The notes beneath the pieces were generated by a model. That model did not search any database and was not told the origin of the DNA. It saw nothing but the letters and a program-made list of their open reading frames with translations. The translations under genes were made by a program, and so were the position numbers. A DNA stretch of 51,705 nt, from the IMG/VR virus record IMGVR_UViG_3300036781_000186, positions 1 through 51,705 of that record, one strand, 5' to 3'. This document shows positions 1 through 51,705 of the stretch, in pieces; within the stretch, counting starts at the first letter, position 1, and each line of letters opens with the position of its first letter. This DNA comes from a virus.

Positions 1-2
1 TT

Positions 3-467
3 GTATCCTGTGCATTGAAGCGTCCCTATTACAAATCATTACCTGTGATAGCAACGGATTCAACATCGGAAGAAGCATTTAATCGTGCCAACTTCCTATT
101 GAAAGAAGTTAAGTTATTAGAAGCCCTCGTGGAAATCCCCATACCCGACATTAAAAATCAAACAATTAATGGGGGTTATCATAGGGAAGTCGTTGATGCC
201 CTAAAAGATAGCACGGATATGTTGGAGGTGGAATATCAAAACATTAATGATATTTTTCACATTACTGCTATTAAACGAAAGGATAATGAAGATTTCTATT
301 ATTTGGAAGAATCCCGACCTTTATCCGATAAACATAAATTCATTGAAAGTAAGAACGGTTATGATATATACGCATGGGATACTATTGGCCCTCTTTGTGG
401 CTCATCAGGTTTGCTCGTGGTGAAAGATGGAATGATTATTAAACAGAAAATGCTTTATATATCGTAA
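3..467 (+). CDS. Unknown protein, 5' end outside window
   Basis: The frame is open to the left edge, so the start lies outside the window; the first possible internal start is a TTG at 15. At least 155 residues are visible. I do not recognise the family. The C-terminal half alternates beta-strand-like segments and ends with a hydrophobic stretch and a basic tail. No sigma70-type early promoter is near it, unlike the genes from about 2 kb onward, so it probably belongs to a different expression class. Confidence 0.7.
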   Translation, partial: VSCALKRPYYKSLPVIATDSTSEEAFNRANFLLKEVKLLEALVEIPIPDIKNQTINGGYHREVVDALKDSTDMLEVEYQNINDIFHITAIKRKDNEDFYYLEESRPLSDKHKFIESKNGYDIYAWDTIGPLCGSSGLLVVKDGMIIKQKMLYIS

Positions 468-522
468 GTCTTCCCTTAATCAAATCAGTCTATACGAAAT
501 CTAATTGCGTATATATTCAATT

Positions 523-714
523 ATGAAAAACATTTATAATAGTTATGACCTCATCATCAAGATACATACGCATTATGACGGTATGATTTATGGCGGTATC
601 CATAATAAAAAAGGAGAATACATAACGTCAACGGCTCATCACATAACGAAAGAGGATATGATAATGGAAGCCGAAAAAATCGTGGGTAATCTTTGTAATA
701 ATAAAAATACATAA
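523..714 (+). CDS. Small unknown protein
   Basis: 63 residues starting at the ATG in frame after a TATATATTCAATT motif; an upstream TTG could add six residues but the ATG is the better start. The middle contains a His-rich run (IHTHYDG) and AHH. No family is recognised. The motif upstream is shared with positions near 1107, 1331, 1352 and 50806 and may be a non-early promoter element. Confidence 0.55.
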   Translation: MKNIYNSYDLIIKIHTHYDGMIYGGIHNKKGEYITSTAHHITKEDMIMEAEKIVGNLCNNKNT

Positions 715-724
715 GGAATATAAT

Positions 725-904
725 ATGAATGATATAACGGATACGGATAGACTTAATTGGATTATAAAAAATAAAGCCGATATAGACTACGATGTTAACT
801 GGGTCATCTATACACAACAGAATCCTTTGGGCAATGGTGATGGCTGTTCACGAGACTTACGCAAGGCCATTGATAAAGCCATAATGAAGGTAAAGACGCC
901 ATGA
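725..904 (+). CDS. Small unknown protein
   Basis: 59 codons starting with MNDITDTDRLNW. It begins after an AT-rich gap (GGAATATAATATG) and its TGA overlaps the next ATG (ATGA), so it is translationally coupled to the zinc-ribbon gene. Acidic N-terminus and basic C-terminus (RKAIDKAIMKVK). No family recognised. Confidence 0.6.
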   Translation: MNDITDTDRLNWIIKNKADIDYDVNWVIYTQQNPLGNGDGCSRDLRKAIDKAIMKVKTP

Positions 905-1032
905 CTAAGATAAAGAAAATAAGAAGGGTCTGTCGAGATTGCCATAGTGTCTGTTATATTGTATGGATGAATGATGTGCGTCAAAAATCCACGGAGTATT
1001 GTTGGAACTGTTTTAATCCCTTGAAGAGTTAA
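901..1032 (+). CDS. Mini zinc-ribbon protein
   Basis: 43 residues. Two CxxC pairs (CRDC near residue 11 and CWNC near residue 34) separated by about 20 residues form a plausible treble-clef or ribbon zinc site. The N-terminus is strongly basic (KIKKIRR), so nucleic-acid contact is possible. The start overlaps the stop of the preceding gene by ATGA. Confidence 0.6.
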   Translation: MTKIKKIRRVCRDCHSVCYIVWMNDVRQKSTEYCWNCFNPLKS

Positions 1033-1996
1033 GGGCATTAGACACATTCCCCATGGCTAGAGAGGGTTAAAATGACGACCCCCCACCCCTCCCCTCGATA
1101 TATAATAAGACTATATACACAATTATAATCATGACTACTATATGATGTGGTGTCCCTCAAAGCATCATTATAGCAGGTAGGGTAAGGATGTAAAGGGTAG
1201 GGAGACAGTGTAGAGCATAAATAATAATATGTAATTCATGTATGGAATATTGAGAAGGAGTAGGACGTAGAGAAAGAAGTATATCCCTTCCTCGTTTCAC
1301 TCGGATAAAAATTTCACCAAAGAAATTTTATATATACACAATTATATTTTTTTATATATTCAATTACTATCTACACTATCGCTGTCGGCTCCATACACAT
1401 CATATCGACTATACTCATATACCTTATACACTTCATTACATTATACGGATTGTATGATATGAATCGTAACATTTAATTTTTATGAGTTATGCCGATTGTC
1501 TTATGCCATATGATTAGTATTACGAAAAAATATCATATAATCTATATAATGTAAATATGTAATTGAATATATTATTATTGACAGGGATTAACGTTAAAGT
1601 AAATTTTTTTAATTTTTAAGATAAGAAAAACTAATAGAAAAATGATAATCTGAATGCAGTATTACGAGGGAAAAGCCTATATATTGCTATTGTAGAGGGA
1701 CATTAGAGGAACAAAGGGGAATACCACATTTTTTTCTAAAGTGTTAATAATCAACATAATATGCAATTCATTTTATCCTTGACATTATATATAAAAAGTA
1801 ATATAATAAAAGGTAGAAGTATTATAAAAATCGAATTAGGGGTGGCGGAACTCCCTTCTGGTTTGGGTCACCTCACACGCATAACATACCACAATAATAT
1901 AAAAAGTCAAGGGCTATTATCCTATATGTCTTAGGTTTTTTACCGCTAGTATTTCGCCTCCATTGTATTTTCCCTTGGATTTGATACACTTACATA
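1033..1996. other. Long gene-free AT-rich region
   Basis: I see no credible gene in about 960 bases. It contains a C-tract (CCCCCCACCCCTCCCCTC near 1080, G-quadruplex-capable on the minus strand), G-rich GGTAGGGTAAGG and GGGTAGGGAG runs near 1175-1205, at least three TATATA(C/T)(A/T)CAATTA motifs (about 1107, 1331, 1352) and long A/T runs. At its right end a plus-strand promoter (TTGACA near 1789, 17 nt, TATAAT) faces a minus-strand promoter (TTGACT at 1910-1905). It could be a replication or transcription boundary; that is inference. Confidence 0.5.
1822..1878 (-). ncRNA. Tiny leftward RNA, copy 1
   Basis: A minus-strand promoter (TTGACT 1910-1905, 16-nt spacer, TATGTT 1888-1883) would start an RNA near 1876. 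It contains the hairpin AGGG-AGTTCCGCCAC-CCCT followed closely by ATTTTT, which could terminate it after about 50 nt. The same block (GGGAGTTCCGC, then ACCCCTAATT) recurs in the leftward RNA at 14.7 kb. Function unknown. Confidence 0.4.
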
Positions 1997-2200
1997 ATGA
2001 ATAAAGAACTTAATAATTACTTACATTACTTCGACAAGGCCGTAATTGCTTATCGCTTGGCCCATCGTTATAGGTCGCGTGGCTCTAAACGTCGCATGAA
2101 GCACTGGTATAATGAATATCTTAGGAAAGGTAATAAAGGTTGTCGCTTATGTAGAAACTTTTCCCTTGAACATAGAACATCATTGACCCTATTCCTATAA
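1997..2200 (+). CDS. Small basic protein
   Basis: 67 residues, strongly basic (RYRSRGSKRRMKHWYNEYLRK), with one CxxC (CRLC) near residue 50. It probably binds nucleic acid, but the family is not recognised. No clear promoter precedes it. The -35 box TTGACC of the next gene lies inside its last codons. Confidence 0.55.
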   Translation: MNKELNNYLHYFDKAVIAYRLAHRYRSRGSKRRMKHWYNEYLRKGNKGCRLCRNFSLEHRTSLTLFL

Positions 2201-2221
2201 TAAAAATATAATAACTAATAT

Positions 2222-2506
2222 ATGAAAAAACTATCATTCGTCGGACATTTCGATATTGACTTTGAAAAGGAACGTCAGACTATCATGGAAACGCTTAATG
2301 GAGAACAGCGTGATAGACAGATGGAGCTTATTGACCTATTTGAGCATGGTAAGCTAGAAGAATGGATAACGGCCTACAATGAGCTTCCCTACTGCATTAA
2401 AGAGGGATGTTCCGAGCAAGAATTCGTCGGGGTTGAATTTATCCGTGTTATCAGTAATTTAAACCACCCGTCTTTTAAATTGGATAAATATGAAATTGTT
2501 TCTTGA
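2222..2506 (+). CDS. Unknown acidic protein
   Basis: 94 residues, mostly helical and acidic. Promoter TTGACC (inside the previous gene), 17-nt spacer, TATAAT, then 9 nt to the ATG: an essentially leaderless mRNA. The stop TGA lies inside the TTGACA box (2503-2508) of the next promoter. Confidence 0.7.
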   Translation: MKKLSFVGHFDIDFEKERQTIMETLNGEQRDRQMELIDLFEHGKLEEWITAYNELPYCIKEGCSEQEFVGVEFIRVISNLNHPSFKLDKYEIVS

Positions 2507-2531
2507 CATTTAAAACGTAATGGCATATTAT
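2503..2531 (+). promoter_or_regulatory. Early promoter overlapping upstream stop codon
   Basis: TTGACA 2503-2508, 17-nt spacer, TATTAT 2526-2531. The TGA of the upstream gene is part of the -35 box. The first in-frame ATG (2533) is only 1 nt after the -10, so the transcript should start at or after it; this moves the likely start of the next gene to 2548. Confidence 0.7.
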
Positions 2532-2547
2532 CATGGAAATTAAATAT

Positions 2548-2757
2548 ATGGCCACACCCGAACAATTAAATAAGATTGATGCCCTTCAAAAAGCGCAATT
2601 AAGTTATTTAAAAGAATCATTTGATGAATTTTTTAATGAAACCGCCGTTCAAATTCCTGAACACCTTTATCCTGCAATCACTGCAATGTTCATAAACGTA
2701 TATATTCGTGGTAAGAACGATAGACACGATATGGATTATTTAATAGCATCATTATAA
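2548..2757 (+). CDS. Unknown small helical protein
   Basis: 69 residues from MATPEQLNKID; an in-frame ATG at 2533 is less likely because it touches the -10 box. Predicted mostly helical with a hydrophobic middle (PAITAMFINVYI). Family not recognised. Confidence 0.65.
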   Translation: MATPEQLNKIDALQKAQLSYLKESFDEFFNETAVQIPEHLYPAITAMFINVYIRGKNDRHDMDYLIASL

Positions 2758-2760
2758 TTT

Positions 2761-2874
2761 ATGAGCAATACCACTTTTACTTGCCTGTTACTGATTAATT
2801 CTCTGGCAATCGTCTGTTTAACAAAATACATTAAGAAAGTATTGATTGCTAAAGGATATATAAAAAACCCTTGA
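2761..2874 (+). CDS. Single-helix membrane peptide
   Basis: 37 residues with one hydrophobic segment (residues 6-20) followed by a basic tail. It follows the previous stop by 3 nt and has no own promoter. Its TGA lies inside the TTGACA box of the next gene. Likely an inner-membrane peptide; role unknown. Confidence 0.55.
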   Translation: MSNTTFTCLLLINSLAIVCLTKYIKKVLIAKGYIKNP

Positions 2875-2905
2875 CATAATAGATATTTCTGATAATATAC
2901 ATTTA

Positions 2906-3193
2906 ATGAATACGAATACTGTAATGGTTACGAATGACCACCATAATATCTGGACACTGACGAAACATGTCGCGGGTAGCATCAATAAAGCAGCGGCAAA
3001 GGTTGATGTGAAGATTTATGGGCATACCGTAACGCAAACACAAGCTATTTTACCGCCATCCAAACCCCACGCAATGTTGGGTATCAGTGATGTATTTATT
3101 GGAATTTTCGCACTTATCATGTTTGGCGTGATGATATTTGGATGGATGAACCGTTTTGATAATGCCGTTGATAGAGTCTTTCCTAAAAAATAA
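2906..3193 (+). CDS. Membrane-anchored unknown protein
   Basis: 95 residues. The N-terminal 58 residues are soluble-looking; one transmembrane segment lies at about 60-80 (VFIGIFALIMFGVMIFGW) and is followed by a short basic end. Promoter TTGACA, 16-nt spacer, TAATAT, 7 nt to ATG (near-leaderless). Confidence 0.7.
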   Translation: MNTNTVMVTNDHHNIWTLTKHVAGSINKAAAKVDVKIYGHTVTQTQAILPPSKPHAMLGISDVFIGIFALIMFGVMIFGWMNRFDNAVDRVFPKK

Positions 3194-3194
3194 T

Positions 3195-3473
3195 ATGAAT
3201 ACCAAAATTTTTCCCATAACTGTGGAAGTGACCGCTCTTGTTTGCACTAATGAAAATTTCACGGAAAATACTCATGCCGTTGAAATTGTTGCACAGATGA
3301 TTCAAGATGCTAAAATGCGTTGTATAACGATGAAAATGAGCGAGGGTCTTAATCAACTCGAAGAAACTGACAGACAAAATTTTCGTGCATATATGGATGC
3401 CAAAGTAAAAGCGTATGAATCCATGGAAGCAACATTAATTAAAAATCAAATTCCCCTTGACAAACTCATTTAA
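3195..3473 (+). CDS. Unknown protein
   Basis: 92 residues from MNTKIFPITVEV, 1 nt after the previous stop (TAATATG). An upstream ATG in the same frame (3156) lies inside the previous gene and is not used here. The N-terminus looks like two beta strands and the rest is helical. Its last codons carry the TTGACA box of the next promoter. Confidence 0.65.
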   Translation: MNTKIFPITVEVTALVCTNENFTENTHAVEIVAQMIQDAKMRCITMKMSEGLNQLEETDRQNFRAYMDAKVKAYESMEATLIKNQIPLDKLI

Positions 3474-3494
3474 ATAGAATATTGTATTAACACT

Positions 3495-3689
3495 ATGAAA
3501 TATAAAATACCTTGCACTTGGACAGTATGCGGTGATTTGGAGATTGAGGCGGACAATTTGGAAGCTGCCATTCTCGAAGCCGAAGATGCTCCATTGCCTG
3601 TTACCTCGGAATTTATTGATGGTTCCTTTGAAGTGAACCATGATATGATTGATTTTTATAAAGAAACTGGAATGCTCGAAAAACAATAA
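3495..3689 (+). CDS. Small phage protein resembling DpnD/PcfM-like peptides
   Basis: 64 residues. The pattern (short beta strands, then an EADNLEAAILEAEDAPLP helix, then GSFEVNHD) resembles a common small phage/plasmid fold; the assignment is by pattern only. Promoter TTGACA inside the previous gene, 17 nt, TATTGT, 9 nt to ATG. Confidence 0.65.
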   Translation: MKYKIPCTWTVCGDLEIEADNLEAAILEAEDAPLPVTSEFIDGSFEVNHDMIDFYKETGMLEKQ

Positions 3690-3693
3690 TAAT

Positions 3694-3990
3694 ATGACTA
3701 TCCTTGAAAAAGTTGAAAAGATGTTAAAATTCGCCACGGTTCTCGAAGTTGATGGGTATCTCCTTCATAATTGGGAATATACGCAACGCGAAGATTTGGA
3801 TGATAAAGATAATGATACGGCATTATCACTTGGCTATACGGATGAAATCGGTCAAATTTTTAGTTTTGAATTCTCTGGTACGATGATTCAAGATGCTAAT
3901 GTTGATGGAAATATTATTATTCTCCATGACAATGAAGGTGATATGGTGGAAATTGGATGTTTTACTTTAACGCGTTACATCGCTGAATAA
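3694..3990 (+). CDS. Unknown protein
   Basis: 98 residues from MTILEKVEKM. The frame also has an ATG at 3649 inside the previous gene, rejected because the TAATAATATG junction at 3694 is the usual start context here. Acidic, beta-rich C-terminal half. It probably forms one transcript with the genes on either side. Confidence 0.65.
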   Translation: MTILEKVEKMLKFATVLEVDGYLLHNWEYTQREDLDDKDNDTALSLGYTDEIGQIFSFEFSGTMIQDANVDGNIIILHDNEGDMVEIGCFTLTRYIAE

Positions 3991-3993
3991 ATT

Positions 3994-4191
3994 ATGAATA
4001 AAAATACGAAACCCCTTGTTGGTAAAACAATTAAGTCTATTAATACCAAATCCATTAATTGTTGGATAGTCACTTTCACGGATGGCACCAAAACTTGCCT
4101 TTGGGCGGAAATTGACGGCCCCGTTGGATTGCCACAAATTTGGTTGGGTGAATATAGCGGAGAAGACAAATTGCCCAAATATAAACATTGA
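3994..4191 (+). CDS. Small unknown beta-rich protein
   Basis: 65 residues; starts 3 nt after the previous stop. Likely a small beta barrel (GKTIKSINTKSINCWIVTF, then DGTKTCLWAEIDG). The last codons read into the TTGACA box at 4188. Confidence 0.65.
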   Translation: MNKNTKPLVGKTIKSINTKSINCWIVTFTDGTKTCLWAEIDGPVGLPQIWLGEYSGEDKLPKYKH

Positions 4192-4215
4192 CATTTTATA
4201 TTATAGTGTTAATAT
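4188..4215 (+). promoter_or_regulatory. Early promoter with a purine-rich leader
   Basis: TTGACA 4188-4193, 16-nt spacer, TAATAT 4210-4215. Unlike most promoters here it leaves a leader of about 25-30 nt, almost free of T, before the ATG at 4246. Confidence 0.75.
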
Positions 4216-4245
4216 AGTAAACAACGAAAAAGAAAGAAACAAAAA

Positions 4246-4674
4246 ATGAAAACGAAAAACAAAAAAGATACGAAACGTAATTATACGAAACGCGGCACTA
4301 CTGTTGTGGGTGTTCGCACTGTCCTGATGAATGGCGTCCCTGTCGGTCGTGGTAAGCCGTCCAAGGATCATAAAGGTGACAGACATGTGGTTTATGTCCC
4401 TCGTGGTGAAACCTACGATGCGGCGAAGCATGGCACAGGTGTTCGCTTCAATAAGGCATTTCACGGCGTTACCAAGCGTCTGGCCGTGGTTAATACCGTG
4501 ATGAAATACACTCACGAAACTCCTGAGACCAAGGCACCCGAAACTCCCGTTGCTGCGGCTCTGGAGGCACCAACACCGACCATCGCTCACGAAGCTCATG
4601 TTTTGGCCGACCACGCTCATAACCTTGCCAATGAAGCCCTTGCCCTTGCCGATGCCGTTGGTGGTGTGGCTTAA
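4246..4674 (+). CDS. Basic protein with Ala/His-rich helical tail
   Basis: 142 residues. The N-terminus is very basic (KTKNKKDTKRNYTKR); the middle is compact (VVGVRTVLMNGVPVGRGKPS); the last 45 residues are Ala/His/Glu-rich with heptad-like repeats (AHEAHVLADHAHNLANEA), likely a coiled helix. The purine-rich leader and strong promoter suggest high expression. Possibly a DNA- or RNA-binding protein; family not recognised. The CAT tRNA follows 40 nt downstream without its own promoter. Confidence 0.75.
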   Translation: MKTKNKKDTKRNYTKRGTTVVGVRTVLMNGVPVGRGKPSKDHKGDRHVVYVPRGETYDAAKHGTGVRFNKAFHGVTKRLAVVNTVMKYTHETPETKAPETPVAAALEAPTPTIAHEAHVLADHAHNLANEALALADAVGGVA

Positions 4675-4714
4675 TGACATATAAGGTTTATGGTAATCCT
4701 AGAAAACCATATAT

Positions 4715-4791
4715 GGGCCTGTAGCTCAATCGGTTAGAGCAGCGCACTCATAATGCGTTGGTTATCGGTTCAAGTCCGGTCAGGCCCACCA
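4715..4791 (+). tRNA. tRNA with CAT anticodon (Met or Ile2)
   Basis: Canonical 77-nt cloverleaf: acceptor GGGCCTG/CAGGCCC, D arm GCTC/GAGC, anticodon stem GCGCA/TGCGT with loop CTCATAA, T arm with TTCAAGT, encoded CCA. The CAT anticodon means elongator Met or lysidine-modified Ile; the sequence alone does not decide. The normal 1-72 pair argues against an initiator. Confidence 0.95.
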
Positions 4792-4812
4792 ATTTTTAAT
4801 ATAAAATTCCCC

Positions 4813-4840
4813 TTGACTTTTTATATTTTTCTGCTAAGAT
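4813..4840 (+). promoter_or_regulatory. Promoter of rIIA
   Basis: TTGACT 4813-4818, 16-nt spacer, TAAGAT 4835-4840, leaving a leader of about 40 nt before the ATG at 4886. Confidence 0.75.
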
Positions 4841-4885
4841 TGTCCTCGTAATAGAAACACTATAACACATTTACTAAATAATAAT

Positions 4886-7093
4886 ATGATTACCGAAGCG
4901 TCACCGTATAGCACTACAATCTCCGAAGATTTTGAAATTGCCGAATTTGGCATTAAAGAGTCGAATATGAGCCACATTATTGATATTGTGGAAAACCGAC
5001 TGTATAGCAACAAACCCCTCGCTGTTATCCGTGAATATAGCACTAACGCCCTTGACGCTAACAGAATGGCAGGACGTTCTAATCTCCCCGTCAAAATTAC
5101 TCTCCCTTCCCGCTTTGACCAAACTTTCAAAGTCCGTGATTATGGTTCGGGTTTGACTCATAAGGAAATGGTTAATATCTTCATTAGCTATGGTGAATCC
5201 ACTAAGCGTGGTAGCAATGTTGGTGTTGGTCAAATGGGTATTGGTTCCAAGGCGGGATTGAGCTATGGCGGCAATTTCCTCGTGGTTAGCTATATGAATG
5301 GCACAAAGACCGTTTATAACTGCGTCAAAGATTCTCCCCGTAACAAGCTGATTACTCTCACGACTGATACGACTACGGAGCCTGATGGTCTTGAAATTGT
5401 TATCAGTGTCAAAAGTGAAGATACCAACTACTTTATTGACTATGCCAAAAACTTTTTCAAGTATTGGCCGAAAGGTAGCTTTGAAATCGAAGGCTTCACG
5501 GAAACTGATTATACCAATTTAGTTGACTTCGCCACGGTTCTTTCTGGAACGGGCTGGCGCATCACTAAAAGCACGGGTGATAGTTATTACAATCGTCGTA
5601 GCAATGGCAGCAAGGCTATCATGGGTTGTATCTCCTATCCTATTAATTGGGATAACGTCAAATGGGGTAAGTTTTTTGAGACTAATAACCGTGGTGGTCT
5701 GCATGGTAATTCTCACAATTTTATCACGGAATCCGAATTTATTTTCGACTTCAACATTGGCGATATTAAAATGTCTCCATCCCGTGAAAGTCTTGAATAC
5801 ATTGAAAAGACTAATGACGCTATCTTGGCCCGTGTCGAAGTAGTCTTGAATGAGATTGCCGTGGAATGCCAGAAACGCATGGACACCGCTACGTCTCTGT
5901 GGCAAGCAAAGAAAATGTATTATGAAATTTTCGATCAGCTTTCCTCGTCGCTGCATCGCTTGAAAGGTGTTATCAAACTCACCTACAAGGGTATTTCCAT
6001 CACGAATGAAATCATTGATGGTTTTGCAGGGACACAAGGCACGGTTTCTGTTCCTGCCGTTAGTTACCTCGGATTCAATGGCGGCGACCCGTATATGAAA
6101 ACTTATACGAAGCGCAATAGTATCTTCCGTTGCCAGCCTATCAATGTCTATAACTACAACAGTATCTCTTGTAAGACTAGTGCCATGATTCTGTTAGTTG
6201 ACCAGAAAAAAGCTGTCTATGTCCAAAAGGCATTGAAGTATCTGGAAGAAACTAAGAACTGCACGACCTTTTATGTATTCGAGTTTGCCGATGATGTTGA
6301 ACGCGATACTATCTTTACGAATGTCTTGCACAATGATGTTCCTTTCACTAAGTATTCTGATATTAGTGATGCCGTGAAAAAGACTATTCTTCGCAACTCG
6401 TCCAGTGGGGTTGTGTCAACTACTCCGCGTGATACTAACATGCGAAATATCCGTTTTCTTGACACGGTGAATAGTCGTAGTTACTATGGTTATGGTAGTC
6501 GTTCGGATTGGTCTGCAACGGACAAAGATATGAGCGAGGGTGGTGTCTATGTCGAAATGGAAAGTGGAACGCCTAAGAACGCCACGAATATCTATGACCG
6601 CATTAACTTCATTCGTGACCATATTGATAAGAACTTTAAGGTTCTGTATGGTATCAATCAAAAGGTGATGGAAGGAAAAGCCTTTGAATTGAACAAGTCG
6701 AAATGGACGGACTTTGATACTTATTACAAGGCCGAGATTGCCAAGTATTTGCAGGGTAATGCGGATTTGGAATTATATGCGGCATACAAGAGCCTTGCCG
6801 ACAGAGAAGTTAATGTATTCTCCGTTACGAGTTACTTTAGTGCGTGGTTGTCCAAGACATATAAGAAAGGTGACTTGGCAGAATTGGCTAAGTTCCATAA
6901 TGTGAAATTTGAACCGCTTATGGGTGTCTTGACGGAATACATCACGGTGACGGATGCCAATAAAGCCAAGGTGAAAGCCTTGTTTGATAGCTTGGAAACG
7001 GAGTATTCCTTAATTGGTATTTTGAATCAGGGTTTCCATAACCTCGATATTGACAATAAAGAAAAGATTAAGAAATACCTTGACAAAGTGTGA
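4886..7093 (+). CDS. rIIA: RIIA-like GHKL ATPase-fold protein
   Basis: 735 residues, close to T4 rIIA in length. The N-terminal GHKL fold is clear: N box REYSTNALDA (residues 49-58), G1 box DYGSG (85-89), G2 box GVGQMGIGSKAG (113-124). In T4 the rII proteins are membrane-associated and block exclusion by the lambda Rex system and modulate lysis inhibition; this role is inferred for a distant homologue. rIIB follows 58 nt downstream, most likely on the same transcript. Confidence 0.93.
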   Translation: MITEASPYSTTISEDFEIAEFGIKESNMSHIIDIVENRLYSNKPLAVIREYSTNALDANRMAGRSNLPVKITLPSRFDQTFKVRDYGSGLTHKEMVNIFISYGESTKRGSNVGVGQMGIGSKAGLSYGGNFLVVSYMNGTKTVYNCVKDSPRNKLITLTTDTTTEPDGLEIVISVKSEDTNYFIDYAKNFFKYWPKGSFEIEGFTETDYTNLVDFATVLSGTGWRITKSTGDSYYNRRSNGSKAIMGCISYPINWDNVKWGKFFETNNRGGLHGNSHNFITESEFIFDFNIGDIKMSPSRESLEYIEKTNDAILARVEVVLNEIAVECQKRMDTATSLWQAKKMYYEIFDQLSSSLHRLKGVIKLTYKGISITNEIIDGFAGTQGTVSVPAVSYLGFNGGDPYMKTYTKRNSIFRCQPINVYNYNSISCKTSAMILLVDQKKAVYVQKALKYLEETKNCTTFYVFEFADDVERDTIFTNVLHNDVPFTKYSDISDAVKKTILRNSSSGVVSTTPRDTNMRNIRFLDTVNSRSYYGYGSRSDWSATDKDMSEGGVYVEMESGTPKNATNIYDRINFIRDHIDKNFKVLYGINQKVMEGKAFELNKSKWTDFDTYYKAEIAKYLQGNADLELYAAYKSLADREVNVFSVTSYFSAWLSKTYKKGDLAELAKFHNVKFEPLMGVLTEYITVTDANKAKVKALFDSLETEYSLIGILNQGFHNLDIDNKEKIKKYLDKV

Positions 7094-7151
7094 GAAAATG
7101 ATAAACTGTGTGAGTAAATTGAATAATTGATTAAAACAAAAAAATAATAAT

Positions 7152-8270
7152 ATGACTACGAACATTAAGACCATCTATACTTGGAACAACGGAGTTCCTA
7201 CGAGCGTGACTGCCATTGTGAACGGCAAGCACTATACTGCGGATTCAACCCGCACTAATTGGGAGCAAATTCTCAAGGCGTTGAAGGACAATGACGCTAC
7301 GGCGTTTGTCAATGCCGTTGACGTTAAAACCGCATTTGCCAGCTACACCGAAGGTAAGGTTAGCATCGTCGGCAATGAAGTTCTCTATGCTGGCAATCGC
7401 CTTGACGGTGTAATTGTTGGTCGTATCTTCGACTTTTTGAAGGGTGGTTTTCCTGTTCGCCCCATCTTGAAGTTTATCAACAACCTCTACGCTAATCCCT
7501 CGAATCGTGCGATTAGCGAGCTTTATAAGTTCCTTGAACATAAGGCTTTGCCCATCACCGAAAATGGCACTTTCTTGGCCTATAAGGGATTGAATAGCGA
7601 TTTTTACAGTGTCACCGCTGGCACTATCAAAAAGCTCGTCCGTGGTGTTGTTCGTGAAGATGGTCGTATCTTCAATGGTGTTGGTCAAGTCGTTGAATGT
7701 CAGCGCAATGAAGTGGATGATAACAAGGACAACACTTGTAGTCATGGCCTCCACGCTGGTAGTATGGAGTATGCAACTACGTTCGGTTCTAAGACTGTGA
7801 TTGTCGAAATCAATCCTGCTGATGTTGTTAGCATCCCTAGCGATTGTAATGGTCAAAAGCTTCGCACCTACAAATACAAGGTGATTAGTGAATACGAGCG
7901 TCCTTTGGATGGTGTTTACTTCGATTGCCCTGAATTGACGGATGAGCCTGAAACGGACGGTTCTGCGCCGGAATATACGGAAATTGCCGAGTTTGATTAT
8001 ACTAAATTGGACGGTTCCAATGAAGTTTATACTATCGGTATTGTCGAGGAAGGTGATGATTATATCGAAGGATATGATTTGAACGATGACAAGCAATACA
8101 AGCGATTTGTGTTGAGCCGTGTGTATGACCTTGACCATTACACCATTGACGAATACGAGGATATGTTTGGCCCTCTGGATGCCGATGAAAAGGCTCAGGA
8201 GGATGCTCCGAAGGCCAAGGTGAGCCAGCCTTATATCAAGCGAGACGCTAATGGTCGCTTTACGAGTTAA
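7152..8270 (+). CDS. rIIB: RIIB-like protein with WYL-like C-terminal segment
   Basis: 372 residues. The central block (FLKGGFPVRPILKFINNLY, then LPITENGTFLAYKGL, HGLHAGSMEYA, VVSIPSDC) is the conserved RIIB core. The C-terminus (about 265-335) contains DDYIEGYDLNDDKQYKRFVL, which resembles a WYL-type small barrel and also matches the C-terminus of the gene at 8908. Partner of RIIA. A strong terminator follows. Confidence 0.93.
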   Translation: MTTNIKTIYTWNNGVPTSVTAIVNGKHYTADSTRTNWEQILKALKDNDATAFVNAVDVKTAFASYTEGKVSIVGNEVLYAGNRLDGVIVGRIFDFLKGGFPVRPILKFINNLYANPSNRAISELYKFLEHKALPITENGTFLAYKGLNSDFYSVTAGTIKKLVRGVVREDGRIFNGVGQVVECQRNEVDDNKDNTCSHGLHAGSMEYATTFGSKTVIVEINPADVVSIPSDCNGQKLRTYKYKVISEYERPLDGVYFDCPELTDEPETDGSAPEYTEIAEFDYTKLDGSNEVYTIGIVEEGDDYIEGYDLNDDKQYKRFVLSRVYDLDHYTIDEYEDMFGPLDADEKAQEDAPKAKVSQPYIKRDANGRFTS

Positions 8271-8327
8271 TCAATTTGCGGATTTGTAACCCGCATTCTC
8301 ACGCCAAGGATGGTGTGTTCATAGTGG

Positions 8328-8364
8328 AACGGACAGTGAAGAAATTCATTGTCCGTTTTTTCTT
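8328..8364 (+). terminator. Strong intrinsic terminator after rIIB
   Basis: A 13-bp stem (AACGGACAGTGAA / TTCATTGTCCGTT, one G-U pair) with a GAAA loop, followed by TTTTTC. A smaller GC hairpin (TGCGG / CCGCA) precedes it at about 8277-8295. Confidence 0.9.
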
Positions 8365-8406
8365 ATATGTCCTTGACTTATTATATTTTTGTGGTAATAT
8401 CTCATT

Positions 8407-8721
8407 ATGCTTAAATCAACGAAAGATGCTTATATAGAATTTTGGGAAAATGCCAATACTGCCGCAAAAGAATATGCACAATGCTGGAAGAATTTATTTA
8501 AATCTTTTGGATTCACGGTCTATCCATATACAACTGACCCCAATGATACAAGTTGGCAAAACCGATGCACTTTTCGCATGGATAGGGGTGGTATTGATTA
8601 TATCGTGGAATACGTCCCATGGAACTATAAAGGAGTTAAAATCTTTAGTGCGAATTGGACACAACTATCTAAGTGTATGAGTGAAACGGGCGCAATTAAG
8701 TTTATTAAAAGTATTCCATGA
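8407..8721 (+). CDS. Unknown protein
   Basis: 104 residues, rich in Trp, Tyr and Cys. Promoter TTGACT, 16 nt, TAATAT, 6 nt to ATG: leaderless. N-terminal helix, then beta strands. The stop overlaps the next start (ATGA). Confidence 0.7.
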   Translation: MLKSTKDAYIEFWENANTAAKEYAQCWKNLFKSFGFTVYPYTTDPNDTSWQNRCTFRMDRGGIDYIVEYVPWNYKGVKIFSANWTQLSKCMSETGAIKFIKSIP

Positions 8722-8867
8722 AGATTGTTATCCTTCTATTCATATCCTTGAATATCAGTGTCTATAGTATGTATCTGACGAAAAAAGCGAAGATGCTACG
8801 TATAGATGCAAATGATACATGTCAATATCGCAAAGAATTTTGTTTGAAATTGCAAAATATTCCTTGA
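8718..8867 (+). CDS. Small N-terminally membrane-anchored peptide
   Basis: 49 residues. The N-terminal MKIVILLFISLNISVYSM is a signal-anchor; the rest is basic with two Cys (CQYRKEFC). Coupled to the previous gene by ATGA. Its TGA sits inside the next TTGACT box. Confidence 0.6.
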   Translation: MKIVILLFISLNISVYSMYLTKKAKMLRIDANDTCQYRKEFCLKLQNIP

Positions 8868-8907
8868 CTTTTTAAGTATTTCTGATAGTATTAATGAATA
8901 ATAAATT

Positions 8908-9450
8908 ATGAAAAATCTGTCTAAGTATGCCGTTAAATGTGGTAGTGAAACCGAAGCAAAGATTGCCCTTCGCTTCTATCAACTTGCCACACACAAGCCT
9001 ATTTCTCCTACGTCCTATTTTTATCCTAACGTAAATAATTATGTAGGTGTCTGTGATGAGCGTGATACTTATGCCAAGAAAGCCGTTACTTGTGGTAGTC
9101 TTTCTTATGATGAAACGCCCATTGGATTTGAAGATATGTGGATTCTAGCGGATTCCCCATCACGAGTTTTGGCTTATAATAAGGCCATGAATGGTCTCAT
9201 TAAACAAACGGAAGCAAAGAAGAAGTCGGAAAAGGCCAAAGCTAAAAAAGTTGAGGAAAAACCCGCATCCGTTCTTACCGTGACATTCTATTATCCGGGA
9301 AGTCGAACGGGTTGGTTGGAATTTCGCACCGTAAAAGTTTCTCAAATGGATGATACTTACATTCAAGGTTACGAAGAAGAAGGTGGTAAATTTAAAAAGT
9401 ATTTACGTTCTAAGATGAATCGTTTCACTGTTGTAAGTTATGGCAAGTAA
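8908..9450 (+). CDS. Two-part protein with WYL-like C-terminal domain
   Basis: 180 residues. An N-terminal domain (1-95) is joined by a Lys/Glu/Ala linker (about 100-123) to a C-terminal domain of about 55 residues containing DDTYIQGYEEEGGKFKKYL. That stretch matches the WYL pattern (aromatic, GY, turn, K/R-F) and the C-terminus of RIIB. Such domains often bind nucleic acid or ligands; here that is inference. Promoter TTGACT, 16 nt, TAGTAT, with about 10 nt of leader. Confidence 0.7.
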   Translation: MKNLSKYAVKCGSETEAKIALRFYQLATHKPISPTSYFYPNVNNYVGVCDERDTYAKKAVTCGSLSYDETPIGFEDMWILADSPSRVLAYNKAMNGLIKQTEAKKKSEKAKAKKVEEKPASVLTVTFYYPGSRTGWLEFRTVKVSQMDDTYIQGYEEEGGKFKKYLRSKMNRFTVVSYGK

Positions 9451-9599
9451 TGAATCTATTTAATATTATATCAATTATATTATATATATCGTCAGCCGTT
9501 TTAGTATTCCTTCTGCTCATCGTGGTTTTGTTTGTGGAAAGAAAAGCAAAGATTCCTAATAAACCTACAACGTTACCATACACAATTAAAAAGTATTAA
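9450..9599 (+). CDS. Single-helix membrane peptide
   Basis: 49 residues, starting on the last base of the previous stop (TAATG). One long hydrophobic helix (residues 5-31, ending VLFVE) then a basic tail. Likely inner-membrane. Followed immediately by a terminator. Confidence 0.6.
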   Translation: MNLFNIISIILYISSAVLVFLLLIVVLFVERKAKIPNKPTTLPYTIKKY

Positions 9600-9620
9600 A
9601 TGCCTTCGGGCATTTTTTTT
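9598..9620. terminator. Bidirectional intrinsic terminator
   Basis: AAATGCC-TTCG-GGCATTT followed by eight T; on the minus strand it is also preceded by A and followed by T-rich sequence. It ends the rightward block and can end a leftward RNA from the promoter at about 9736. Confidence 0.9.
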
Positions 9621-9739
9621 GTTCATATCTCACGGTTCCTATATCTTCCATATGAAATATAGGTTTTCAAAATTAAAGGGTCGGGTGATACGTTTTTATG
9701 ATAACAGATTTAATATAAAAAGTCAAGGGATTTTTTATA
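9621..9739 (-). other. Boundary region with hairpin and leftward promoter
   Basis: Contains the hairpin CCTATAT / ATATAGG (9638-9663) followed by TTTTCAAAA, closely matching the hairpin at 14677-14702, and a minus-strand promoter-like sequence (TTGACT ending near 9731, TTATCA as a weak -10) that would transcribe leftward into the 9598 terminator. No gene is seen. Confidence 0.4.
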
Positions 9740-9931
9740 TTATTTCTTTACGAAGCGAAGGGATTGGTCTCCTCTGGATTGCTCATTGCGGCTAAAATCC
9801 AAAGTGCGGTTGGTGTTGGGATTAAACGTGGCCGTAACACGATTTGAAGCAAAGTCTCGCGTGACCGTTTTATTTCCCATGCGAGTTTGCGTTGCTAAAA
9901 TCTTTCCACGACTGTCTCTGATGTATTCCAT
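9740..9931 (-). CDS. Small unknown basic protein
   Basis: 63 residues from MEYIRDSRGKILA; an upstream in-frame ATG (9967) lies in the promoter and is rejected. Promoter on the minus strand: TTGACT, 17 nt, TATATT, 7 nt to ATG. Beta-hairpin-like repeats with many Arg, Asn and Thr. Last gene of the leftward block. Confidence 0.65.
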   Translation of the reverse strand: MEYIRDSRGKILATQTRMGNKTVTRDFASNRVTATFNPNTNRTLDFSRNEQSRGDQSLRFVKK

Positions 9932-9967
9932 ATGTATAAATATATCATTTAAGATATAATAAGTCAA

Positions 9968-10390
9968 TCACTTTTTTGCTTTCTTTTTCTTCTTATTGGC
10001 TTTATACGCATCCAACACAGGTTTGTTTTTCTTTTCGGCTTCCATTGCATCCAAAAATAAATCTGGTTGTGAAGCATTGGCAAACAGTTCACTTGTTCTA
10101 TGATATTCTTTATCCGTGGTATTCTCTTTATACACAGCGGTAATTACACCAAATAAAGGCTTGTAATCCGTTGAGGTAACTTCATTAATCTTTTTATCCA
10201 AGACATTTTTACCATCCTCACCTTTCATGGCAATAATATCTTCACCGTCCGTATATTCAGAATAGCCATAAATTTTTTCCATGGCTCTCGTAGCTGCCTC
10301 AAACGTCAGTGTTTCTTCATCGGGAAATTCTGTTGGGTCAATGACAATTTTCACAACCCAATTTCCACAAGCTACAATATAATTTTCCAT
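9968..10390 (-). CDS. Unknown protein with Lys-rich tail
   Basis: 140 residues; the last 15 are almost all Lys and Ala. Promoter TTGACG (inside the last codons of the gene at 10416), 17 nt, TATATT, 7 nt to ATG: leaderless. Predicted alpha/beta. Family not recognised. Confidence 0.7.
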   Translation of the reverse strand: MENYIVACGNWVVKIVIDPTEFPDEETLTFEAATRAMEKIYGYSEYTDGEDIIAMKGEDGKNVLDKKINEVTSTDYKPLFGVITAVYKENTTDKEYHRTSELFANASQPDLFLDAMEAEKKNKPVLDAYKANKKKKKAKK

Positions 10391-10415
10391 CCTAATTAAT
10401 ATATCTTAAAAGTTA

Positions 10416-10682
10416 TTACACGTCAACTAATTTCATGTAGGGATGATACACGCAATCCGTTCGAGAATATTGTGTATCATCATGACGTTCACAGATAAAC
10501 ATTTTCTTATTATAACCCACTAATACGTAATTGAATTTATCTTCAAATAGCAGTTTATGTATGGTCGTTTTAATCTTCACAGCGTCATCGATAGGAACGA
10601 GATTAATATTGTTTTGGGTCTTCACACTACCCATAGTATAATACGTTGGGTATTTGACACCTAATACTTTTGCAATAATCAT
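10416..10682 (-). CDS. Unknown protein
   Basis: 88 residues, coupled to the helicase gene by an ATGA-type overlap (start inside the helicase stop). Beta-rich centre. No motif recognised. The overlap suggests its product is made in proportion to the helicase. Confidence 0.65.
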   Translation of the reverse strand: MIIAKVLGVKYPTYYTMGSVKTQNNINLVPIDDAVKIKTTIHKLLFEDKFNYVLVGYNKKMFICERHDDTQYSRTDCVYHPYMKLVDV

Positions 10683-12094
10683 ACTAATACTCCTTCCAAG
10701 TCGGGGTCGAATTCAAAGTCTGGTTCAAACAATGGGATGCCTTCAATTAAACTTAAATCACCATAGTTAAGGATAGATAAGTTTGTTAATTTAGCATGAA
10801 TTCTCACGCGTTGTCTCTCTTCAATCTCCGATGCAAATAAGAATTTTTGAACGCAGGGAGTTTGTCCACCCGCTCTATGAATTCTCCCGAGTGCCTGTAA
10901 AGTGCGTGTAGGCGACCAACTAGGACAGATTAAGCTATGTCTAGGGTAATTACCATGAGTATCATGTAAATCAATGGCATCACTACCCGCTGCCAGATTA
11001 GCCAACATACATCTAAGCTTGTCCGATTGAAATCCATCCAATTGAGCATCACGAATCGGGCCACTTTGACCACCAACAATCTTACCAAACTTGAGATGTT
11101 TAGGGAGACGAGCAGCAACGGCTTCGAGACTGTCAATAAAATTAAAGAATACTACGGGACTAATACCCTCATCATAGGAATCAATAATCCATTCTAAAGT
11201 AATAGGCACTTTGAGTAGTTCGGATTGACGACGAGCTTTCATCATGATAGCGAAAGTGTGACTTGAATAGTCTTTAGAACGCTCGTCCAGACTAGCAATT
11301 TCCGCCTCCATTCTATCGTATATGGCCTGTAGCTTTGAACTACCCTCATGTCCTAAGTCAAAGCTTTCCGCCATGATTTGATTGTCTGGAAAGATGTCAC
11401 CGAAGTCTTTACGGTTCATGTGATGGGCAATCATAGTCTCTGTATAGAGAGTATTATGAATTTTAGCCATACCCGCCACTGCCTCGGGAGCATCCTTATC
11501 CCACATTAAACCGCCATAACCGTCGTTTTTAGCCCCGTGATCCTTGGCAAAAGTAGTGAAATGTTCGCCATTATGCAGGTTCGTGACGTATCCAAAGTTA
11601 CGCATCTCCGTTGCCGTAGTAGCAGCACTGGCACTTAAAAGTAATTGTCTATACCCATGATTTTTTAGGGCAACCATCATTTCACCATTACGGGATTTTG
11701 CTCCACGTCCACGGTGAGCCTCATCAAAAATAATTAAAGCATTTTTTGGGAAGTTAGAATAGATGCCTTCACTACGCCACCAATCCTTGGCATTCATATA
11801 TTCTTTCTTTTTAAATTTATAATTTGGGGTATTGCCACGAGCCAACTTTTCCCAATTGATTACGAGAAGAGGAGTGACGCCAAAAAGTTTTAAAGTATTT
11901 TTCCATTTGGTGATAATGGATTTTGGACAGATAACAATGATGGGACAATTTAAATTTTTTGCAATACTAGCTGCACAAAAAGTTTTTCCACAACCCGTTT
12001 CGGAACTGTCAAATCCCACACCATTTAAATAAATGGAGTCTAGGACATTTTTTGTGTGTTCCTTTTGAGGCTCTAAAAGATTATCAAGATTCAT
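10679..12094 (-). CDS. SF2/SNF2-type DNA helicase or translocase
   Basis: 471 residues. Walker A SETGCGKT (31-38), motif II DEAH (124-127), motif III LLLSASAAT (151-159), and in the C-terminal lobe LAAGSDAIDLHD and QALGRIHRAGGQ (motifs V and VI). The last motif is typical of SNF2-like enzymes. It probably acts in phage replication, recombination or DNA remodelling. It leads a leftward unit: TTGACA, 17 nt, TATTAT, 10 nt to ATG. Confidence 0.9.
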   Translation of the reverse strand: MNLDNLLEPQKEHTKNVLDSIYLNGVGFDSSETGCGKTFCAASIAKNLNCPIIVICPKSIITKWKNTLKLFGVTPLLVINWEKLARGNTPNYKFKKKEYMNAKDWWRSEGIYSNFPKNALIIFDEAHRGRGAKSRNGEMMVALKNHGYRQLLLSASAATTATEMRNFGYVTNLHNGEHFTTFAKDHGAKNDGYGGLMWDKDAPEAVAGMAKIHNTLYTETMIAHHMNRKDFGDIFPDNQIMAESFDLGHEGSSKLQAIYDRMEAEIASLDERSKDYSSHTFAIMMKARRQSELLKVPITLEWIIDSYDEGISPVVFFNFIDSLEAVAARLPKHLKFGKIVGGQSGPIRDAQLDGFQSDKLRCMLANLAAGSDAIDLHDTHGNYPRHSLICPSWSPTRTLQALGRIHRAGGQTPCVQKFLFASEIEERQRVRIHAKLTNLSILNYGDLSLIEGIPLFEPDFEFDPDLEGVLV

Positions 12095-12138
12095 AGTAGT
12101 ATGAATAATACATTAAAGAAGATGTTATGTCAAGGAGA

Positions 12139-12342
12139 TTACAGAGAAGTTTCGCCACGTTCTTTTCTCAAAGTAATTCGGATTTGATAATAAGATTCGT
12201 AAGTTAAGATGAATAGTGGACTCACAATAAATACAACCCACTTACCCCATACAGCGGCTAAATCTTGGGTAGCCAGTCCCCATATGACTGTGCCAACAAG
12301 GATGACATGGAGCATCATTAATACAAATTTTAGTAATTTCAT
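12139..12342 (-). CDS. Two-helix membrane protein
   Basis: 67 residues from the second ATG; the first ATG (12351) abuts the -10 box. Two transmembrane segments (about 5-22 and 33-50) and a basic C-terminal tail. Promoter TTGACA (containing the TGA of the upstream gene), TAGTAT, 9 nt to ATG. Confidence 0.65.
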   Translation of the reverse strand: MKLLKFVLMMLHVILVGTVIWGLATQDLAAVWGKWVVFIVSPLFILTYESYYQIRITLRKERGETSL

Positions 12343-12375
12343 AGTGGCCATATACTACCAGAAAAAATTAAAATG

Positions 12376-12633
12376 TCAAGGCACAAGTGAACCAGAAACT
12401 TCGGGAATCAAAACGGTTACAATAGGTTCATCAATAATAATTTCACAGGCCACATCAATAAAAAATTCTTTGTGATTGGCCTCCCATACGTTATAGACCC
12501 ATTCATGTGGGGGTGCCGCATTACCACTAATGATGATGCCATGCGTAATTTTATTTTCAACATGCGTTACGAGACATTCATAACGATTCGCATAAAGATG
12601 CTTGACACTGATTGTGTAATCTTCAATTTTCAT
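12376..12633 (-). CDS. Unknown protein
   Basis: 85 residues from MKIEDYTISVKHLYANRYEC; longer in-frame starts lie inside the upstream gene. The start overlaps the upstream stop by 11 nt. Beta-rich with an acidic C-terminus (DVACEIIIDEPIVTV). Family not recognised. Confidence 0.6.
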   Translation of the reverse strand: MKIEDYTISVKHLYANRYECLVTHVENKITHGIIISGNAAPPHEWVYNVWEANHKEFFIDVACEIIIDEPIVTVLIPEVSGSLVP

Positions 12634-12814
12634 TTTTAATGGGTGCGTTGATGATGCGATATTTGGCAATCTCACCGGCATTTTTCGTAGTAAAATAAAA
12701 TTTAATACAAGATTTAATTGCGGTTTTAAGTGTCATTACCACAAGAAAAAATGTGGCGATGATAAGAATGTAATTGTGCCAGTCATTGAAGGTGTATTGA
12801 AAAACTTTAATCAT
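12623..12814 (-). CDS. Single-helix membrane protein
   Basis: 63 residues from MIKVFQYTF, coupled to the upstream gene by ATGA. One transmembrane helix (about 14-33) followed by a basic cytoplasmic tail with KSCIKFYFTTKN. Confidence 0.6.
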   Translation of the reverse strand: MIKVFQYTFNDWHNYILIIATFFLVVMTLKTAIKSCIKFYFTTKNAGEIAKYRIINAPIKNEN

Positions 12815-13164
12815 GAATGAAATTCCCATTTGTTATCAATAATTGCCTGTGCAAATTCTTGAGCCGTTGAAAAATAATGACATGTATGCCCATCCGTCAT
12901 ACAATCTCTCACACATTGCTCTAAGGTATTGCGACATCCAGACCAAGGACAACTACCAACATCAATGCGATCCCCGATACTATACATTCCAAAAGTTGGG
13001 GTATCACTCTCACCACGCGGGGCCAGCATGGAAAAATAATTATGTCCATTAGGCGAAAATGCCACAACAAAAATTCCATTTTCGCCGCCATATTTTTTAA
13101 GATTATAGATGACGGATTCAACATCAATCAATGGCTCATTTTTAATTTTTTTAACAACTTTCAT
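12811..13164 (-). CDS. Unknown Cys-containing protein
   Basis: 117 residues. Five Cys in the C-terminal half (CPWSGC, CVRDC, HTCHY) suggest a metal site. Long C-terminal helix. It lies 3 nt downstream of the DnaJ-like zinc gene and probably shares its transcript. Confidence 0.65.
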   Translation of the reverse strand: MKVVKKIKNEPLIDVESVIYNLKKYGGENGIFVVAFSPNGHNYFSMLAPRGESDTPTFGMYSIGDRIDVGSCPWSGCRNTLEQCVRDCMTDGHTCHYFSTAQEFAQAIIDNKWEFHS

Positions 13165-13167
13165 ATT

Positions 13168-13377
13168 TTAAAAACTGCATGGTGAACATTTACGACAGGG
13201 ACAACTAATCATGTGAACGCAAGCCATACCATCACTACGTTTCCCCGTTCCATGACAGTGAGAGCATGATTTGTGGAGACAAACTTCCACCTTTATACCC
13301 ATAGGAGAGGGGTTATGACCAGCCTCTTGAAACCACTCTGGCATAACCCACTCTGCATGATGATATTTACCACTCAC
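13168..13377 (-). CDS. DnaJ-type zinc-finger mini-protein
   Basis: 69 residues. The motif CSHCHGTGK followed by SCPCRKCSPC gives a CxxCxGxG plus CxxC arrangement as in the zinc centre of DnaJ. No J domain is present. It could be a small chaperone-like or RNA-binding zinc protein. It starts directly at the upstream stop. Confidence 0.75.
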   Translation of the reverse strand: MSGKYHHAEWVMPEWFQEAGHNPSPMGIKVEVCLHKSCSHCHGTGKRSDGMACVHMISCPCRKCSPCSF

Positions 13378-13638
13378 TTAATTACGGAAATAGCGAGTTG
13401 CACGTTCCACAACCTTATTGTAAGCTTCTCTCTGGCTATGGGGGACAGGAACCACGGAACCCGTCACGGCACGATTAAGGGCAATCTGATAGGCACGTTC
13501 CTTGTCGAATTTGTCAAGGCTCAGGTGACAGAGAGACCAACCCACTTGGTTTTTACCAGCGGCGACAATACAACCATTAAGCTGATTGGAGCGAGGGTGA
13601 CGCGTGAAACTAACAATTTGATTTGGATATTTATTCAT
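13378..13638 (-). CDS. Unknown basic protein
   Basis: 86 residues. Beta strands first, then a long basic helix (YNKVVERATRYFRN). Promoter TTGACA, 17 nt, TAATAT, 7 nt to ATG. It leads the unit containing the zinc-finger gene. Confidence 0.65.
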   Translation of the reverse strand: MNKYPNQIVSFTRHPRSNQLNGCIVAAGKNQVGWSLCHLSLDKFDKERAYQIALNRAVTGSVVPVPHSQREAYNKVVERATRYFRN

Positions 13639-13690
13639 GTGCGAGATATTATATTATTTTTTATATTTTGTCAAGAAATTTTTAATACTC

Positions 13691-13879
13691 TTACCACCCG
13701 ATATAGGGGATTACAACATTACTCCCCTCAATATAGAGAGTGGGTTTATCAGGGAACTTATCATTAATGACGGTCTTGATAACAACATAGTATGTTAGGT
13801 TGTTGTAATCATCCTTCTTTTTCGTAATGGCCTTTTTGAGATTGGACACGGCCTTGGCAATCAACTTTTTATCATTCAT
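13691..13879 (-). CDS. Small unknown protein
   Basis: 62 residues; basic N-terminal helix then beta strands (LYIEGSNVVIPYIGW). Promoter TTGACA, 17 nt, TAGGAT, 7 nt to ATG. The -35 box abuts the stop of the GP88-like gene. Confidence 0.65.
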   Translation of the reverse strand: MNDKKLIAKAVSNLKKAITKKKDDYNNLTYYVVIKTVINDKFPDKPTLYIEGSNVVIPYIGW

Positions 13880-13911
13880 CCCTATAATCCTATACTATTT
13901 TGTCCTATATG

Positions 13912-14616
13912 TCAAGCCGTAACCACGAAACCACTTTCATCTTTTTTGGCTTTACCTTTTTGCGTCAAACCCACAATAACATTTTCACCATCATTAAAAC
14001 GTAAATCCGATTCATCGCCATTGATAACGGTTTTACCAAGATACGTGCTAGGGAGAGCATTGCGAAATACCACGGCCACGTTACCACCAAGGGCCAAAAT
14101 TTCATCAACATGCTTTTGATTTTCTTCACTACGGCTAAATGTCAGGGAATAATTTTTCGGCAATTTCCCTTGGATAAAACGTTTCATGCGATTGGGATTT
14201 TTAGTATAATCGTAAAATTGAATATCAGGAAAATGTTCCATCATGTTTTTTCCATCATATTTAACGCTTTCCCATGCAATATCACTTGTGCCGTTCAAAC
14301 GAATACAAGGGACTTTTCCATCTTTCGCAGCTTTTTTAATGAGAGATTTAATTTCGTTGATAATTTGCAAAAGGTGATTATTACGATTTTCAAAAAATGA
14401 TTTAGTGCGGTTCATTCGAGATTCATTTACGGATTTATAAACGCCAGCAAAACCCGCCGTATAAAGACATGCAGCACGGCAACCAGCAGAGGCATTAGGG
14501 CAAGTATTCATCACGCCGCTTTCATCGCTAGGCGCAAGGTATTGAATGGCCGTATAGTAGCCAAGTTTTTCACCCTTAACGGTTTTTGCATCGGAACCAA
14601 TAGAAAGTAATGTCAT
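13912..14616 (-). CDS. GP88-like phage protein
   Basis: 234 residues. N-terminal CPNASAGCRAACLYTAG, then RMNRTKSFFENRN and CIRLNGTSDIAWE resemble the GP88-type family of phages and plasmids, a conserved family with a Cys cluster and unknown biochemistry. Promoter TTGACT, 16 nt, TATATT, 8 nt to ATG. It is the first gene of the leftward block. Confidence 0.75.
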   Translation of the reverse strand: MTLLSIGSDAKTVKGEKLGYYTAIQYLAPSDESGVMNTCPNASAGCRAACLYTAGFAGVYKSVNESRMNRTKSFFENRNNHLLQIINEIKSLIKKAAKDGKVPCIRLNGTSDIAWESVKYDGKNMMEHFPDIQFYDYTKNPNRMKRFIQGKLPKNYSLTFSRSEENQKHVDEILALGGNVAVVFRNALPSTYLGKTVINGDESDLRFNDGENVIVGLTQKGKAKKDESGFVVTA

Positions 14617-14676
14617 ATGTTGCTAATATACATTAAAAATATAAAAAGTCAATATCTTATTTTAACTTTGTATATT

Positions 14677-14702
14677 CCTATATGCTGTATGGAACATATA
14701 GG
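14677..14702. repeat. Repeated boundary hairpin
   Basis: CCTATATG / CATATAGG with a 10-nt loop, followed by TTTTGAAAAATTAGGGG. The same hairpin and flank occur at 9638-9663, and a shortened form (CCTATATG, then TTAGGTTTTTT) near 1922-1940. All three copies lie between rightward and leftward transcription units. Confidence 0.6.
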
Positions 14703-14740
14703 TTTTGAAAAATTAGGGGTCGCGGAACTCCCTAATGTCA
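14703..14740 (-). ncRNA. Tiny leftward RNA, copy 2
   Basis: Minus-strand promoter TTGACT (14773-14768), 16 nt, TAATAT (14751-14746). The RNA would begin near 14739 and run into the hairpin ATTAGGG / CCCTAAT followed by TTTTT, giving an RNA of about 35-40 nt. The loop GTTCCGC and flanks match the RNA near 1.85 kb. Confidence 0.45.
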
Positions 14741-14788
14741 AAAGCATATTATCACAATTATATAAAAAGTCAATGATATTTATCATAT

Positions 14789-14926
14789 ATGCCAAAGAAA
14801 AAATCCACAAAGAAAAAATTGAAGGGTGCCATTAAAGAATATCTTTTGGATAAGACTCATAAGCATTGGCAGGAACTCCAAGCCATTGCCATTGAACAAG
14901 ATGAGAAAAAAGTAAAAGACTCTTGA
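14789..14926 (+). CDS. Small Lys-rich protein
   Basis: 45 residues starting MPKKKSTKKKLKGA; very basic N-terminus followed by a helix with His and Trp. The TGA is inside the next TTGACT box. Likely nucleic-acid binding; family unknown. Its own -35 is not clear. Confidence 0.55.
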   Translation: MPKKKSTKKKLKGAIKEYLLDKTHKHWQELQAIAIEQDEKKVKDS

Positions 14927-14956
14927 CTTATTATATATTTCTGATAATCTAGGGAC

Positions 14957-15151
14957 ATGGTTGATTTAAAGAAAATTAGCAATATGGAGTTTGGTGGTAT
15001 TGAAGGGTGTGATTATCCTGATTATTGCGATGCTTATATTGTATCGGCGTGGCATGACGAAGAAAATCGTGCCTTAACCGACAATGAATTGGAATGGGTT
15101 AATGACCAATCCGATTTTGTTTACGAGAAAGTCATCCAACACATTTTTTAA
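14957..15151 (+). CDS. Small acidic protein
   Basis: 64 residues, acidic (AWHDEENRALTDNELEWV). Promoter TTGACT, 16 nt, TAATCT, 7 nt to ATG. Family not recognised; leads a three-gene unit. Confidence 0.65.
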   Translation: MVDLKKISNMEFGGIEGCDYPDYCDAYIVSAWHDEENRALTDNELEWVNDQSDFVYEKVIQHIF

Positions 15152-15152
15152 T

Positions 15153-15350
15153 ATGAAAGACAAAAAAGGTATTATCGCCACAATTCACCGCAAACGTAAA
15201 CATTGTCCAAAGCAATATTTTTTTGCAACACTCATTCAAAATGATGTGGAAAATGCCATGGCGGATTTGCAATATGGATGTGACCAATATATGTTGCAAT
15301 ATGGAATTTTAAAATGGGCGGGATACCATGATATTTATCCAAAAGAATAA
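15153..15350 (+). CDS. Small unknown protein
   Basis: 65 residues from MKDKKGIIATIHRKRKHC, in a TTTAATATG junction 1 nt after the previous stop. Basic N-terminus and a helical middle rich in Tyr and Gln. Family not recognised. Confidence 0.6.
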   Translation: MKDKKGIIATIHRKRKHCPKQYFFATLIQNDVENAMADLQYGCDQYMLQYGILKWAGYHDIYPKE

Positions 15351-15351
15351 T

Positions 15352-15654
15352 ATGACACTGACACCTTATCATACAACACGTTCCGCAATTTATTTCAAAC
15401 ATCCTAATGGTTTAGTGACGGTCATGTATCGCAGTTTGAAAATTAAAAGTCATTCCATTGCCCATGTTAGCAATGATGATGACGGTCACAATTTCATTAA
15501 AGAATTGAAAAAAATTTACGGAACTACTTCATTCCGTTATCTTTATCGCGTCCCTAATGATGGAAAGCCATATTCCCCAACGAATGATTATGTTCGTCGC
15601 GGTAGCATTCTTAAATCTCGTGCCATGATTATTTCGGTATATCCACGATTTTAG
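15352..15654 (+). CDS. Unknown basic protein
   Basis: 100 residues from MTLTPYHTTRSAIYF, 1 nt after the previous stop. Alternating strands with basic residues at the C-terminus (RRGSILKSRAMIISVY). Last gene of its unit. Confidence 0.6.
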   Translation: MTLTPYHTTRSAIYFKHPNGLVTVMYRSLKIKSHSIAHVSNDDDGHNFIKELKKIYGTTSFRYLYRVPNDGKPYSPTNDYVRRGSILKSRAMIISVYPRF

Positions 15655-15726
15655 CCCTTGACAACCTAAAACTGTTCTGATATTGTGGAGTCTGAATTGA
15701 TTAACAATTAAACGAAAGAAATTATT

Positions 15727-15849
15727 ATGGCTGAAAAAGCAAAGACTAAGAAAGCGAAGACGACCAAACCCAAGGCTGTGAAGTCCACAGAACCTACGGC
15801 GGAAAATCCTGAGAAGACCAGCACCAAGGTCATTCCATCCCTTCGATAA
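15727..15849 (+). CDS. Histone H1-like Lys/Ala/Thr-rich peptide
   Basis: 40 residues with KAKTTKPKAVKSTEP-type composition, like histone H1 tails or phage DNA-binding peptides. Promoter TTGACA, 17 nt, GATATT, with a leader of about 40 nt. A very strong terminator follows, so it forms a discrete and probably highly expressed unit. Confidence 0.65.
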   Translation: MAEKAKTKKAKTTKPKAVKSTEPTAENPEKTSTKVIPSLR

Positions 15850-15860
15850 ACAAAACAATT

Positions 15861-15929
15861 AAGTCCCGTGTTAAGGGGAACTGTAATGGGACTCCTTCCG
15901 TTACAGGTTAACACGGGACTTTTCTTTTT
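15861..15929 (+). terminator. Long-stem intrinsic terminator
   Basis: A perfect 14-bp outer stem (AAGTCCCGTGTTAA at 15861-15874 with TTAACACGGGACTT at 15908-15921), an inner stem CTGTAATGG / CCGTTACAG, and a TTTTCTTTTT tail. The next gene's ATG directly follows the T tail. Confidence 0.9.
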
Positions 15930-16382
15930 ATGGAAAACGGCACATACAAAGACCATAGAGATTGGAGTAAATTAAAAGTCTCCAAATTTCCATTTACTCT
16001 ATATGACCCGTTGTTCTATGGCTCTACTGGTTGTGGTGCAAATGCTTTGGGTTTAATCACGGGTATCAATCCCATTAAATTTAAAACTCGTTCACAATTA
16101 TACGATGATTCTTTCATGCTTAGAAATTTGCGAAAGAATGGTTTTAGTTGTTATAAAATTACGAAAAGTAATCTAACAAACAACAGAATGATACGTAATA
16201 ATTTGACGGCGCAACATATCATATTATATTCTCAATTACTTTGCAAGGGAGAAGCATCATGGATAGTTTCGCATGGTGGTTATCTCTTTCACAATTTCAC
16301 CATCGAAAAAATTGATTATTATAATTTAATGAATTGGCCCATCATTTCAGGCTATGTCATTTACAAAAAAGAGTGGGAATAA
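15930..16382 (+). CDS. Possible papain/C39-like cysteine-peptidase-fold protein
   Basis: 150 residues. FYGSTGCGANALGLITGI resembles the catalytic-Cys helix of C39/papain-like folds, and WIVSHGGYLFHNF supplies a possible His; the catalytic pair is inferred. The ATG is immediately after the terminator T tract and no promoter lies between them, so expression would need read-through or antitermination. Confidence 0.6.
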   Translation: MENGTYKDHRDWSKLKVSKFPFTLYDPLFYGSTGCGANALGLITGINPIKFKTRSQLYDDSFMLRNLRKNGFSCYKITKSNLTNNRMIRNNLTAQHIILYSQLLCKGEASWIVSHGGYLFHNFTIEKIDYYNLMNWPIISGYVIYKKEWE

Positions 16383-16429
16383 AATATAAAAACTTGCTAA
16401 TGACAGGGTTTTATAGTTATTATTGTGGT

Positions 16430-16630
16430 ATGACTGAAAAAGATATGATTGATGAAAAATTGTCCATGACCCTTAAATCAATGGCATGGATTAAGCGAGA
16501 GAAAGACATTTTAGCAGCAAGTTTATTGAAAAGAGGTTATTCCACGAAAAAGGAGCAGGGTATGATTGATTATTTACATAAAAAGAATCAATGGGAAGAT
16601 AGACAAATGGAAAAGATAATGGCGGAATAA
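16430..16630 (+). CDS. Small helical protein
   Basis: 66 residues from MTEKDMIDEKLS; longer in-frame starts overlap the previous gene. A weak promoter (TTGCTA, 17 nt, TTATTA, 7 nt to ATG) supports this start. All helical, charged, coiled-coil-like. Confidence 0.6.
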   Translation: MTEKDMIDEKLSMTLKSMAWIKREKDILAASLLKRGYSTKKEQGMIDYLHKKNQWEDRQMEKIMAE

Positions 16631-16634
16631 CAAT

Positions 16635-16817
16635 ATGAAAACACAAGAGTATATAATTCGGCGGTATGAAAATGTCCAAGATAAATGGTATGATATTGGC
16701 AGTTGGGAAAAAATAAAAGAGGCACGGTCAAGCTTACAATCCATGAAAAATCTTCAATCAGGACAAACGTATAAGTTAGTTAAGAGAACGACAGTAGAAA
16801 ACAAAATTAAAGCATGA
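16635..16817 (+). CDS. Small basic protein
   Basis: 60 residues; basic with an Arg/Tyr/Trp-rich N-terminus (YIIRRYENVQDKWYDIG). The stop overlaps the next start (ATGA). It may be a small RNA- or DNA-associated protein; no family recognised. Confidence 0.6.
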   Translation: MKTQEYIIRRYENVQDKWYDIGSWEKIKEARSSLQSMKNLQSGQTYKLVKRTTVENKIKA

Positions 16818-17083
16818 ATAAATTACCATTACAACCCAAACCAAATTTAAGTTTAAAGGACACCGCTGAAATTAAATGTCCTTGTGGCAATAACATTTTT
16901 CTTCCCGCCGTAATGTTCCGTAAGGTATCGGCATTGCTTACAGGTTCACCCAAGGACGCTCTTGTTCCCATTGAAGTGTTCTTGTGTGGTAAATGCGGCG
17001 AAACCCTTCAAGAGCTATTCCCTAATGAATTGAAAGCGGAAAAGCCAAAGATTGATGTTGGAGAATTGTTTAAAACTTCTTGA
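16814..17083 (+). CDS. Zinc-ribbon phage protein
   Basis: 89 residues. IKCPCGNNIFLPAVMFRKVS and FLCGKCGETLQELFP give a CxC plus CxxC zinc ribbon of a type common in large phages. The TGA is inside the next TTGACA box. Function unknown; zinc ribbons of this size often bind nucleic acid or partner proteins. Confidence 0.75.
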   Translation: MNKLPLQPKPNLSLKDTAEIKCPCGNNIFLPAVMFRKVSALLTGSPKDALVPIEVFLCGKCGETLQELFPNELKAEKPKIDVGELFKTS

Positions 17084-17084
17084 C

Positions 17085-17436
17085 ATTTTATATTCTTCTG
17101 TTATAGTAGCTTTGTCGTGGGAATACTGGTTGCCCTTTATGTCTCGCGCACCATTTGAAAATAAATCGGACTTCGTGCCGTAATACAAGAATGGTGTAGC
17201 GGCGAATACTGAATAAGTCGCACAACGCAACACGGTTTAGCGGCTGTGTTGCATAACGAGCCTAGTACTTACGCTTTCGAGGCGTATATATTTAAGATAG
17301 AATAAGCGGAATTTTAACCCGCCATGTAGTAATGCTCGTCAATTTCTGGCATGATAGTTCAAAAGAAAAAGGGTCGCTACCTAGAACATCGGCTTGTGTC
17401 GAAGATATTGGTTCAAATCCATAAGTGCCGCCATTT
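17085..17436 (+). ncRNA. Structured non-coding RNA region
   Basis: Promoter TTGACA, TTATAG ending near 17106, then about 330 nt without a gene. Visible helices include CACCATT / AATGGTG, GCAACAC / GTGTTGC, TACGC / GCGTA, ACGAGC / GCTCGT and GCGG / CCGC. It ends in a tRNA-like 3' part (17348-17433). No known family is recognised. Confidence 0.5.
17348..17433 (+). tRNA. Degenerate tRNA-like element
   Basis: Starts GGCATGATA, D stem GTTC / GAAC with an oversized D loop (about 23 nt), anticodon-region stem TCGG / TCGA around CTTGTG, T loop TTCAAAT with a bulged T stem, 3' end GTGCC-G-CCA. Acceptor pairing covers only 5 bp. Either a decayed tRNA or an RNA that mimics one; the anticodon cannot be assigned. 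Confidence 0.35.
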
Positions 17437-17484
17437 CCCTACAACATATAGTATATAACCTTTTTTCAATACTATATGTTGGGG
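17437..17484 (+). terminator. Long AT-rich hairpin
   Basis: A stem of at least 13 bp (ACAACATATAGTAT with ATACTATATGTTG, extendable by CCC / GGG) around a loop containing six T. It lies directly after the tRNA-like element and probably ends or protects this RNA. Confidence 0.6.
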
Positions 17485-17530
17485 TATTTAACGTCTTGAC
17501 ATTTAAAATTCATTCGCTATACTTATAGGA

Positions 17531-17761
17531 ATGAACGAATGGAATAGATATTTATCGGACTCTTTACCGCCTGAAAATGAAAGAGTCTTAGTCAGTGATG
17601 GCTTAACGCAGACTATTGCTTTTTATGTCACGAGCGAAAACCATAAAAATTGGTTCTTTGAGAATGACAGTTATCAAACTTTGGAAATTGAATGGTGGCA
17701 ATCCTTACCTGTGTTACCTCCAAAATTCCAAAAGAATGACTTGACAATCGCACCTGAATAA
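17531..17761 (+). CDS. DUF551-like protein
   Basis: 76 residues. WNRYLSDSLPPENERVLVSD with an IEWWQSLPVLPP end matches the DUF551 pattern seen in many phages; function unknown. Promoter TTGACA, 16 nt, TATACT, 7 nt to ATG. Its last codons carry the next gene's TTGACA. Confidence 0.75.
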   Translation: MNEWNRYLSDSLPPENERVLVSDGLTQTIAFYVTSENHKNWFFENDSYQTLEIEWWQSLPVLPPKFQKNDLTIAPE

Positions 17762-17776
17762 AGTAATATACGACAA

Positions 17777-17938
17777 ATGACTACACCTTCAAAGACCGAA
17801 AGTATATATAATCTCATCAATCCCGTCACGAAAAAGGTATTGAAGCGTAAGGTTTCTTTATCTCCAGCCGATGCAATGACTTCCAATTATGCCTTTGCAC
17901 TCAATAGTATTGATAAGAAATATGTAAAAGTTTCTTGA
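17777..17938 (+). CDS. Small unknown protein
   Basis: 53 residues (MTTPSKTESIYNLINPVT start). Promoter TTGACA inside the previous gene, 17 nt, TAATAT, 7 nt to ATG. Its TGA is inside the -35 box of the tRNA-Arg promoter. Confidence 0.6.
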   Translation: MTTPSKTESIYNLINPVTKKVLKRKVSLSPADAMTSNYAFALNSIDKKYVKVS

Positions 17939-17962
17939 CATTTACCATATTTCTGATATATT
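17935..17962 (+). promoter_or_regulatory. Promoter of tRNA-Arg
   Basis: TTGACA 17935-17940, 16-nt spacer, TATATT 17957-17962; the tRNA begins 12 nt further on, so the 5' leader is only about 5 nt. Confidence 0.75.
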
Positions 17963-17974
17963 TATTAACGTAAC

Positions 17975-18053
17975 GCGATTGTGGCTCGAATTGGATTAGG
18001 CACCGACCTTCTAAGTCGTATATATACAGGTTCAAATCCTGTCAGTCGCACCA
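17975..18053 (+). tRNA. tRNA-Arg (TCT)
   Basis: Acceptor GCGATTG / CAGTCGC, anticodon stem CCGAC / GTCGT with loop CTTCTAA (anticodon TCT, reads AGA), T arm ACAGG-TTCAAAT-CCTGT, discriminator A and encoded CCA. AGA supply fits an AT-rich phage. Confidence 0.9.
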
Positions 18054-18095
18054 TTTCTCCTTGACTTCCCTCCTTAATTATAATAATCTATTCCC

Positions 18096-18248
18096 ATGAT
18101 TAAAAAGACCATTGAACCTTTCGTTCGTTATAAACAACTTACTATTTTAACCAATTCCAAAACTGTGGGATACACGGAAAAATTTTATCTGTTTGGATTC
18201 ATCCTCATGTATAGTCGTGATGTTATTGATGATATTAGAATTTATTAA
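18096..18248 (+). CDS. Small unknown protein
   Basis: 50 residues with a hydrophobic C-terminal half (FYLFGFILMYSRDVIDD). Promoter TTGACT, TAATCT, 6 nt to ATG. No family recognised; possibly membrane-associated. Confidence 0.55.
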   Translation: MIKKTIEPFVRYKQLTILTNSKTVGYTEKFYLFGFILMYSRDVIDDIRIY

Positions 18249-18284
18249 TTGACATTCCCATATAAATAATATAATCTACACACA

Positions 18285-18704
18285 ATGAAAAACAATTATA
18301 GATACTTTACAAATACAACGTCGTTCGGTGACAACACAAAATTTATCGCGGCCAATGCAACGGCGGGTTTTATCGTAAACAAATCAGGAAATGTTAAATT
18401 GGCCTCGGATACTGTTTCTCTTAAAGTCTCTTTGAATTTTGTCGATACGGGTGCATGGAAAGAAATTAGTTTCATGGAAGCTCTTTCTCTTGTCCCTGAA
18501 CTTTCGTGGGTTTCCATTATCAAACGTCTTAGCAGTAAGCAATTTAAACCTATTCGTATCGGTTTAACTTCTGGTGGATATGTTATGGTTTATACAGATT
18601 CCGTAGATGCGGGACATGGTAATCAAATTTCTTTTGTGGAATTTGAAGATATTGCGAAAGCCATTAAAGAAGTCAAACAATTTCTCATTGACAATCCTCA
18701 ATAA
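18285..18704 (+). CDS. Unknown protein
   Basis: 139 residues, beta-rich with two similar hydrophobic cores and a C-terminal helix (FEDIAKAIKEVKQFLIDN). Promoter TTGACA, 17 nt, TAATCT, 7 nt to ATG. The last codons contain the TTGACA box for the prepilin-like gene. Confidence 0.7.
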   Translation: MKNNYRYFTNTTSFGDNTKFIAANATAGFIVNKSGNVKLASDTVSLKVSLNFVDTGAWKEISFMEALSLVPELSWVSIIKRLSSKQFKPIRIGLTSGGYVMVYTDSVDAGHGNQISFVEFEDIAKAIKEVKQFLIDNPQ

Positions 18705-18723
18705 TTAATATATTATTAACGCA

Positions 18724-18873
18724 ATGAAAATCAAATCACCAAAACTTAATAAGGGTTTTACTCTCGTTGAATTGTTAATAACCCTTGGATTCGTAGTCGT
18801 AGGAACCGTTGCTATCACGGGAAGTATTCTCTTGATTTATGCTGCCGTTCACTTTATTGGGAAGTATTGGTAA
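18724..18873 (+). CDS. Mini prepilin-like peptide with type III signal motif
   Basis: 49 residues. A basic leader ending in KG (Gly11) followed by FTLVELL (12-18) and a long hydrophobic helix is the class III (type IV prepilin) cleavage/N-methylation motif, with Glu at mature position 5. The protein stops after the N-terminal helix, so it has no pilin head domain. If processed by host PilD it could insert in the inner membrane and enter or block pilus or T2SS pseudopilus assembly (inference). Leaderless: TTGACA, 17 nt, TATTAT, 7 nt to ATG. Confidence 0.75.
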   Translation: MKIKSPKLNKGFTLVELLITLGFVVVGTVAITGSILLIYAAVHFIGKYW

Positions 18874-18915
18874 TTATCCCTTGACAATTTCCTCACAATA
18901 ATTTAATATAACGGT

Positions 18916-19104
18916 ATGGGAAAATCCCGAAACACTGATAAATACGGCAAGTTTAAAGACTTCCGCAAGAAAACTAAAAACCATAATAATCCACATAAGA
19001 AACCCGATGAATGGGTCAATCCCAAAGATTCTTATGAGGGTGAATGGAACCCCAATCAAAAAAATTTAGATGAACGTTGGGATTCTATGGCCGATGGAAT
19101 GTAA
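18916..19104 (+). CDS. Small hydrophilic protein
   Basis: 62 residues, no hydrophobic core, very rich in Lys, Asn, Asp and Trp (KPDEWVNPKDSYEGEWNP); likely disordered. Promoter TTGACA, 17 nt, TAATAT, 6 nt to ATG. Confidence 0.65.
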   Translation: MGKSRNTDKYGKFKDFRKKTKNHNNPHKKPDEWVNPKDSYEGEWNPNQKNLDERWDSMADGM

Positions 19105-19148
19105 TTTTAACTTGACTTTAAACCACAAATAATATAATATCGCACCAC

Positions 19149-19472
19149 ATGAAAATTAAGCATAATAATAAAAACTACACCCTTGACATCACACGCTCCA
19201 TTAATTTGGGCGTATTGAAAAAAGTGTTTGAGCCTCTCACTGACCCGAAACATGGCGATTTAGTTTCGCCTAATCAAGATGCCGTAAAAAATCGCACGGT
19301 TATTGTCATGGACTTCCAAAGAAAGTATTGGTTCTGTGGTCTTGGTGGTGAATTTCAAAACTTTTCTAATGGTGGTTATACTTATGATGAACTGATTAAA
19401 CATTTAATCGCCCATGAATATGTTCGTATCACCAATCTCAATGCCGATTTAAAAAAGTTGATGACCCAATGA
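19149..19472 (+). CDS. Member of a paralogous family (LGVLK family)
   Basis: 107 residues. The N-terminus (MKIKHNNKNYTLDITRSINL, then GVLKKV) matches the starts of the genes at 24917, 31617 and more distantly 46290: a short beta hairpin, K/N-Y-x-L, R-S/A-I/L-x-L-G-V-L, then a GD turn. Function unknown. Promoter TTGACT, 17 nt, TAATAT, 8 nt to ATG. Confidence 0.7.
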   Translation: MKIKHNNKNYTLDITRSINLGVLKKVFEPLTDPKHGDLVSPNQDAVKNRTVIVMDFQRKYWFCGLGGEFQNFSNGGYTYDELIKHLIAHEYVRITNLNADLKKLMTQ

Positions 19473-19714
19473 AAATCGGCGTAAAATTCAATATCAATGA
19501 TTCCATCCGTTTTAAATTTACTAAAACTGGATGGGATTATGTCAACAAATTAAATGCGACACATTACATTTATTCCAAATATCCATTGAAATATAAAAAA
19601 GACGAGTGGAATGAAGAACAGTTGTGGTCTTTCATGCAAAAGTTTGGAAACAAATTTAGTATGGGATTTGAATGCATCATTGAAACGGAAATTGAATTTA
19701 TTCTTCCCGAATGA
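19469..19714 (+). CDS. Unknown protein
   Basis: 81 residues, coupled by ATGA to the previous gene. Aromatic and Lys-rich; ends FECIIETEIEFILPE. The leftward GIY-YIG region runs into its 3' end (overlap of the C-terminal fragment at 19698), so this gene flanks a homing-endonuclease insertion. Confidence 0.65.
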   Translation: MKIGVKFNINDSIRFKFTKTGWDYVNKLNATHYIYSKYPLKYKKDEWNEEQLWSFMQKFGNKFSMGFECIIETEIEFILPE

Positions 19715-19910
19715 GTTGCCAGCCTTTGACATGAGTTCGTTTCCCATTAAATAATTTCCACAAATTTTTTCGGTCAACATTGTGTTTTTTAACAAAATCA
19801 TATTTTATTCCTTCATAAATTTCTCCAGTATCTTTATGAATAAATTTATGCACTGTCTGGTCTTTATTGTTTTCCCACATTTTGGTAATCTTTTTATGAT
19901 GTAATCGCAT
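19698..19910 (-). pseudogene. Frame-displaced C-terminus of GIY-YIG endonuclease
   Basis: 70 residues including DQTVHKFIHKDTGEIYEG and GKRTHVKGW, a DNA-binding repeat matching the C-terminus of the 42-kb GIY-YIG protein (MDKTVYTFLNVKTNEKF, then GKLKHCKGW). Here it is in a different frame from the upstream GIY-YIG part, so a one-base frameshift separates them. Confidence 0.7.
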
Positions 19911-20522
19911 TCAGATAATCTATCTTTTGCCAGCTTGCTCATTTTTAATCGAGTTTCAGGAGAGAAATATCTTCCTTTACTTGCAATTCCAATTTTTAAT
20001 TTAGTTTCAATGGAATGTTTTAATCCTCGCGTTCCTTTATGTGCAAATTTCATTTTCTGTCTAGTTTCTGGCGACGCCGTTCGTCCTAACATTCCATTAT
20101 TTATTCCAGAAACAAATGACATATTATAGACGTTAAGCGAATCGGTTTTTGCAATGTTCAAATACCTTTGTTCAGCCAATTTTAACTCTTCCATAATAGG
20201 TGTGATATATTCAACAATATAAAATTCAAACGAGTCTTGTCCATATTTATTCCAAGCTCGTTGTAAATGTATATTACTATGAATGTTTCTCTTTAACCCA
20301 AATTTATGTACGGCCCATCTATTTTTAAAATCCGATGCTTTACCAACATAATACTTACCATCAATTTTATTGACTATCTTGTATATCCCGCTTTTGATTG
20401 TGGTATCTTTCTGTTCGTTGCTTATCAATTCGTTTTTGATTTTTGTAGTAGTATCGCAATTGACGTTCTCGCCGTTCGTCGTCAAGTTCCGATTGTGGTC
20501 TATTAAGTTTTTTTCTTCCCAT
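19805..20522 (-). CDS. GIY-YIG homing endonuclease, no usable start codon
   Basis: The GIY-YIG domain reads SGIYKIVNKIDGKYYVGKAS, followed by RWAVHKFGLKRNIHSN and a NUMOD-like ETRQKMKFAHKGTRG repeat region. The in-frame ATGs upstream (20569, 20551) lie within the promoter (TTGACA, 17 nt, TATTAT), so they are not on the mRNA. After the transcription start the first ATG is in the other frame (20522) and opens a basic ORF ending just inside the GIY motif. Expression probably needs a +1 shift. A second frameshift removes the C-terminus. Confidence 0.75.
20367..20522 (-). CDS. Small basic MGRKKLNR ORF overlapping GIY-YIG gene
   Basis: 51 residues beginning MGRKKLNRPQSELDDERRER and continuing with RYYYKNQKRIDKQRTERY. 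It is homologous at the protein level to the ORF at 41943-42104 in the other GIY-YIG locus and stops (TAA) just after the DNA encoding GIY in the +1 frame. The ATG is 18 nt after the -10 box. Either an independent basic protein or the N-terminus of a frameshift-made endonuclease. Confidence 0.6.
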   Translation of the reverse strand: MGRKKLNRPQSELDDERRERQLRYYYKNQKRIDKQRTERYHNQKRDIQDSQ

Positions 20523-20647
20523 AAAAGTTTATTTGGTTCTATAATATTCATAAAAATGATATTTGTCAAGATATAAATAGTATGTAGAGGAATATAAAAT
20601 CAAAAAATGTTCTTGATTTTTAATTTTATTATGATAATATGCTCACC

Positions 20648-21670
20648 ATGTTAATCAAATATCCAGACACAGAACAATTTCGTAACGTCATTCGCAATGT
20701 GCAACATAAAGCGCAATACACTGGCAAAGACGCCAATGGTGATGCCATTATGAATCGCCTTGCCGTCATGCCTACTCTTACCTTTGAGGGAACTGTTAAG
20801 GTGCATGGCTGTTGTTCTTCCGTTCGCCTTGAAGATGATGCTCGTATTCCACAGTCCCGCGATAATGAGATTAGTGTGGAAAATGACAATTATGGTTTTG
20901 CTCGTTTCATCGCGGGAACTCCTGATAATGCTTTCCTTACCTTGAAAGATTTATTTGGTAATAATATCGTTGTTCACGGTGAATGGGCTGGTAAAGGCAT
21001 TCAAGATACCGTCGCCGTTAATGAATTGGAAAAAATGTGGATTATCTTTGCTGTTCAACGCATTACGCCTAATGGTGATGAAGAAAAGTGGCTTAGTTTG
21101 AAGGGGATTGATTTGACCGCTTTGAACCAATACAAAATTTACAGCATTCGTCAATTTGGTGTGGAAACCGTTGATATTGATTTTGAGAAGCCAGCGGAAG
21201 CCACCAATAAAATTAATGAATTGAGTCTTGCCGTTGAAAATGAATGTCCCGTAGGTAAATTTTTCGGTATCTCTGGTATCGGTGAAGGGCGTGTATGGCG
21301 TTGCATTACAAGTGGTTGGGAATCTTCTAAGTTCGTCTTTAAGGTTAAGGGACAGGCTCATAGTAAGAGCAAAGTTAAGAAACTCGCTAATGTTGACGTT
21401 GAAAAGATGAAGTCCATTGAAGATTTCGTGGATAAACATCTTAGTGAGGAACGACTTGTACAGGGCTGGAACTGGCTCAAGGAGCAGGGTAAACCGCAAA
21501 CTGAGGTGTCCACGGGGGATTTCATCAAATGGCTCTTTAATGACATTATTAAAGAAGAAGCCGATGAACTTACGGCATCTGGTTTGACCGTTAAAGAATT
21601 GGGTGGTGTCATCTCTAAGAAAGCTAAAATCTGGTTCTTTACGAAAATCAATGGTGAGGTTGGTCTGTGA
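20648..21670 (+). CDS. RNA ligase, T4 Rnl2-like
   Basis: 340 residues from the second ATG; the first (20639) overlaps the -10 box TAATAT. Nucleotidyltransferase motif I is KVHG with Lys51 as the predicted adenylated residue; GEWAGKGIQ (motif III region), GRVWRC (motif IV) and KFVFKVKG (motif V) follow. A C-terminal helical domain of about 100 residues is present. Rnl2 enzymes seal nicks in duplex RNA; the substrate here is unknown. Confidence 0.9.
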   Translation: MLIKYPDTEQFRNVIRNVQHKAQYTGKDANGDAIMNRLAVMPTLTFEGTVKVHGCCSSVRLEDDARIPQSRDNEISVENDNYGFARFIAGTPDNAFLTLKDLFGNNIVVHGEWAGKGIQDTVAVNELEKMWIIFAVQRITPNGDEEKWLSLKGIDLTALNQYKIYSIRQFGVETVDIDFEKPAEATNKINELSLAVENECPVGKFFGISGIGEGRVWRCITSGWESSKFVFKVKGQAHSKSKVKKLANVDVEKMKSIEDFVDKHLSEERLVQGWNWLKEQGKPQTEVSTGDFIKWLFNDIIKEEADELTASGLTVKELGGVISKKAKIWFFTKINGEVGL

Positions 21671-21825
21671 ACGAATCTAAACCTTTAACGGAAGCCGAAG
21701 TCCGAAAACTCCGTGATAACATCTATGGTGTTCACGATGATAAAAACTGGAATCTCTGTAAAAAGAACTGGATGAGAACGGATGCTACACAATGGCTTAT
21801 CCGTAACCAACCAAAAAAGTCTTGA
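21667..21825 (+). CDS. Small protein with GTG start
   Basis: 52 residues starting at a GTG that overlaps the ligase stop (CTGTGAA). Composition NESKPLTEAEVRKLRDNIYG is helical and hydrophilic. The TGA is in the next TTGACA box. Coupling to the ligase suggests co-expression; start uncertain. Confidence 0.5.
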   Translation: MNESKPLTEAEVRKLRDNIYGVHDDKNWNLCKKNWMRTDATQWLIRNQPKKS

Positions 21826-21858
21826 CATTTCCTGTGAATAGTGTATTATCTTCGCACT

Positions 21859-22287
21859 ATGGGACACGGAACAAAATCTAAAAAACTGTATATTCGCCAA
21901 TATGAATTTGTTGGTGATGGTTTCTTAAACTTCCACACAAAGCGTATGCTCGTTAATGAGTTTCCGATGTGTTCAATGGAATGTTTAAATAATCTTTTTC
22001 ATTATGTCATATCCAATGAGTTGTTAGAACGATATGCAACATACGCCATGCTGAAAAATGCTAATAACGTTGAAGTTGAGATTGGAAAACTCGTTCAATA
22101 TGATGAGGTTAAAGCCCTTGAACTCGTTGAAAGCATCATAAAATTTGCAATAGCCCATATTAAAAATCTCAAATTAATTAAAACGGATTTTGTTCCCATT
22201 AAATACTCTTTTGGTAAAGAAGTTGAAAAATTTAAGTTCACACCACTAGATATTGTGTATCCTGAATTGAACACCACAAGAAAATAA
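21859..22287 (+). CDS. Unknown helical protein
   Basis: 142 residues from MGHGTKSKKLYIRQYEF; the upstream in-frame TTG/ATG is in the promoter. Promoter TTGACA, 16 nt, TATTAT, 9 nt to ATG. Alpha-helical with two Cys near residue 45 (MCSMEC). Family not recognised. Confidence 0.7.
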   Translation: MGHGTKSKKLYIRQYEFVGDGFLNFHTKRMLVNEFPMCSMECLNNLFHYVISNELLERYATYAMLKNANNVEVEIGKLVQYDEVKALELVESIIKFAIAHIKNLKLIKTDFVPIKYSFGKEVEKFKFTPLDIVYPELNTTRK

Positions 22288-22468
22288 AGATTTTAAAATA
22301 TAAAAAGTCTCTAAAAATAACGGCATACTAATTATCCATATCAATTCTTCGTTTCATTATTTGATAGGAAACAATTTAAAAAGACAAACTTAAAAATTTC
22401 CAAAAAATTCACAAACTTTAAATTCTTTTTGTCCTTTTTCGTTCAAGAATAATGTACTTTTCCCGTCA
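22288..22468. other. Convergent intergenic region
   Basis: AT-rich gap between a rightward gene and the end of the leftward nuclease. It contains repeated AAAAAG and CTTTTT blocks that can pair but no clear terminator, promoter or gene. Confidence 0.5.
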
Positions 22469-23227
22469 TTATTTTTTAGACTGTTCTAATAAAATTCCAT
22501 CAATTGATATGGTTAAATCTGTTGGTGTCACAAAATTTAAAGATTTGCAACATTCTATAAACATGTTTGTCAGTTTTGTTTTATTTCCTTTGTGAACGGT
22601 GCCATCTGGAATGATATAGATAATTTTTATATCCTTTTCAGCAGCGATTTCCGATTTAGCTTTATCCGATTCTTGAGTTTTTCTAAATACATCATCGCCA
22701 TATACAGGCTTAAAATGATGCTGTCCATTATATTCAATGGCAATTTTTAAATCTGGAAGCCATATATCTACTTCATAGCCATTAAGTTGTAATCTATCAT
22801 TTGTAATAATATGCAATGTCGGATAATTTTTCTTTAACAAATAAACAATACCACATTCTCCATAAGAACGCCATTGCGTTCTATAATATTTTGGATTGTT
22901 TTTAAATGCCACTCCCATACATTTTCTGGAACAAAATTTCTTTTTTGCTGATGATTTGCAAACCCACCATCTTTTTTTGCATGATACGCATTCAATTTCA
23001 ATCTGATTTCTGCTCGTGTATATTCCTTCGCATTTCTTTGAGCAGAATTTGTGCTTTTTGCTTGGGGCGGGTCGTGTTATACGAATATTACAGACTTGAC
23101 ATTTAATCTTATTTATGAAATAATAGCCTCCGGCAATATTTGAACATTTATATGAGCAGTTCAATTGAGTTTTTTTAATGGATGTAAATTCACAATTACA
23201 GACTTGACATTTTAAATTAAATAGCAT
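22469..23227 (-). CDS. Vsr-like (EDxHD-type) homing endonuclease with zinc fingers
   Basis: 252 residues. Three or four CxxC zinc knuckles in the first 110 residues (CQVC, CQVC, CVSC, each with a paired FCSKKC-type half), then a nuclease core: GYEVDIWLPDLKIAIEYNGQ followed by HHF and a KxxxA-rich helix, as in Vsr-fold homing nucleases. It interrupts the rightward block between the two RNA ligases and carries the next rightward promoter inside its first codons. Confidence 0.85.
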   Translation of the reverse strand: MLFNLKCQVCNCEFTSIKKTQLNCSYKCSNIAGGYYFINKIKCQVCNIRITRPAPSKKHKFCSKKCEGIYTSRNQIEIECVSCKKRWWVCKSSAKKKFCSRKCMGVAFKNNPKYYRTQWRSYGECGIVYLLKKNYPTLHIITNDRLQLNGYEVDIWLPDLKIAIEYNGQHHFKPVYGDDVFRKTQESDKAKSEIAAEKDIKIIYIIPDGTVHKGNKTKLTNMFIECCKSLNFVTPTDLTISIDGILLEQSKK

Positions 23228-23232
23228 ATATT
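23204..23232 (+). promoter_or_regulatory. Rnl1-like gene promoter inside a homing endonuclease gene
   Basis: TTGACA 23204-23209, 17-nt spacer, TATATT 23227-23232, reading rightward. The -35 box is the complement of the codons for the first CQVC zinc knuckle of the leftward nuclease. The transcript has a leader of about 45 nt before 23282. Confidence 0.65.
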
Positions 23233-23281
23233 ATTCTCCATAAGAATAAATAGTGTTATCCATTCAAAAAACGCAAATAAA

Positions 23282-24379
23282 ATGAAAATTTCGTTAGAAA
23301 ATTTAGATAAAAATAACTTTAAACTCAAAGAAGGGATTATTGATGGGAAAGTTGTGTATCTTATCAATCCTGTGGAATTTGATTGTAAGTGGACTCTCGA
23401 CAATTTGCATCTTCGTAGTGTATTAATTGATTTTAATGGGCAAATTTTAAGTCGTGGATTAAACAAATTTTTTAATGTCGGTGAAAAGTCCGAAGTTTAT
23501 CCTAATCCCGATAAATTTAATGATTGGATTTTGACGAATAAAGAAGATGGAAGTTTGATGATTTGTGATTTGATTTGGGAAAAATTGAATGTAAGAACAC
23601 GCGGAACCATTTCATATAAAGACCACGAGAATACAGATGATTTCAATTTTGTCATTAATAAATATTCAATTCAAAATGTTGTCTTGAAATATGCAGATTA
23701 TACCATTCTTTTTGAGATTTATAGTCCTACTAACGTAATTGTTTTAAAGCCTTATACGGAACCTGAGATTATTTTTCTCGGCGCAATCCATAAGGAGAGC
23801 GGTGTGTATTATCCCTATTACACTTCCGTTGGTAAAGAAATCCAAAATTTTATTGGTTGCAATACTCCTGAAATTTTTGAAATTAAAGGTGGAATTTTGG
23901 AGCTTGCTGTAAAAATCAAAGAATGGCAAGGGAAAGAAGGATTAGTTTTAAATTACAATAATAATCAAAATCAATTAAAATTGAAATCTGACTGGTATTT
24001 AATTCGTCATAGAATGAAATCGGAATTGAGTAGTTTAGAAAAAGTGATTGACCTATGGCTATCTTTAAATTGTCCTGACTACATCACGTTCTATAATGAA
24101 GTGGTGAATACATTTGATTACGAAATTGCTAATATTGCACAGAGTCATATCTCCAATATCTGTGATGGGTATAAAGAAGTATTGAAAATCGTTGCTCATA
24201 TGAAAGCATTTGTGAAACCTTTGAAATTGGGTTCTCGTAAAGATGCTGCGGGTAAAATCATCGCGGCGTATGGCGAAACTAATCGTGGTTCTTTCCTGTT
24301 CAAACTACTTGACGGAAAAGAATTGCATGGTGATGATATTAAGAAACTAATCTTTCAGGTTTTGAAAAAGAATGTATGA
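23282..24379 (+). CDS. RNA ligase, T4 Rnl1-like
   Basis: 365 residues, similar to T4 RnlA (374). Motif I is KEDGS with Lys87 the predicted adenylation site; IIIa is FEIYSPTNVIV; IV is KEGLVLNY; V is LKLKSDWYL. T4 Rnl1 repairs tRNA cleaved in the anticodon loop; no polynucleotide kinase partner is seen in this window. The stop overlaps the next start (ATGATG). Confidence 0.9.
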   Translation: MKISLENLDKNNFKLKEGIIDGKVVYLINPVEFDCKWTLDNLHLRSVLIDFNGQILSRGLNKFFNVGEKSEVYPNPDKFNDWILTNKEDGSLMICDLIWEKLNVRTRGTISYKDHENTDDFNFVINKYSIQNVVLKYADYTILFEIYSPTNVIVLKPYTEPEIIFLGAIHKESGVYYPYYTSVGKEIQNFIGCNTPEIFEIKGGILELAVKIKEWQGKEGLVLNYNNNQNQLKLKSDWYLIRHRMKSELSSLEKVIDLWLSLNCPDYITFYNEVVNTFDYEIANIAQSHISNICDGYKEVLKIVAHMKAFVKPLKLGSRKDAAGKIIAAYGETNRGSFLFKLLDGKELHGDDIKKLIFQVLKKNV

Positions 24380-24663
24380 TGTCAAAACCCAACAAAAAAG
24401 CTATTCTTAGATGCCCAAAGACTCCGCGAAGTGATGGTATTTTAATGATGGCCATACGAAAATGTGAGTATTCCATTCCCTTAGAAGAATGGTATGGGCA
24501 ACTTACAGCCGTGGAAATTTTGCGTCTTATCGAAGCAGGAGCGGAACCTTATGAATGTTCCAAAAGACTTGCGGAAGAAGCAAGTGACATGGTTAAAAAT
24601 GGTGAGGGTGGTAATCGTCCATTTTATTTCAAACCACCAAAGAAATGGATTGACTTTATATAA
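24376..24663 (+). CDS. Unknown protein coupled to Rnl1
   Basis: 95 residues, overlapping the ligase stop. Alpha-helical (AVEILRLIEAGAEPYECSKR). Co-expression with the ligase is likely; family not recognised. The last codons contain the TTGACT box of the next gene. Confidence 0.65.
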   Translation: MMSKPNKKAILRCPKTPRSDGILMMAIRKCEYSIPLEEWYGQLTAVEILRLIEAGAEPYECSKRLAEEASDMVKNGEGGNRPFYFKPPKKWIDFI

Positions 24664-24686
24664 TAATCTGATAATATCCACACACC

Positions 24687-24884
24687 ATGAAACAATTCTG
24701 GAAAACATATTTTAATGATACGGAGAATCACATTATCAAACTAATCTGTTTGGTTATTTTAGTCGGTATTGGTTTGCTCGTTTCAAAACATTACAATTGG
24801 GTTATTCCATTTTGTTTGGGTTATATTCTATGTGACCCAATGTGGTATTACAATGGTTCATATCAAAATAGAAAAAATTCTTGA
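24687..24884 (+). CDS. Two-helix membrane protein
   Basis: 65 residues with transmembrane segments at about 18-33 and 39-54. Promoter TTGACT inside the previous gene, 16 nt, TAATAT, 9 nt to ATG. The TGA is inside the next TTGACA. Confidence 0.65.
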   Translation: MKQFWKTYFNDTENHIIKLICLVILVGIGLLVSKHYNWVIPFCLGYILCDPMWYYNGSYQNRKNS

Positions 24885-24916
24885 CATTAAACAAAAAACT
24901 GATAATATCCACGCAC

Positions 24917-25204
24917 ATGAAAATTATTGTTAACTCGAAGGAATATACCCTTCAAACAAAACGTGCCATTGAACTTGGCGTTCTCGTTGAAAAGAAACCC
25001 CACACCGTTTCTTTGACGGATGAAGAAGTTCTTACTCTTCGATTTATTTTGGCTCGTGTTGGTGGCCCACCCGAAGGAACTCGTGGACATGCTGACCGAA
25101 TTGATTCTAAGCTGCGTGAATTGCCCATTGATTCCGTTGTTAAAATTGATTGCACTTTAGTTGATTCAATTACAGATTCCAAACAAACCATTTACTTTAA
25201 ATAA
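24917..25204 (+). CDS. LGVLK-family paralogue
   Basis: 95 residues from MKIIVNSKEYTLQTKRAIEL, followed by GVL: the same N-terminal pattern as the genes at 19149 and 31617. The rest differs and is helical. An in-frame upstream ATG is in the promoter. Promoter TTGACA, 16 nt, TAATAT, 8 nt to ATG. Confidence 0.7.
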   Translation: MKIIVNSKEYTLQTKRAIELGVLVEKKPHTVSLTDEEVLTLRFILARVGGPPEGTRGHADRIDSKLRELPIDSVVKIDCTLVDSITDSKQTIYFK

Positions 25205-25208
25205 TATT

Positions 25209-25601
25209 ATGATTTTTAACGCTTTATCCGTTTTTCTTATTGTCATTACAACTCTTTGGCTTGTAAGTCTTCTTTATTTCTTTTTTTCGGAGGATTCACA
25301 TAATCAAGAGTTTGGTTTATTTATTCTTATTATGGGAGCATTATTCATTGGATTATTTGGGTGGGGAGTCGCTGGTCATACGCGTCATGCCTTAGAATTT
25401 ACTCAAGAATCTATGGCGGTTGTTGTAAAAACTCCAACAAGTCTTATCCTAACCATCAAAGACAACCCCATTGGAACTATAACGAGTATTGCGGATTATA
25501 ATAAGTATTCCACAAATTCTACCGTGAAAGTTTACCAAGAAGGTTGGGGTGATATTTATGGCAATACAAATTGGCTTGCTGGATATAAGGTAAAGGAATA
25601 A
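25209..25601 (+). CDS. Two-helix membrane protein with soluble C-terminus
   Basis: 130 residues from MIFNALSVFLIVITTLWLV. Two transmembrane helices (about 3-25 and 37-60) and an exported or cytoplasmic beta-rich tail of 65 residues. The longer in-frame start overlaps the previous gene. Confidence 0.65.
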   Translation: MIFNALSVFLIVITTLWLVSLLYFFFSEDSHNQEFGLFILIMGALFIGLFGWGVAGHTRHALEFTQESMAVVVKTPTSLILTIKDNPIGTITSIADYNKYSTNSTVKVYQEGWGDIYGNTNWLAGYKVKE

Positions 25602-25602
25602 T

Positions 25603-25698
25603 ATGGAAGACCACATGAATTGGCCGACAGCCGTAGCACTTCTTGGATATTTTGGAATGTTTGCCGTGATTGGATATGGCATTATCAAAAACTCTTGA
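25603..25698 (+). CDS. Single-helix membrane peptide
   Basis: 31 residues, mostly one hydrophobic helix (AVALLGYFGMFAVIGYGII). It starts 1 nt after the previous stop and its TGA is in the next TTGACA box. A typical phage early membrane peptide by size and context. Confidence 0.55.
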   Translation: MEDHMNWPTAVALLGYFGMFAVIGYGIIKNS

Positions 25699-25735
25699 CA
25701 TTCTCCTGAAATAATATATACTCCGCCTACATTAA

Positions 25736-26425
25736 ATGAAAAAACTTGAACTTAACTTTGAAACAAACGCAGACCAAACAGGTAAAATGCGATTCATCCA
25801 ATTAGAACGCTGCGATACCGTTGCATTGTATAGGCGTGATAGAATGGATGGTAAGGTGTTTTCCTATGAACTTTTTAAAATTAAAGTAGTCAAGGCTGGC
25901 ACGAAACTTCCCAATGGCAAAGTCGTTGAAGAGGATTACGAGAAATATCCGACAAAGCACAATTTTGGGGTATGGGCATGGGAATTTAAAAGTCTTACAA
26001 TCGCCGTCAATAATTACAATCGCGTTAAACAAGATTGTGCCATTGATGATGATTTGATTGCAACGGAACGTGAAGCCGTTGAAGTCCTTGACGAATCCGA
26101 TTTGGTCACGATTGACAGAGCCACGGGTGAAGTTATCCCTGACATGGAAGAAACCATTACTATTAATGATAATTCTTTGCAAGTGGAAACAACGGGAAAA
26201 CGCGGTCGTAAAGCTGCTATCCGTCCTGAAATTGTATTTCCTGCCGTCACTTTTACCATGAAGGATTTGCTTGCGGTTAATGTGGAATGGAGTCAACCCT
26301 TGCTCTATATTAAGTTGCAAGAAGCTATTTCCACCAATAAAATTATGGATTTAGGCAATGTCCCGAATCCAACGGGTCGTGGAAAACCCGCGAAGCAGTA
26401 TGGATTACCCGTGGTGACTGCGTAA
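25736..26425 (+). CDS. Unknown protein
   Basis: 229 residues. Beta-rich N-terminus with basic strands, an acidic middle (about 100-150), then GKRGRKAAIRPEIVFPAVTF followed by a helix-turn-helix-like C-terminus (FTMKDLLAVN, then LYIKLQEAI). DNA binding is possible but unproven. Promoter TTGACA, TATACT, leader about 10 nt. Confidence 0.65.
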   Translation: MKKLELNFETNADQTGKMRFIQLERCDTVALYRRDRMDGKVFSYELFKIKVVKAGTKLPNGKVVEEDYEKYPTKHNFGVWAWEFKSLTIAVNNYNRVKQDCAIDDDLIATEREAVEVLDESDLVTIDRATGEVIPDMEETITINDNSLQVETTGKRGRKAAIRPEIVFPAVTFTMKDLLAVNVEWSQPLLYIKLQEAISTNKIMDLGNVPNPTGRGKPAKQYGLPVVTA

Positions 26426-26465
26426 ATAACTTGACATTCAATCTTTATTAATATACATTATGCGT

Positions 26466-26765
26466 ATGACTTTACATTGCTCTCAACGCGAAGCACAAGA
26501 CATTATCAAGGCCGCAAAGGGCGTTGATGAAGTTTTAATTGAAGATGGTGTTTGTGGAATGAATGGATATATCGAATCCATCCTACACATCACTCACATT
26601 CTTTTTCCGGGTGCTTCCATCAACACTAACAAAATCACCGCCATTAAAAAGCTGCGTGAAATGGTTTCGGGTCTTGGTCTGGCGGAATCTAAAATCGCCA
26701 TTGAACAACCCGACAAAGCCATTGAACATTGGCTCCGTTACAAAAGTCCCTTACAACTTTATTAA
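26466..26765 (+). CDS. Unknown helical protein
   Basis: 99 residues from MTLHCSQREAQD; an ATG two codons earlier (26460) touches the -10 region. Two helices around a Gly-rich turn and a C-terminal helix ending in an aromatic residue. Promoter TTGACA with a -10 close to TATACATT. Confidence 0.6.
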   Translation: MTLHCSQREAQDIIKAAKGVDEVLIEDGVCGMNGYIESILHITHILFPGASINTNKITAIKKLREMVSGLGLAESKIAIEQPDKAIEHWLRYKSPLQLY

Positions 26766-26768
26766 TCT

Positions 26769-27002
26769 ATGAGCAACGAAATTTGTGGTATTATATGGTT
26801 CGGGTGCGGTCTATTAGCCATAATCTTATTTCTTTTTTATGCCTATTTCTTTGATGGTGGCCTTGAATTTACCATTAAAGGAATTTTAATTGGAATTTTG
26901 GGAACGGCTGCTGGCCCAATTTTCTTAATTTTAATGATTATGTTCATAGCAAGTGAACATGGTGATGATGTATTATTTACTATCCGCCGAAAGAAGAAGT
27001 GA
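26769..27002 (+). CDS. Two-helix membrane protein
   Basis: 77 residues; transmembrane segments at about 7-27 and 38-63, basic end RRKKK. The stop overlaps the next start (GTGATT). Same transcript as its neighbours by spacing. Confidence 0.65.
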   Translation: MSNEICGIIWFGCGLLAIILFLFYAYFFDGGLEFTIKGILIGILGTAAGPIFLILMIMFIASEHGDDVLFTIRRKKK

Positions 27003-27271
27003 TTACTGCCGTTGCAATCATTCAGAATGGTGTCTGCTACGTTGGCATTCCCAATGTTGAAAGACATCATCATCTAATTCATTATATCGCAAAGAAAGTG
27101 GGTATAAGGCCCGTAAATGGTGAACAGGGGTTTATAGATGATATGGGAATCTTTCACACGAGAGAATCCGCTGGTAAACACGCCGTTGCTTGCGGTCAAG
27201 TTCAAGTGGGCAAAGCAAATTTTCAACATGCCTATGACGGACGACGTTTATATAGTGAAGATGTTTGGTAA
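26999..27271 (+). CDS. Conserved phage protein (HHH / GEQGF type)
   Basis: 90 residues with a GTG start overlapping the previous TGA. RHHHLIHYIAKK, then NGEQGFIDDMGIFHTRE and LYSEDVW at the end match a widespread phage family of unknown function found with DNA metabolism genes. Confidence 0.75.
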   Translation: MITAVAIIQNGVCYVGIPNVERHHHLIHYIAKKVGIRPVNGEQGFIDDMGIFHTRESAGKHAVACGQVQVGKANFQHAYDGRRLYSEDVW

Positions 27272-27314
27272 TATAATTTGGCATTCTTTCATATTCCATT
27301 ATATTTATTAATAT

Positions 27315-27584
27315 ATGAAAAACTTTTTACTTCTCGCTCTTCTAATTGTAAGTGGTTGTGTATCAAAGCCCATCGTAAAACATACCTACTCTAATTCTAT
27401 TACGGCTCGTGATGGAAATGGTTACATCTACAAATTAGTCCGACCCGAAAAAGATTTGGGTCATGGTCTCTCTGACATTGCTCTATGGGAACGAGTTATG
27501 CCAGCCGATACGAATTTAATCTATTTTCCTGCATTTCCTCAAACAAATTCTGGTATAATTAATTTTCATTCTACCACACGATAA
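27315..27584 (+). CDS. Small lipoprotein
   Basis: 89 residues. Signal peptide MKNFLLLALLIVSGC with lipobox LIVSGC; Cys15 would be lipidated. The mature part is 75 residues, hydrophilic. Promoter TTGGCA, 16 nt, TATATT, 9 nt to ATG. Surface or periplasmic role such as superinfection exclusion is possible (inference). Confidence 0.75.
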   Translation: MKNFLLLALLIVSGCVSKPIVKHTYSNSITARDGNGYIYKLVRPEKDLGHGLSDIALWERVMPADTNLIYFPAFPQTNSGIINFHSTTR

Positions 27585-27622
27585 TTCTTGACTTATTATA
27601 TTATTATGGTATTATCACCATA

Positions 27623-27823
27623 ATGAATATTCAAAAAATTAAAGTCACCCGCAAGGAATCTGAATTCTTTGGTGTTTCTTTTGATGCCACACAATTAGGC
27701 AGTGGTTGGTCTGCATATCACGACGGTCATCCTACCATGGAACGATTTAAAGATAGCTTTTTCAATTCCATTAAACACCCCTTTATGTTTTTTTCGGATT
27801 GGGAAGTCACGCGAGTTTTTTAA
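27623..27823 (+). CDS. Unknown small protein
   Basis: 66 residues, aromatic-rich. Promoter TTGACT, 16 nt, TATTAT, 7 nt to ATG. It leads a two-gene unit. Family not recognised. Confidence 0.65.
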   Translation: MNIQKIKVTRKESEFFGVSFDATQLGSGWSAYHDGHPTMERFKDSFFNSIKHPFMFFSDWEVTRVF

Positions 27824-27824
27824 T

Positions 27825-28016
27825 ATGAAAATCAAATTTTGGTTAAAGGGTAGTGGCGGTCAGCGAAGTGAAAACAAAATTGTAGAATTTTCACATATTA
27901 CTTTGGACAATCTTGGTTTGAAAGCTGCGGAAATTGAAGATGCCTTGGATGAATGGGTTCACGGTTTACACTGTCACTCGGAATATGTTCGTTGGGGCTG
28001 GGAAGAAATGGATTGA
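27825..28016 (+). CDS. Unknown small protein
   Basis: 63 residues from MKIKFWLKGSGGQRSENK; beta hairpin followed by a helix with His and Trp near the end (HGLHCHSEYVRWGW). The TGA is inside the next TTGACA box. Confidence 0.6.
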   Translation: MKIKFWLKGSGGQRSENKIVEFSHITLDNLGLKAAEIEDALDEWVHGLHCHSEYVRWGWEEMD

Positions 28017-28047
28017 CATTTCATTTTGAATAGTATATTATAACACG

Positions 28048-28281
28048 ATGAAAGATACGATTAATATTCAAGTTTCCCGTGAACAAGCTGAAATACTTTG
28101 TTCTTTAATAACGGATTTAAATGGCAGACTCCAATATCGTGCTATGAAAACCCCTGACGGTTCACTGGATGACTCATGGAAGTTTTGGAATAAAATTAGC
28201 AAGCAACTTTCAACATCTTTTGGATATGAAGCTTTTATGCACCCATCCAAAAAAATTGATGATTTGATTATTGGAATTTAA
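28048..28281 (+). CDS. Small helical protein
   Basis: 77 residues; beta strand then an amphipathic helix (VSREQAEILCSLITDLNGRL), like small phage regulatory helices. Promoter TTGACA, 17 nt, TATTAT, 6 nt to ATG. Confidence 0.65.
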   Translation: MKDTINIQVSREQAEILCSLITDLNGRLQYRAMKTPDGSLDDSWKFWNKISKQLSTSFGYEAFMHPSKKIDDLIIGI

Positions 28282-28282
28282 T

Positions 28283-28546
28283 ATGAAAAAGTTCTGTGAA
28301 GATGCCATTGCAAAATTAAATTCCGTTTCTACTGCGGAATGGGCCAATACATTCGTTGAACTTCGCATGGAATTTCATCGCAAATTTAGCCGTGGTATTA
28401 TTACATCTACATGGCATGGCACTGATTTTTTCAACAATGTTCTGTTCTGTCTTAATGGTGGTGATGTAAATGATTTGAAAGAACCCGTTGGTGAATATAG
28501 AACAAATTTTAAGAAAATAATTGACATTGGTAAACAAATAGTATAA
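28283..28546 (+). CDS. Unknown protein
   Basis: 87 residues from MKKFCEDAIAKLN, 1 nt after the previous stop. Mostly helical. Its last codons (IDIGKQIV) contain the TTGACA box for the next gene. Confidence 0.65.
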   Translation: MKKFCEDAIAKLNSVSTAEWANTFVELRMEFHRKFSRGIITSTWHGTDFFNNVLFCLNGGDVNDLKEPVGEYRTNFKKIIDIGKQIV

Positions 28547-28555
28547 TATCTAAAC

Positions 28556-28804
28556 ATGATTAAATCTGAATTGAAATAATCTGGCAAAGCAAAAGGAATT
28601 AAATATCCAATTCTAGCCAAATGTGTCTCTGACCATAATCCCGAAATGGTAATTCTTTTTGAGAATAACTCTTCGGGAACCGTTATTGTCGCGGGAAAGG
28701 ATTATGAAGTTGGTCACTATTCAACGTCGTGGTATGATGTAACGGATTCTGATCATTGGGAAATTCTTGCACCGGGTTCAACTGTCATTCTCACCCAAGA
28801 ATAA
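28556..28804 (+). pseudogene. Phage gene interrupted by an in-frame TAA
   Basis: The promoter (TTGACA, 17 nt, TAATAT, 6 nt to ATG) fixes the start at 28556. The frame reads MIKSELK, then TAA (28577-28579), then SGKAKGIKYPILAKCVSD and on to a second TAA at 28802, with a typical small-phage-protein end (VGHYSTSWYDV). The part after the first stop is intact (74 residues), so this is either a fresh nonsense mutation or a gene needing UAA read-through. Confidence 0.6.
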
Positions 28805-28808
28805 TTTT

Positions 28809-28967
28809 ATGTTTGGAAAACTTTTAGGCTCTGTTACGCGCATAGTCAATGCTCCCATTCGTGCCACGGAAACATTACTTGGTGCAGAAGATGAAGATGA
28901 TAGGCTCTTTAGCAAACCCTTGGATGTTGTCAGTGAAGAACTTGAAGATATTGACGACGAAGATTAA
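28809..28967 (+). CDS. Small protein with acidic tail
   Basis: 52 residues: amphipathic N-terminal helix (MFGKLLGSVTRIVNAPIRAT) and an acidic C-terminus (EELEDIDDED). It follows the interrupted gene by 4 nt and likely shares its promoter. Confidence 0.6.
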   Translation: MFGKLLGSVTRIVNAPIRATETLLGAEDEDDRLFSKPLDVVSEELEDIDDED

Positions 28968-28970
28968 GTC

Positions 28971-28999
28971 TTGACATTCATAAATAAGTATTGTAAGAT
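28971..28999 (+). promoter_or_regulatory. Dedicated promoter of the interrupted tRNA
   Basis: TTGACA 28971-28976, 17-nt spacer, TAAGAT 28994-28999; the tRNA 5' end is 12 nt downstream. Confidence 0.75.
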
Positions 29000-29011
29000 A
29001 TTTATAGTGAA

Positions 29012-29111
29012 GGCCAGTTAGACCAAAGGTAGAGTCAACGAACAAATGAAAGCGCATAGCGCAATGATTAAAATTCGTGTAGCGTGAGTTCGACCCTCAC
29101 ACTGGCCACCA
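29012..29111 (+). tRNA. tRNA with 24-nt insertion in the anticodon loop
   Basis: Acceptor GGCCAGT / ACTGGCC (7 perfect pairs), TA at 8-9, D arm GAC / GTC, anticodon stem ACGAA (29038-29042) / TTCGT (29074-29078), 5-nt variable loop, T arm GTGAG-TTCGACC-CTCAC, A discriminator, encoded CCA. The anticodon loop is 31 nt instead of 7 and contains the hairpin GCGC-ATA-GCGC. Without 24 nt it would be a perfect 76-nt class I tRNA; a loop keeping U33 would read UAA as anticodon, but that is uncertain. Confidence 0.8.
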
Positions 29112-29504
29112 TCAATCAAAATAATTGACAGAATGTTTTTCGGCATGGCAATTGGCACACATTAACGAACATTTTTTCATTTCTTCTAAAATATCATTAT
29201 CCGATACACCGTGCTTTCCCCATATAGCGGCGGAAATTTCAAATAATTTTTCTTTTGGATTTTTATGATGAAATTGTAAAGCATCTATACATTTGTCATA
29301 TTGACAAATCTCGCATTTCCCTCCTGCAAGCATTTTAAATTTAGTGCGGCGTCTAAAACGATTTCTGTTTTGGCGATTTAATGTTTTGGATTTTCCCATT
29401 GGATTAACGTAATAAGAAATTAAACCACGGGAGCACCCTAAAATTTCTTGTATTTCTCTATACGTTTTTCCTTCACTTTTAAGTTTTAATATATCGTCTT
29501 TCAT
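29112..29504 (-). CDS. HNH homing endonuclease with N-terminal HTH
   Basis: 130 residues from MKDDILKLKSEGKTYREI. Helix-turn-helix (YREIQEILGCSRGLISYYV), basic linker, then an HNH domain: CEICQYDKCIDALQFHHKNP and CSLMCANCHAEKH. The stop codon directly abuts the CCA end of the interrupted tRNA, a typical insertion next to a conserved RNA gene. Weak own promoter (TTCAAT, 17 nt, CATACT, 7 nt). Confidence 0.85.
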   Translation of the reverse strand: MKDDILKLKSEGKTYREIQEILGCSRGLISYYVNPMGKSKTLNRQNRNRFRRRTKFKMLAGGKCEICQYDKCIDALQFHHKNPKEKLFEISAAIWGKHGVSDNDILEEMKKCSLMCANCHAEKHSVNYFD

Positions 29505-29567
29505 GTATATAAGTATGTTCAAATCTCTGAAAGAATTGAACTTTAATTAAAAATTTTCAAAAATCTC

Positions 29568-29595
29568 TTGACCTTTTATATTTATATGGTAAGAT
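29568..29595 (+). promoter_or_regulatory. Promoter of tRNA-Met and following RNA
   Basis: TTGACC 29568-29573, 16-nt spacer, TAAGAT 29590-29595, reading into the 29.6-kb RNA island. Confidence 0.65.
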
Positions 29596-29630
29596 ATGGA
29601 ACGTAAAGATTGATGTTCTTTTACATGTAT

Positions 29631-29709
29631 TGCGGGTGAGTGAAACGGAAAATCATTCCAGCCTCATAAGCTGAGAGATAGTAGGTTCGACTCCTGCACA
29701 CCGCTACCA
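29631..29709 (+). tRNA. tRNA-Met (CAT) with imperfect acceptor stem
   Basis: Anticodon stem CAGC / GCTG with loop CTCATAA, D stem GTGA / TCAT with GG in the loop, T arm GTAGG-TTCGACT-CCTGC, 3' end ACACCGCTACCA. The 5' strand TGCGGGTG pairs only with a bulge and has a T-T mismatch at 1-72, reminiscent of the unpaired 1-72 of initiator tRNAs; an initiator role is possible but unproven. Confidence 0.7.
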
Positions 29710-29714
29710 ATTTA

Positions 29715-29856
29715 GAATTTACTGTTAAGGTGTAATAGCCTACGGCAAAAGTGGCCAATCGTGTGATTAGGAGAGGATTACGAGTTTTCTACCCTCCCTT
29801 GTGCCTGTCCCGAACGCAAGACTACTAGGATAAACGGAAAATCACAACAGTAATTC
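29715..29856 (+). ncRNA. Closed-stem structured RNA after tRNA-Met
   Basis: Starts 6 nt after CCA. Outer helix GAATT(T)ACTGTT / AACAGTAATTC (11 bp, one bulged T) encloses about 120 nt containing GCC-TAC-GGC and CTTGTG / CGCAAG hairpins. No ORF or known family. Same arrangement as the RNAs at 30217 and 39478. Confidence 0.55.
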
Positions 29857-29866
29857 AACTTAGATG

Positions 29867-29894
29867 TTGACAAAAAGAAATTATATGTTAATAT
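29867..29894 (+). promoter_or_regulatory. Promoter inside RNA island
   Basis: TTGACA 29867-29872, 16-nt spacer, TAATAT 29889-29894; no start codon follows at the usual distance, so it serves the RNA genes up to about 30460. Confidence 0.7.
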
Positions 29895-29899
29895 CATCA

Positions 29900-30143
29900 C
29901 GTTGTTAAAAACACGGAAAGACCGTGGCTCGCGAGAGAACAACAAGATTTTTAGAATATGCAAGATTGAATGAGATGCAATGCACCTTGTTCATACCTCG
30001 CAGATAATCGGTGTAAGTAATCCGTCAAGATGAAAGCACCACGCATGGAAGCAGCTACTTGACGGTAGTAAATCATTGCGTTATATAGGCCCGATTGCTT
30101 CACGATGTAGGCATACACTGTGGTTTTAAGGGCAAATAATTTT
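29900..30143 (+). ncRNA. Structured RNA upstream of the 30144 tRNA
   Basis: About 240 nt with nested helices: GTTGTT / AACAAC enclosing CACGG / CCGTG near the 5' end, and CCGTCAAG (30022-30029) / CTTGACGG (30058-30065). Ends directly at the tRNA. No ORF, no known family. Confidence 0.5.
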
Positions 30144-30215
30144 GGGCGCATCGTCTAATTAGGATACTTCCCATTACGGGAGGGGATATTGGTTCAAGTC
30201 CAGTTGCGCCCACCA
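30144..30215 (+). tRNA. tRNA with non-canonical anticodon loop (possible UUA)
   Basis: Acceptor GGGCGCA / TGCGCCC, Glu-type D arm GTC-TAATTAG-GAT, T arm ATTGG-TTCAAGT-CCAGT, A then encoded CCA, 72 nt. The best anticodon stem CTTCC / GGAGG gives loop CATTACG and anticodon TTA, which would read UAA; A33 and C37 are abnormal. A weaker register (TTCCC / GAGGG, one mismatch) gives TAC (Val). Confidence 0.75.
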
Positions 30216-30216
30216 A

Positions 30217-30347
30217 TTTAATGTATCTCGTAAGAGAATAACGCTAGGCAGTTCCAACGGAAAAATTGCACGACGTTGGTGGAGCGGACGACTGAACCGA
30301 GTCGTTGTTATGTTGTCCAATGTTGCAATTCCGACAATTACATTAAT
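30217..30347 (+). ncRNA. Closed-stem pseudoknotted RNA after tRNA
   Basis: Outer helix CAATT(T)AATGTA / TACATTAATTG (11 bp, one bulged T, using the A of CCA) encloses hairpin CTC-GTAA-GAG (GNRA-type loop), hairpin ACGACT / AGTCGT, and a pseudoknot: CCAACG (30254-30259) / CGTTGG (30274-30279) with AATTGCA (30264-30270) / TGCAATT (30324-30330). No known family. Confidence 0.55.
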
Positions 30348-30460
30348 TGATTTCTTAAATCATGGTCGCGGGTATCCATGAGCTTGAGGGCTGCGATAAG
30401 TGAAATTCCGTAGATTTTTGTCTTTTTGTAAGACTAAAAGACTTAACTTTTCCTTGACTT
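30348..30460 (+). other. 3' end of RNA island
   Basis: No gene. Hairpins CATGG / CCATG and GTCTTTT / AAAAGAC (about 30420-30443), the latter followed by TTAACTTTT and possibly terminating the island before the promoter at 30453. Confidence 0.4.
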
Positions 30461-30488
30461 CTCTTTCTGAATAGTATATTATCCCACC

Positions 30489-30719
30489 ATGACAATTACA
30501 TTGTATTCAGACAGTCCAAAAAAATTAGTGAAGCGTCATGCTTTTATTGGTTCTTCCAGTAAATTAATTCCCGTGGAAGATACTTACATCAAGGGAGCAT
30601 TTATTCAAACGGATGAATACTTTTTCCCGTTTTCCATTAATTTAAATGAGTATGATACATGCTCTCCAATGGACAATGCTGATAAATTTTTATTAATCAA
30701 TCGAAAAATAAGTAAATGA
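30489..30719 (+). CDS. Unknown protein
   Basis: 76 residues, beta-rich. Promoter TTGACT, 17 nt, TATTAT, 6 nt to ATG. The stop overlaps the next start (ATGA). Confidence 0.65.
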   Translation: MTITLYSDSPKKLVKRHAFIGSSSKLIPVEDTYIKGAFIQTDEYFFPFSINLNEYDTCSPMDNADKFLLINRKISK

Positions 30720-30916
30720 AAAAAAGTAAACCATATATTCAAGGCGAGAAGGATTTTAAGGCTCGTGTCGGCTTTAGTAAATGTCCTTACAAATGGGGAA
30801 GCAAGGCAGCGCATGATTGGGAGACGGCTATGATTGTGGAATACAATAAAGCCTTTGATAAAATTATGGCCAAACATAACAAATCTTATCAAAAATTCAT
30901 TGACAATAATAAGTGA
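30716..30916 (+). CDS. Small basic protein, possibly RMF-like
   Basis: 66 residues. GFSKCPYKWGSKAAHDWETA resembles the CPY-W pattern of ribosome modulation factor-like proteins, but the match is short and could be chance. Basic overall. The last codons (IDNNK) hold the TTGACA of the next gene. Confidence 0.6.
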   Translation: MKKSKPYIQGEKDFKARVGFSKCPYKWGSKAAHDWETAMIVEYNKAFDKIMAKHNKSYQKFIDNNK

Positions 30917-30934
30917 ATTGTATATTATCTAACC

Positions 30935-31372
30935 ATGAACTTTATCTATAATGATGGTGGTCGTGCGCGGTCAGGATATTCAGGTGTAACGGGAGATTGT
31001 GTAACGCGAAGTATTGCAATCGTCACGGGCAAGCCTTACATTGAAGTTTATAATGCCCTCAATGAATTGTCCGTCAATGAACGCCGTGGAAAAAATAAGC
31101 GTGGTATCTCCAATGCACGAACGGGAGTGTATAGAACGACGTATGAGCGATACATTTTAAGTTTGGGGTATAAATGGAAACCTACAATGCTAATTGGTCA
31201 AGGGTGTAAAGTTCACATGAGAGAGAATGAATTGCCTAAAGGTCGCTTAATCATTTCAGTCTCCCGCCACATGACCGCTGTTATTGATGGTGTCATTCAC
31301 GATACCCATGATTGTTCTCGTAGTGGTAATCGTTGCGTTTATGGATATTTCTTTAAACCCCTTGACATTTAA
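30935..31372 (+). CDS. Papain/C39-like phage protein
   Basis: 145 residues. Cys in TGDCVTRSIAIVTG (about residue 22), His in SVSRHMTAVIDGVIHDTHD followed by a VYGYFF end: a catalytic Cys-His-Asp/Asn arrangement of papain-like fold seen in many phages as an unnamed protein. Target unknown. Promoter TTGACA, 17 nt, TATTAT, 6 nt to ATG. Confidence 0.75.
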   Translation: MNFIYNDGGRARSGYSGVTGDCVTRSIAIVTGKPYIEVYNALNELSVNERRGKNKRGISNARTGVYRTTYERYILSLGYKWKPTMLIGQGCKVHMRENELPKGRLIISVSRHMTAVIDGVIHDTHDCSRSGNRCVYGYFFKPLDI

Positions 31373-31396
31373 TAACGAATATTATATTATCCCTTT

Positions 31397-31537
31397 ATGA
31401 AATATCCCATTCGTAAATACCTTGAAATAAATGGTGTTCAAGTTGAAATTGCCAAATTCAATGAGAAAGATAATGTTGGTGCTAAAGTTTTCTGTGACAA
31501 TGATGATAAGCAATGGCCGTTTACAAGTATTGTCTGA
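31397..31537 (+). CDS. Small protein with an apparent 3' frameshift
   Basis: 46 residues ending FTSIV. Re-reading one base at the end (-1) gives CLKEGMLTESFLGIK to a TAA at 31575-31577, which looks like a natural C-terminus, so one base may have been lost. Promoter TTGACA, 17 nt, TATTAT, 6 nt to ATG. Confidence 0.55.
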   Translation: MKYPIRKYLEINGVQVEIAKFNEKDNVGAKVFCDNDDKQWPFTSIV

Positions 31538-31616
31538 AAGAAGGAATGCTTACGGAATCATTTTTGGGAATTAAATAAACTCTTGACAAAAATAAAAAAA
31601 CTGATAATATCGAAAT

Positions 31617-31934
31617 ATGAAAATTACTGTTGATGGAAAAAATTACGAATTGAATGTTGAACGTTCCCTTACATTGGGCGTTTTGAAAGAAGTGAAACGT
31701 GCCATTAAATATAAAGATTTGAAGAATGGTGACATTGTTCGTTGGAAGAGTTCCCATGCTGACGCAACATGGAGTGAGTCTGTATTTTTGATGGTTGATG
31801 TTACTCTCACTACACAAGGTCAATCCATTACACTTTCCACTAAAGGAAGTTTTCTATCGCAGTTTGGAATTAACGATTACACTCTTTATGCCGTGTTAAA
31901 TAAAAAAACCGGCGAGTTTGATACGGAAATTTAA
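31617..31934 (+). CDS. LGVLK-family paralogue
   Basis: 105 residues starting MKITVDGKNYELNVERSLTL, followed by GVLKEV, then KNGDIVRWKSS and a beta-rich rest: same family as 19149, 24917 and 46290. Promoter TTGACA, 16 nt, TAATAT, 6 nt to ATG. A tRNA-like RNA follows in the 3' UTR. Confidence 0.7.
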   Translation: MKITVDGKNYELNVERSLTLGVLKEVKRAIKYKDLKNGDIVRWKSSHADATWSESVFLMVDVTLTTQGQSITLSTKGSFLSQFGINDYTLYAVLNKKTGEFDTEI

Positions 31935-31943
31935 GTAATTTTC

Positions 31944-32052
31944 GGCGGTGGCTCAGTCGTATAAGACTTACGAGATATGCGGGAGTAAGTGCCTCTCGTG
32001 GTGCGATAAACTTGCATATGTCTTATATAAAGGTGTAATTCCTTTCACCGTC
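31944..32052 (+). ncRNA. tRNA-like RNA with H-type pseudoknot insert
   Basis: tRNA-like ends: acceptor GGCGGTG / CACCGTC and T arm AAAGG-TGTAATT-CCTTT, but no CCA and a shortened D region. Stem AAGAC / GTCTT encloses about 52 nt that fold as a pseudoknot: ACGAGA (31970-31975) / TCTCGT (31994-31999) and ATATGC (31975-31980) / GCATAT (32014-32019). No own promoter; it sits 9 nt after the preceding stop. Confidence 0.45.
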
Positions 32053-32098
32053 TTCATTTTTCCCTTGACTTATTATACAATTCAGATATACTTCACCC

Positions 32099-32428
32099 AT
32101 GATTAAACGATATTTACTTTGTTCACAATGGTCATTGGATGTTGACTACGACAAAGATACGGCATCCCGCATCCGTAAGCAGTTGACAACGTGGTGTAAA
32201 TTGCCTGAAATCATTAACACTCGCATTAAAGATGTTACGGTTACTCGTCGTGTCGTTGCGGAAACATGGAGAGATGCTTTTCGTGTTGGTCGTATTGGAA
32301 AATCCGCAAGTGTTTCGGATTACTATGTTGAAGTTGATATGGATGAACTTACCACGGCACAAATTACGGTGATTGAGGGATTTTTTGTGGGATTTTTGAG
32401 TGGTCGTGATAGTGCAAAGTTATTCTAA
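32099..32428 (+). CDS. Unknown protein
   Basis: 109 residues. The acidic C-terminal half (YYVEVDMDELTTAQ) follows a basic centre (VTRRVVAETWRDAFRVGR). Promoter TTGACT, 16 nt, TATACT, 6 nt to ATG. Confidence 0.65.
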   Translation: MIKRYLLCSQWSLDVDYDKDTASRIRKQLTTWCKLPEIINTRIKDVTVTRRVVAETWRDAFRVGRIGKSASVSDYYVEVDMDELTTAQITVIEGFFVGFLSGRDSAKLF

Positions 32429-32429
32429 T

Positions 32430-32765
32430 ATGAAAATACTTTATGAAATTTTGGTGCCGACTATCTATGGAGATACGGTTAAGCCTATCAAGACTCGTCA
32501 CCATAAGGAATGGGACAAGCTCGTGCAAAGAATTAGCGGTGGTATGACTATCCTCAGTCCTGCCAAGGGTAAGTGGATTTTTAAAGGTGAAGAATTTCCC
32601 GAAAAGGTTATTCCCGTTCGCATCATGTGTAGTTCCGAAGATATGATTAAGATTGTGAAGATGACCATTAAGCATTATCGCCAAAAAGCCGTGATGTATT
32701 ATGTTCTTTCCAATCAGGTATTTATCGTATCCCTGAAAGATGGACAATTAGATTATAGTGTTTAA
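32430..32765 (+). CDS. Unknown protein
   Basis: 111 residues from MKILYEILVPTIYGD, 1 nt after the previous stop; longer in-frame starts lie inside that gene. Alpha/beta, with a KTRHHKEWDKLVQRI helix. A GGMTILSPAKGKWIF segment gives a likely beta turn. Resembles phage proteins of unknown role. Confidence 0.65.
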   Translation: MKILYEILVPTIYGDTVKPIKTRHHKEWDKLVQRISGGMTILSPAKGKWIFKGEEFPEKVIPVRIMCSSEDMIKIVKMTIKHYRQKAVMYYVLSNQVFIVSLKDGQLDYSV

Positions 32766-32802
32766 TCATTGACATAATGTAGTTTTTTGATAATATACAC
32801 CC

Positions 32803-33222
32803 ATGACACAATCCGATAAAGCTTTGGGAATAGCAATGGCCGCTCATGCCAATCAATTCCGCCGCGATGGAGTGACGCCATATATTATGCACCCTCTTGC
32901 AGTGGCATCCAAGGTTAAAGAATATGGTGACAGATTTATGGCCGTAGCTTTTGCTCACGACGCCCTCGAAGATAATAAAAATATCACTCCTGCTCATATG
33001 TCCAATGTGGGTATTGATGATGATGTGATTGACGCTGTTGAACTTCTCACGAAAAAAGATGGGGTGGATTACGAAACATACATTCAACGCATTAAACAAA
33101 ATGAAATGGCTCGTGTCGTGAAGATTGCGGACATGCTTCATAATCTCAGTGAAAATCCGACGGTAAAGCAGATTCGTAAGTATTCTAAGGCATTATTAAT
33201 CTTGACAGATGGTGTTGAATAA
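32803..33222 (+). CDS. RelA/SpoT-type HD hydrolase (small alarmone hydrolase)
   Basis: 139 residues, a complete single HD domain: H15 (AAHANQF), RRDGVTPYIMHPLAVA (20-35), the HDxxED motif AHDALEDN with His52-Asp53 and Glu56-Asp57, and Asp110 in VVKIADMLHNL. HDxxED is typical of (p)ppGpp hydrolases such as Mesh1/SAH. It could remove host alarmones during infection. No synthetase domain. Promoter TTGACA, 16 nt, TAATAT, 6 nt to ATG. Confidence 0.85.
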   Translation: MTQSDKALGIAMAAHANQFRRDGVTPYIMHPLAVASKVKEYGDRFMAVAFAHDALEDNKNITPAHMSNVGIDDDVIDAVELLTKKDGVDYETYIQRIKQNEMARVVKIADMLHNLSENPTVKQIRKYSKALLILTDGVE

Positions 33223-33237
33223 TATATTATCTCCAAT

Positions 33238-33615
33238 ATGAAACCTCGTCAATATACTACGGAAGAAGTTCAAGAAAAGTTTTTGCGTCACATTTGGGGA
33301 TTAATTGGCTATTGGGAAAATGATGATAGAACTCCAACGTCTCAAGGAAAAATGGAAGGCTTGGCCCACAGTATTTTTGCCGCAATTGATGGTAGTAGCA
33401 TGGCACTTCCCGCTTTCATTGTGGCTCCCCTTCCACATAAAGATGACAAGGCATATAACATTGGCAATAAGGAAAATTACTTTCCTATAAACCCCCGTAA
33501 AGAAAATGGGGATGCTGCTAATGTGAAGAGTGATATTGGCGGAAACCTTGCCTATCAATTATTTCGAGTCCGTGAGAAAATGCAAAAAGAAGCATTGACA
33601 AAAGATTCGGAATAA
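33238..33615 (+). CDS. Conserved phage protein (EGLAHSIFAAIDG type)
   Basis: 125 residues. GKMEGLAHSIFAAIDGSS and ALPAFIVAPLP plus DIGGNLAYQLF match a family common in phages, function unknown. Promoter TTGACA (in the previous gene), 17 nt, TATTAT, 7 nt to ATG. Confidence 0.75.
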   Translation: MKPRQYTTEEVQEKFLRHIWGLIGYWENDDRTPTSQGKMEGLAHSIFAAIDGSSMALPAFIVAPLPHKDDKAYNIGNKENYFPINPRKENGDAANVKSDIGGNLAYQLFRVREKMQKEALTKDSE

Positions 33616-33629
33616 TATATTATCCAATT

Positions 33630-33827
33630 ATGAAAAAAACGATAAAACGAATTAATCTGGATGGTTATAAAATTACGTTTTCTTATAAGACAAAAGATTT
33701 TAGTAGAATGAAAATTCGTAATGAACAAGGGTCATTTCTTCCATTCGTTTGTTTTGTTCATCCGTCTGGTAAAATTTATTATAAAGAACAAATTATTACG
33801 GAACTTAAAGCCAAAGATTTTAACTAA
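33630..33827 (+). CDS. Small unknown protein
   Basis: 65 residues, basic beta-rich. Promoter TTGACA inside the previous gene (LTKDSE), TATTAT, 6 nt to ATG. Family not recognised. Confidence 0.65.
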   Translation: MKKTIKRINLDGYKITFSYKTKDFSRMKIRNEQGSFLPFVCFVHPSGKIYYKEQIITELKAKDFN

Positions 33828-33828
33828 T

Positions 33829-34008
33829 ATGAGACCAACTATCACAACTTTTGATTCACGCGGCAACATCACGGCCATTCATTATGGAAAAACTTATGAT
33901 GAATTGGAATCTGACCATAAACAAAATAAATGTAGTTGGTTATGTTCATTTTGTTATGGAGAAGCATCGGAAATGTTAAAAAAGGACTTGCAATCCTCCA
34001 ACAATTAA
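33829..34008 (+). CDS. Small Cys-containing protein
   Basis: 59 residues from MRPTITTFDSRGNITAIHYG, 1 nt after the previous stop. One CSFC pair near residue 40 without a second pair. The end of the gene carries the next promoter (TTGCAA). Confidence 0.6.
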   Translation: MRPTITTFDSRGNITAIHYGKTYDELESDHKQNKCSWLCSFCYGEASEMLKKDLQSSNN

Positions 34009-34023
34009 TATAGTATTACGCCA

Positions 34024-34224
34024 ATGAGAGTCACGATTAACGAACTTATTATTAAACTTCACGAAGCCAAGCAACTTATTGGCGGTGAGAAAGAAGTGTC
34101 CTTTTGGGAAGATGGTGAAACGGACGCTGTATTTGCCGATAATTTTAATGGCAGTATTCTTGGTAAAATTGCAGGAGACAATTCCGGCGTTCACTTTAAA
34201 ATCGAAACTATCAAAAATCTATGA
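34024..34224 (+). CDS. Small unknown protein
   Basis: 66 residues: N-terminal helix (INELIIKLHEAKQLIG) and beta hairpins, like small phage proteins of the same length. Promoter TTGCAA, TAGTAT, 7 nt to ATG. The stop overlaps the next ATG. Confidence 0.65.
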   Translation: MRVTINELIIKLHEAKQLIGGEKEVSFWEDGETDAVFADNFNGSILGKIAGDNSGVHFKIETIKNL

Positions 34225-34619
34225 AAATCTTAATCCTAATCAAAGACCAAGACAACGTTGGTAACATTCAAACTTTTGCTTCACGTATGTTCTATCTGGC
34301 ATGGAAAGCCTGTGGTCGTCCAATGGGTATGGAAGTATTCCAAGACCGCCCTCAAGCCACGGAGCGAGAGGTATTTAACAATGTCCTTACGCGTGGTGAT
34401 TACCCTAGCTGGATTGGTCGTGATGTGGAAACGTATGGTGACTATGTTTTTGGTCGCATGATGAAATTTGGCTGTAAAAAAATTGGTGATGTCCTTGAGT
34501 TTAACGATTCTCCGTTCCGCCATGATTACCAAGGATTTTCTGGCGTCTATCCCGATTTGAAAAGCTTGCTGGATGCTACGACCAATAGTTGCGGAATCCC
34601 ATACGAAGTTATCCCTTGA
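34221..34619 (+). CDS. Unknown protein
   Basis: 132 residues, coupled by ATGA. Alpha/beta with MKILILIKDQDNVGN as a first strand-loop; aromatic-rich centre (DYPSWIGRDVETYGDYVFG). Family not recognised. The TGA is in the next TTGACT box. Confidence 0.65.
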   Translation: MKILILIKDQDNVGNIQTFASRMFYLAWKACGRPMGMEVFQDRPQATEREVFNNVLTRGDYPSWIGRDVETYGDYVFGRMMKFGCKKIGDVLEFNDSPFRHDYQGFSGVYPDLKSLLDATTNSCGIPYEVIP

Positions 34620-34672
34620 CTTATTATATAAATCTGATAAACTACTGCTTCAATTAATTAACAAATAAAAAT

Positions 34673-34885
34673 ATGAGTACATTCAACCGCATTATCGCCA
34701 TTCTCGTGTGCATCTGTTCCGCCATGATTGCATACAGAGTCAACGTGTCCCTTAATTCTTACTGCCCTCTCTTTTGGTCAGTCGTGGATTTCTTTTTCTG
34801 GCCCTTTGCTTGGATTAAATGGCTTTGTCTCCACCAAGTCAACATGCACATTATCAAAGACACCTTTAGTTTCTTCTTCAACTAA
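34673..34885 (+). CDS. Two-helix membrane protein
   Basis: 70 residues with hydrophobic segments at about 7-24 and 33-50. Promoter TTGACT, 16 nt, TAAACT, leader about 30 nt, longer than usual. A structured 3' UTR follows. Confidence 0.65.
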   Translation: MSTFNRIIAILVCICSAMIAYRVNVSLNSYCPLFWSVVDFFFWPFAWIKWLCLHQVNMHIIKDTFSFFFN

Positions 34886-34970
34886 TCTTGCGTAAGAGAA
34901 CACTGATTCACCTAAGTCAAAGGGGTGTAACCAGATAGGGGTAAGAGTCCCAACTAGACATATCATTTTT
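34886..34970 (+). other. Structured 3' UTR
   Basis: Hairpins TCTT-GCGT-AAGA, CACC / GGTG and GGG / CCC, ending in a T run. It shows some tRNA-like spacing but no acceptor stem can be drawn, so it is only recorded as structured. Confidence 0.35.
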
Positions 34971-35009
34971 CTTGACATTTCCCATTCAATAACATATTAT
35001 CACGGCACT

Positions 35010-35444
35010 ATGAATAACGCATACAAAACAGCATTTGGAACATGGTCAGTCTCTACGGAGGGTGACGAAGAAGGTCGCACGGAACGTCAACTTGGAACTT
35101 TCACGGGTTATATTGATGAAATTGCATTGGCCCTCGCCGATAAAGCATTTTATGAATTGAAATTTAAATCGGCTATTCCCCTTGATAATACGAAGCCGAC
35201 GAAAAGCAATGTCAATGTTCAACTTGATATTGAATCAGGAACATGGGATATGGATGCGGATGACCGTCGTGAGTTTGCATCGAGATTATTGGCAGGGCGT
35301 CCCGTTACTGTCACGGAAAGCAACTACTATGGATGCTTTATGATTCGTGCAAAAAATGAGGCGGATGTTCAAAAACAAATTCTCCGTGAACAAGCCCTGA
35401 ATAAATTGAGTGCTGGTGAAAAAGCCGCTCTTGGAATTAAATAA
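35010..35444 (+). CDS. Unknown protein
   Basis: 144 residues; N-terminal beta strands (TAFGTWSVSTEGDEEGR), acidic middle, C-terminal helix. Promoter TTGACA, 17 nt, TATTAT, 9 nt to ATG. Family not recognised. Confidence 0.7.
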   Translation: MNNAYKTAFGTWSVSTEGDEEGRTERQLGTFTGYIDEIALALADKAFYELKFKSAIPLDNTKPTKSNVNVQLDIESGTWDMDADDRREFASRLLAGRPVTVTESNYYGCFMIRAKNEADVQKQILREQALNKLSAGEKAALGIK

Positions 35445-35445
35445 T

Positions 35446-35667
35446 ATGTCACATGATGTTCAAGGTTTATTAATCTTTCTTCTTATCTTCCAATACGTAA
35501 CGGCTCTTGTCATTACACTGGCGGAAGACATTAAAAGTAAATTGCAATTCTTGTTTCTATTCATCCCTTTGGGTTTATATGTGCTGATGATTGTAATTTT
35601 CGGCGTCCTTATCGGTTCTATGTGTAAAGCAATTTGGGATTGGTTTATGGAATTACCCTTAGCATAA
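35446..35667 (+). CDS. Two-helix membrane protein
   Basis: 73 residues from MSHDVQGLLIFLLIFQ; transmembrane segments about 5-24 and 35-58. It starts 1 nt after the previous stop. Confidence 0.65.
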   Translation: MSHDVQGLLIFLLIFQYVTALVITLAEDIKSKLQFLFLFIPLGLYVLMIVIFGVLIGSMCKAIWDWFMELPLA

Positions 35668-35712
35668 TAAACTCTTGACAAAACAACTAAAATAATATAA
35701 TATCTTTTTAAT

Positions 35713-36102
35713 ATGAAATTCCAAGTTAATACAAACAACATTTTTGAAGTTAAAAAAGCTCTGCGTGACCTGTGGGAGAAGTATGTTGGCCCCGCTAATT
35801 GTGGCGACCTTCTTCTGAAAACCAATTACCACCATTTTTACTTTGACTCAAATAATTCTTATGACCCTATCTGTCATGGTAATTATGTGGAACCCAAATC
35901 TGGTGAAGTTGTGAGTTTGGAACAGGCCATTCAAAAGATTGTCTCTTATAAAAAAGTGAAAGTGTTGACATTGCAGGACATTGTTGAAGCCGTTGTGTGC
36001 GTTGACAAAGAAAAAATTGTGGCTCGTTATGAAGAATTGACGGGCAATACTGCCAAGTTCAATGATGAAAAAGATTATTACGAAGTTACCATTAATAAGT
36101 AA
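35713..36102 (+). CDS. Unknown protein
   Basis: 129 residues, alpha/beta; central DSNNSYDPICHGNY and a charged C-terminal helix. Promoter TTGACA, 17 nt, TAATAT, 9 nt to ATG. It leads a unit with the macrodomain-like gene. Confidence 0.65.
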   Translation: MKFQVNTNNIFEVKKALRDLWEKYVGPANCGDLLLKTNYHHFYFDSNNSYDPICHGNYVEPKSGEVVSLEQAIQKIVSYKKVKVLTLQDIVEAVVCVDKEKIVARYEELTGNTAKFNDEKDYYEVTINK

Positions 36103-36103
36103 T

Positions 36104-36508
36104 ATGAAAATCACCCCTGAAAATATCTCTAGTTTACAATCCCATGAAGTGTTTGTTTTTGGCAGTAATGAATCGGGTATTCACGGTGCTGGTGCTGCTC
36201 GTCTCGCTTACGACAAATTTGGTGCAGTTTGGGGAGTTGGTGTCGGTAAACAAGGCCAGACATACGCTATACCTACTAAAGACTTCAAAATTGAAACACT
36301 CTCCTTACATATTGTGGAATTTTATGTGGATAGATTCTTACAATTTGCACAGATTAATCCTAAAATTAATTTCCTCGTAACGGCAATTGGTTGTGGTCTA
36401 GCGGGATATACCGTAAAGGATATTGCTCCATTGTTCGTGAAGCAGTGTATTCCCGATAATGTTTCCTTACCACAATCCTTTCACAATTTTTATAGAACAA
36501 ATTCTTGA
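36104..36508 (+). CDS. Macrodomain-like ADP-ribose-binding protein
   Basis: 134 residues. VFVFGSNESGIHGAGAARLA (16-35) is the ligand loop of a phage macrodomain-like family, followed by KQGQTYAIPTKD and FLVTAIGCGLAGYTVKDIAP. Such proteins bind or remove ADP-ribose; an anti-defence role against ADP-ribosyltransferase toxins is inference. The TGA is in the next TTGACA box. Confidence 0.8.
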   Translation: MKITPENISSLQSHEVFVFGSNESGIHGAGAARLAYDKFGAVWGVGVGKQGQTYAIPTKDFKIETLSLHIVEFYVDRFLQFAQINPKINFLVTAIGCGLAGYTVKDIAPLFVKQCIPDNVSLPQSFHNFYRTNS

Positions 36509-36540
36509 CAATGTCCGTCAATTAATATATAAACATTGAT

Positions 36541-36726
36541 ATGCGAAAGATTTATTTAAAGAAAGAAGTGACGGTCATTATTCAAGCGGATAATGATGTA
36601 ACCATGGAACAAATTCAAGAAGATTTGAATGTCTCAGTTGTCATTCCAGATGATTCCGCTTTGTTTGGTATGGCAGACATTGCCGATTCAGATAGCACTC
36701 CATGGGAAGTAACAGACTCCAAGTAA
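36541..36726 (+). CDS. Small acidic protein
   Basis: 61 residues, acidic (MEQIQEDLNVSVVIPDDSAL). Promoter TTGACA, 17 nt, TATAAA, 7 nt to ATG. Likely a small beta-rich domain; family unknown. Confidence 0.6.
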   Translation: MRKIYLKKEVTVIIQADNDVTMEQIQEDLNVSVVIPDDSALFGMADIADSDSTPWEVTDSK

Positions 36727-36729
36727 TTT

Positions 36730-37107
36730 ATGGTAAAAGCCACAAAAGCATTTAATATACATGACGAGGATGTAACGCCTGAAATTTACACTCTCTTGTT
36801 TTGCGGTGCATTTGTTGAAATAATGGGCAATGATATGTGGTATATGATTAATCCATTTGCAAACAAGGATGGGTGGAATGATGAGTGGGAAGTGTATAAT
36901 GCTACGGAATACCAAAAATCCGCCGAAGAAAAATTCTCGGAAAAATTAAAACGCGGGTGGCACAACTGTTATCACGATATGGAAGCCATGAAGCATTTGT
37001 GTGAAAACCCTTGCACTTGCGCCGAAGCCATCACAAAATTTAAGGCATGGCTCTCTGGTCAGGGAGTAACAGGTGAAGATGATTTGTTCGTAAAAATTTG
37101 GTGGTAA
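36730..37107 (+). CDS. Unknown protein
   Basis: 125 residues, Trp-rich, with CENPCTC near residue 93 (three Cys). Two domains possible. Follows the previous stop by 3 nt; same unit. Confidence 0.65.
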   Translation: MVKATKAFNIHDEDVTPEIYTLLFCGAFVEIMGNDMWYMINPFANKDGWNDEWEVYNATEYQKSAEEKFSEKLKRGWHNCYHDMEAMKHLCENPCTCAEAITKFKAWLSGQGVTGEDDLFVKIWW

Positions 37108-37115
37108 AAATTATT

Positions 37116-37304
37116 ATGTTAAGTGAAAAAACAATTGCGGATTTGATTGTGTCAGCCAAACGAAAAGCATGGTATGACGATGATGAATTTAACGCCAATG
37201 ATTATTCTGGTGGTAATTTCGATGATGCCTATTATGGTGGAACGGAAGATGGTGGCACACAAATGGCCCGTGACATTCTCGATGAACTTGGAATTAAGTA
37301 TTGA
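37116..37304 (+). CDS. Small acidic protein
   Basis: 62 residues from MLSEKTIADLIVSAKRK; acidic, Gly/Tyr-rich centre (FDDAYYGGTEDGGTQMA). Family not recognised. Its end contains the TTGACA of the next gene. Confidence 0.6.
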   Translation: MLSEKTIADLIVSAKRKAWYDDDEFNANDYSGGNFDDAYYGGTEDGGTQMARDILDELGIKY

Positions 37305-37334
37305 CATTATCAACATTTAATGTATAATTGAAAT

Positions 37335-38348
37335 ATGGGTTCATCAAATCTTAATTGTGCCATTTCAAATTTTCCTATCAATGATGGGGAAAAAGTTGTT
37401 TGTATTTTTCTCGTAAAGGAAAGCAGAGGACGTTCTCAGCCGTATTATCCGTGGGGACAATGGAAATTTGGCTCTCTACCCTTTATCGTTGAAATGGGCG
37501 ATTATTCCGCACCAAACGGCATTACAGATTGTGAAGGTAGTGAAAGCGGAGAGATGGATACTTTCAATCCCTTGGACAAAATTATTTACACAAATTTTCG
37601 TAAAGACATTTATACCTACAAAAAGGGGAAAGATGGAATTCCTGCACCTATCCTTACAAAGCCCGACGATGATAGAGACGGCTGGTTTCATACGATGCGT
37701 TATGGTTCGTATGATATTTCCACGGGCTATTCTCACGAGTTTAATCCTGTGTTATGTGAGAAGACTGCTTCATTAGAATTTGGATGGTTTAACCGATTTG
37801 ATCCGACCGATATTAATGTGATGTTTATTAATTTAAACGTCTATAAGTATATGACGAAGCCCCTGAAAAAAACCGCATATTCTCCTAAAAAAGATGTCTT
37901 GGAAGAATGGTTTGAAGGCGTGGATAATTTTATTTTACATAATAACAGATTACAAGAAGAACTCCGTGCCTTGGAAAAAACGGGCCACAAATACGAAACT
38001 TCCAAAAAAATGAAAGCGGTTTATGAAGAAATGGATAAATTGGGAATTCTCTGTTTAGGTGTGGATAGATTTGAATGGCTCTCTCATGGCCCATTTTCAT
38101 CATACCTCAATGAATTAAAACTTAATCCCATGGATAAGACGATAAATTTAGGAATTAGAAAGAAGTGGCGTGAACTTTACAATTTGACTTACAATTTGTG
38201 GGGAACTCAAATGCAATTTCAACCTTCCAGTGGGATGTCACCGCAGGGGGGGTGGTATTCTGGTGTGGAAAAAATCAAAAAATATCACGAAGAAATGATT
38301 GCCATTTATGATAAACGCATGAAGCAATTGAAAAACTGTGGATTTTAA
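37335..38348 (+). CDS. Conserved phage protein (NCAISNFPI type)
   Basis: 337 residues. NLNCAISNFPINDGEKVVC followed by YYPWGQWKFGSLPFIVEMGD matches a widespread large-phage family of unknown function; the C-terminal half is helical. Promoter TTGACA, 16 nt, TATAAT, 7 nt to ATG, close to the full sigma70 consensus. Confidence 0.75.
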   Translation: MGSSNLNCAISNFPINDGEKVVCIFLVKESRGRSQPYYPWGQWKFGSLPFIVEMGDYSAPNGITDCEGSESGEMDTFNPLDKIIYTNFRKDIYTYKKGKDGIPAPILTKPDDDRDGWFHTMRYGSYDISTGYSHEFNPVLCEKTASLEFGWFNRFDPTDINVMFINLNVYKYMTKPLKKTAYSPKKDVLEEWFEGVDNFILHNNRLQEELRALEKTGHKYETSKKMKAVYEEMDKLGILCLGVDRFEWLSHGPFSSYLNELKLNPMDKTINLGIRKKWRELYNLTYNLWGTQMQFQPSSGMSPQGGWYSGVEKIKKYHEEMIAIYDKRMKQLKNCGF

Positions 38349-38383
38349 TTGACATTCCATAACGAATAGCATATTATTTTCCA

Positions 38384-38593
38384 ATGATGACGGATAAACA
38401 GATAATCACTTACTACTCGCGAAAGGTTAAATCCTTGACGAAAGAAGTAAAACTCTTGGCCAAACTTAAATTGACTTTGGAAAATGCTTTGGACAAACAA
38501 AAACGTGGACATGGAGATGGTTGGGTTGCCGTTCAAAAGCAATTGGATAAGATTGATGATGCCATGGATTGTGACAGTATTCTAAATGATTAA
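38384..38593 (+). CDS. Small coiled-coil protein
   Basis: 69 residues, helical with heptad-like Leu/Lys spacing (SLTKEVKLLAKLKLTLENAL). Promoter TTGACA, 17 nt, TATTAT, 6 nt to the first of two adjacent ATGs. Confidence 0.65.
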   Translation: MMTDKQIITYYSRKVKSLTKEVKLLAKLKLTLENALDKQKRGHGDGWVAVQKQLDKIDDAMDCDSILND

Positions 38594-38789
38594 CAATATG
38601 TGCTTTATTTTTCATAATTGGTCAGCATGGGGAAATTTATATTCAACGCACTACTCATTTGAGGCATTTCAAGCGAGACATTGTGAAGATTGTGGTAAGA
38701 GTCAAATCCGTCGAATCCGTGGTGATTTGGGAATGGATAAACAAATTCCTTATGTCAATAAAGAACGTGAAGAATTAGACATTGAATAA
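38586..38789 (+). CDS. Small zinc-ribbon-like protein
   Basis: 67 residues; the start overlaps the previous stop, and a second ATG (38598) is possible. CFIFHNWSAWG and ARHCEDCGKSQIRRIRG give a Cys/His pair plus CxxC with a basic end, a pattern of small phage zinc proteins. Confidence 0.65.
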   Translation: MINNMCFIFHNWSAWGNLYSTHYSFEAFQARHCEDCGKSQIRRIRGDLGMDKQIPYVNKEREELDIE

Positions 38790-38830
38790 TCCTTGACATT
38801 CCATAGTGAATAGTATAATATCTTCACACT

Positions 38831-38971
38831 ATGAAAAACAAATTACCGAATCAAATTGAAGCATTGCGGGGCGTTCGTAAATCTTGGGGTGACATGAATC
38901 CCGTGTCCCGCGTCATTCAAGACAAGACCAAGTATAAACGCAAAGAAAAATTTAACAGAAACGACGAATAA
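38831..38971 (+). CDS. Small basic conserved phage peptide
   Basis: 46 residues. RKSWGDMNPVSRVIQDKTKY followed by a K/R/N end resembles a common 45-55 residue phage peptide (W-G, P-x-x-R-V, K-x-Y). Promoter TTGACA, 16 nt, TAATAT, 9 nt to ATG. Confidence 0.65.
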   Translation: MKNKLPNQIEALRGVRKSWGDMNPVSRVIQDKTKYKRKEKFNRNDE

Positions 38972-38976
38972 AGTCC

Positions 38977-39004
38977 TTGACATTATCCACGGATAGTGTA
39001 ATAT
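38977..39004 (+). promoter_or_regulatory. Promoter of the 39-kb RNA island
   Basis: TTGACA 38977-38982, 16-nt spacer, TAATAT 38999-39004, with no start codon nearby; drives about 590 nt of structured RNA. Confidence 0.75.
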
Positions 39005-39280
39005 ATAAAAAGATTTAGGTTGGCCTGTTTCGGTCAAGCAATCGGGGGAAGAATATCTCTCGGCCTTACAAGTTTCGGTTGGGAGTAGCTATCCTACCAT
39101 GATACGTTAAAGGTTAGTGTTGTTAAATCGCAAGACAACATCTTTCAGGTTTAGCCCCTGAATTGGTTAAATGACCTTCGTATCTAAAATTTCTTACGAG
39201 ATATAGTCCTCGGTATGCTCGTATTAGTGAGTGGGTTGCCTAGCCACCAGAAAAAGGTAGGAGTGAGGACAATGATTTAC
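39005..39280 (+). ncRNA. Large structured RNA upstream of interrupted tRNA
   Basis: A three-way junction: GATACG (39101-39106) / CGTATC (39179-39184) continued by AAGGTTA / TGACCTT, holding hairpins GTTGT / ACAAC and TTCAGG / CCTGAA. Downstream a pseudoknot: TACGAG (39195-39200) / CTCGTA (39218-39223) and GTCCTC (39206-39211) / GAGGAC (39265-39270). The 5' part has TTGGCC / GGTCAA. No ORF; family unknown. Confidence 0.6.
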
Positions 39281-39476
39281 GGGCGGTTAGCTCAGTGGTG
39301 ATTCAGAGGCTCAAATAGGGTATGGAGATAAACTAGAATAAGGCCAGAGAGTAATGCGGGTAAACTGAATACTAGTCTCGAAAAGAATCTGATACATGTG
39401 TTGGGTTTGAAGTAAAGCGAGAGCAATCTCAGTAATATGAGATAGGTCAATGGTTCGACTCCATTACCGCCTACCA
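39281..39476 (+). tRNA. tRNA interrupted by about 115 nt between D and T arms
   Basis: 5' GGGCGGT-TA-GCTC-AGTGGTGATTCA-GAG and 3' AATGG-TTCGACT-CCATT-ACCGCCT-A-CCA form a good acceptor, D and T arm, but 39309-39423 is extra and has its own helices (GAGA-TAA-ACTAG / CTAGT-CTC and GCTC / GAGC). A hairpin ATCTC / GAGAT with an 8-nt loop just before the variable region is a candidate anticodon arm; the anticodon is not assignable. Confidence 0.65.
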
Positions 39477-39477
39477 A

Positions 39478-39591
39478 TTTAGAGTGAGAACAAACTAAGA
39501 CACAGAGCGGTGAAAAGCCGAAAAAAGATTTAGGAGTGAAACCTAAATTCTGTTTGTCCGTTGAACTTGGATAATAGTTCCTCATTCTAAA
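39478..39591 (+). ncRNA. Closed-stem structured RNA after interrupted tRNA
   Basis: Outer helix TTTAGAGTGAG (39478-39488) / CTCATTCTAAA (39581-39591), 11 bp with one G-U; next helix ACAAAC / GTTTGT; inside, hairpins CGG-tgaaaag-CCG and ATTTAGG-agtgaaa-CCTAAAT. It starts 2 nt after CCA, as at 29715 and 30217. Confidence 0.65.
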
Positions 39592-39640
39592 ATATCATTA
39601 TAGTTCTTGACTTAATGTATATTTCTGATATAACTACAAC

Positions 39641-39970
39641 ATGAAAACATTACCAACACGCCCCATCGAAACCGTTTTTATCAATTTCAAAGGTGATAAC
39701 AATTTTGGACATGGTTATGAAATGACTGTGTTTCTCGACCCCGATTCTTTCGTGGTGAACGGAATTGAAAAAGAACTGGAACATTACCGCAAACAAATTT
39801 CAGATTTGTATGAAGTAATGCACGGGGATAAGCCGACGGTATTGTTTGACTTTGAGTGTGAAGGAACGAACGAACCCAATGAAGATATGGATGGTGACGC
39901 TCAATCCGCCTTGGCCAGTGCTGGATTCGGAACGGATGAAGATTATGGTGGTGGCGATGGACACTATTAG
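39641..39970 (+). CDS. Acidic unknown protein
   Basis: 109 residues; acidic Gly/Asp-rich C-terminus (FGTDEDYGGGDGHY). Promoter TTGACT, 16 nt, TATAAC, 6 nt to ATG. TAG stop, showing that TAG is not recoded. Family not recognised. Confidence 0.65.
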   Translation: MKTLPTRPIETVFINFKGDNNFGHGYEMTVFLDPDSFVVNGIEKELEHYRKQISDLYEVMHGDKPTVLFDFECEGTNEPNEDMDGDAQSALASAGFGTDEDYGGGDGHY

Positions 39971-40009
39971 TCCTTGACATTTATAAACAATTAATATAAT
40001 ATCACGACA

Positions 40010-40228
40010 ATGAATGCCGCACTTATTAATATACCAATGGTGACAATAACAATGACGGAACGCGAAGCTATCTTGCTTAGAGCGTGGGTTGGTGCGTCAA
40101 ATTATGAAGTTGCACTGTCAACGATGAAAGCCAGTGTGATTATGGCAGATAGATACACTCCACCCGATAAAAAAGAAGTTGAATTATTTTTGGGAAGTGT
40201 TATGAAAGCCGTTGACTCATTAATGTAA
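40010..40228 (+). CDS. Small helical protein
   Basis: 72 residues; TMTEREAILLRAWVG helix then a second helix. Promoter TTGACA, 17 nt, TAATAT, 7 nt to ATG. Family not recognised. Confidence 0.65.
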   Translation: MNAALINIPMVTITMTEREAILLRAWVGASNYEVALSTMKASVIMADRYTPPDKKEVELFLGSVMKAVDSLM

Positions 40229-40270
40229 TTACACTTTTACTCGGTTCCCTTCAATCAATTATTCGGAGAG

Positions 40271-40462
40271 TTGATTGCAGAGAGCCGAGAATTTTCAGTG
40301 TGGATTGAATGCAATCACGTATCGGAGTGGAATGCCTTTAGAAATTCCGTCTATGAGTTTGATAAGACTCGTTCCTTTTTGTTATCCGAAGATTTTTCAT
40401 ATTTCGTTAAATCTTCCGCGTGTCTCGGTAAGCAAAAAACTATTGACATTGCGTGGGAATAG
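40271..40462 (+). CDS. Possible small protein with TTG start
   Basis: 63 residues if it starts at TTG 40271, preceded by GGAGAG, one of the very few SD-like sequences here. The product (FSVWIECNHVSEWNAF) looks protein-like. Its last codons contain the TTGACA of the next promoter. It could be a degraded 3' part of a gene. Confidence 0.4.
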   Translation: MIAESREFSVWIECNHVSEWNAFRNSVYEFDKTRSFLLSEDFSYFVKSSACLGKQKTIDIAWE

Positions 40463-40476
40463 TGTATTATCCTCGT

Positions 40477-40668
40477 ATGGATTTTACAATAAGTGAATTT
40501 AATTGGCACTGGCGAGATTATCAAAAGGTAATCCCCGAAAACAATAAGTCCCTTGCAATTCTGAATGCCATGACGGATGAGCAAAAAGAAGCCGTTCGTA
40601 TCTATGGACGTTGTCGATACAGTGAAGGTAACTACGATGGTTATCAAGAAGGACAAAACGAATCATAA
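40477..40668 (+). CDS. Small unknown protein
   Basis: 64 residues from MDFTISEFNWHWRDYQK; Trp/Tyr-rich. Promoter TTGACA, 16 nt, TATTAT, 6 nt to ATG. Family not recognised. Confidence 0.65.
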   Translation: MDFTISEFNWHWRDYQKVIPENNKSLAILNAMTDEQKEAVRIYGRCRYSEGNYDGYQEGQNES

Positions 40669-40706
40669 TTCTTGACATTTAAAATCGAATCGCATATTAT
40701 TACATC

Positions 40707-40964
40707 ATGAAAATTACATATAACATTCCACAAGAACCTGCAAATCTCGTAACGCAGGAGCAGTTTAAATCCGGTGTTCTCTATCGTTGTAGAAAAGTGG
40801 CCGAGTTTCATCAGAGATATTTGAATTGTGTTGCATGGAAATCAACGGAAACTAATAAAGTATTTGGTGTGACCTCTGGAAAAGAAAAAACGACATTTTC
40901 CAAGCAAAGAGAAAATCCTAGCTGCTTGGTGGGGAAATTTAGACAATCCCAATCGCAAAGATAG
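40707..40964 (+). CDS. Unknown protein running into HNH gene
   Basis: 85 residues. The first 60 look natural (MKITYNIPQEPANLVTQEQF); the rest overlaps the HNH reading frame and is probably not the original C-terminus. Promoter TTGACA, 17 nt, TATTAT, 6 nt to ATG. Confidence 0.6.
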   Translation: MKITYNIPQEPANLVTQEQFKSGVLYRCRKVAEFHQRYLNCVAWKSTETNKVFGVTSGKEKTTFSKQRENPSCLVGKFRQSQSQR

Positions 40965-41487
40965 ACTTGCCAAAAAAACGCATGGAAAACTATTTCTTGA
41001 TTCTCAAACGGATAGATGTTGGTGTTGTCGAGCATTGGAAAATTGGTGGTTGACTGACAGTGGGGAAATAGATCAAAATAAAAACACGCTCATTGAAAGA
41101 TGTCATGTCATTCCACACTCTTTAGGAGGAAAAGACAACCCTCTCAATTTCGTTTTGTTATGTTCCGATTGCCATCGAAAGTCTCCTGATATTAAAGATG
41201 AATTCTCTATTTTTAAATGGATGGAGCAAGAATTTGATAAGCGTAAAGAATATAATGACGCATTCAATGATGGATTAAAATCTCAATTTCCCGAATTATC
41301 TATTAAACCGTTTGAAAAAACTATCATAGCAGTTGCTCATATTATAAAAATTCAAAATTCCGATGAGTTTGTTAATTGGTATGCTGAAAATACTACGTCG
41401 CATTTTGGTGTTAGAACGAAAGCATCTACAAAAGTCGCGGCCCTTAGATGTTATATTGATCAATTCCAACCTTTTCCTGTAAAATAA
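40873..41487 (+). CDS. HNH homing endonuclease lacking a start codon
   Basis: Open from 40873 to 41487 in the +1 frame of the preceding gene, with no ATG, GTG or TTG before the conserved region. KEKILAAWWGNLDNPNRKDR, then DRCWCCRALENWW, ERCHVIPHSLGGKDNPLN and FVLLCSDCHRKSPD form a zinc-stabilised HNH. Expression would need frameshifting or reinitiation from the gene at 40707. Its 3' end overlaps the leftward GIY-YIG gene. Confidence 0.75.
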   Translation, partial: PLEKKKRHFPSKEKILAAWWGNLDNPNRKDRLAKKTHGKLFLDSQTDRCWCCRALENWWLTDSGEIDQNKNTLIERCHVIPHSLGGKDNPLNFVLLCSDCHRKSPDIKDEFSIFKWMEQEFDKRKEYNDAFNDGLKSQFPELSIKPFEKTIIAVAHIIKIQNSDEFVNWYAENTTSHFGVRTKASTKVAALRCYIDQFQPFPVK

Positions 41488-42104
41488 TTACCCAGCCTTT
41501 GCAGTGTTTTAATTTTCCTGTAATAAGGGCGTAAATGTTTTGAGGTTTAATTGGAAATTTTGTATAAAAATCATATCGCTTTCCAATAAATTTTTCATTA
41601 GTTTTGACGTTTAAAAATGTATAAACGGTTTTGTCCATTTGAGATTCTGACATTTTTCTCTTTGTTTTATGGGTATGTTTTATTCCTAAGCGTGGCGATT
41701 CTGCGTTATAGTTTAAATTGTAGGATGTTTTCGGATTTAATTTGCAGATATTTAAATAGGTCTGCTCAATACCTAAAAGATTTGTAGTAGGCTCAAAGAA
41801 AACAAATTCAAAATTGTCAATGCCATATTTATTAAATGCAGATTGTAGTTTGGGGTTTTCGTGGATGTTCTTTTTTAACCGTCTTTTGTGCTGTCTAAAT
41901 CGTGTATAAACATCCAAAGAACTTCCCACATACCAATGACCATTAATCTTGTTTACTATCTTGTAAATCCCGCTTTTTATTCCAATATCTCTCCATTGCT
42001 TTTTGGTTGCATTTATCTTTGTTTCGTTGATAGTATTGTTTTGAGCGATAGTTGGATTGCTCTTTAACTTCTTCGATGGTTCTGTTAAGTTTTTTTCTTC
42101 CCAT
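41444..42104 (-). CDS. GIY-YIG homing endonuclease, no usable start codon
   Basis: The domain reads SGIYKIVNKINGHWYVGSSL, then RFRQHKRRLKKNIHENPKLQ, and a C-terminal DNA-binding repeat (YTFLNVKTNEKFIG, then GKLKHCKGW). The only in-frame ATG (42118) overlaps the -10 box (TATTATG), so the mRNA cannot start there. The first ATG on the mRNA (42104) is in another frame and opens the basic MGRKKLNR ORF. Convergent with the HNH gene. Confidence 0.8.
41943..42104 (-). CDS. Small basic MGRKKLNR ORF overlapping GIY-YIG gene
   Basis: 53 residues: MGRKKLNRTIEEVKEQSNYR, then QYYQRNKDK and MERYWNKKRDLQDSKQD. Shares MGRKKLNR, a YY-x-x-N motif, ERY and KRD-x-QDS with the ORF at 20367-20522, in the same position relative to its GIY-YIG gene. 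Promoter TTGACA, 17 nt, TATTAT, 12 nt to ATG. Confidence 0.65.
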   Translation of the reverse strand: MGRKKLNRTIEEVKEQSNYRSKQYYQRNKDKCNQKAMERYWNKKRDLQDSKQD

Positions 42105-42228
42105 AATATATCTTTCATAATATCAGTTCAATGTCTATCTGTCAATATATAAATATAAAGTGAAAGAATAAAACGTGAAGAAAAATATAAAAACTTATTG
42201 ACTTTTTATATTGTTGTGGTATTATCTT

Positions 42229-42296
42229 CCACGTTGATAGACAAACAATTCAGTTGGTCAATCAATGAAATTAACAACGTATATCAATAAGTTAAT
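42229..42296 (+). promoter_or_regulatory. Structured 5' leader
   Basis: After a promoter (TTGACT, 16 nt, TATTAT ending near 42225) the leader of about 65 nt folds by ACGTTG (42231-42236) / CAACGT (42275-42280) with inner TTGAT / ATCAA. One of the few long leaders here, so translational control is possible. Confidence 0.5.
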
Positions 42297-42824
42297 ATGT
42301 CAATTATCGCAAAACTCCGCAGTCTCACCCACGCACAATTCGCCTCCATTCTTTATCGCTCAAAAACCGATGGAAGTCTGGCTCGCTATACTGTCATTCT
42401 CGGCAGCAAATACGACAATCTCTTGGAAAAGAGCAAGTTGGAATTGGAAATCGCCATGCAAACAATTGAACCTGATTTGAAGGACGCCGCACAAGCCGTG
42501 TTGGATTCTTTGAACAAGTCCATTACGGCACACAATAACGGCACTCAGAGCGAAGATTATACCAAAAAGGGTCAATACATCCCTCTCGGTAATGGTTTGA
42601 ACTTGAATGAAACGGACGGCACTTTGCAACTGTTTGGCTTGGTTCAATCCAAGGTTGTCATTGAAGAAGGGACGCCGAAAAAACCCGTCAAATCTTCCGC
42701 CATGACGATTGCCAAAAACAAAGTCCGCAAAATGTTGCCCATTAGCAAGTTCCGTGAATTTGCTCTTGACGCTGGCAACCTCCAAGTTGTCAAAGTGGAC
42801 GGTGATATTCTTACCCTCGAATAA
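42297..42824 (+). CDS. Phage protein with C-terminal SH3-like barrel
   Basis: 175 residues. The N-terminal part (RSLTHAQFASILYRSKTDGS, then ARYTVILG) and the C-terminal NKVRKMLPISKFREFALD followed by VVKVDGD resemble phage proteins annotated as SH3-beta-barrel fold. Probable DNA- or protein-binding accessory protein. It ends 17 nt before a 3' UTR pseudoknot. Confidence 0.7.
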   Translation: MSIIAKLRSLTHAQFASILYRSKTDGSLARYTVILGSKYDNLLEKSKLELEIAMQTIEPDLKDAAQAVLDSLNKSITAHNNGTQSEDYTKKGQYIPLGNGLNLNETDGTLQLFGLVQSKVVIEEGTPKKPVKSSAMTIAKNKVRKMLPISKFREFALDAGNLQVVKVDGDILTLE

Positions 42825-42840
42825 TAAGTAGGGAAGTAAA

Positions 42841-42871
42841 AAGGTTGGTGGTTATCCTTAATAAAAACCAC
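42841..42871 (+). promoter_or_regulatory. H-type pseudoknot, copy 1 (3' UTR)
   Basis: AAGG (42841-42844) / CCTT (42856-42859) and GTGGTT (42848-42853) / AACCAC (42866-42871) interleave as an H-type pseudoknot with an A-rich third loop. It lies between the stop and the next promoter, so it is at the 3' end of the upstream mRNA. Confidence 0.6.
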
Positions 42872-42915
42872 ACAATTTCCTTGACGACTACACTTCAATA
42901 GTATATTATTCAACC

Positions 42916-43071
42916 ATGAAAACGGAAACAGAAATTCAACAATTAGCGGATGATGCTAGTGACCTTATCTATAAACGAAGTTCCAAGTTTAAAGGAATGA
43001 CGTATGAAGAAGGTGTTCGTGCCGCTTGTGAATGGATGATAAATGAAGAAAACGAAAACCCCCTCGAATAA
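42916..43071 (+). CDS. Small acidic protein
   Basis: 51 residues, helical and acidic (LADDASDLIYKRSSKFKGM). Promoter TTGACG, 17 nt, TATTAT, 6 nt to ATG. Family not recognised. Confidence 0.6.
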   Translation: MKTETEIQQLADDASDLIYKRSSKFKGMTYEEGVRAACEWMINEENENPLE

Positions 43072-43074
43072 TCC

Positions 43075-43194
43075 ATGAAAGAATTACTACACTTTTTGTC
43101 CATTGAAGATAATCAACGATTTATTATTGTCGTTGGTGTGTTGGGATTTTTTGCATTAATCACACTCATCGTAATTATTAAAGAAAAAAATTAA
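43075..43194 (+). CDS. Single-helix membrane peptide
   Basis: 39 residues with one transmembrane helix (FIIVVGVLGFFALITLIVII). Starts 3 nt after the previous stop. Likely inner membrane. Confidence 0.6.
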   Translation: MKELLHFLSIEDNQRFIIVVGVLGFFALITLIVIIKEKN

Positions 43195-43195
43195 A

Positions 43196-43366
43196 ATGAA
43201 TTATAAATCTTTTATTGGTTGCACTATTTTTGGCGTTTTCACTTCCGCGATGGGTTATCCTATCCACGACTTTAAAACGGGTGCAACGTCTGGAATAAAT
43301 TTATTGATTGTCGCGGTTGGTTGCATCCTTATTAACATTTTATTCTATGATAAAAATGCAAGATAA
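43196..43366 (+). CDS. Two-helix membrane peptide
   Basis: 56 residues, hydrophobic at about 6-20 and 33-49. Starts 1 nt after the previous stop and overlaps the next gene by 11 nt. Confidence 0.55.
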   Translation: MNYKSFIGCTIFGVFTSAMGYPIHDFKTGATSGINLLIVAVGCILINILFYDKNAR

Positions 43367-43568
43367 ACTCGGAAAAAATTTAGCGGTTGGTGATAGAGTT
43401 GTGTTTAATCCACCAAGCTATAAAGGATTGATTTTTGGAAATATCATGGGATTCTCTCCTAAGATGGTTAAGCTAGAATATAAATGGCAAGACAGTGTTC
43501 GTGAAACTCATGCCTTTTATTCCGATGTTGTGAAAGTTGAAAAACCTTTAATTGAACCTATTGTATGA
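43356..43568 (+). CDS. Conserved small phage protein (KOW/SH3-like)
   Basis: 70 residues from MQDKLGKNLAVGDRVVFNPP; GFSPKMVKLEY and YSDVVKV follow. The DKLG-K-x-x-x-VGDRV opening is a common phage SH3/KOW-like domain. An earlier ATG (43347) is possible. Confidence 0.7.
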   Translation: MQDKLGKNLAVGDRVVFNPPSYKGLIFGNIMGFSPKMVKLEYKWQDSVRETHAFYSDVVKVEKPLIEPIV

Positions 43569-43684
43569 TTTACGGATTTTGGTATGACATGGTAAGCATT
43601 GAAACGCCTTGTGGTTCTCACATTGAATTTCGTAATGACTTAGAACTTTGGGAAGCCGCTCAAGAATTTGGTGGCGGTAACTAA
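43565..43684 (+). CDS. Small acidic peptide
   Basis: 39 residues (MIYGFWYDMVSIETPCG start), coupled to both neighbours by ATGA and TAATG overlaps. The tight coupling argues it is translated. Role unknown. Confidence 0.55.
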   Translation: MIYGFWYDMVSIETPCGSHIEFRNDLELWEAAQEFGGGN

Positions 43685-43869
43685 TGAAAATCTTTCGGGG
43701 TTACTTTGTTTATGATGAGACGGGAACGGCCATTAATCATCGTATATGGTTCAAGGTGCTGTTTAATCCTGTCTTACGCCTCTTTGGTTGGGTCATTGCA
43801 ACACAAGCGGATAATGGTAAAGTATTGGGATATACCATGAGAAAAAGCCTTGACTTTAAACCTGAATAG
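43684..43869 (+). CDS. Small unknown protein
   Basis: 61 residues; aromatic beta-rich (GYFVYDETGTAINHRIWF) with a hydrophobic middle. Starts on the last base of the previous stop. Its end holds the TTGACT of the next gene. Confidence 0.6.
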   Translation: MKIFRGYFVYDETGTAINHRIWFKVLFNPVLRLFGWVIATQADNGKVLGYTMRKSLDFKPE

Positions 43870-43884
43870 TGTATTATCTGCAAT

Positions 43885-44115
43885 ATGAAAGTTTATCCGT
43901 TCATCGTCATTAATAAAAGCAATATGACAACGTTGCGTCATTTCAAAAGTGTTAGGGACGTTGCCGATTTTTTCTACACCAAACTTTTAGATACGGAATG
44001 GAGTAATTGGATTGTCATTAAAAACGAAAAAACTGTGGTAGATTTTAGTGGGATAAGTGGTGGTGATGCCATGGCTGTTTACCGAAGTGTAGAATTTGCT
44101 TTAAATGTGGCATAA
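43885..44115 (+). CDS. Small unknown protein
   Basis: 76 residues, alpha/beta. Promoter TTGACT, 16 nt, TATTAT, 7 nt to ATG. Family not recognised. Confidence 0.65.
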   Translation: MKVYPFIVINKSNMTTLRHFKSVRDVADFFYTKLLDTEWSNWIVIKNEKTVVDFSGISGGDAMAVYRSVEFALNVA

Positions 44116-44159
44116 AATTTCTTGACAACCCTCATTGAATAGTATATTATCTTCTCACT

Positions 44160-44327
44160 ATGAATAAAGAAATTAATAATCTCGTTGCGGAAATTGAAGG
44201 TTGGAATAATGGAGACATTGATTCAACCGAAAAAGGCAAAGTAGAAACTTCCATTGATTATGCCTGTGCGAAAGCCCGTGCCAAAGTAATCAATAAACTG
44301 AAAAAGTTGTTGGCCTCACAAAAATAA
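44160..44327 (+). CDS. Small helical protein
   Basis: 55 residues, two charged helices (MNKEINNLVAEIEGWNNGDI; KVINKLKKLLASQK), possibly dimerising. Promoter TTGACA, 17 nt, TATTAT, 9 nt to ATG. Confidence 0.6.
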   Translation: MNKEINNLVAEIEGWNNGDIDSTEKGKVETSIDYACAKARAKVINKLKKLLASQK

Positions 44328-44361
44328 TCCTTGACTTTCCTTTCTATTTGAATTAGATTTA

Positions 44362-44480
44362 GCCCGAATGATGAGTCGTCATAAGCTTAGAGTGTGACGT
44401 TAAATGGTAGCCCTTGGTATGTGTGGGTTCTGTCTTTTTAACCTGATAAAAAGTAACCAAACCTAAGATTCAGGACATTT
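44362..44480 (+). ncRNA. Stand-alone structured RNA with pseudoknot
   Basis: Own promoter (TTGACT, 17 nt, TTAGAT) but no ORF before the next promoter. CGTCA / TGACG hairpin, then TTGGT / ACCAA enclosing a pseudoknot GGGTT (44425-44429) / AACCT (44440-44444) with CTTTTT (44434-44439) / AAAAAG (44448-44453). Partly similar to the leader at 48375-48476. Confidence 0.55.
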
Positions 44481-44519
44481 TTCCTTGACTTCAATCCTTT
44501 AATTATATATTATAACAAC

Positions 44520-44738
44520 ATGAAAAAGAAATTTTGCCTCATTACTAATACCAGCAATTGCAAGTATTGGTCATATCTCGGAACAAAGGAAACTACTGTC
44601 CCGAATGGTCTGTATCGTCGTATGATTGAAAAGTATGGTGATATTTGGATTAATGAACAGGGTGGTTGGTTTGGTGCTGATTCCGTTAAAAAGATTCATG
44701 CCACATTGATTCAAGAGAATTTTCCGCCCGTTGTTTAA
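44520..44738 (+). CDS. Small unknown protein
   Basis: 72 residues; Trp-rich centre (YGDIWINEQGGWFGADSVKK). Promoter TTGACT, 17 nt, TATTAT, 6 nt to ATG. Family not recognised. Confidence 0.65.
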   Translation: MKKKFCLITNTSNCKYWSYLGTKETTVPNGLYRRMIEKYGDIWINEQGGWFGADSVKKIHATLIQENFPPVV

Positions 44739-44781
44739 TTTGTGACTGATTGCCTTGACAAATACTTTTGAATACCATAAT

Positions 44782-44997
44782 ATGAAGCACGTTAAAATTG
44801 CAAACATTCATTGGCATCCATCAAATCCTCAATTTGTTTATGCCCGATTAGTTGACGCTAAAACGAATGAGCTTTTAATTTCCGCCACATTGGATTACAT
44901 CTTTGCACAAATTTTTGACGTTGCGCGTCAATATCATTGTGTTAATGTTGAGATTGGAAATTTTGGAGAATCTGTCTTGACTTCCATTTCGGAATAA
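44782..44997 (+). CDS. Small unknown protein
   Basis: 71 residues from MKHVKIANIHWHPS. A TTGACA / TAATAT promoter lies upstream, but its -10 overlaps this ATG, so the gene is probably read from the upstream transcript. The last codons contain the TTGACT of the next gene. Confidence 0.6.
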   Translation: MKHVKIANIHWHPSNPQFVYARLVDAKTNELLISATLDYIFAQIFDVARQYHCVNVEIGNFGESVLTSISE

Positions 44998-45011
44998 TAT
45001 AATATCACATT

Positions 45012-45389
45012 ATGAATAAGATTGTAAATGATTTTGGTGCGCTTCGCCATGATACGTATGCGGCCATTGAAGCACAAAAAGCTCTTTTGGAGTATGAAGA
45101 TGCCATACGAAACATTATCAATAATAATGAATTGAATCCCATTGAAATTCGTTGCTTGGCAGCTTGCTTGACTCCTACGGTATTTGCCGAAGAAGTGTTA
45201 CGCAAGGCCACTAAGAAAATGAAAGCAGACCGTCAATATATCAGTGATTTGACTCGAACCGTTGCGGAACTGAAAAAGTATTGGTTTGAAAAAGTGACGG
45301 GTGACTTTAATCTGTTTGCATGGATGGAAAAGAATCACAATTTCACTTACAAACAAGCCCTGTTGCACGGCGTCATTAAAAAAGATTAA
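45012..45389 (+). CDS. Helical unknown protein
   Basis: 125 residues, almost all helix with a long basic stretch (RKATKKMKADRQYISDLTRT). Promoter TTGACT inside the previous gene, 17 nt, TAATAT, 6 nt to ATG. Confidence 0.65.
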   Translation: MNKIVNDFGALRHDTYAAIEAQKALLEYEDAIRNIINNNELNPIEIRCLAACLTPTVFAEEVLRKATKKMKADRQYISDLTRTVAELKKYWFEKVTGDFNLFAWMEKNHNFTYKQALLHGVIKKD

Positions 45390-45436
45390 ATTATCCTTGA
45401 CAAGTTTAAGGATAATATATAATATCTGCACCGTAA

Positions 45437-45516
45437 TGAATTTCTTGAATCCTCAGTTTTCGGAGAATTGAGACCAGAAAAAGGTTGGTGGTAAACCTTA
45501 AAACCACAATAATTTT
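45437..45516 (+). promoter_or_regulatory. Leader with H-type pseudoknot, copy 2
   Basis: After TTGACA, 17 nt, TAATAT, a leader of about 85 nt carries CTCA / TGAG and then the pseudoknot AAGGTT (45481-45486) / AACCTT (45494-45499) with GTGGT (45488-45492) / ACCAC (45503-45507), ending 9 nt before the ATG: well placed to block or regulate initiation. Confidence 0.6.
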
Positions 45517-45834
45517 ATGATTACTACAACTAAAAACATTCCCACACAAAAATCACCCACCCTTAAATCCATTCGTCTTGGTGATGCCAATGTCGGTCAA
45601 TTCCTTCAACTGTCTGGCAATAATCACGGTTCTGTTTCAGTCGGTGAGTTTGATTATACCACGCGTTTGTATAAAAAAGTTCTGGTAATCTCTAAACCCG
45701 ATGATGAAGATGAAGTTCAACTTATTGGATTCTGTCAGGATATGACACAAGACTCCTTTTTCCTTGGTGCTGACATTCATGCGTATCCCATTGAATTGAA
45801 AAACATTGAATTCGCCGTAAATTTCACTTTTTAA
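45517..45834 (+). CDS. Unknown protein under pseudoknot leader
   Basis: 105 residues; N-terminal Thr/Lys-rich stretch then beta strands (LKSIRLGDANVGQFLQLSG). Possibly autoregulated through the leader pseudoknot (inference). Confidence 0.7.
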   Translation: MITTTKNIPTQKSPTLKSIRLGDANVGQFLQLSGNNHGSVSVGEFDYTTRLYKKVLVISKPDDEDEVQLIGFCQDMTQDSFFLGADIHAYPIELKNIEFAVNFTF

Positions 45835-45873
45835 TTGACATTAACAAAAAACAATATACAATAGCACACAAAT

Positions 45874-46278
45874 ATGAATAAAACTTTTAAAGTCGGTGAT
45901 AAGGTGACGGTTGAAGGACAAAATGGCACAATCCATTCTGGTCTATTCCAAATCGAAAATTCGGATTGCTACAATGTTAAATTTGATACGAGCATTGGCA
46001 AAGTCGGTGATCGCAACATTACTATCGTTCCATTTTCCGTGGATTTGATTGAACATCGTAAAATTACCACGGTTGACGCAGGAAACATTTTTCAATTCAA
46101 AGGCAAAAAAGTTTCTATCCTTCAAGTTCGTTCGGAGTTGGGAAGCCGATATTTCCTAGCGGGTCTTAATGGTAACTTGTTTAGTGGTTTTTATGTGGGT
46201 AATGCTTATGGCAAAACTCACAGTGAAATGGTAAACTACTTGAACGATGAGGGTTACGAGTTTGTTTCCAAAAACTAA
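45874..46278 (+). CDS. KOW/SH3-like unknown protein
   Basis: 134 residues. KVGDKVTVEGQNGTIHSGLF is a KOW-like barrel start; beta-rich throughout with a final helix (SEMVNYLNDEGYEFVSK). The end resembles that of the next gene (YLDKEGYKFL), suggesting a shared C-terminal motif. Promoter TTGACA / TACAAT. Confidence 0.65.
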   Translation: MNKTFKVGDKVTVEGQNGTIHSGLFQIENSDCYNVKFDTSIGKVGDRNITIVPFSVDLIEHRKITTVDAGNIFQFKGKKVSILQVRSELGSRYFLAGLNGNLFSGFYVGNAYGKTHSEMVNYLNDEGYEFVSKN

Positions 46279-46289
46279 TTTAAAAACAT

Positions 46290-46604
46290 ATGATTGAAAA
46301 AATTGTTATTGATGGTGTGAATTATAATCTTGACGTTACCAAAGCCAAGAGTGACGGATGCCTCACGGAGCAACGTGAATTAAAGCAAGGTGATGTATTT
46401 GTCCGTCATGGATATTGCAATCAACTTCTCGTTGAATGTGCTTACAATACGAAATATCAACTCTTGGGAATGGGTTGTGGTGTGAACAGCAATGACTTTT
46501 ATGAAAAAATCCACACTCTCAAAGAAATTGAAGCATATCTTGATAAAGAAGGCTATAAGTTCTTGAAAAATATCAATGAGCAAGTTGCAAAACTCGTTGG
46601 TTAA
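46290..46604 (+). CDS. Distant LGVLK-family paralogue
   Basis: 104 residues. MIEKIVIDGVNYNLDVTKAK and LKQGDVFVRHG follow the same order as the genes at 19149 and 31617 but without LGVLK. C-terminus LKEIEAYLDKEGYKFLKN. Confidence 0.6.
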   Translation: MIEKIVIDGVNYNLDVTKAKSDGCLTEQRELKQGDVFVRHGYCNQLLVECAYNTKYQLLGMGCGVNSNDFYEKIHTLKEIEAYLDKEGYKFLKNINEQVAKLVG

Positions 46605-46639
46605 TCCTTGACATTGTCCATAAATAATATAATATCACT

Positions 46640-47029
46640 ATGAAACATAGTAAATCATTCATCGCCAAACTCAAAGAAGCCGCAATTCATATTAAGTGTG
46701 AAAATGCCAAAGAAAAACGTGCCGTCTCCATTCTATTAGCATCCATTGGAGAACGTGTTTCAGGATTTGGCGTTGGTGAAATAGATATGGGTTATCCGTA
46801 TGTCTATTTTGCTCATGGTGAGTGGGATGGTAGTCGTTCCAGCACGGAGTCCATTAGCTTTGCGGAATTTGCCTCTTCCATTTATGCCAATTCTTCCGTG
46901 GACATTAAACTGAATGATTCATATACAGCATCTTTTGAATACGGGAATGATTATGTCACAGTCGGATGCCAGAGATTCAAGGTGTCCAAGATTCGAGAAT
47001 TGTTGAAGGAAATTGACAATCTTTCTTAA
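46640..47029 (+). CDS. Unknown protein
   Basis: 129 residues; N-terminal basic helix, Gly/Ser-rich beta middle (FAHGEWDGSRSSTESISF), C-terminal helix (VSKIRELLKEIDNLS). Promoter TTGACA, 16 nt, TAATAT, only 4 nt to ATG. Confidence 0.65.
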   Translation: MKHSKSFIAKLKEAAIHIKCENAKEKRAVSILLASIGERVSGFGVGEIDMGYPYVYFAHGEWDGSRSSTESISFAEFASSIYANSSVDIKLNDSYTASFEYGNDYVTVGCQRFKVSKIRELLKEIDNLS

Positions 47030-47069
47030 TTCCCTTGACATTTTCGGATGAATTGTATATTATTCTACC

Positions 47070-47339
47070 ATGAAAACATTCCTTAGTCTTTTAGTTATCG
47101 GTCTGGTCGCGTGTGGTTGCAATCCAAGTCAACCAGAGCCAGTCGTTCAAGTTAAAGTGGTGTCCGTTCAACTCGCCAAAGATAATAAAACGGATTCTAT
47201 GTGGACTTCTCAAATCAATGACATTGTTGTGTATGAACGTTTGGACACGCATGAACGAATTCAAAGTCCTCGTGTTCTCGGTAAAAGCAATGATGTGTTC
47301 TCGGCTCGTTGGAGTGAACTTCCGAAGTTTGCGGATTAG
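47070..47339 (+). CDS. Small lipoprotein
   Basis: 89 residues; signal peptide MKTFLSLLVIGLVAC with lipobox LVAC; second Cys adjacent (CGC). Second lipoprotein of the early region (with 27315). Promoter TTGACA, 17 nt, TATTAT, 6 nt to ATG. Confidence 0.75.
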   Translation: MKTFLSLLVIGLVACGCNPSQPEPVVQVKVVSVQLAKDNKTDSMWTSQINDIVVYERLDTHERIQSPRVLGKSNDVFSARWSELPKFAD

Positions 47340-47377
47340 TCCTTGACATTTCATAACGAATACCATATTATAACATT

Positions 47378-47596
47378 ATGACAAACGAAAAATTCTCTGT
47401 GCCAATTTTCTTCGCTACACTGTATGGCATTCAATTTCTTATTATTACAATCATTGTCGTGATGGATAGTGATATGCGCGTTGAACGTCGCTCCTTTACG
47501 ACGCGCACACGAATCTTTCTTAATCTTCTTCCGTTCTTCTTTATTATTGAATGGTTATGGATTTTTATTAAAGCTATTCGAGATTTCAATAAATAA
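47378..47596 (+). CDS. Two-helix membrane protein
   Basis: 72 residues; transmembrane segments about 8-28 and 48-65 around a basic loop (RVERRSFTTRTR). Promoter TTGACA, 17 nt, TATTAT, 6 nt to ATG. Confidence 0.65.
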   Translation: MTNEKFSVPIFFATLYGIQFLIITIIVVMDSDMRVERRSFTTRTRIFLNLLPFFFIIEWLWIFIKAIRDFNK

Positions 47597-47597
47597 T

Positions 47598-47885
47598 ATG
47601 AGTCAACATGCTGATATTACAAAGTGGGCCGCAGCAAAAGCTATTCAAAATAATTGGGGCATTGATGATACCTGCGAACACTATGCAGGAGTTTTGGGAA
47701 TGTCTGAATATGATATTGAATGGGCCAATCCAAGATATATTATTGAGACAGCCGAAATGATGTTGAAGCAGACTGATGGATTGTATGGGCCTTCACATGC
47801 ACAGATTGTGGAATGGCTCCAAAAAAATATCGGTGGTCTCATTGTTGAACAGGTATTATTTGAAGAAAAGCATAAAAAGAGTTGA
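47598..47885 (+). CDS. Unknown helical protein
   Basis: 95 residues from MSQHADITKWAAAKAIQNN, 1 nt after the previous stop. Mostly helix. Its TGA is inside the next TTGACT box. Confidence 0.65.
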   Translation: MSQHADITKWAAAKAIQNNWGIDDTCEHYAGVLGMSEYDIEWANPRYIIETAEMMLKQTDGLYGPSHAQIVEWLQKNIGGLIVEQVLFEEKHKKS

Positions 47886-47915
47886 CTTTTAAATGGAATA
47901 GTATAATATCTCTGT

Positions 47916-48125
47916 ATGGATAAGAACATTGAGACATTAAAGAAGCTGGTGCAATCCGAAGATTATGTCGTCAATTATAATGGTTGGTTAGTTCTCCGTG
48001 CCAACGATGAATGTATTGAAATTGACCGTGGTGATTGGGAACAGAATAGATATTACACGGATAAAGATTTTTCATGGGAAAACTTCTCGGTCTATTTGAA
48101 ACAAACCTCACCTTTCACCGTTTAA
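47916..48125 (+). CDS. Small acidic protein
   Basis: 69 residues, Asp/Trp/Tyr-rich (IEIDRGDWEQNRYYTDKD). Promoter TTGACT, TAATAT, 6 nt to ATG. Family not recognised. Confidence 0.65.
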   Translation: MDKNIETLKKLVQSEDYVVNYNGWLVLRANDECIEIDRGDWEQNRYYTDKDFSWENFSVYLKQTSPFTV

Positions 48126-48126
48126 T

Positions 48127-48366
48127 ATGAAAGTTACCTACATATTCCGCCAGATTTTGGACATGGGTGATAAAAACATGATTAAATGGGTGACGGATAA
48201 ACCTTTACGCTTTCAAAGTCGTAAGGATGATTTGGTTCCTGCAATCATTCATTCTCATAAAACTAATGAAGTGGTTCTATCATTTCATAGCAGTCCCAAA
48301 ACATTCTTCTTCACGGAACATCGAAATGAAGTGTATATTTCCCTTTACAAACCCGAATCAATTTAG
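48127..48366 (+). CDS. Small beta-rich protein
   Basis: 79 residues; all-beta pattern (EVVLSFHSSPKTFFFT, then NEVYISLY). Starts 1 nt after the previous stop. Its end overlaps the next promoter (TTTACA / TACTAT). Confidence 0.6.
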   Translation: MKVTYIFRQILDMGDKNMIKWVTDKPLRFQSRKDDLVPAIIHSHKTNEVVLSFHSSPKTFFFTEHRNEVYISLYKPESI

Positions 48367-48374
48367 TACTATCT

Positions 48375-48476
48375 TCACACTTCGACCAAGACAAGTCAGA
48401 CCATTGAAAATATGTGGGTTGCTTTGAGCTAGAAGTCTGTTTAAACTTTCAGGGTAAAAAGTCAACACTTTAAAAA
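48375..48476 (+). promoter_or_regulatory. Long structured leader
   Basis: Promoter TTTACA (48344-48349), 17 nt, TACTAT (48367-48372); the leader of about 98 nt shares TATGTG-GGGTT, GTCT-TTTAA and TAAAAAGT-AAC blocks with the RNA at 44362-44480. Likely a regulatory leader of the gene at 48477. Confidence 0.45.
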
Positions 48477-48698
48477 ATGAGCAACACCGACATACAACTT
48501 GCAAGATTAGAAGCCATTTCTAACGCGGACGTGAATAGAATCGAAATGGTTAGGGATAGAGTTGGTAATTGGCGAGTAATCATTGACGAACACTTCACGG
48601 ACTTGTATGTTGATGCCAGAGACAAAGTATTAGCCGTGGCCATTGAAAAAACCTTGGTGAAATATGACGCGGAAAAGTCCCTTGACATTAAGCCGTAA
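48477..48698 (+). CDS. Small protein under long leader
   Basis: 73 residues, alpha/beta (RIEMVRDRVGNWRVIIDEHF). Its end carries the TTGACA of the next gene (SLDIKP). Family not recognised. Confidence 0.65.
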   Translation: MSNTDIQLARLEAISNADVNRIEMVRDRVGNWRVIIDEHFTDLYVDARDKVLAVAIEKTLVKYDAEKSLDIKP

Positions 48699-48716
48699 AT
48701 AATATATTATCGTCCC

Positions 48717-48950
48717 ATGATTAAAACGGATGGTAAAGGCAATGCAACGGTAACGGCCAAACTTGATTTAGAAGAAATTGAGTTGGTCATAGGACTTCTC
48801 CGTGATGAAATCGTAAAGAACAAAATTGAATCAAAGTTCGACTATCTATCCAAAAGAATCGAAAAGGGACGTTATGACTGGCACCAAGGACATGCGGAAT
48901 ATCTTGAGGGTATCTACGAAAAATTAGTCGGTAAAAAATGGAAATTATAA
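48717..48950 (+). CDS. Small helical protein
   Basis: 77 residues; beta strand then helices (LDLEEIELVIGLLRDEIVKN), similar in layout to the gene at 28048. Promoter TTGACA, 17 nt, TATTAT, 6 nt to ATG. Confidence 0.65.
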   Translation: MIKTDGKGNATVTAKLDLEEIELVIGLLRDEIVKNKIESKFDYLSKRIEKGRYDWHQGHAEYLEGIYEKLVGKKWKL

Positions 48951-48985
48951 TTGACATTTCATAACGAATACCATATTATAACACC

Positions 48986-49201
48986 ATGAAATTCCACAAA
49001 TATAAGATTCATTTTGAAAGTGGTGAAGTTATCGAAGAACATGCTGCCTCCGCTTTCAATGCCCTCATCAAAGCATTGGCCAAAAGAATTGAGGGTGGTC
49101 TATCTCACATTGTTACGAAAATAGTGGAAGTAGATGATGGTTTTATTTGGTATGACCCATCCTTAAACTTTTCCCATACGGAACGCACACATAACTATTG
49201 A
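48986..49201 (+). CDS. Small unknown protein
   Basis: 71 residues; beta hairpin then an Ala-rich helix (HAASAFNALIKALAKRI), like small phage DpnD-type folds. TGA inside the next TTGACA. Promoter TTGACA, 17 nt, TATTAT, 6 nt. Confidence 0.65.
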   Translation: MKFHKYKIHFESGEVIEEHAASAFNALIKALAKRIEGGLSHIVTKIVEVDDGFIWYDPSLNFSHTERTHNY

Positions 49202-49232
49202 CATTCACCATCCAATAGTATATTATAGCAAC

Positions 49233-49442
49233 ATGAAAATCACGGGACATTACATCCTCAATCCGAAATACAAACCCACGGGAAACAATCGTGTGGACTT
49301 CATCTTTAAACTTGGTGGTGGTAATGACATGCAACTATCCATTAATAACTCTCCCTTTCGTCAATCCACATCTAAAGAACTTCAAGACATTCGTGCCATG
49401 TATAAAAATGGTGGTGAGATTAAAGTTGACATGAATGGTTAA
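49233..49442 (+). CDS. Small unknown protein
   Basis: 69 residues, beta-rich with a basic helix near the end. Promoter TTGACA, 17 nt, TATTAT, 6 nt to ATG. Its last codons (KVDMNG) carry the next TTGACA box. Confidence 0.65.
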   Translation: MKITGHYILNPKYKPTGNNRVDFIFKLGGGNDMQLSINNSPFRQSTSKELQDIRAMYKNGGEIKVDMNG

Positions 49443-49463
49443 TTAATATATTATCAGCACACT

Positions 49464-49709
49464 ATGATTCACTATCCATCACTCATTCAAGTTCTTAAAG
49501 ATGCTGATAACGCTGGCTTATTTGATTTAAAAACTTCACAGTTGGCTAAAATTGATAGCAAATATCGTCATGTTATTTGCAATTTCATAAAACAATATGA
49601 TAATGACGTTAAAGAGAAAGCACGTCAATCCAAAGCCAAATGTCCTGATTGTGGTCTTTTAGCTTCTAGTCCTCAATGTTGCCAGAATGACCAAGAGTTG
49701 TGGAAATAA
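49464..49709 (+). CDS. Small protein with C-terminal zinc motif
   Basis: 81 residues; helical N-terminus, then CPDCGLLASSPQCC near the C-terminus, a CxxC plus CC half-ribbon. Promoter TTGACA, 17 nt, TATTAT, 9 nt to ATG. Confidence 0.65.
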   Translation: MIHYPSLIQVLKDADNAGLFDLKTSQLAKIDSKYRHVICNFIKQYDNDVKEKARQSKAKCPDCGLLASSPQCCQNDQELWK

Positions 49710-49716
49710 TAACACT

Positions 49717-49884
49717 ATGAGAATGCTTTTAGAATTACTTTGGTTCGTCGTTGTAGGTATATCAATAACCGCCATTGTTATTGCCATGAAATCAAATGGT
49801 TGGAGTGATAATACTTCCGTCCTCCTCAGTCTCGGTTGCTTACTCGTATTAGTTGCACAGAAAGTATTCTCCGACAATCCTTGA
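49717..49884 (+). CDS. Two-helix membrane peptide
   Basis: 55 residues from MRMLLELLWFVVVGIS; hydrophobic at about 3-22 and 33-49. Follows the previous stop by 7 nt; the TGA is in the next TTGACA box. Confidence 0.6.
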   Translation: MRMLLELLWFVVVGISITAIVIAMKSNGWSDNTSVLLSLGCLLVLVAQKVFSDNP

Positions 49885-49918
49885 CATTCCATAGTGAATA
49901 GTATATTATCATCACATT

Positions 49919-50119
49919 ATGAAAGTTAGATTTTACATTGGTTGGAAACGAAAAGCAATTGAAGGAATTGTGCAAGGGTATGTTCCCCATGTATTCCTTA
50001 CTAACCATTTATCAACACATGCAATCATCGCCGTAACTAAGACCGAATCCGATGATGATAGATATATGGTCGGGCGATTTGTAGAGAGAGACATTCAAGA
50101 CCTTTATCAAATATCTTGA
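49919..50119 (+). CDS. Small basic protein
   Basis: 66 residues; beta-rich, His/Arg-containing (GWKRKAIEGIVQGYVPHVF). Promoter TTGACA, 17 nt, TATTAT, 9 nt to ATG. TGA inside the next TTGACA. Confidence 0.65.
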   Translation: MKVRFYIGWKRKAIEGIVQGYVPHVFLTNHLSTHAIIAVTKTESDDDRYMVGRFVERDIQDLYQIS

Positions 50120-50150
50120 CATTCCATAACGAATAGTATAATATAACAAT

Positions 50151-50345
50151 ATGACATCACGCGTTTTATATACATGGAATTGGAATGAAGGTGGGTTCAA
50201 TCAAACTCATGCTACATCCAAAAAAGATGCCCTCGCCCAAATCAAAAAGGTCGGTGGTAGTCTTACAGTAAATCTAAAAACTCTCAAACGAAACAATAAA
50301 GCACAAGAGAAAGCCTATTGGAAATGGTTTCCGTCAATTGATTAA
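50151..50345 (+). CDS. Small basic protein
   Basis: 64 residues; Trp-rich start (LYTWNWNEGGFNQTHATS) then a Lys-rich half. Promoter TTGACA, 17 nt, TAATAT, 6 nt to ATG. Confidence 0.65.
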   Translation: MTSRVLYTWNWNEGGFNQTHATSKKDALAQIKKVGGSLTVNLKTLKRNNKAQEKAYWKWFPSID

Positions 50346-50392
50346 AGAAATCTCTTGACATTTAGAATTGAATAGTATATTATCATCACACT

Positions 50393-50605
50393 ATGAGAAT
50401 ACAATTTACGGATGCTCAACTCACTCACATTGGTAGCGTCATACAAAAAGAACTGAATGAACGTTATGCTCAACTCTTAGAGCAGAAGAAACCTTTGCCC
50501 TTTTCCAATGTTTCCGTATTGGAGTTTCGTCCTGCCGTAACAACTATGATGGACAATCTCGTTTACAATATCCAAACGCAACTAAAGAACCCCATTGACA
50601 TATAG
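50393..50605 (+). CDS. Small helical protein, last early gene
   Basis: 70 residues; MRIQFTDAQLTHIGSVIQKE then a helix and a final strand. Promoter TTGACA, 17 nt, TATTAT, 9 nt to ATG. No further TTGACA-type promoter follows in the window. Confidence 0.65.
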   Translation: MRIQFTDAQLTHIGSVIQKELNERYAQLLEQKKPLPFSNVSVLEFRPAVTTMMDNLVYNIQTQLKNPIDI

Positions 50606-50962
50606 CCCATGGGTAGGGTAAATAATGTGGGTATAAAGGCATGGGCCACCCTACCCCATACCCCACTTAAAACGGTCAAAAAGGGGCCAAAAAGCCACCA
50701 CCCTACCACCCGATCCCCTGCTTCTTAATAGGCAAAAAGGGGGGTGCCTCGACCCCGGCCACATACGTCTTATATATTCGTGTCATTTTTTAATGGGAAA
50801 TAAATATATATACAATTACGACTATTCCTTGTTATCTCTCTTATATGCGTTTTTAATAGGGACTTTTTCATGACATTTTCCTCTTACCTCTCTTAAAATT
50901 TTTGGGTATTTTTTCTTCCATATAAAAAGTAATTGCATATATAAGTTATCTATGTATCTTAT
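50606..50962. other. Gene-free boundary with G/C tracts
   Basis: No gene. Inverted repeat GGGTAGGGT / ACCCTACCC (about 50612-50658), many C-runs (CCACCCTACCCC, CCACCACCCTACCACCC) and G-runs (AAAAAGGGG, AAAAAGGGGGG), then AT-rich sequence with TATATATACAATTA near 50806. It mirrors the region at 1033-1996 on the other side of the early block. Confidence 0.5.
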
Positions 50963-51367
50963 ATGAATGGAAAGGAACTAAACTCTTTACATCAGACGCA
51001 AAAAGAAATATTTACGCCTGACGAACTAAAAAATGCGGGTTTCGTGTATCTATCATGGATTACCTTCGTTACGGATAAGGAAAATGTTCTTTATGATTAT
51101 ACATATACTAGGGCTGGCGATGAAGAAAAAGGGCGGTATCCTCATGTTTGTCGGCACTATAAAATACATGGTAGATATTCACATGATTGGAACGAGAATG
51201 CTAAAAAAGATGCCAAATTAGATATTATAAAAAATATTAAAGATAGGGGAATTGTTTTTATACAGAGTGTTCATTTTACTACCTTTGCCGATGATATGGA
51301 TTATACAGGAGTAAGTTATAATATTGGCGTTCTCGTTCGTGGTGCCGTTCCCGCCGTTCTTCCTTAA
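50963..51367 (+). CDS. Unknown protein, non-early promoter
   Basis: 134 residues; beta-rich with YLSWITFVTDKENVLYDYTY and a hydrophobic C-terminus (SYNIGVLVRGAVPAVLP). Upstream is TATATAAGTTATCTATG rather than a TTGACA promoter, as for the genes at the left edge. Confidence 0.65.
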   Translation: MNGKELNSLHQTQKEIFTPDELKNAGFVYLSWITFVTDKENVLYDYTYTRAGDEEKGRYPHVCRHYKIHGRYSHDWNENAKKDAKLDIIKNIKDRGIVFIQSVHFTTFADDMDYTGVSYNIGVLVRGAVPAVLP

Positions 51368-51411
51368 TCTAATATATTACTTTTGTCATTTCTTTCGATA
51401 TTTATAATGGT

Positions 51412-51705
51412 ATGATTATGGACAAGACTATAACAGAAAAAATAAACAATGTTGATTTCGATAAGGCATATAACATTTTCAATCAAAGTTATATTAAAAC
51501 CACGGGCAAATCATGGGAAAAATCAAAATTCATGGACAGGGCGCACGGTTGGGTTTTTTATGGGGATGATGATGGATATGTGGCCATCCGTAAACAAAAT
51601 AGTGGACTGGCTAAGTTAGTTGGCGTTGCAGGGAGTTTAAAATCAATCTATCGGGGCATCAATGAAATTAAAGTCGAGTATGCCCATATTCCTTTATGGG
51701 GAATG
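51412..51705 (+). CDS. Conserved phage protein, possibly acyltransferase-like, cut at edge
   Basis: 98 residues visible, open to the right edge. WEKSKFMDRAHGWVFYG, then GYVAIRKQNSG and KLVGVAGSLKSIYRG, resemble a large-phage family with a GNAT-like layout; the assignment is tentative. A second ATG is two codons in. Confidence 0.65.
   Translation, partial: MIMDKTITEKINNVDFDKAYNIFNQSYIKTTGKSWEKSKFMDRAHGWVFYGDDDGYVAIRKQNSGLAKLVGVAGSLKSIYRGINEIKVEYAHIPLWGM

Follow-up and report, generated by a model that had tools for sequence, protein, structure and literature searches.

PfsE (PA0721), a protein of 30 amino acids encoded by the filamentous Pseudomonas phage Pf4, sits in the inner membrane with its N-terminus on the inside, binds the pilus platform protein PilC and blocks both pili and superinfection (PMC8764522). 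A cluster of aromatic residues in it is needed, with the qualification that the point mutants are also unstable, and a C-terminal tag abolishes activity (PMC8764522). The open reading frame considered here is likewise predicted to specify a tiny phage protein of the inner membrane, and PfsE serves as the model for its mechanism. The two differ in that PfsE is from a temperate inovirus, has no reported class III signal and carries its conserved YxWGW at residues 16-20, inside the protein, whereas the present product has no YxWGW and ends in HF[IV]xK[FY]W.

A tabulation of matches to the N-terminal methylation motif in T4-like phages dates from 2006 (PMC1524935). Short prepilin-like open reading frames are found in many virulent, lytic phages, such as Aeh1 (ORF040c, 28 amino acids), PhiW-14 (gp119, 44), PAK_P3 (59) and nt-1 (61), with others in Aes508 and Vibrio phage 1.081.O; the protein of the last has 136 matching records, longer annotated pilins among them. 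Like the one under study they have a class III signal and little or no head, but their pilin helix ends near residue 28 or in a short hydrophilic tail, and HF[IV]xK[FY]W is absent. The annotated 28-residue product of Aeromonas phage Aeh1 (L208, 1498-1584) is the N-terminus of a prepilin only, MKGFTLIELIVVVAILGILFSVVAPAIF. True relatives are present in two other Aeromonas phages. A 42-amino-acid open reading frame of Ahp1, annotated as hypothetical, joins a class III signal to VHFVTKYW, and an unannotated one in TS3 joins such a signal to IHFIAKFW, with predicted mature lengths of 34 and 31 residues against 38 here. The gp12 protein of Stenotrophomonas phage C121 shares the type of tail (WHFISKFW), the single helix and an early-region location but not the prepilin signal.

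The open reading frame and its prepilin signal

The whole stretch of DNA, here called the window, is the 51,705-nucleotide virus record IMGVR_UViG_3300036781_000186 from IMG/VR, with a GC content of 0.37 and the T4-like genes rIIA, rIIB, RNA ligases and GP88. The DNA flanking the open reading frame has no match among annotated phages, a search by way of RNA ligase found no relatives, and a contig related through a GP88-like protein (L213) was set aside, being without the tail, the class III signal and the promoter style described below. Elsewhere in the window, two genes on the minus strand (19805-20569 and 41444-42118) match the group I intron endonuclease model TIGR01453, and three genes at 19149, 24917 and 31617 have similar protein starts, MKIKHNNKNYTLDITRSINLGVLKK, MKIIVNSKEYTLQTKRAIELGVLVE and MKITVDGKNYELNVERSLTLGVLKE, and constitute a repeated small gene family.

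A first-pass annotation had described a leaderless 49-residue prepilin mimic at this locus, made up of a full class III signal, KGFTLVELL cut between Gly and Phe, and a hydrophobic helix without a head domain. The open reading frame (Table 1), whose complete translation is MKIKSPKLNKGFTLVELLITLGFVVVGTVAITGSILLIYAAVHFIGKYW, bears this description out. At the predicted cleavage site the product divides into MKIKSPKLNKG and FTLVELLITLGFVVVGTVAITGSILLIYAAVHFIGKYW, so placing Glu at position +5 of the mature part. In common with the PF07963/TIGR02532 domain it has a basic, Lys-rich leader, Gly at -1, Phe at +1 (where Phe or Met is expected), Thr at +2, Glu at +5 and a hydrophobic helix; Gly11 of the leader is kept in at least 90% of the sequences in alignment A3. 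It scores just below the cut-offs of both models (Pfam N_methyl, 19.1 bits, E 9e-4, cut-off 21.2; TIGR02532, 15.0 bits, cut-off 16.3), though the Pfam N_methyl cut-off is passed by several members of the family defined below. No globular head is present, the frame stopping directly after the helix and a distinct eight-residue tail whose conservation the first-pass annotation had overlooked.

Table 1. Features of the locus in the window
Feature	Position	Strand	Basis
Predicted sigma-70-type promoter, 7 nt before the ATG: TTGACA (18688-18693), 17-nt spacer, TATTAT (18711-18716)	18688..18716	+	sequence; near-consensus
Open reading frame of 49 amino acids (ATG at 18724, TAA closing at 18873), predicted headless prepilin-type one-helix membrane protein	18724..18873	+	sequence and relatives
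Predicted leader peptide MKIKSPKLNKG	18724..18756	+	sequence; Pfam N_methyl 8-21; cleavage after Gly11 predicted
Predicted mature 38-residue helix, F-T-L-V-E5...KYW	18757..18870	+	sequence; mature lengths of relatives
C-terminal family tail VHFIGKYW, abutting the stop codon	18847..18870	+	shuffles and tail scans

A degraded pilin gene is rejected, as no remnant of a head is seen downstream and the conserved tail is complete; the next open reading frame starts at 18916 and has a promoter of its own. Chance is likewise rejected, by shuffling (there is one copy of the tail motif in the window and none in 100 shuffles), by the scans of bacterial and archaeal genomes and without the stop codon that are given below, and by the existence, in Aeromonas phages and many metagenomic phages, of relatives having both signal and tail. 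The product has no match among the PADLOC models for anti-phage defense.

A family defined by its C-terminal tail

Weak matches to the product came from the two Aeromonas phages and from one high-GC metagenomic phage, and all are alike in their last residues, the prepilin signal being common to both of the Aeromonas sequences as well. Two further matches from the first search (L003 and L004) were set aside as ordinary long pilins, and one from a Staphylococcus phage as an unrelated membrane protein. A scan of IMG/VR with V-H-F-[IVMTA]-x-K-[YF]-W-stop listed 52 loci, nearly all of them tiny open reading frames with one hydrophobic helix that end exactly at the motif, while scans of viral contigs with the I-H-F variant and with the HFIxKFW core each yielded at least 120 stretches. 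When redundancy is removed, with less than 70% identity to others defining a distinct member, there are at least 122 distinct proteins of 24-70 residues, each with one helix and each ending in HF[IV]xK[FY]W. The product from the window is of this kind, having a single hydrophobic helix and a tail that the stop codon follows at once. The residue at -11, which lies outside all of the search patterns, is aromatic in 102 of the 122 listed members (Tyr in the window), and the N-terminus is net positive in 68 of 101. In three clusters of the family pN/pS is 0.13, 0.30 and 0.44. The tail is found with very different N-termini and helices, in phages whose GC content ranges from about 0.26 to 0.69 and whose size reaches about 460 kb. 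One contig (L058, 1556-1768) has two adjacent genes of the family, with tails VHFIQKFW and AHFIGKFW, the second product ending LAHFIGKFW.

Run over 257 Gb of genomes from bacteria and archaea, the V-form of the pattern gave six matches, none convincing. Five lack either a start codon or a hydrophobic helix; the remaining one (L061, from an archaeal metagenome-assembled genome) is ambiguous, having no aromatic residue at -11. Dropping the stop codon from the pattern added 18 viral matches, all in frames without the features of the family; the tail is thus strictly C-terminal, and so by selection. In 20 whole contigs the family pattern matches exactly once each, in a single stand-alone gene, and the reversed pattern not at all. 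No convincing model covering the tail was found in PHROG, Pfam, NCBIfam or PADLOC; given this, and the length of the genes (25-70 codons), the family has probably been overlooked. A search of solved structures with a profile of the tail gave no match and one with the prepilin-type profile gave only the N-termini of pilins and pseudopilins, and a literature search on the tail or on headless prepilin decoys found nothing relevant. From these scans the tail family is apparently phage-specific.

Predicted promoter and leaderless expression

As applied to the predicted mRNA, the description of the gene as leaderless is correct. With TATTAT so close to the ATG, the transcript is predicted to start at or beside the start codon, and no Shine-Dalgarno sequence precedes the open reading frame. 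This arrangement of promoter and ATG has 111 matches across the window against 11-25 in shuffles, and only one of the 52 open reading frames of at least 100 amino acids in the window has a Shine-Dalgarno-like site. Between 2222 and 50605, and mainly on the plus strand from 17531, there are dozens of small genes each with its own near-consensus promoter (TTGACA, 15-17 nt, then TATTAT or TATAAT) that ends 4-11 nt before the ATG. It seems that many genes of this phage are made as leaderless single-gene mRNAs.

Prepilin-type members and helical register

A class III signal, taken as [GA][FWYIML][TS]xx[ED] near the N-terminus, is present in 22 of the 122 listed members, degenerately so in one (L256), and absent from the other 100. 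In the first set it was found in 15 of 101 members as against 7 of 3733 other hydrophobic ATG-initiated peptides from the same DNA (Fisher p 1e-19), and those seven look spurious. The window, Ahp1 and TS3 sequences, three of the 22, came from protein similarity rather than from the tail scan. In an alignment of 20 of the class III members, Thr +2 and the His, Phe, Lys and Trp of the tail are invariant, and conservation is 90% or more at Gly -1, at Glu +5 and at the tail Ile, with free variation in the middle of the helix. Retention of Gly -1, Thr +2 and Glu +5 in 20 divergent relatives argues that recognition by prepilin peptidase is under selection, and the peptide from the window is probably trimmed by that enzyme of its host.

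The mature lengths of the 22 are 34 (14 members), 31 (three), 38 (three, including the window, which thus departs from the commonest value), 30 and 35; lengths of 32, 33, 36 and 37 never occur. The spacing between Glu5 and the tail therefore shifts by about whole helical turns only, and one reading of this is that the two are held at a fixed angle on a single continuous helix. Where the signal is absent, acidic residues that lie N-terminal to the helix also recur, with a peak at 100 degrees per residue (permutation p 0.0055). These phase figures are suggestive, not proof, as the sequences are related, the independent length changes few, several angles and residue classes were considered and more than one test was made. 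Prepilin-type phages have few genes in common in the DNA compared, which suggests either repeated transfer or an old origin.

Neighboring genes and hosts

Terminase, primase, helicase, recombination, methyltransferase and unknown genes are neighbors of the family gene. No conserved partner gene emerged among them, the top cluster consisting of frames that overlap the family gene itself. In phage C121, gp12 is near the genome start, upstream of the RNA polymerase gene. One AT-rich group of the family has neither Shine-Dalgarno sequences nor sigma-70 promoters, and the neighbors of the family include a DUF3127 gene; we take these features as a weak hint of Bacteroidota hosts. Bacteroidota generally lack pili of the kind discussed below.

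Possible function

The product is a prepilin-type member of the family of phage membrane microproteins, predicted to lie in the inner membrane, that end in HF[IV]xK[FY]W-COOH. An inner-membrane effector of host takeover or superinfection exclusion is its fairly probable role, while a pilus or pseudopilus platform as the specific target is a possibility that we hold with more doubt than belief. The mode of action set out here, held as a whole at somewhat less than even confidence, is modeled on that of PfsE by analogy, not homology. Host sigma-70 RNA polymerase would make the leaderless transcript, giving an early peptide that inserts with its N-terminus inside, and host prepilin peptidase would cut after Gly11 to leave a helix of 38 residues. 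The helix face that bears the acidic residue, together with the tail, which would lie on the outer side of the inner membrane, may then dock on an inner-membrane machine of the host, for which the likeliest candidate in the case of prepilin-type members is the PilC/GspF platform of the type IV pilus or type II secretion system. This platform normally receives the N-termini of pilins. A headless peptide lodged there would block the loading of pilins, and a superinfecting phage would be excluded. That prepilin signals are so strongly enriched in a family otherwise defined by its tail argues that the target of the tail is tied to the machinery that handles pilins, in those hosts at least. Most members have no signal, however, and this, together with the possible Bacteroidota group, for which the evidence is weak, argues against a pilus target for all members.

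The first-pass annotation had proposed that the peptide, processed by the host peptidase, inserts into or poisons type IV pili or pseudopili. In its strict form the headless prepilin would be processed, methylated and inserted as a faulty subunit, with the tail merely capping the helix. Part of this proposal stands, given the peptidase-recognition residues (Gly -1, Thr +2, Glu +5) kept in the 20 divergent relatives and the precedent of PfsE (PMC8764522), and headless or near-headless prepilin open reading frames that lack the tail are indeed present in other lytic phages. With 100 of the 122 listed members having no prepilin signal, however, incorporation into pili cannot be the function of the whole family, nor can poisoning of pili be assumed for all of it. 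These members have the invariant tail in common, and a plain cap would not require an invariant His, Phe, Lys and Trp; the strict form is regarded as decidedly unlikely. Rated a little higher, though still unlikely, is the converse idea that the signal is an unprocessed membrane anchor and that the target of the tail is a broadly conserved membrane protein with no relation to pili, such as the DNA-entry channel or a protein of respiration or lipid synthesis. The joining of one tail to such different N-termini and helices, across phages so diverse in GC content and size, fits this, but neither the joint retention of the three recognition residues nor the helical phasing of Glu5 and tail would be expected of a mere anchor.

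A peptide with one helix could also be a holin, pinholin or other lysis protein that opens or depolarizes the membrane late in infection. Its size and topology suit small holins, the embedded His/Lys pair could carry protons, and a few lysis-type neighbors are seen (one endolysin, one lytic transglycosylase-type domain and one peptidase M15). Yet in nine of the ten contigs in which a lysozyme or amidase was detected it is more than 6 kb from the family gene, often 13-59 kb, the C121 member is among early genes and adjoins the gene for a ssDNA-binding protein, and the window gene has a host-type promoter of its own, all of which makes a lysis function very improbable. Of the endolysin families searched for in the window (Phage_lysozyme, Amidase_2 and Peptidase_M15_3), none was found.

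Significance

Small inner-membrane effectors of phages and the prepilin signal are already known; what appears to be new, judged from sequence comparison, is the tail family, in which the two are combined. Taken at its widest, the platform-blocking reading would have widespread, phage-specific minimal effectors, down to 24-25 residues, use an invariant tail to block a conserved inner-membrane machine. In some of them the tail would have become fused to a prepilin signal, in register along the helix, and the prepilin peptidase of the host would complete a decoy able to jam the platform for pili or secretion. So extended it is a speculative scheme, rather unlikely to hold in every part. Were it true, phages that differ widely in size, GC content and lineage would have in common a minimal effector that has gone unannotated, and its prepilin-type members would, to our knowledge, provide the first case of a headless prepilin decoy in which the effector tail is defined. 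The prepilin-like open reading frames long noted in lytic phages would then become testable.

What the first reader, a model, noticed from the sequence alone, without database searches (positions are those of the whole stretch)
29012..29111. tRNA with a 24-nt insertion exactly in the anticodon loop
All arms of a class I tRNA are perfect, including an anticodon stem ACGAA/TTCGT, but the loop is 31 nt and holds a GCGC-ATA-GCGC hairpin. Bacterial tRNA introns are normally group I and far longer. The phage also encodes two RNA ligases, so cut-and-ligate splicing is conceivable. Alternatively the long loop makes a decoy or nuclease-resistant tRNA.
Basis: partly seen in the sequence, partly recalled or inferred. 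Interest (0 to 1): 0.75.

Follow-up and report, generated by a model that had tools for sequence, protein, structure and literature searches.

The report
Phage tRNA gene with tiny intron
A virus of bacteria carries a leucine tRNA gene whose anticodon loop is interrupted by exactly 24 extra letters, and a database survey shows that short, clean insertions in the anticodon arm recur in viral tRNA genes, which points to a poorly described kind of small tRNA intron; that the extra letters are removed has not been shown.

Summary
29012-29111(+) is a tRNA gene: acceptor 7/7, T arm 5/5 and anticodon stem 5/5 Watson-Crick pairs, encoded CCA, its own sigma-70-like promoter, and a 31-nt anticodon loop. 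Removing 24 nt between C32 and U33 gives CTTAAAA, a tRNA-Leu(UAA). An Ochrobactrum phage and 22 IMG/VR contigs have the same anticodon arm uninterrupted. No other copy of the insert and no close relative of this phage was found.

Clean insertions of this kind recur. A survey of interrupted viral tRNA genes found another 32/33 hairpin insert (L147, tRNA-Phe) and a large family of 37-54-nt inserts, mostly at 28/29 or 29/30, with a covarying hairpin and an ACWGCAA motif. Excision restores a canonical arm in 56% of 123 motif-defined cases (shuffles 1.1%). D-loop inserts of similar size are nearly absent. The window insert is not in that family.

Best reading (0.42): a mini-intron removed by cutting and ligation, possibly by the phage's T4 Rnl1-type ligase. 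No endonuclease, RNA data or splicing proof exists; a recently inactivated gene (0.30) is close behind.

The parts
28971..28999 (+). sigma-70-like promoter TTGACA-17-TAAGAT directly upstream of the tRNA
   Evidence: one of at least 24 copies of a promoter-like element in the window
29012..29043 (+). 5' exon, nt 1-32: acceptor, D arm, 5' strand of anticodon stem, C32
   Evidence: AGAGTCAACGAAC identical to the Ochrobactrum phage tRNA-Leu
29044..29067 (+). 24-nt insert AAATGAAAGCGCATAGCGCAATGA; GCGC/GCGC hairpin at 29052-29055 and 29059-29062
   Evidence: placement is unique in the alignment with the uninterrupted homologue because neither end can shift
29068..29111 (+). 3' exon, nt 33-76: UUAAAA, 3' strand of anticodon stem, 5-nt variable loop, T arm, acceptor, A73, CCA
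   Evidence: TTAAAATTCGT identical to the homologue
29112..29522 (-). HNH endonuclease gene, convergent, its stop codon abutting the tRNA 3' end; candidate homing endonuclease
   Evidence: PHROG HNH families E 1.3e-22, translation
23282..24379 (+). T4 Rnl1-type RNA ligase, motifs KEDG and KLKSDWY present
   Evidence: PF09511 E 1.4e-12, T4 Rnl1 2c5u E 2e-14, translation
20639..21670 (+). second RNA ligase (PF09414 / phrog_548)
39281..39476 (+). second interrupted tRNA-like gene of the same phage: about 119 extra nt in the D loop, acceptor 7 pairs, T arm 5 pairs, CCA encoded
   Evidence: the 77-nt in-silico spliced form matches phage tRNA-Ile (E 8e-6), the unspliced 196 nt match nothing

Best explanation
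It is a phage tRNA-Leu(UAA) gene carrying a 24-nt mini-intron between nt 32 and 33. The tRNA is transcribed as a 100-nt precursor (plus leader) from its own promoter (promoter shown by consensus only). The precursor keeps the acceptor, T and anticodon stems while the intron's small GCGC hairpin is displayed from the anticodon loop (predicted). The intron is then cut out at C32^A and A^U33 and the two halves, held together by the tRNA fold, are ligated to a 76-nt tRNA-Leu(UAA) for UUA codons, which are 25% of the phage's leucine codons. The ligation step could be done by the phage's Rnl1, whose T4 relative is known to rejoin tRNA cut in the anticodon loop (established knowledge). The cutting enzyme is unknown. 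Steps shown: gene anatomy, homologues without the insert, recurrence of clean anticodon-arm inserts in viral tRNA genes. Steps inferred: transcription, cutting, ligation, charging.
For: Excision of exactly 24 nt gives the anticodon arm AACGAAC-TTAAAATTCGT that is identical in Ochrobactrum phage vB_OspM_OC and uninterrupted in 22 IMG/VR contigs. Relative to that homologue the acceptor and T stems differ in sequence but remain fully paired. A second tRNA of the same phage is interrupted and also yields a canonical-type tRNA on excision. The same 32/33 site holds a 22-nt hairpin insert in a tRNA-Phe(GAA) (L147) and a 49-nt motif-bearing insert in a tRNA-Gly (L222). Short anticodon-arm inserts form a real class: 123 motif-defined interrupted tRNAs, 56% restored by excision against 1.1% for shuffles, perfect arms 30% against 0.04%, covarying hairpin, usually no intact same-anticodon copy in the fetched locus. 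Inserts are position-specific: the complete D-loop scan gave 12 contigs, 2 with a paired acceptor, against 90 with paired acceptors from a row-capped scan of the anticodon-to-variable region. Rnl1 with intact motifs is encoded. UUA is used 202 times in 10,210 codons.
Against: No RNA data. No cutting enzyme, Pnkp or RtcB was found among the ORFs scanned or in the window. No other carrier of this insert and no close relative of the phage was found, so conservation of the insert cannot be tested. The local fold of the arm is not unusually stable (z -0.9). Two other loop-insert tRNAs sit beside an intact isoacceptor. The large insert family has a different site and motif, and a model of it does not hit the window.
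Confidence: 0.42

Rival explanations
1. Recently inactivated gene: a short hairpin-bearing sequence was inserted into the tRNA gene (replication slippage, repair of a cut, or a small mobile element) and the tRNA no longer decodes; the stems look intact only because the event is recent.
For: Insert unique to this phage in all scans; the insert contains a 5-nt direct repeat AATGA; L361 and L147 show loop-inserted tRNAs with an intact isoacceptor present, as expected for a dispensable duplicate.
Against: The exons, promoter and CCA are intact; no intact Leu(UAA) gene was seen in this 51.7-kb fragment; a second tRNA of the phage is interrupted in an equally clean way; insert positions in viral tRNAs are strongly non-random.
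Confidence: 0.3
2. The 100-nt RNA works unspliced: a long-loop tRNA that serves as decoy or escapes an anticodon nuclease, or that binds a protein through its hairpin.
For: The tRNA body is intact and the loop displays a GC hairpin; loop-inserted tRNAs next to an intact isoacceptor occur elsewhere; from general knowledge, host defences cut tRNA anticodon loops and phages carry variant tRNAs.
Against: A 31-nt loop cannot present UAA in a normal 7-nt loop; the loop is not conserved among inserts; no defence or counter-defence gene was recognised nearby.
Confidence: 0.14
3. The insert acts at the DNA level: it destroys the recognition site of a homing endonuclease (perhaps the adjacent HNH enzyme) that targets tRNA anticodon-arm sequences, or is a scar of its cutting.
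For: An HNH gene abuts the tRNA; HNH genes also lie in the tRNA cluster of the Ochrobactrum phage.
Against: HNH and GIY-YIG genes are scattered elsewhere in the window too; the target site of this enzyme is unknown; it does not by itself explain what the RNA does.
Confidence: 0.1
4. Chance resemblance or assembly artefact.
For: Metagenome contig; Rfam does not call the gene.
Against: None of 200 simulated sequences gives such a structure; exact anticodon-arm identity with an isolated phage's tRNA-Leu.
Confidence: 0.02

Closest known systems
Bacterial and phage group I introns in tRNA genes (cyanobacterial tRNA-Leu(UAA) and others)
   Same: Interrupt the anticodon loop; the precursor would be spliced to a functional tRNA; tRNA-Leu(UAA) is a classic host.
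   Different: Those are self-splicing ribozymes of some 200 nt or more (general knowledge); this insert has 24 nt, no group I core and no Rfam match.
Archaeal and eukaryotic protein-spliced tRNA introns
   Same: Short (tens of nt), in the anticodon arm; archaeal introns are known at non-canonical positions (general knowledge).
   Different: Those are recognised through a bulge-helix-bulge or the mature tRNA fold by a splicing endonuclease not known in bacteria or phages; by hand pairing no bulge-helix-bulge can be drawn at 32/33 here.
Phage tRNA-Leu(UAA) with a short variable loop (Ochrobactrum phage vB_OspM_OC and relatives)
   Same: Same anticodon arm, class I body, CCA encoded.
   Different: No insertion in any of the others.
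T4 Pnkp/Rnl1 tRNA repair
   Same: T4-type Rnl1 encoded with conserved motifs; would act in the anticodon loop.
   Different: T4 repairs host tRNA cut by a defence nuclease; here a phage tRNA would be cut twice and lose 24 nt. No Pnkp was seen in this fragment.
Insert family with hairpin and ACWGCAA motif at 28/29 (found in this survey)
   Same: Small removable insert in the anticodon arm of viral tRNA genes; at least one member sits at 32/33 (L222).
   Different: 37-54 nt, conserved hairpin and motif, mostly at 28/29 or 29/30; the model of it does not match the window.

Membership tests
tRNA-Leu(UAA) gene of phages | Cloverleaf with paired acceptor, anticodon and T arms, CCA | tested here: met
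   D stem 3 pairs plus a mismatch
tRNA-Leu(UAA) gene of phages | Anticodon loop CUUAAAA | tested here: inconclusive
   Met only after removing 24 nt; the genomic loop has 31 nt
Group I intron | Catalytic core of about 200 nt or more | tested here: not met
   24 nt, no Rfam match
Bulge-helix-bulge tRNA intron | Two 3-nt bulges around a 4-bp helix at the splice sites | tested here: not met
   Hand pairing around 29043/29044 and 29067/29068; the predicted fold has only a 3-bp AAU/AUU helix near the sites
Bulge-helix-bulge tRNA intron | Splicing endonuclease of the EndA family in the cell | not tested
   Host unknown; bacteria are not known to have it
ACWGCAA insert family (this survey) | Hairpin followed by ACWGCAA, 37-54 nt | tested here: not met
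   Covariance model R1 gives no hit in the window
Mini-intron (functional definition) | Precise RNA-level removal and ligation | not testable with these tools
   Needs RNA from infected cells
Mini-intron (functional definition) | Exons identical to an uninterrupted homologue at the junction | tested here: met
   AGAGTCAACGAAC / TTAAAATTCGT
tRNA pseudogene | Decay of stems, promoter or CCA | tested here: not met
   All intact; a recent event is not excluded

The most novel reading that the evidence does not exclude
Viral (and some bacterial) tRNA genes carry a set of undescribed, non-group-I mini-introns of about 20-60 nt in the anticodon arm, among them a structured family with a covarying hairpin and an ACWGCAA motif at nt 28/29, and the window's 24-nt insert at 32/33 is one of them; they are removed by a splicing route not yet known in bacteria (small ribozyme or cut-and-ligate with phage or host ligases).
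Probability: 0.42. Interest if true: 0.92.

Novelty: new variant of a known kind. Interest (0 to 1): 0.72.

Why it matters
Known tRNA introns are self-splicing group I introns in bacteria and phages, or protein-spliced ones in archaea and eukaryotes. Phage tRNA genes with clean inserts of 20-60 nt fit neither. If the inserts are spliced, a third route of tRNA splicing exists in bacteria, and the phage-encoded RNA ligases, whose natural substrates are in part unknown, would have a new candidate job. It also means that tRNA finders run with default settings miss or mislabel such genes. If the inserts are not spliced, many phages maintain tRNAs with unusual extra arms, which is also unexplained. 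The question is directly testable by small-RNA sequencing.

Tried and rejected
Relatives of the phage by Rnl1 and by a 229-aa ORF in IMG/VR: none; megablast of 1-25000 in phage records: none. Exact search for the insert: none. Search for tRNA-Leu(UAA) genes with 14-44-nt inserts: eight hits, all without a paired T arm, so not tRNAs. Group I intron: I suspected S- and R-like strings at 39201 and 39302, but Rfam gives nothing there even at E 10, so I dropped it. RNA ligases as general partner of the inserts: Rnl1 3/42 and 3/28 records, PF09414 11/42 and 4/28, RtcB 2/43, no association with the large family. Pnkp or a defence gene in the window: none among the ORFs scanned. The window insert as member of the ACWGCAA family: rejected by the covariance model. 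Literature: eight full-text searches in an open-access library found no paper on short introns in phage tRNAs; subscription papers and preprints are not held, so prior description is not excluded.

Full report
What is there. The structure is not chance: none of 200 simulated sequences of the window's size contains a comparable one. A sigma-70-like promoter with 17-nt spacing ends 12 bases before the tRNA and belongs to an element repeated at least 24 times in the window. The window is a 51.7-kb virus record, probably a fragment of a larger genome, with rIIA, rIIB, helicase and many small ORFs. It has no close relative in the phage records or IMG/VR.

Uninterrupted homologues. A search with the in-silico spliced 76-mer found one phage record, tRNA-Leu(TAA) of Ochrobactrum phage vB_OspM_OC (E 1e-3). 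Alignment places the insert uniquely between C32 and U33: AGAGTCAACGAAC and TTAAAATTCGT are identical on either side, while acceptor and T stems differ in sequence and stay paired. The pattern AACGAAC-N(0-30)-TTAAAATTCGT in IMG/VR gave 22 contigs with the uninterrupted tRNA arm; all hits with a gap were non-tRNA sequence. A shuffled 31-nt loop would reduce to CTTAAAA by one 24-nt excision with probability 0.0014.

A second case in the same phage. 39281-39476 has a paired 7-bp acceptor, paired T arm and CCA but 168 nt from acceptor to T arm. Removing about 119 nt from the D loop gives a tRNA-like sequence that matches phage tRNA-Ile at E 8e-6, while the unspliced form matches nothing. Its anticodon loop would have 8 nt, which I cannot explain.

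Is this a wider phenomenon? I scanned IMG/VR for class I tRNAs with 20-50 extra nt between D and T arm. For each I tried all two-cut excisions. Sixteen or so become a perfect anticodon arm only when about 40-50 nt are removed after nt 27-29. Extending to all fetched loci, and to a genome scan keyed to a shared motif, gave 60 such inserts with the motif, 37-54 nt long, mostly at 28/29 or 29/30, in tRNAs of many specificities. They share a 7-bp hairpin in which every pair has compensatory changes followed by ACWGCAA. As a test not conditioned on the arm, I took 123 interrupted tRNAs by motif alone: 56% give a canonical arm on excision, against 1.1% of shuffles; 30% a perfect one, against 0.04%. 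Most of these loci hold no intact tRNA of the same anticodon, and many hold no uninterrupted tRNA at all. Rfam sees them only as tRNA. I know of no description of them. An alternative to splicing remains: at 28/29 the inner stem and loop are intact in the precursor, so such tRNAs might work with an extra arm.

Inserts in the anticodon loop itself are rarer. L147 tRNA-Phe(GAA) has 22 nt at exactly 32/33 with a hairpin; L222 tRNA-Gly(UCC) has a 49-nt motif-bearing insert at 32/33; L361 Asn, L316 Ile(UAU) and several tRNA-Arg(UCU)-like genes (L095, L163, L397) have 26-30-nt inserts, in the last group pairing with the anticodon itself (z -4.3 to -5.5). L147 and L361 also have an intact tRNA of the same anticodon, so for loop inserts a dispensable or altered duplicate is a live option.

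Control for position. The same frame with 20-50 nt extra in the D loop gives 12 contigs in the complete scan, of which only two have a paired acceptor. So inserts are not scattered at random through tRNA genes. The comparison is not exact: the anticodon-to-variable scan allows more positions and was capped.

Mechanism. The phage has a T4 Rnl1-type ligase with KEDG and KLKSDWY motifs and a PF09414 ligase. Rnl1 occurs in 4 of 10 records with short loop inserts (window, L095, L316 and L361, which lies in the same contig as L124) and 3 of 54 others (p 0.009, or 0.033 without the window; post hoc, not corrected for contig length). For the large family there is no association with Rnl1, PF09414 or RtcB. 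No bulge-helix-bulge can be drawn and no cutting enzyme is known. I therefore put splicing of the window tRNA at 0.42, inactivation at 0.30, a functional unspliced form at 0.14 and a DNA-level role at 0.10.

Novelty. The window tRNA is a new variant of a known kind (tRNA intron), by anatomy; the family that the search turned up may be more important than the window case. Eight literature searches in an open-access library found no earlier description, which is weak evidence because preprints and subscription journals are missing.

Noticed in passing
L069, L092, L110, L118, L121, L125, L136, L140, L146, L160 (viral) and L174, L178, L192, L197, L210, L215, L228, L242, L258 (bacterial assemblies): Family of 37-54-nt inserts mostly at tRNA nt 28/29 or 29/30 with a covarying 7-bp hairpin followed by ACWGCAA; excision restores canonical anticodon arms. 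Apparently undescribed.
   Followed up: partly
window 39281-39476: Second interrupted tRNA-like gene, about 119 extra nt in the D loop, 8-nt anticodon loop after in-silico removal.
   Followed up: partly
window 30144-30215: tRNA with CCA (37.6 bits) whose anticodon loop reads CATTACG: A at 33 and C at 37, formal anticodon UUA. Identity unclear.
   Followed up: partly
window 29632-29705: tRNA-Met(CAU)-like gene with odd acceptor and D arm, about 80% identical to unannotated or tRNA-Met sequence in Klebsiella phage 05F01 and LP65-like Lactobacillus phages.
   Followed up: partly
window about 29596-30450 and 39005-39590: Long stretches without convincing ORFs behind promoter-like elements, containing these tRNAs and other possibly structured RNA; string ACGGAAAA recurs at 29645, 29834 and 30257. 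No Rfam family beyond tRNA.
   Followed up: no
L095, L163, L397: tRNA-Arg(UCU)-like genes with 26-27-nt inserts best placed at 36/37 that pair with the anticodon and extend the anticodon stem.
   Followed up: partly
L398 (9404, 9544), L116 (3507): Another insert type at nt 28/29, 50-58 nt, with AAAACNCCGTTT...GGTTAT ends, twice in one locus.
   Followed up: no
L066 4971, L389 2024: A complete tRNA-Phe nested inside the anticodon loop of another tRNA; minihelix-like nested inserts in L103 and L067.
   Followed up: no
L005, L006, L017, L025, L029, L041, L044, L046, L052: Phage tRNA-Leu(UAA) genes with a variable loop of about 5 nt, unlike the long variable arm of bacterial tRNA-Leu; how they are charged is unclear.
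   Followed up: no
L080, L126, L144, L158, L166, L173: Inserts in the anticodon loop sharing CCCTCATGGTGAAGGGCCAAAACGCCGGGA-like sequence; no Rfam match beyond tRNA in L080.
   Followed up: no
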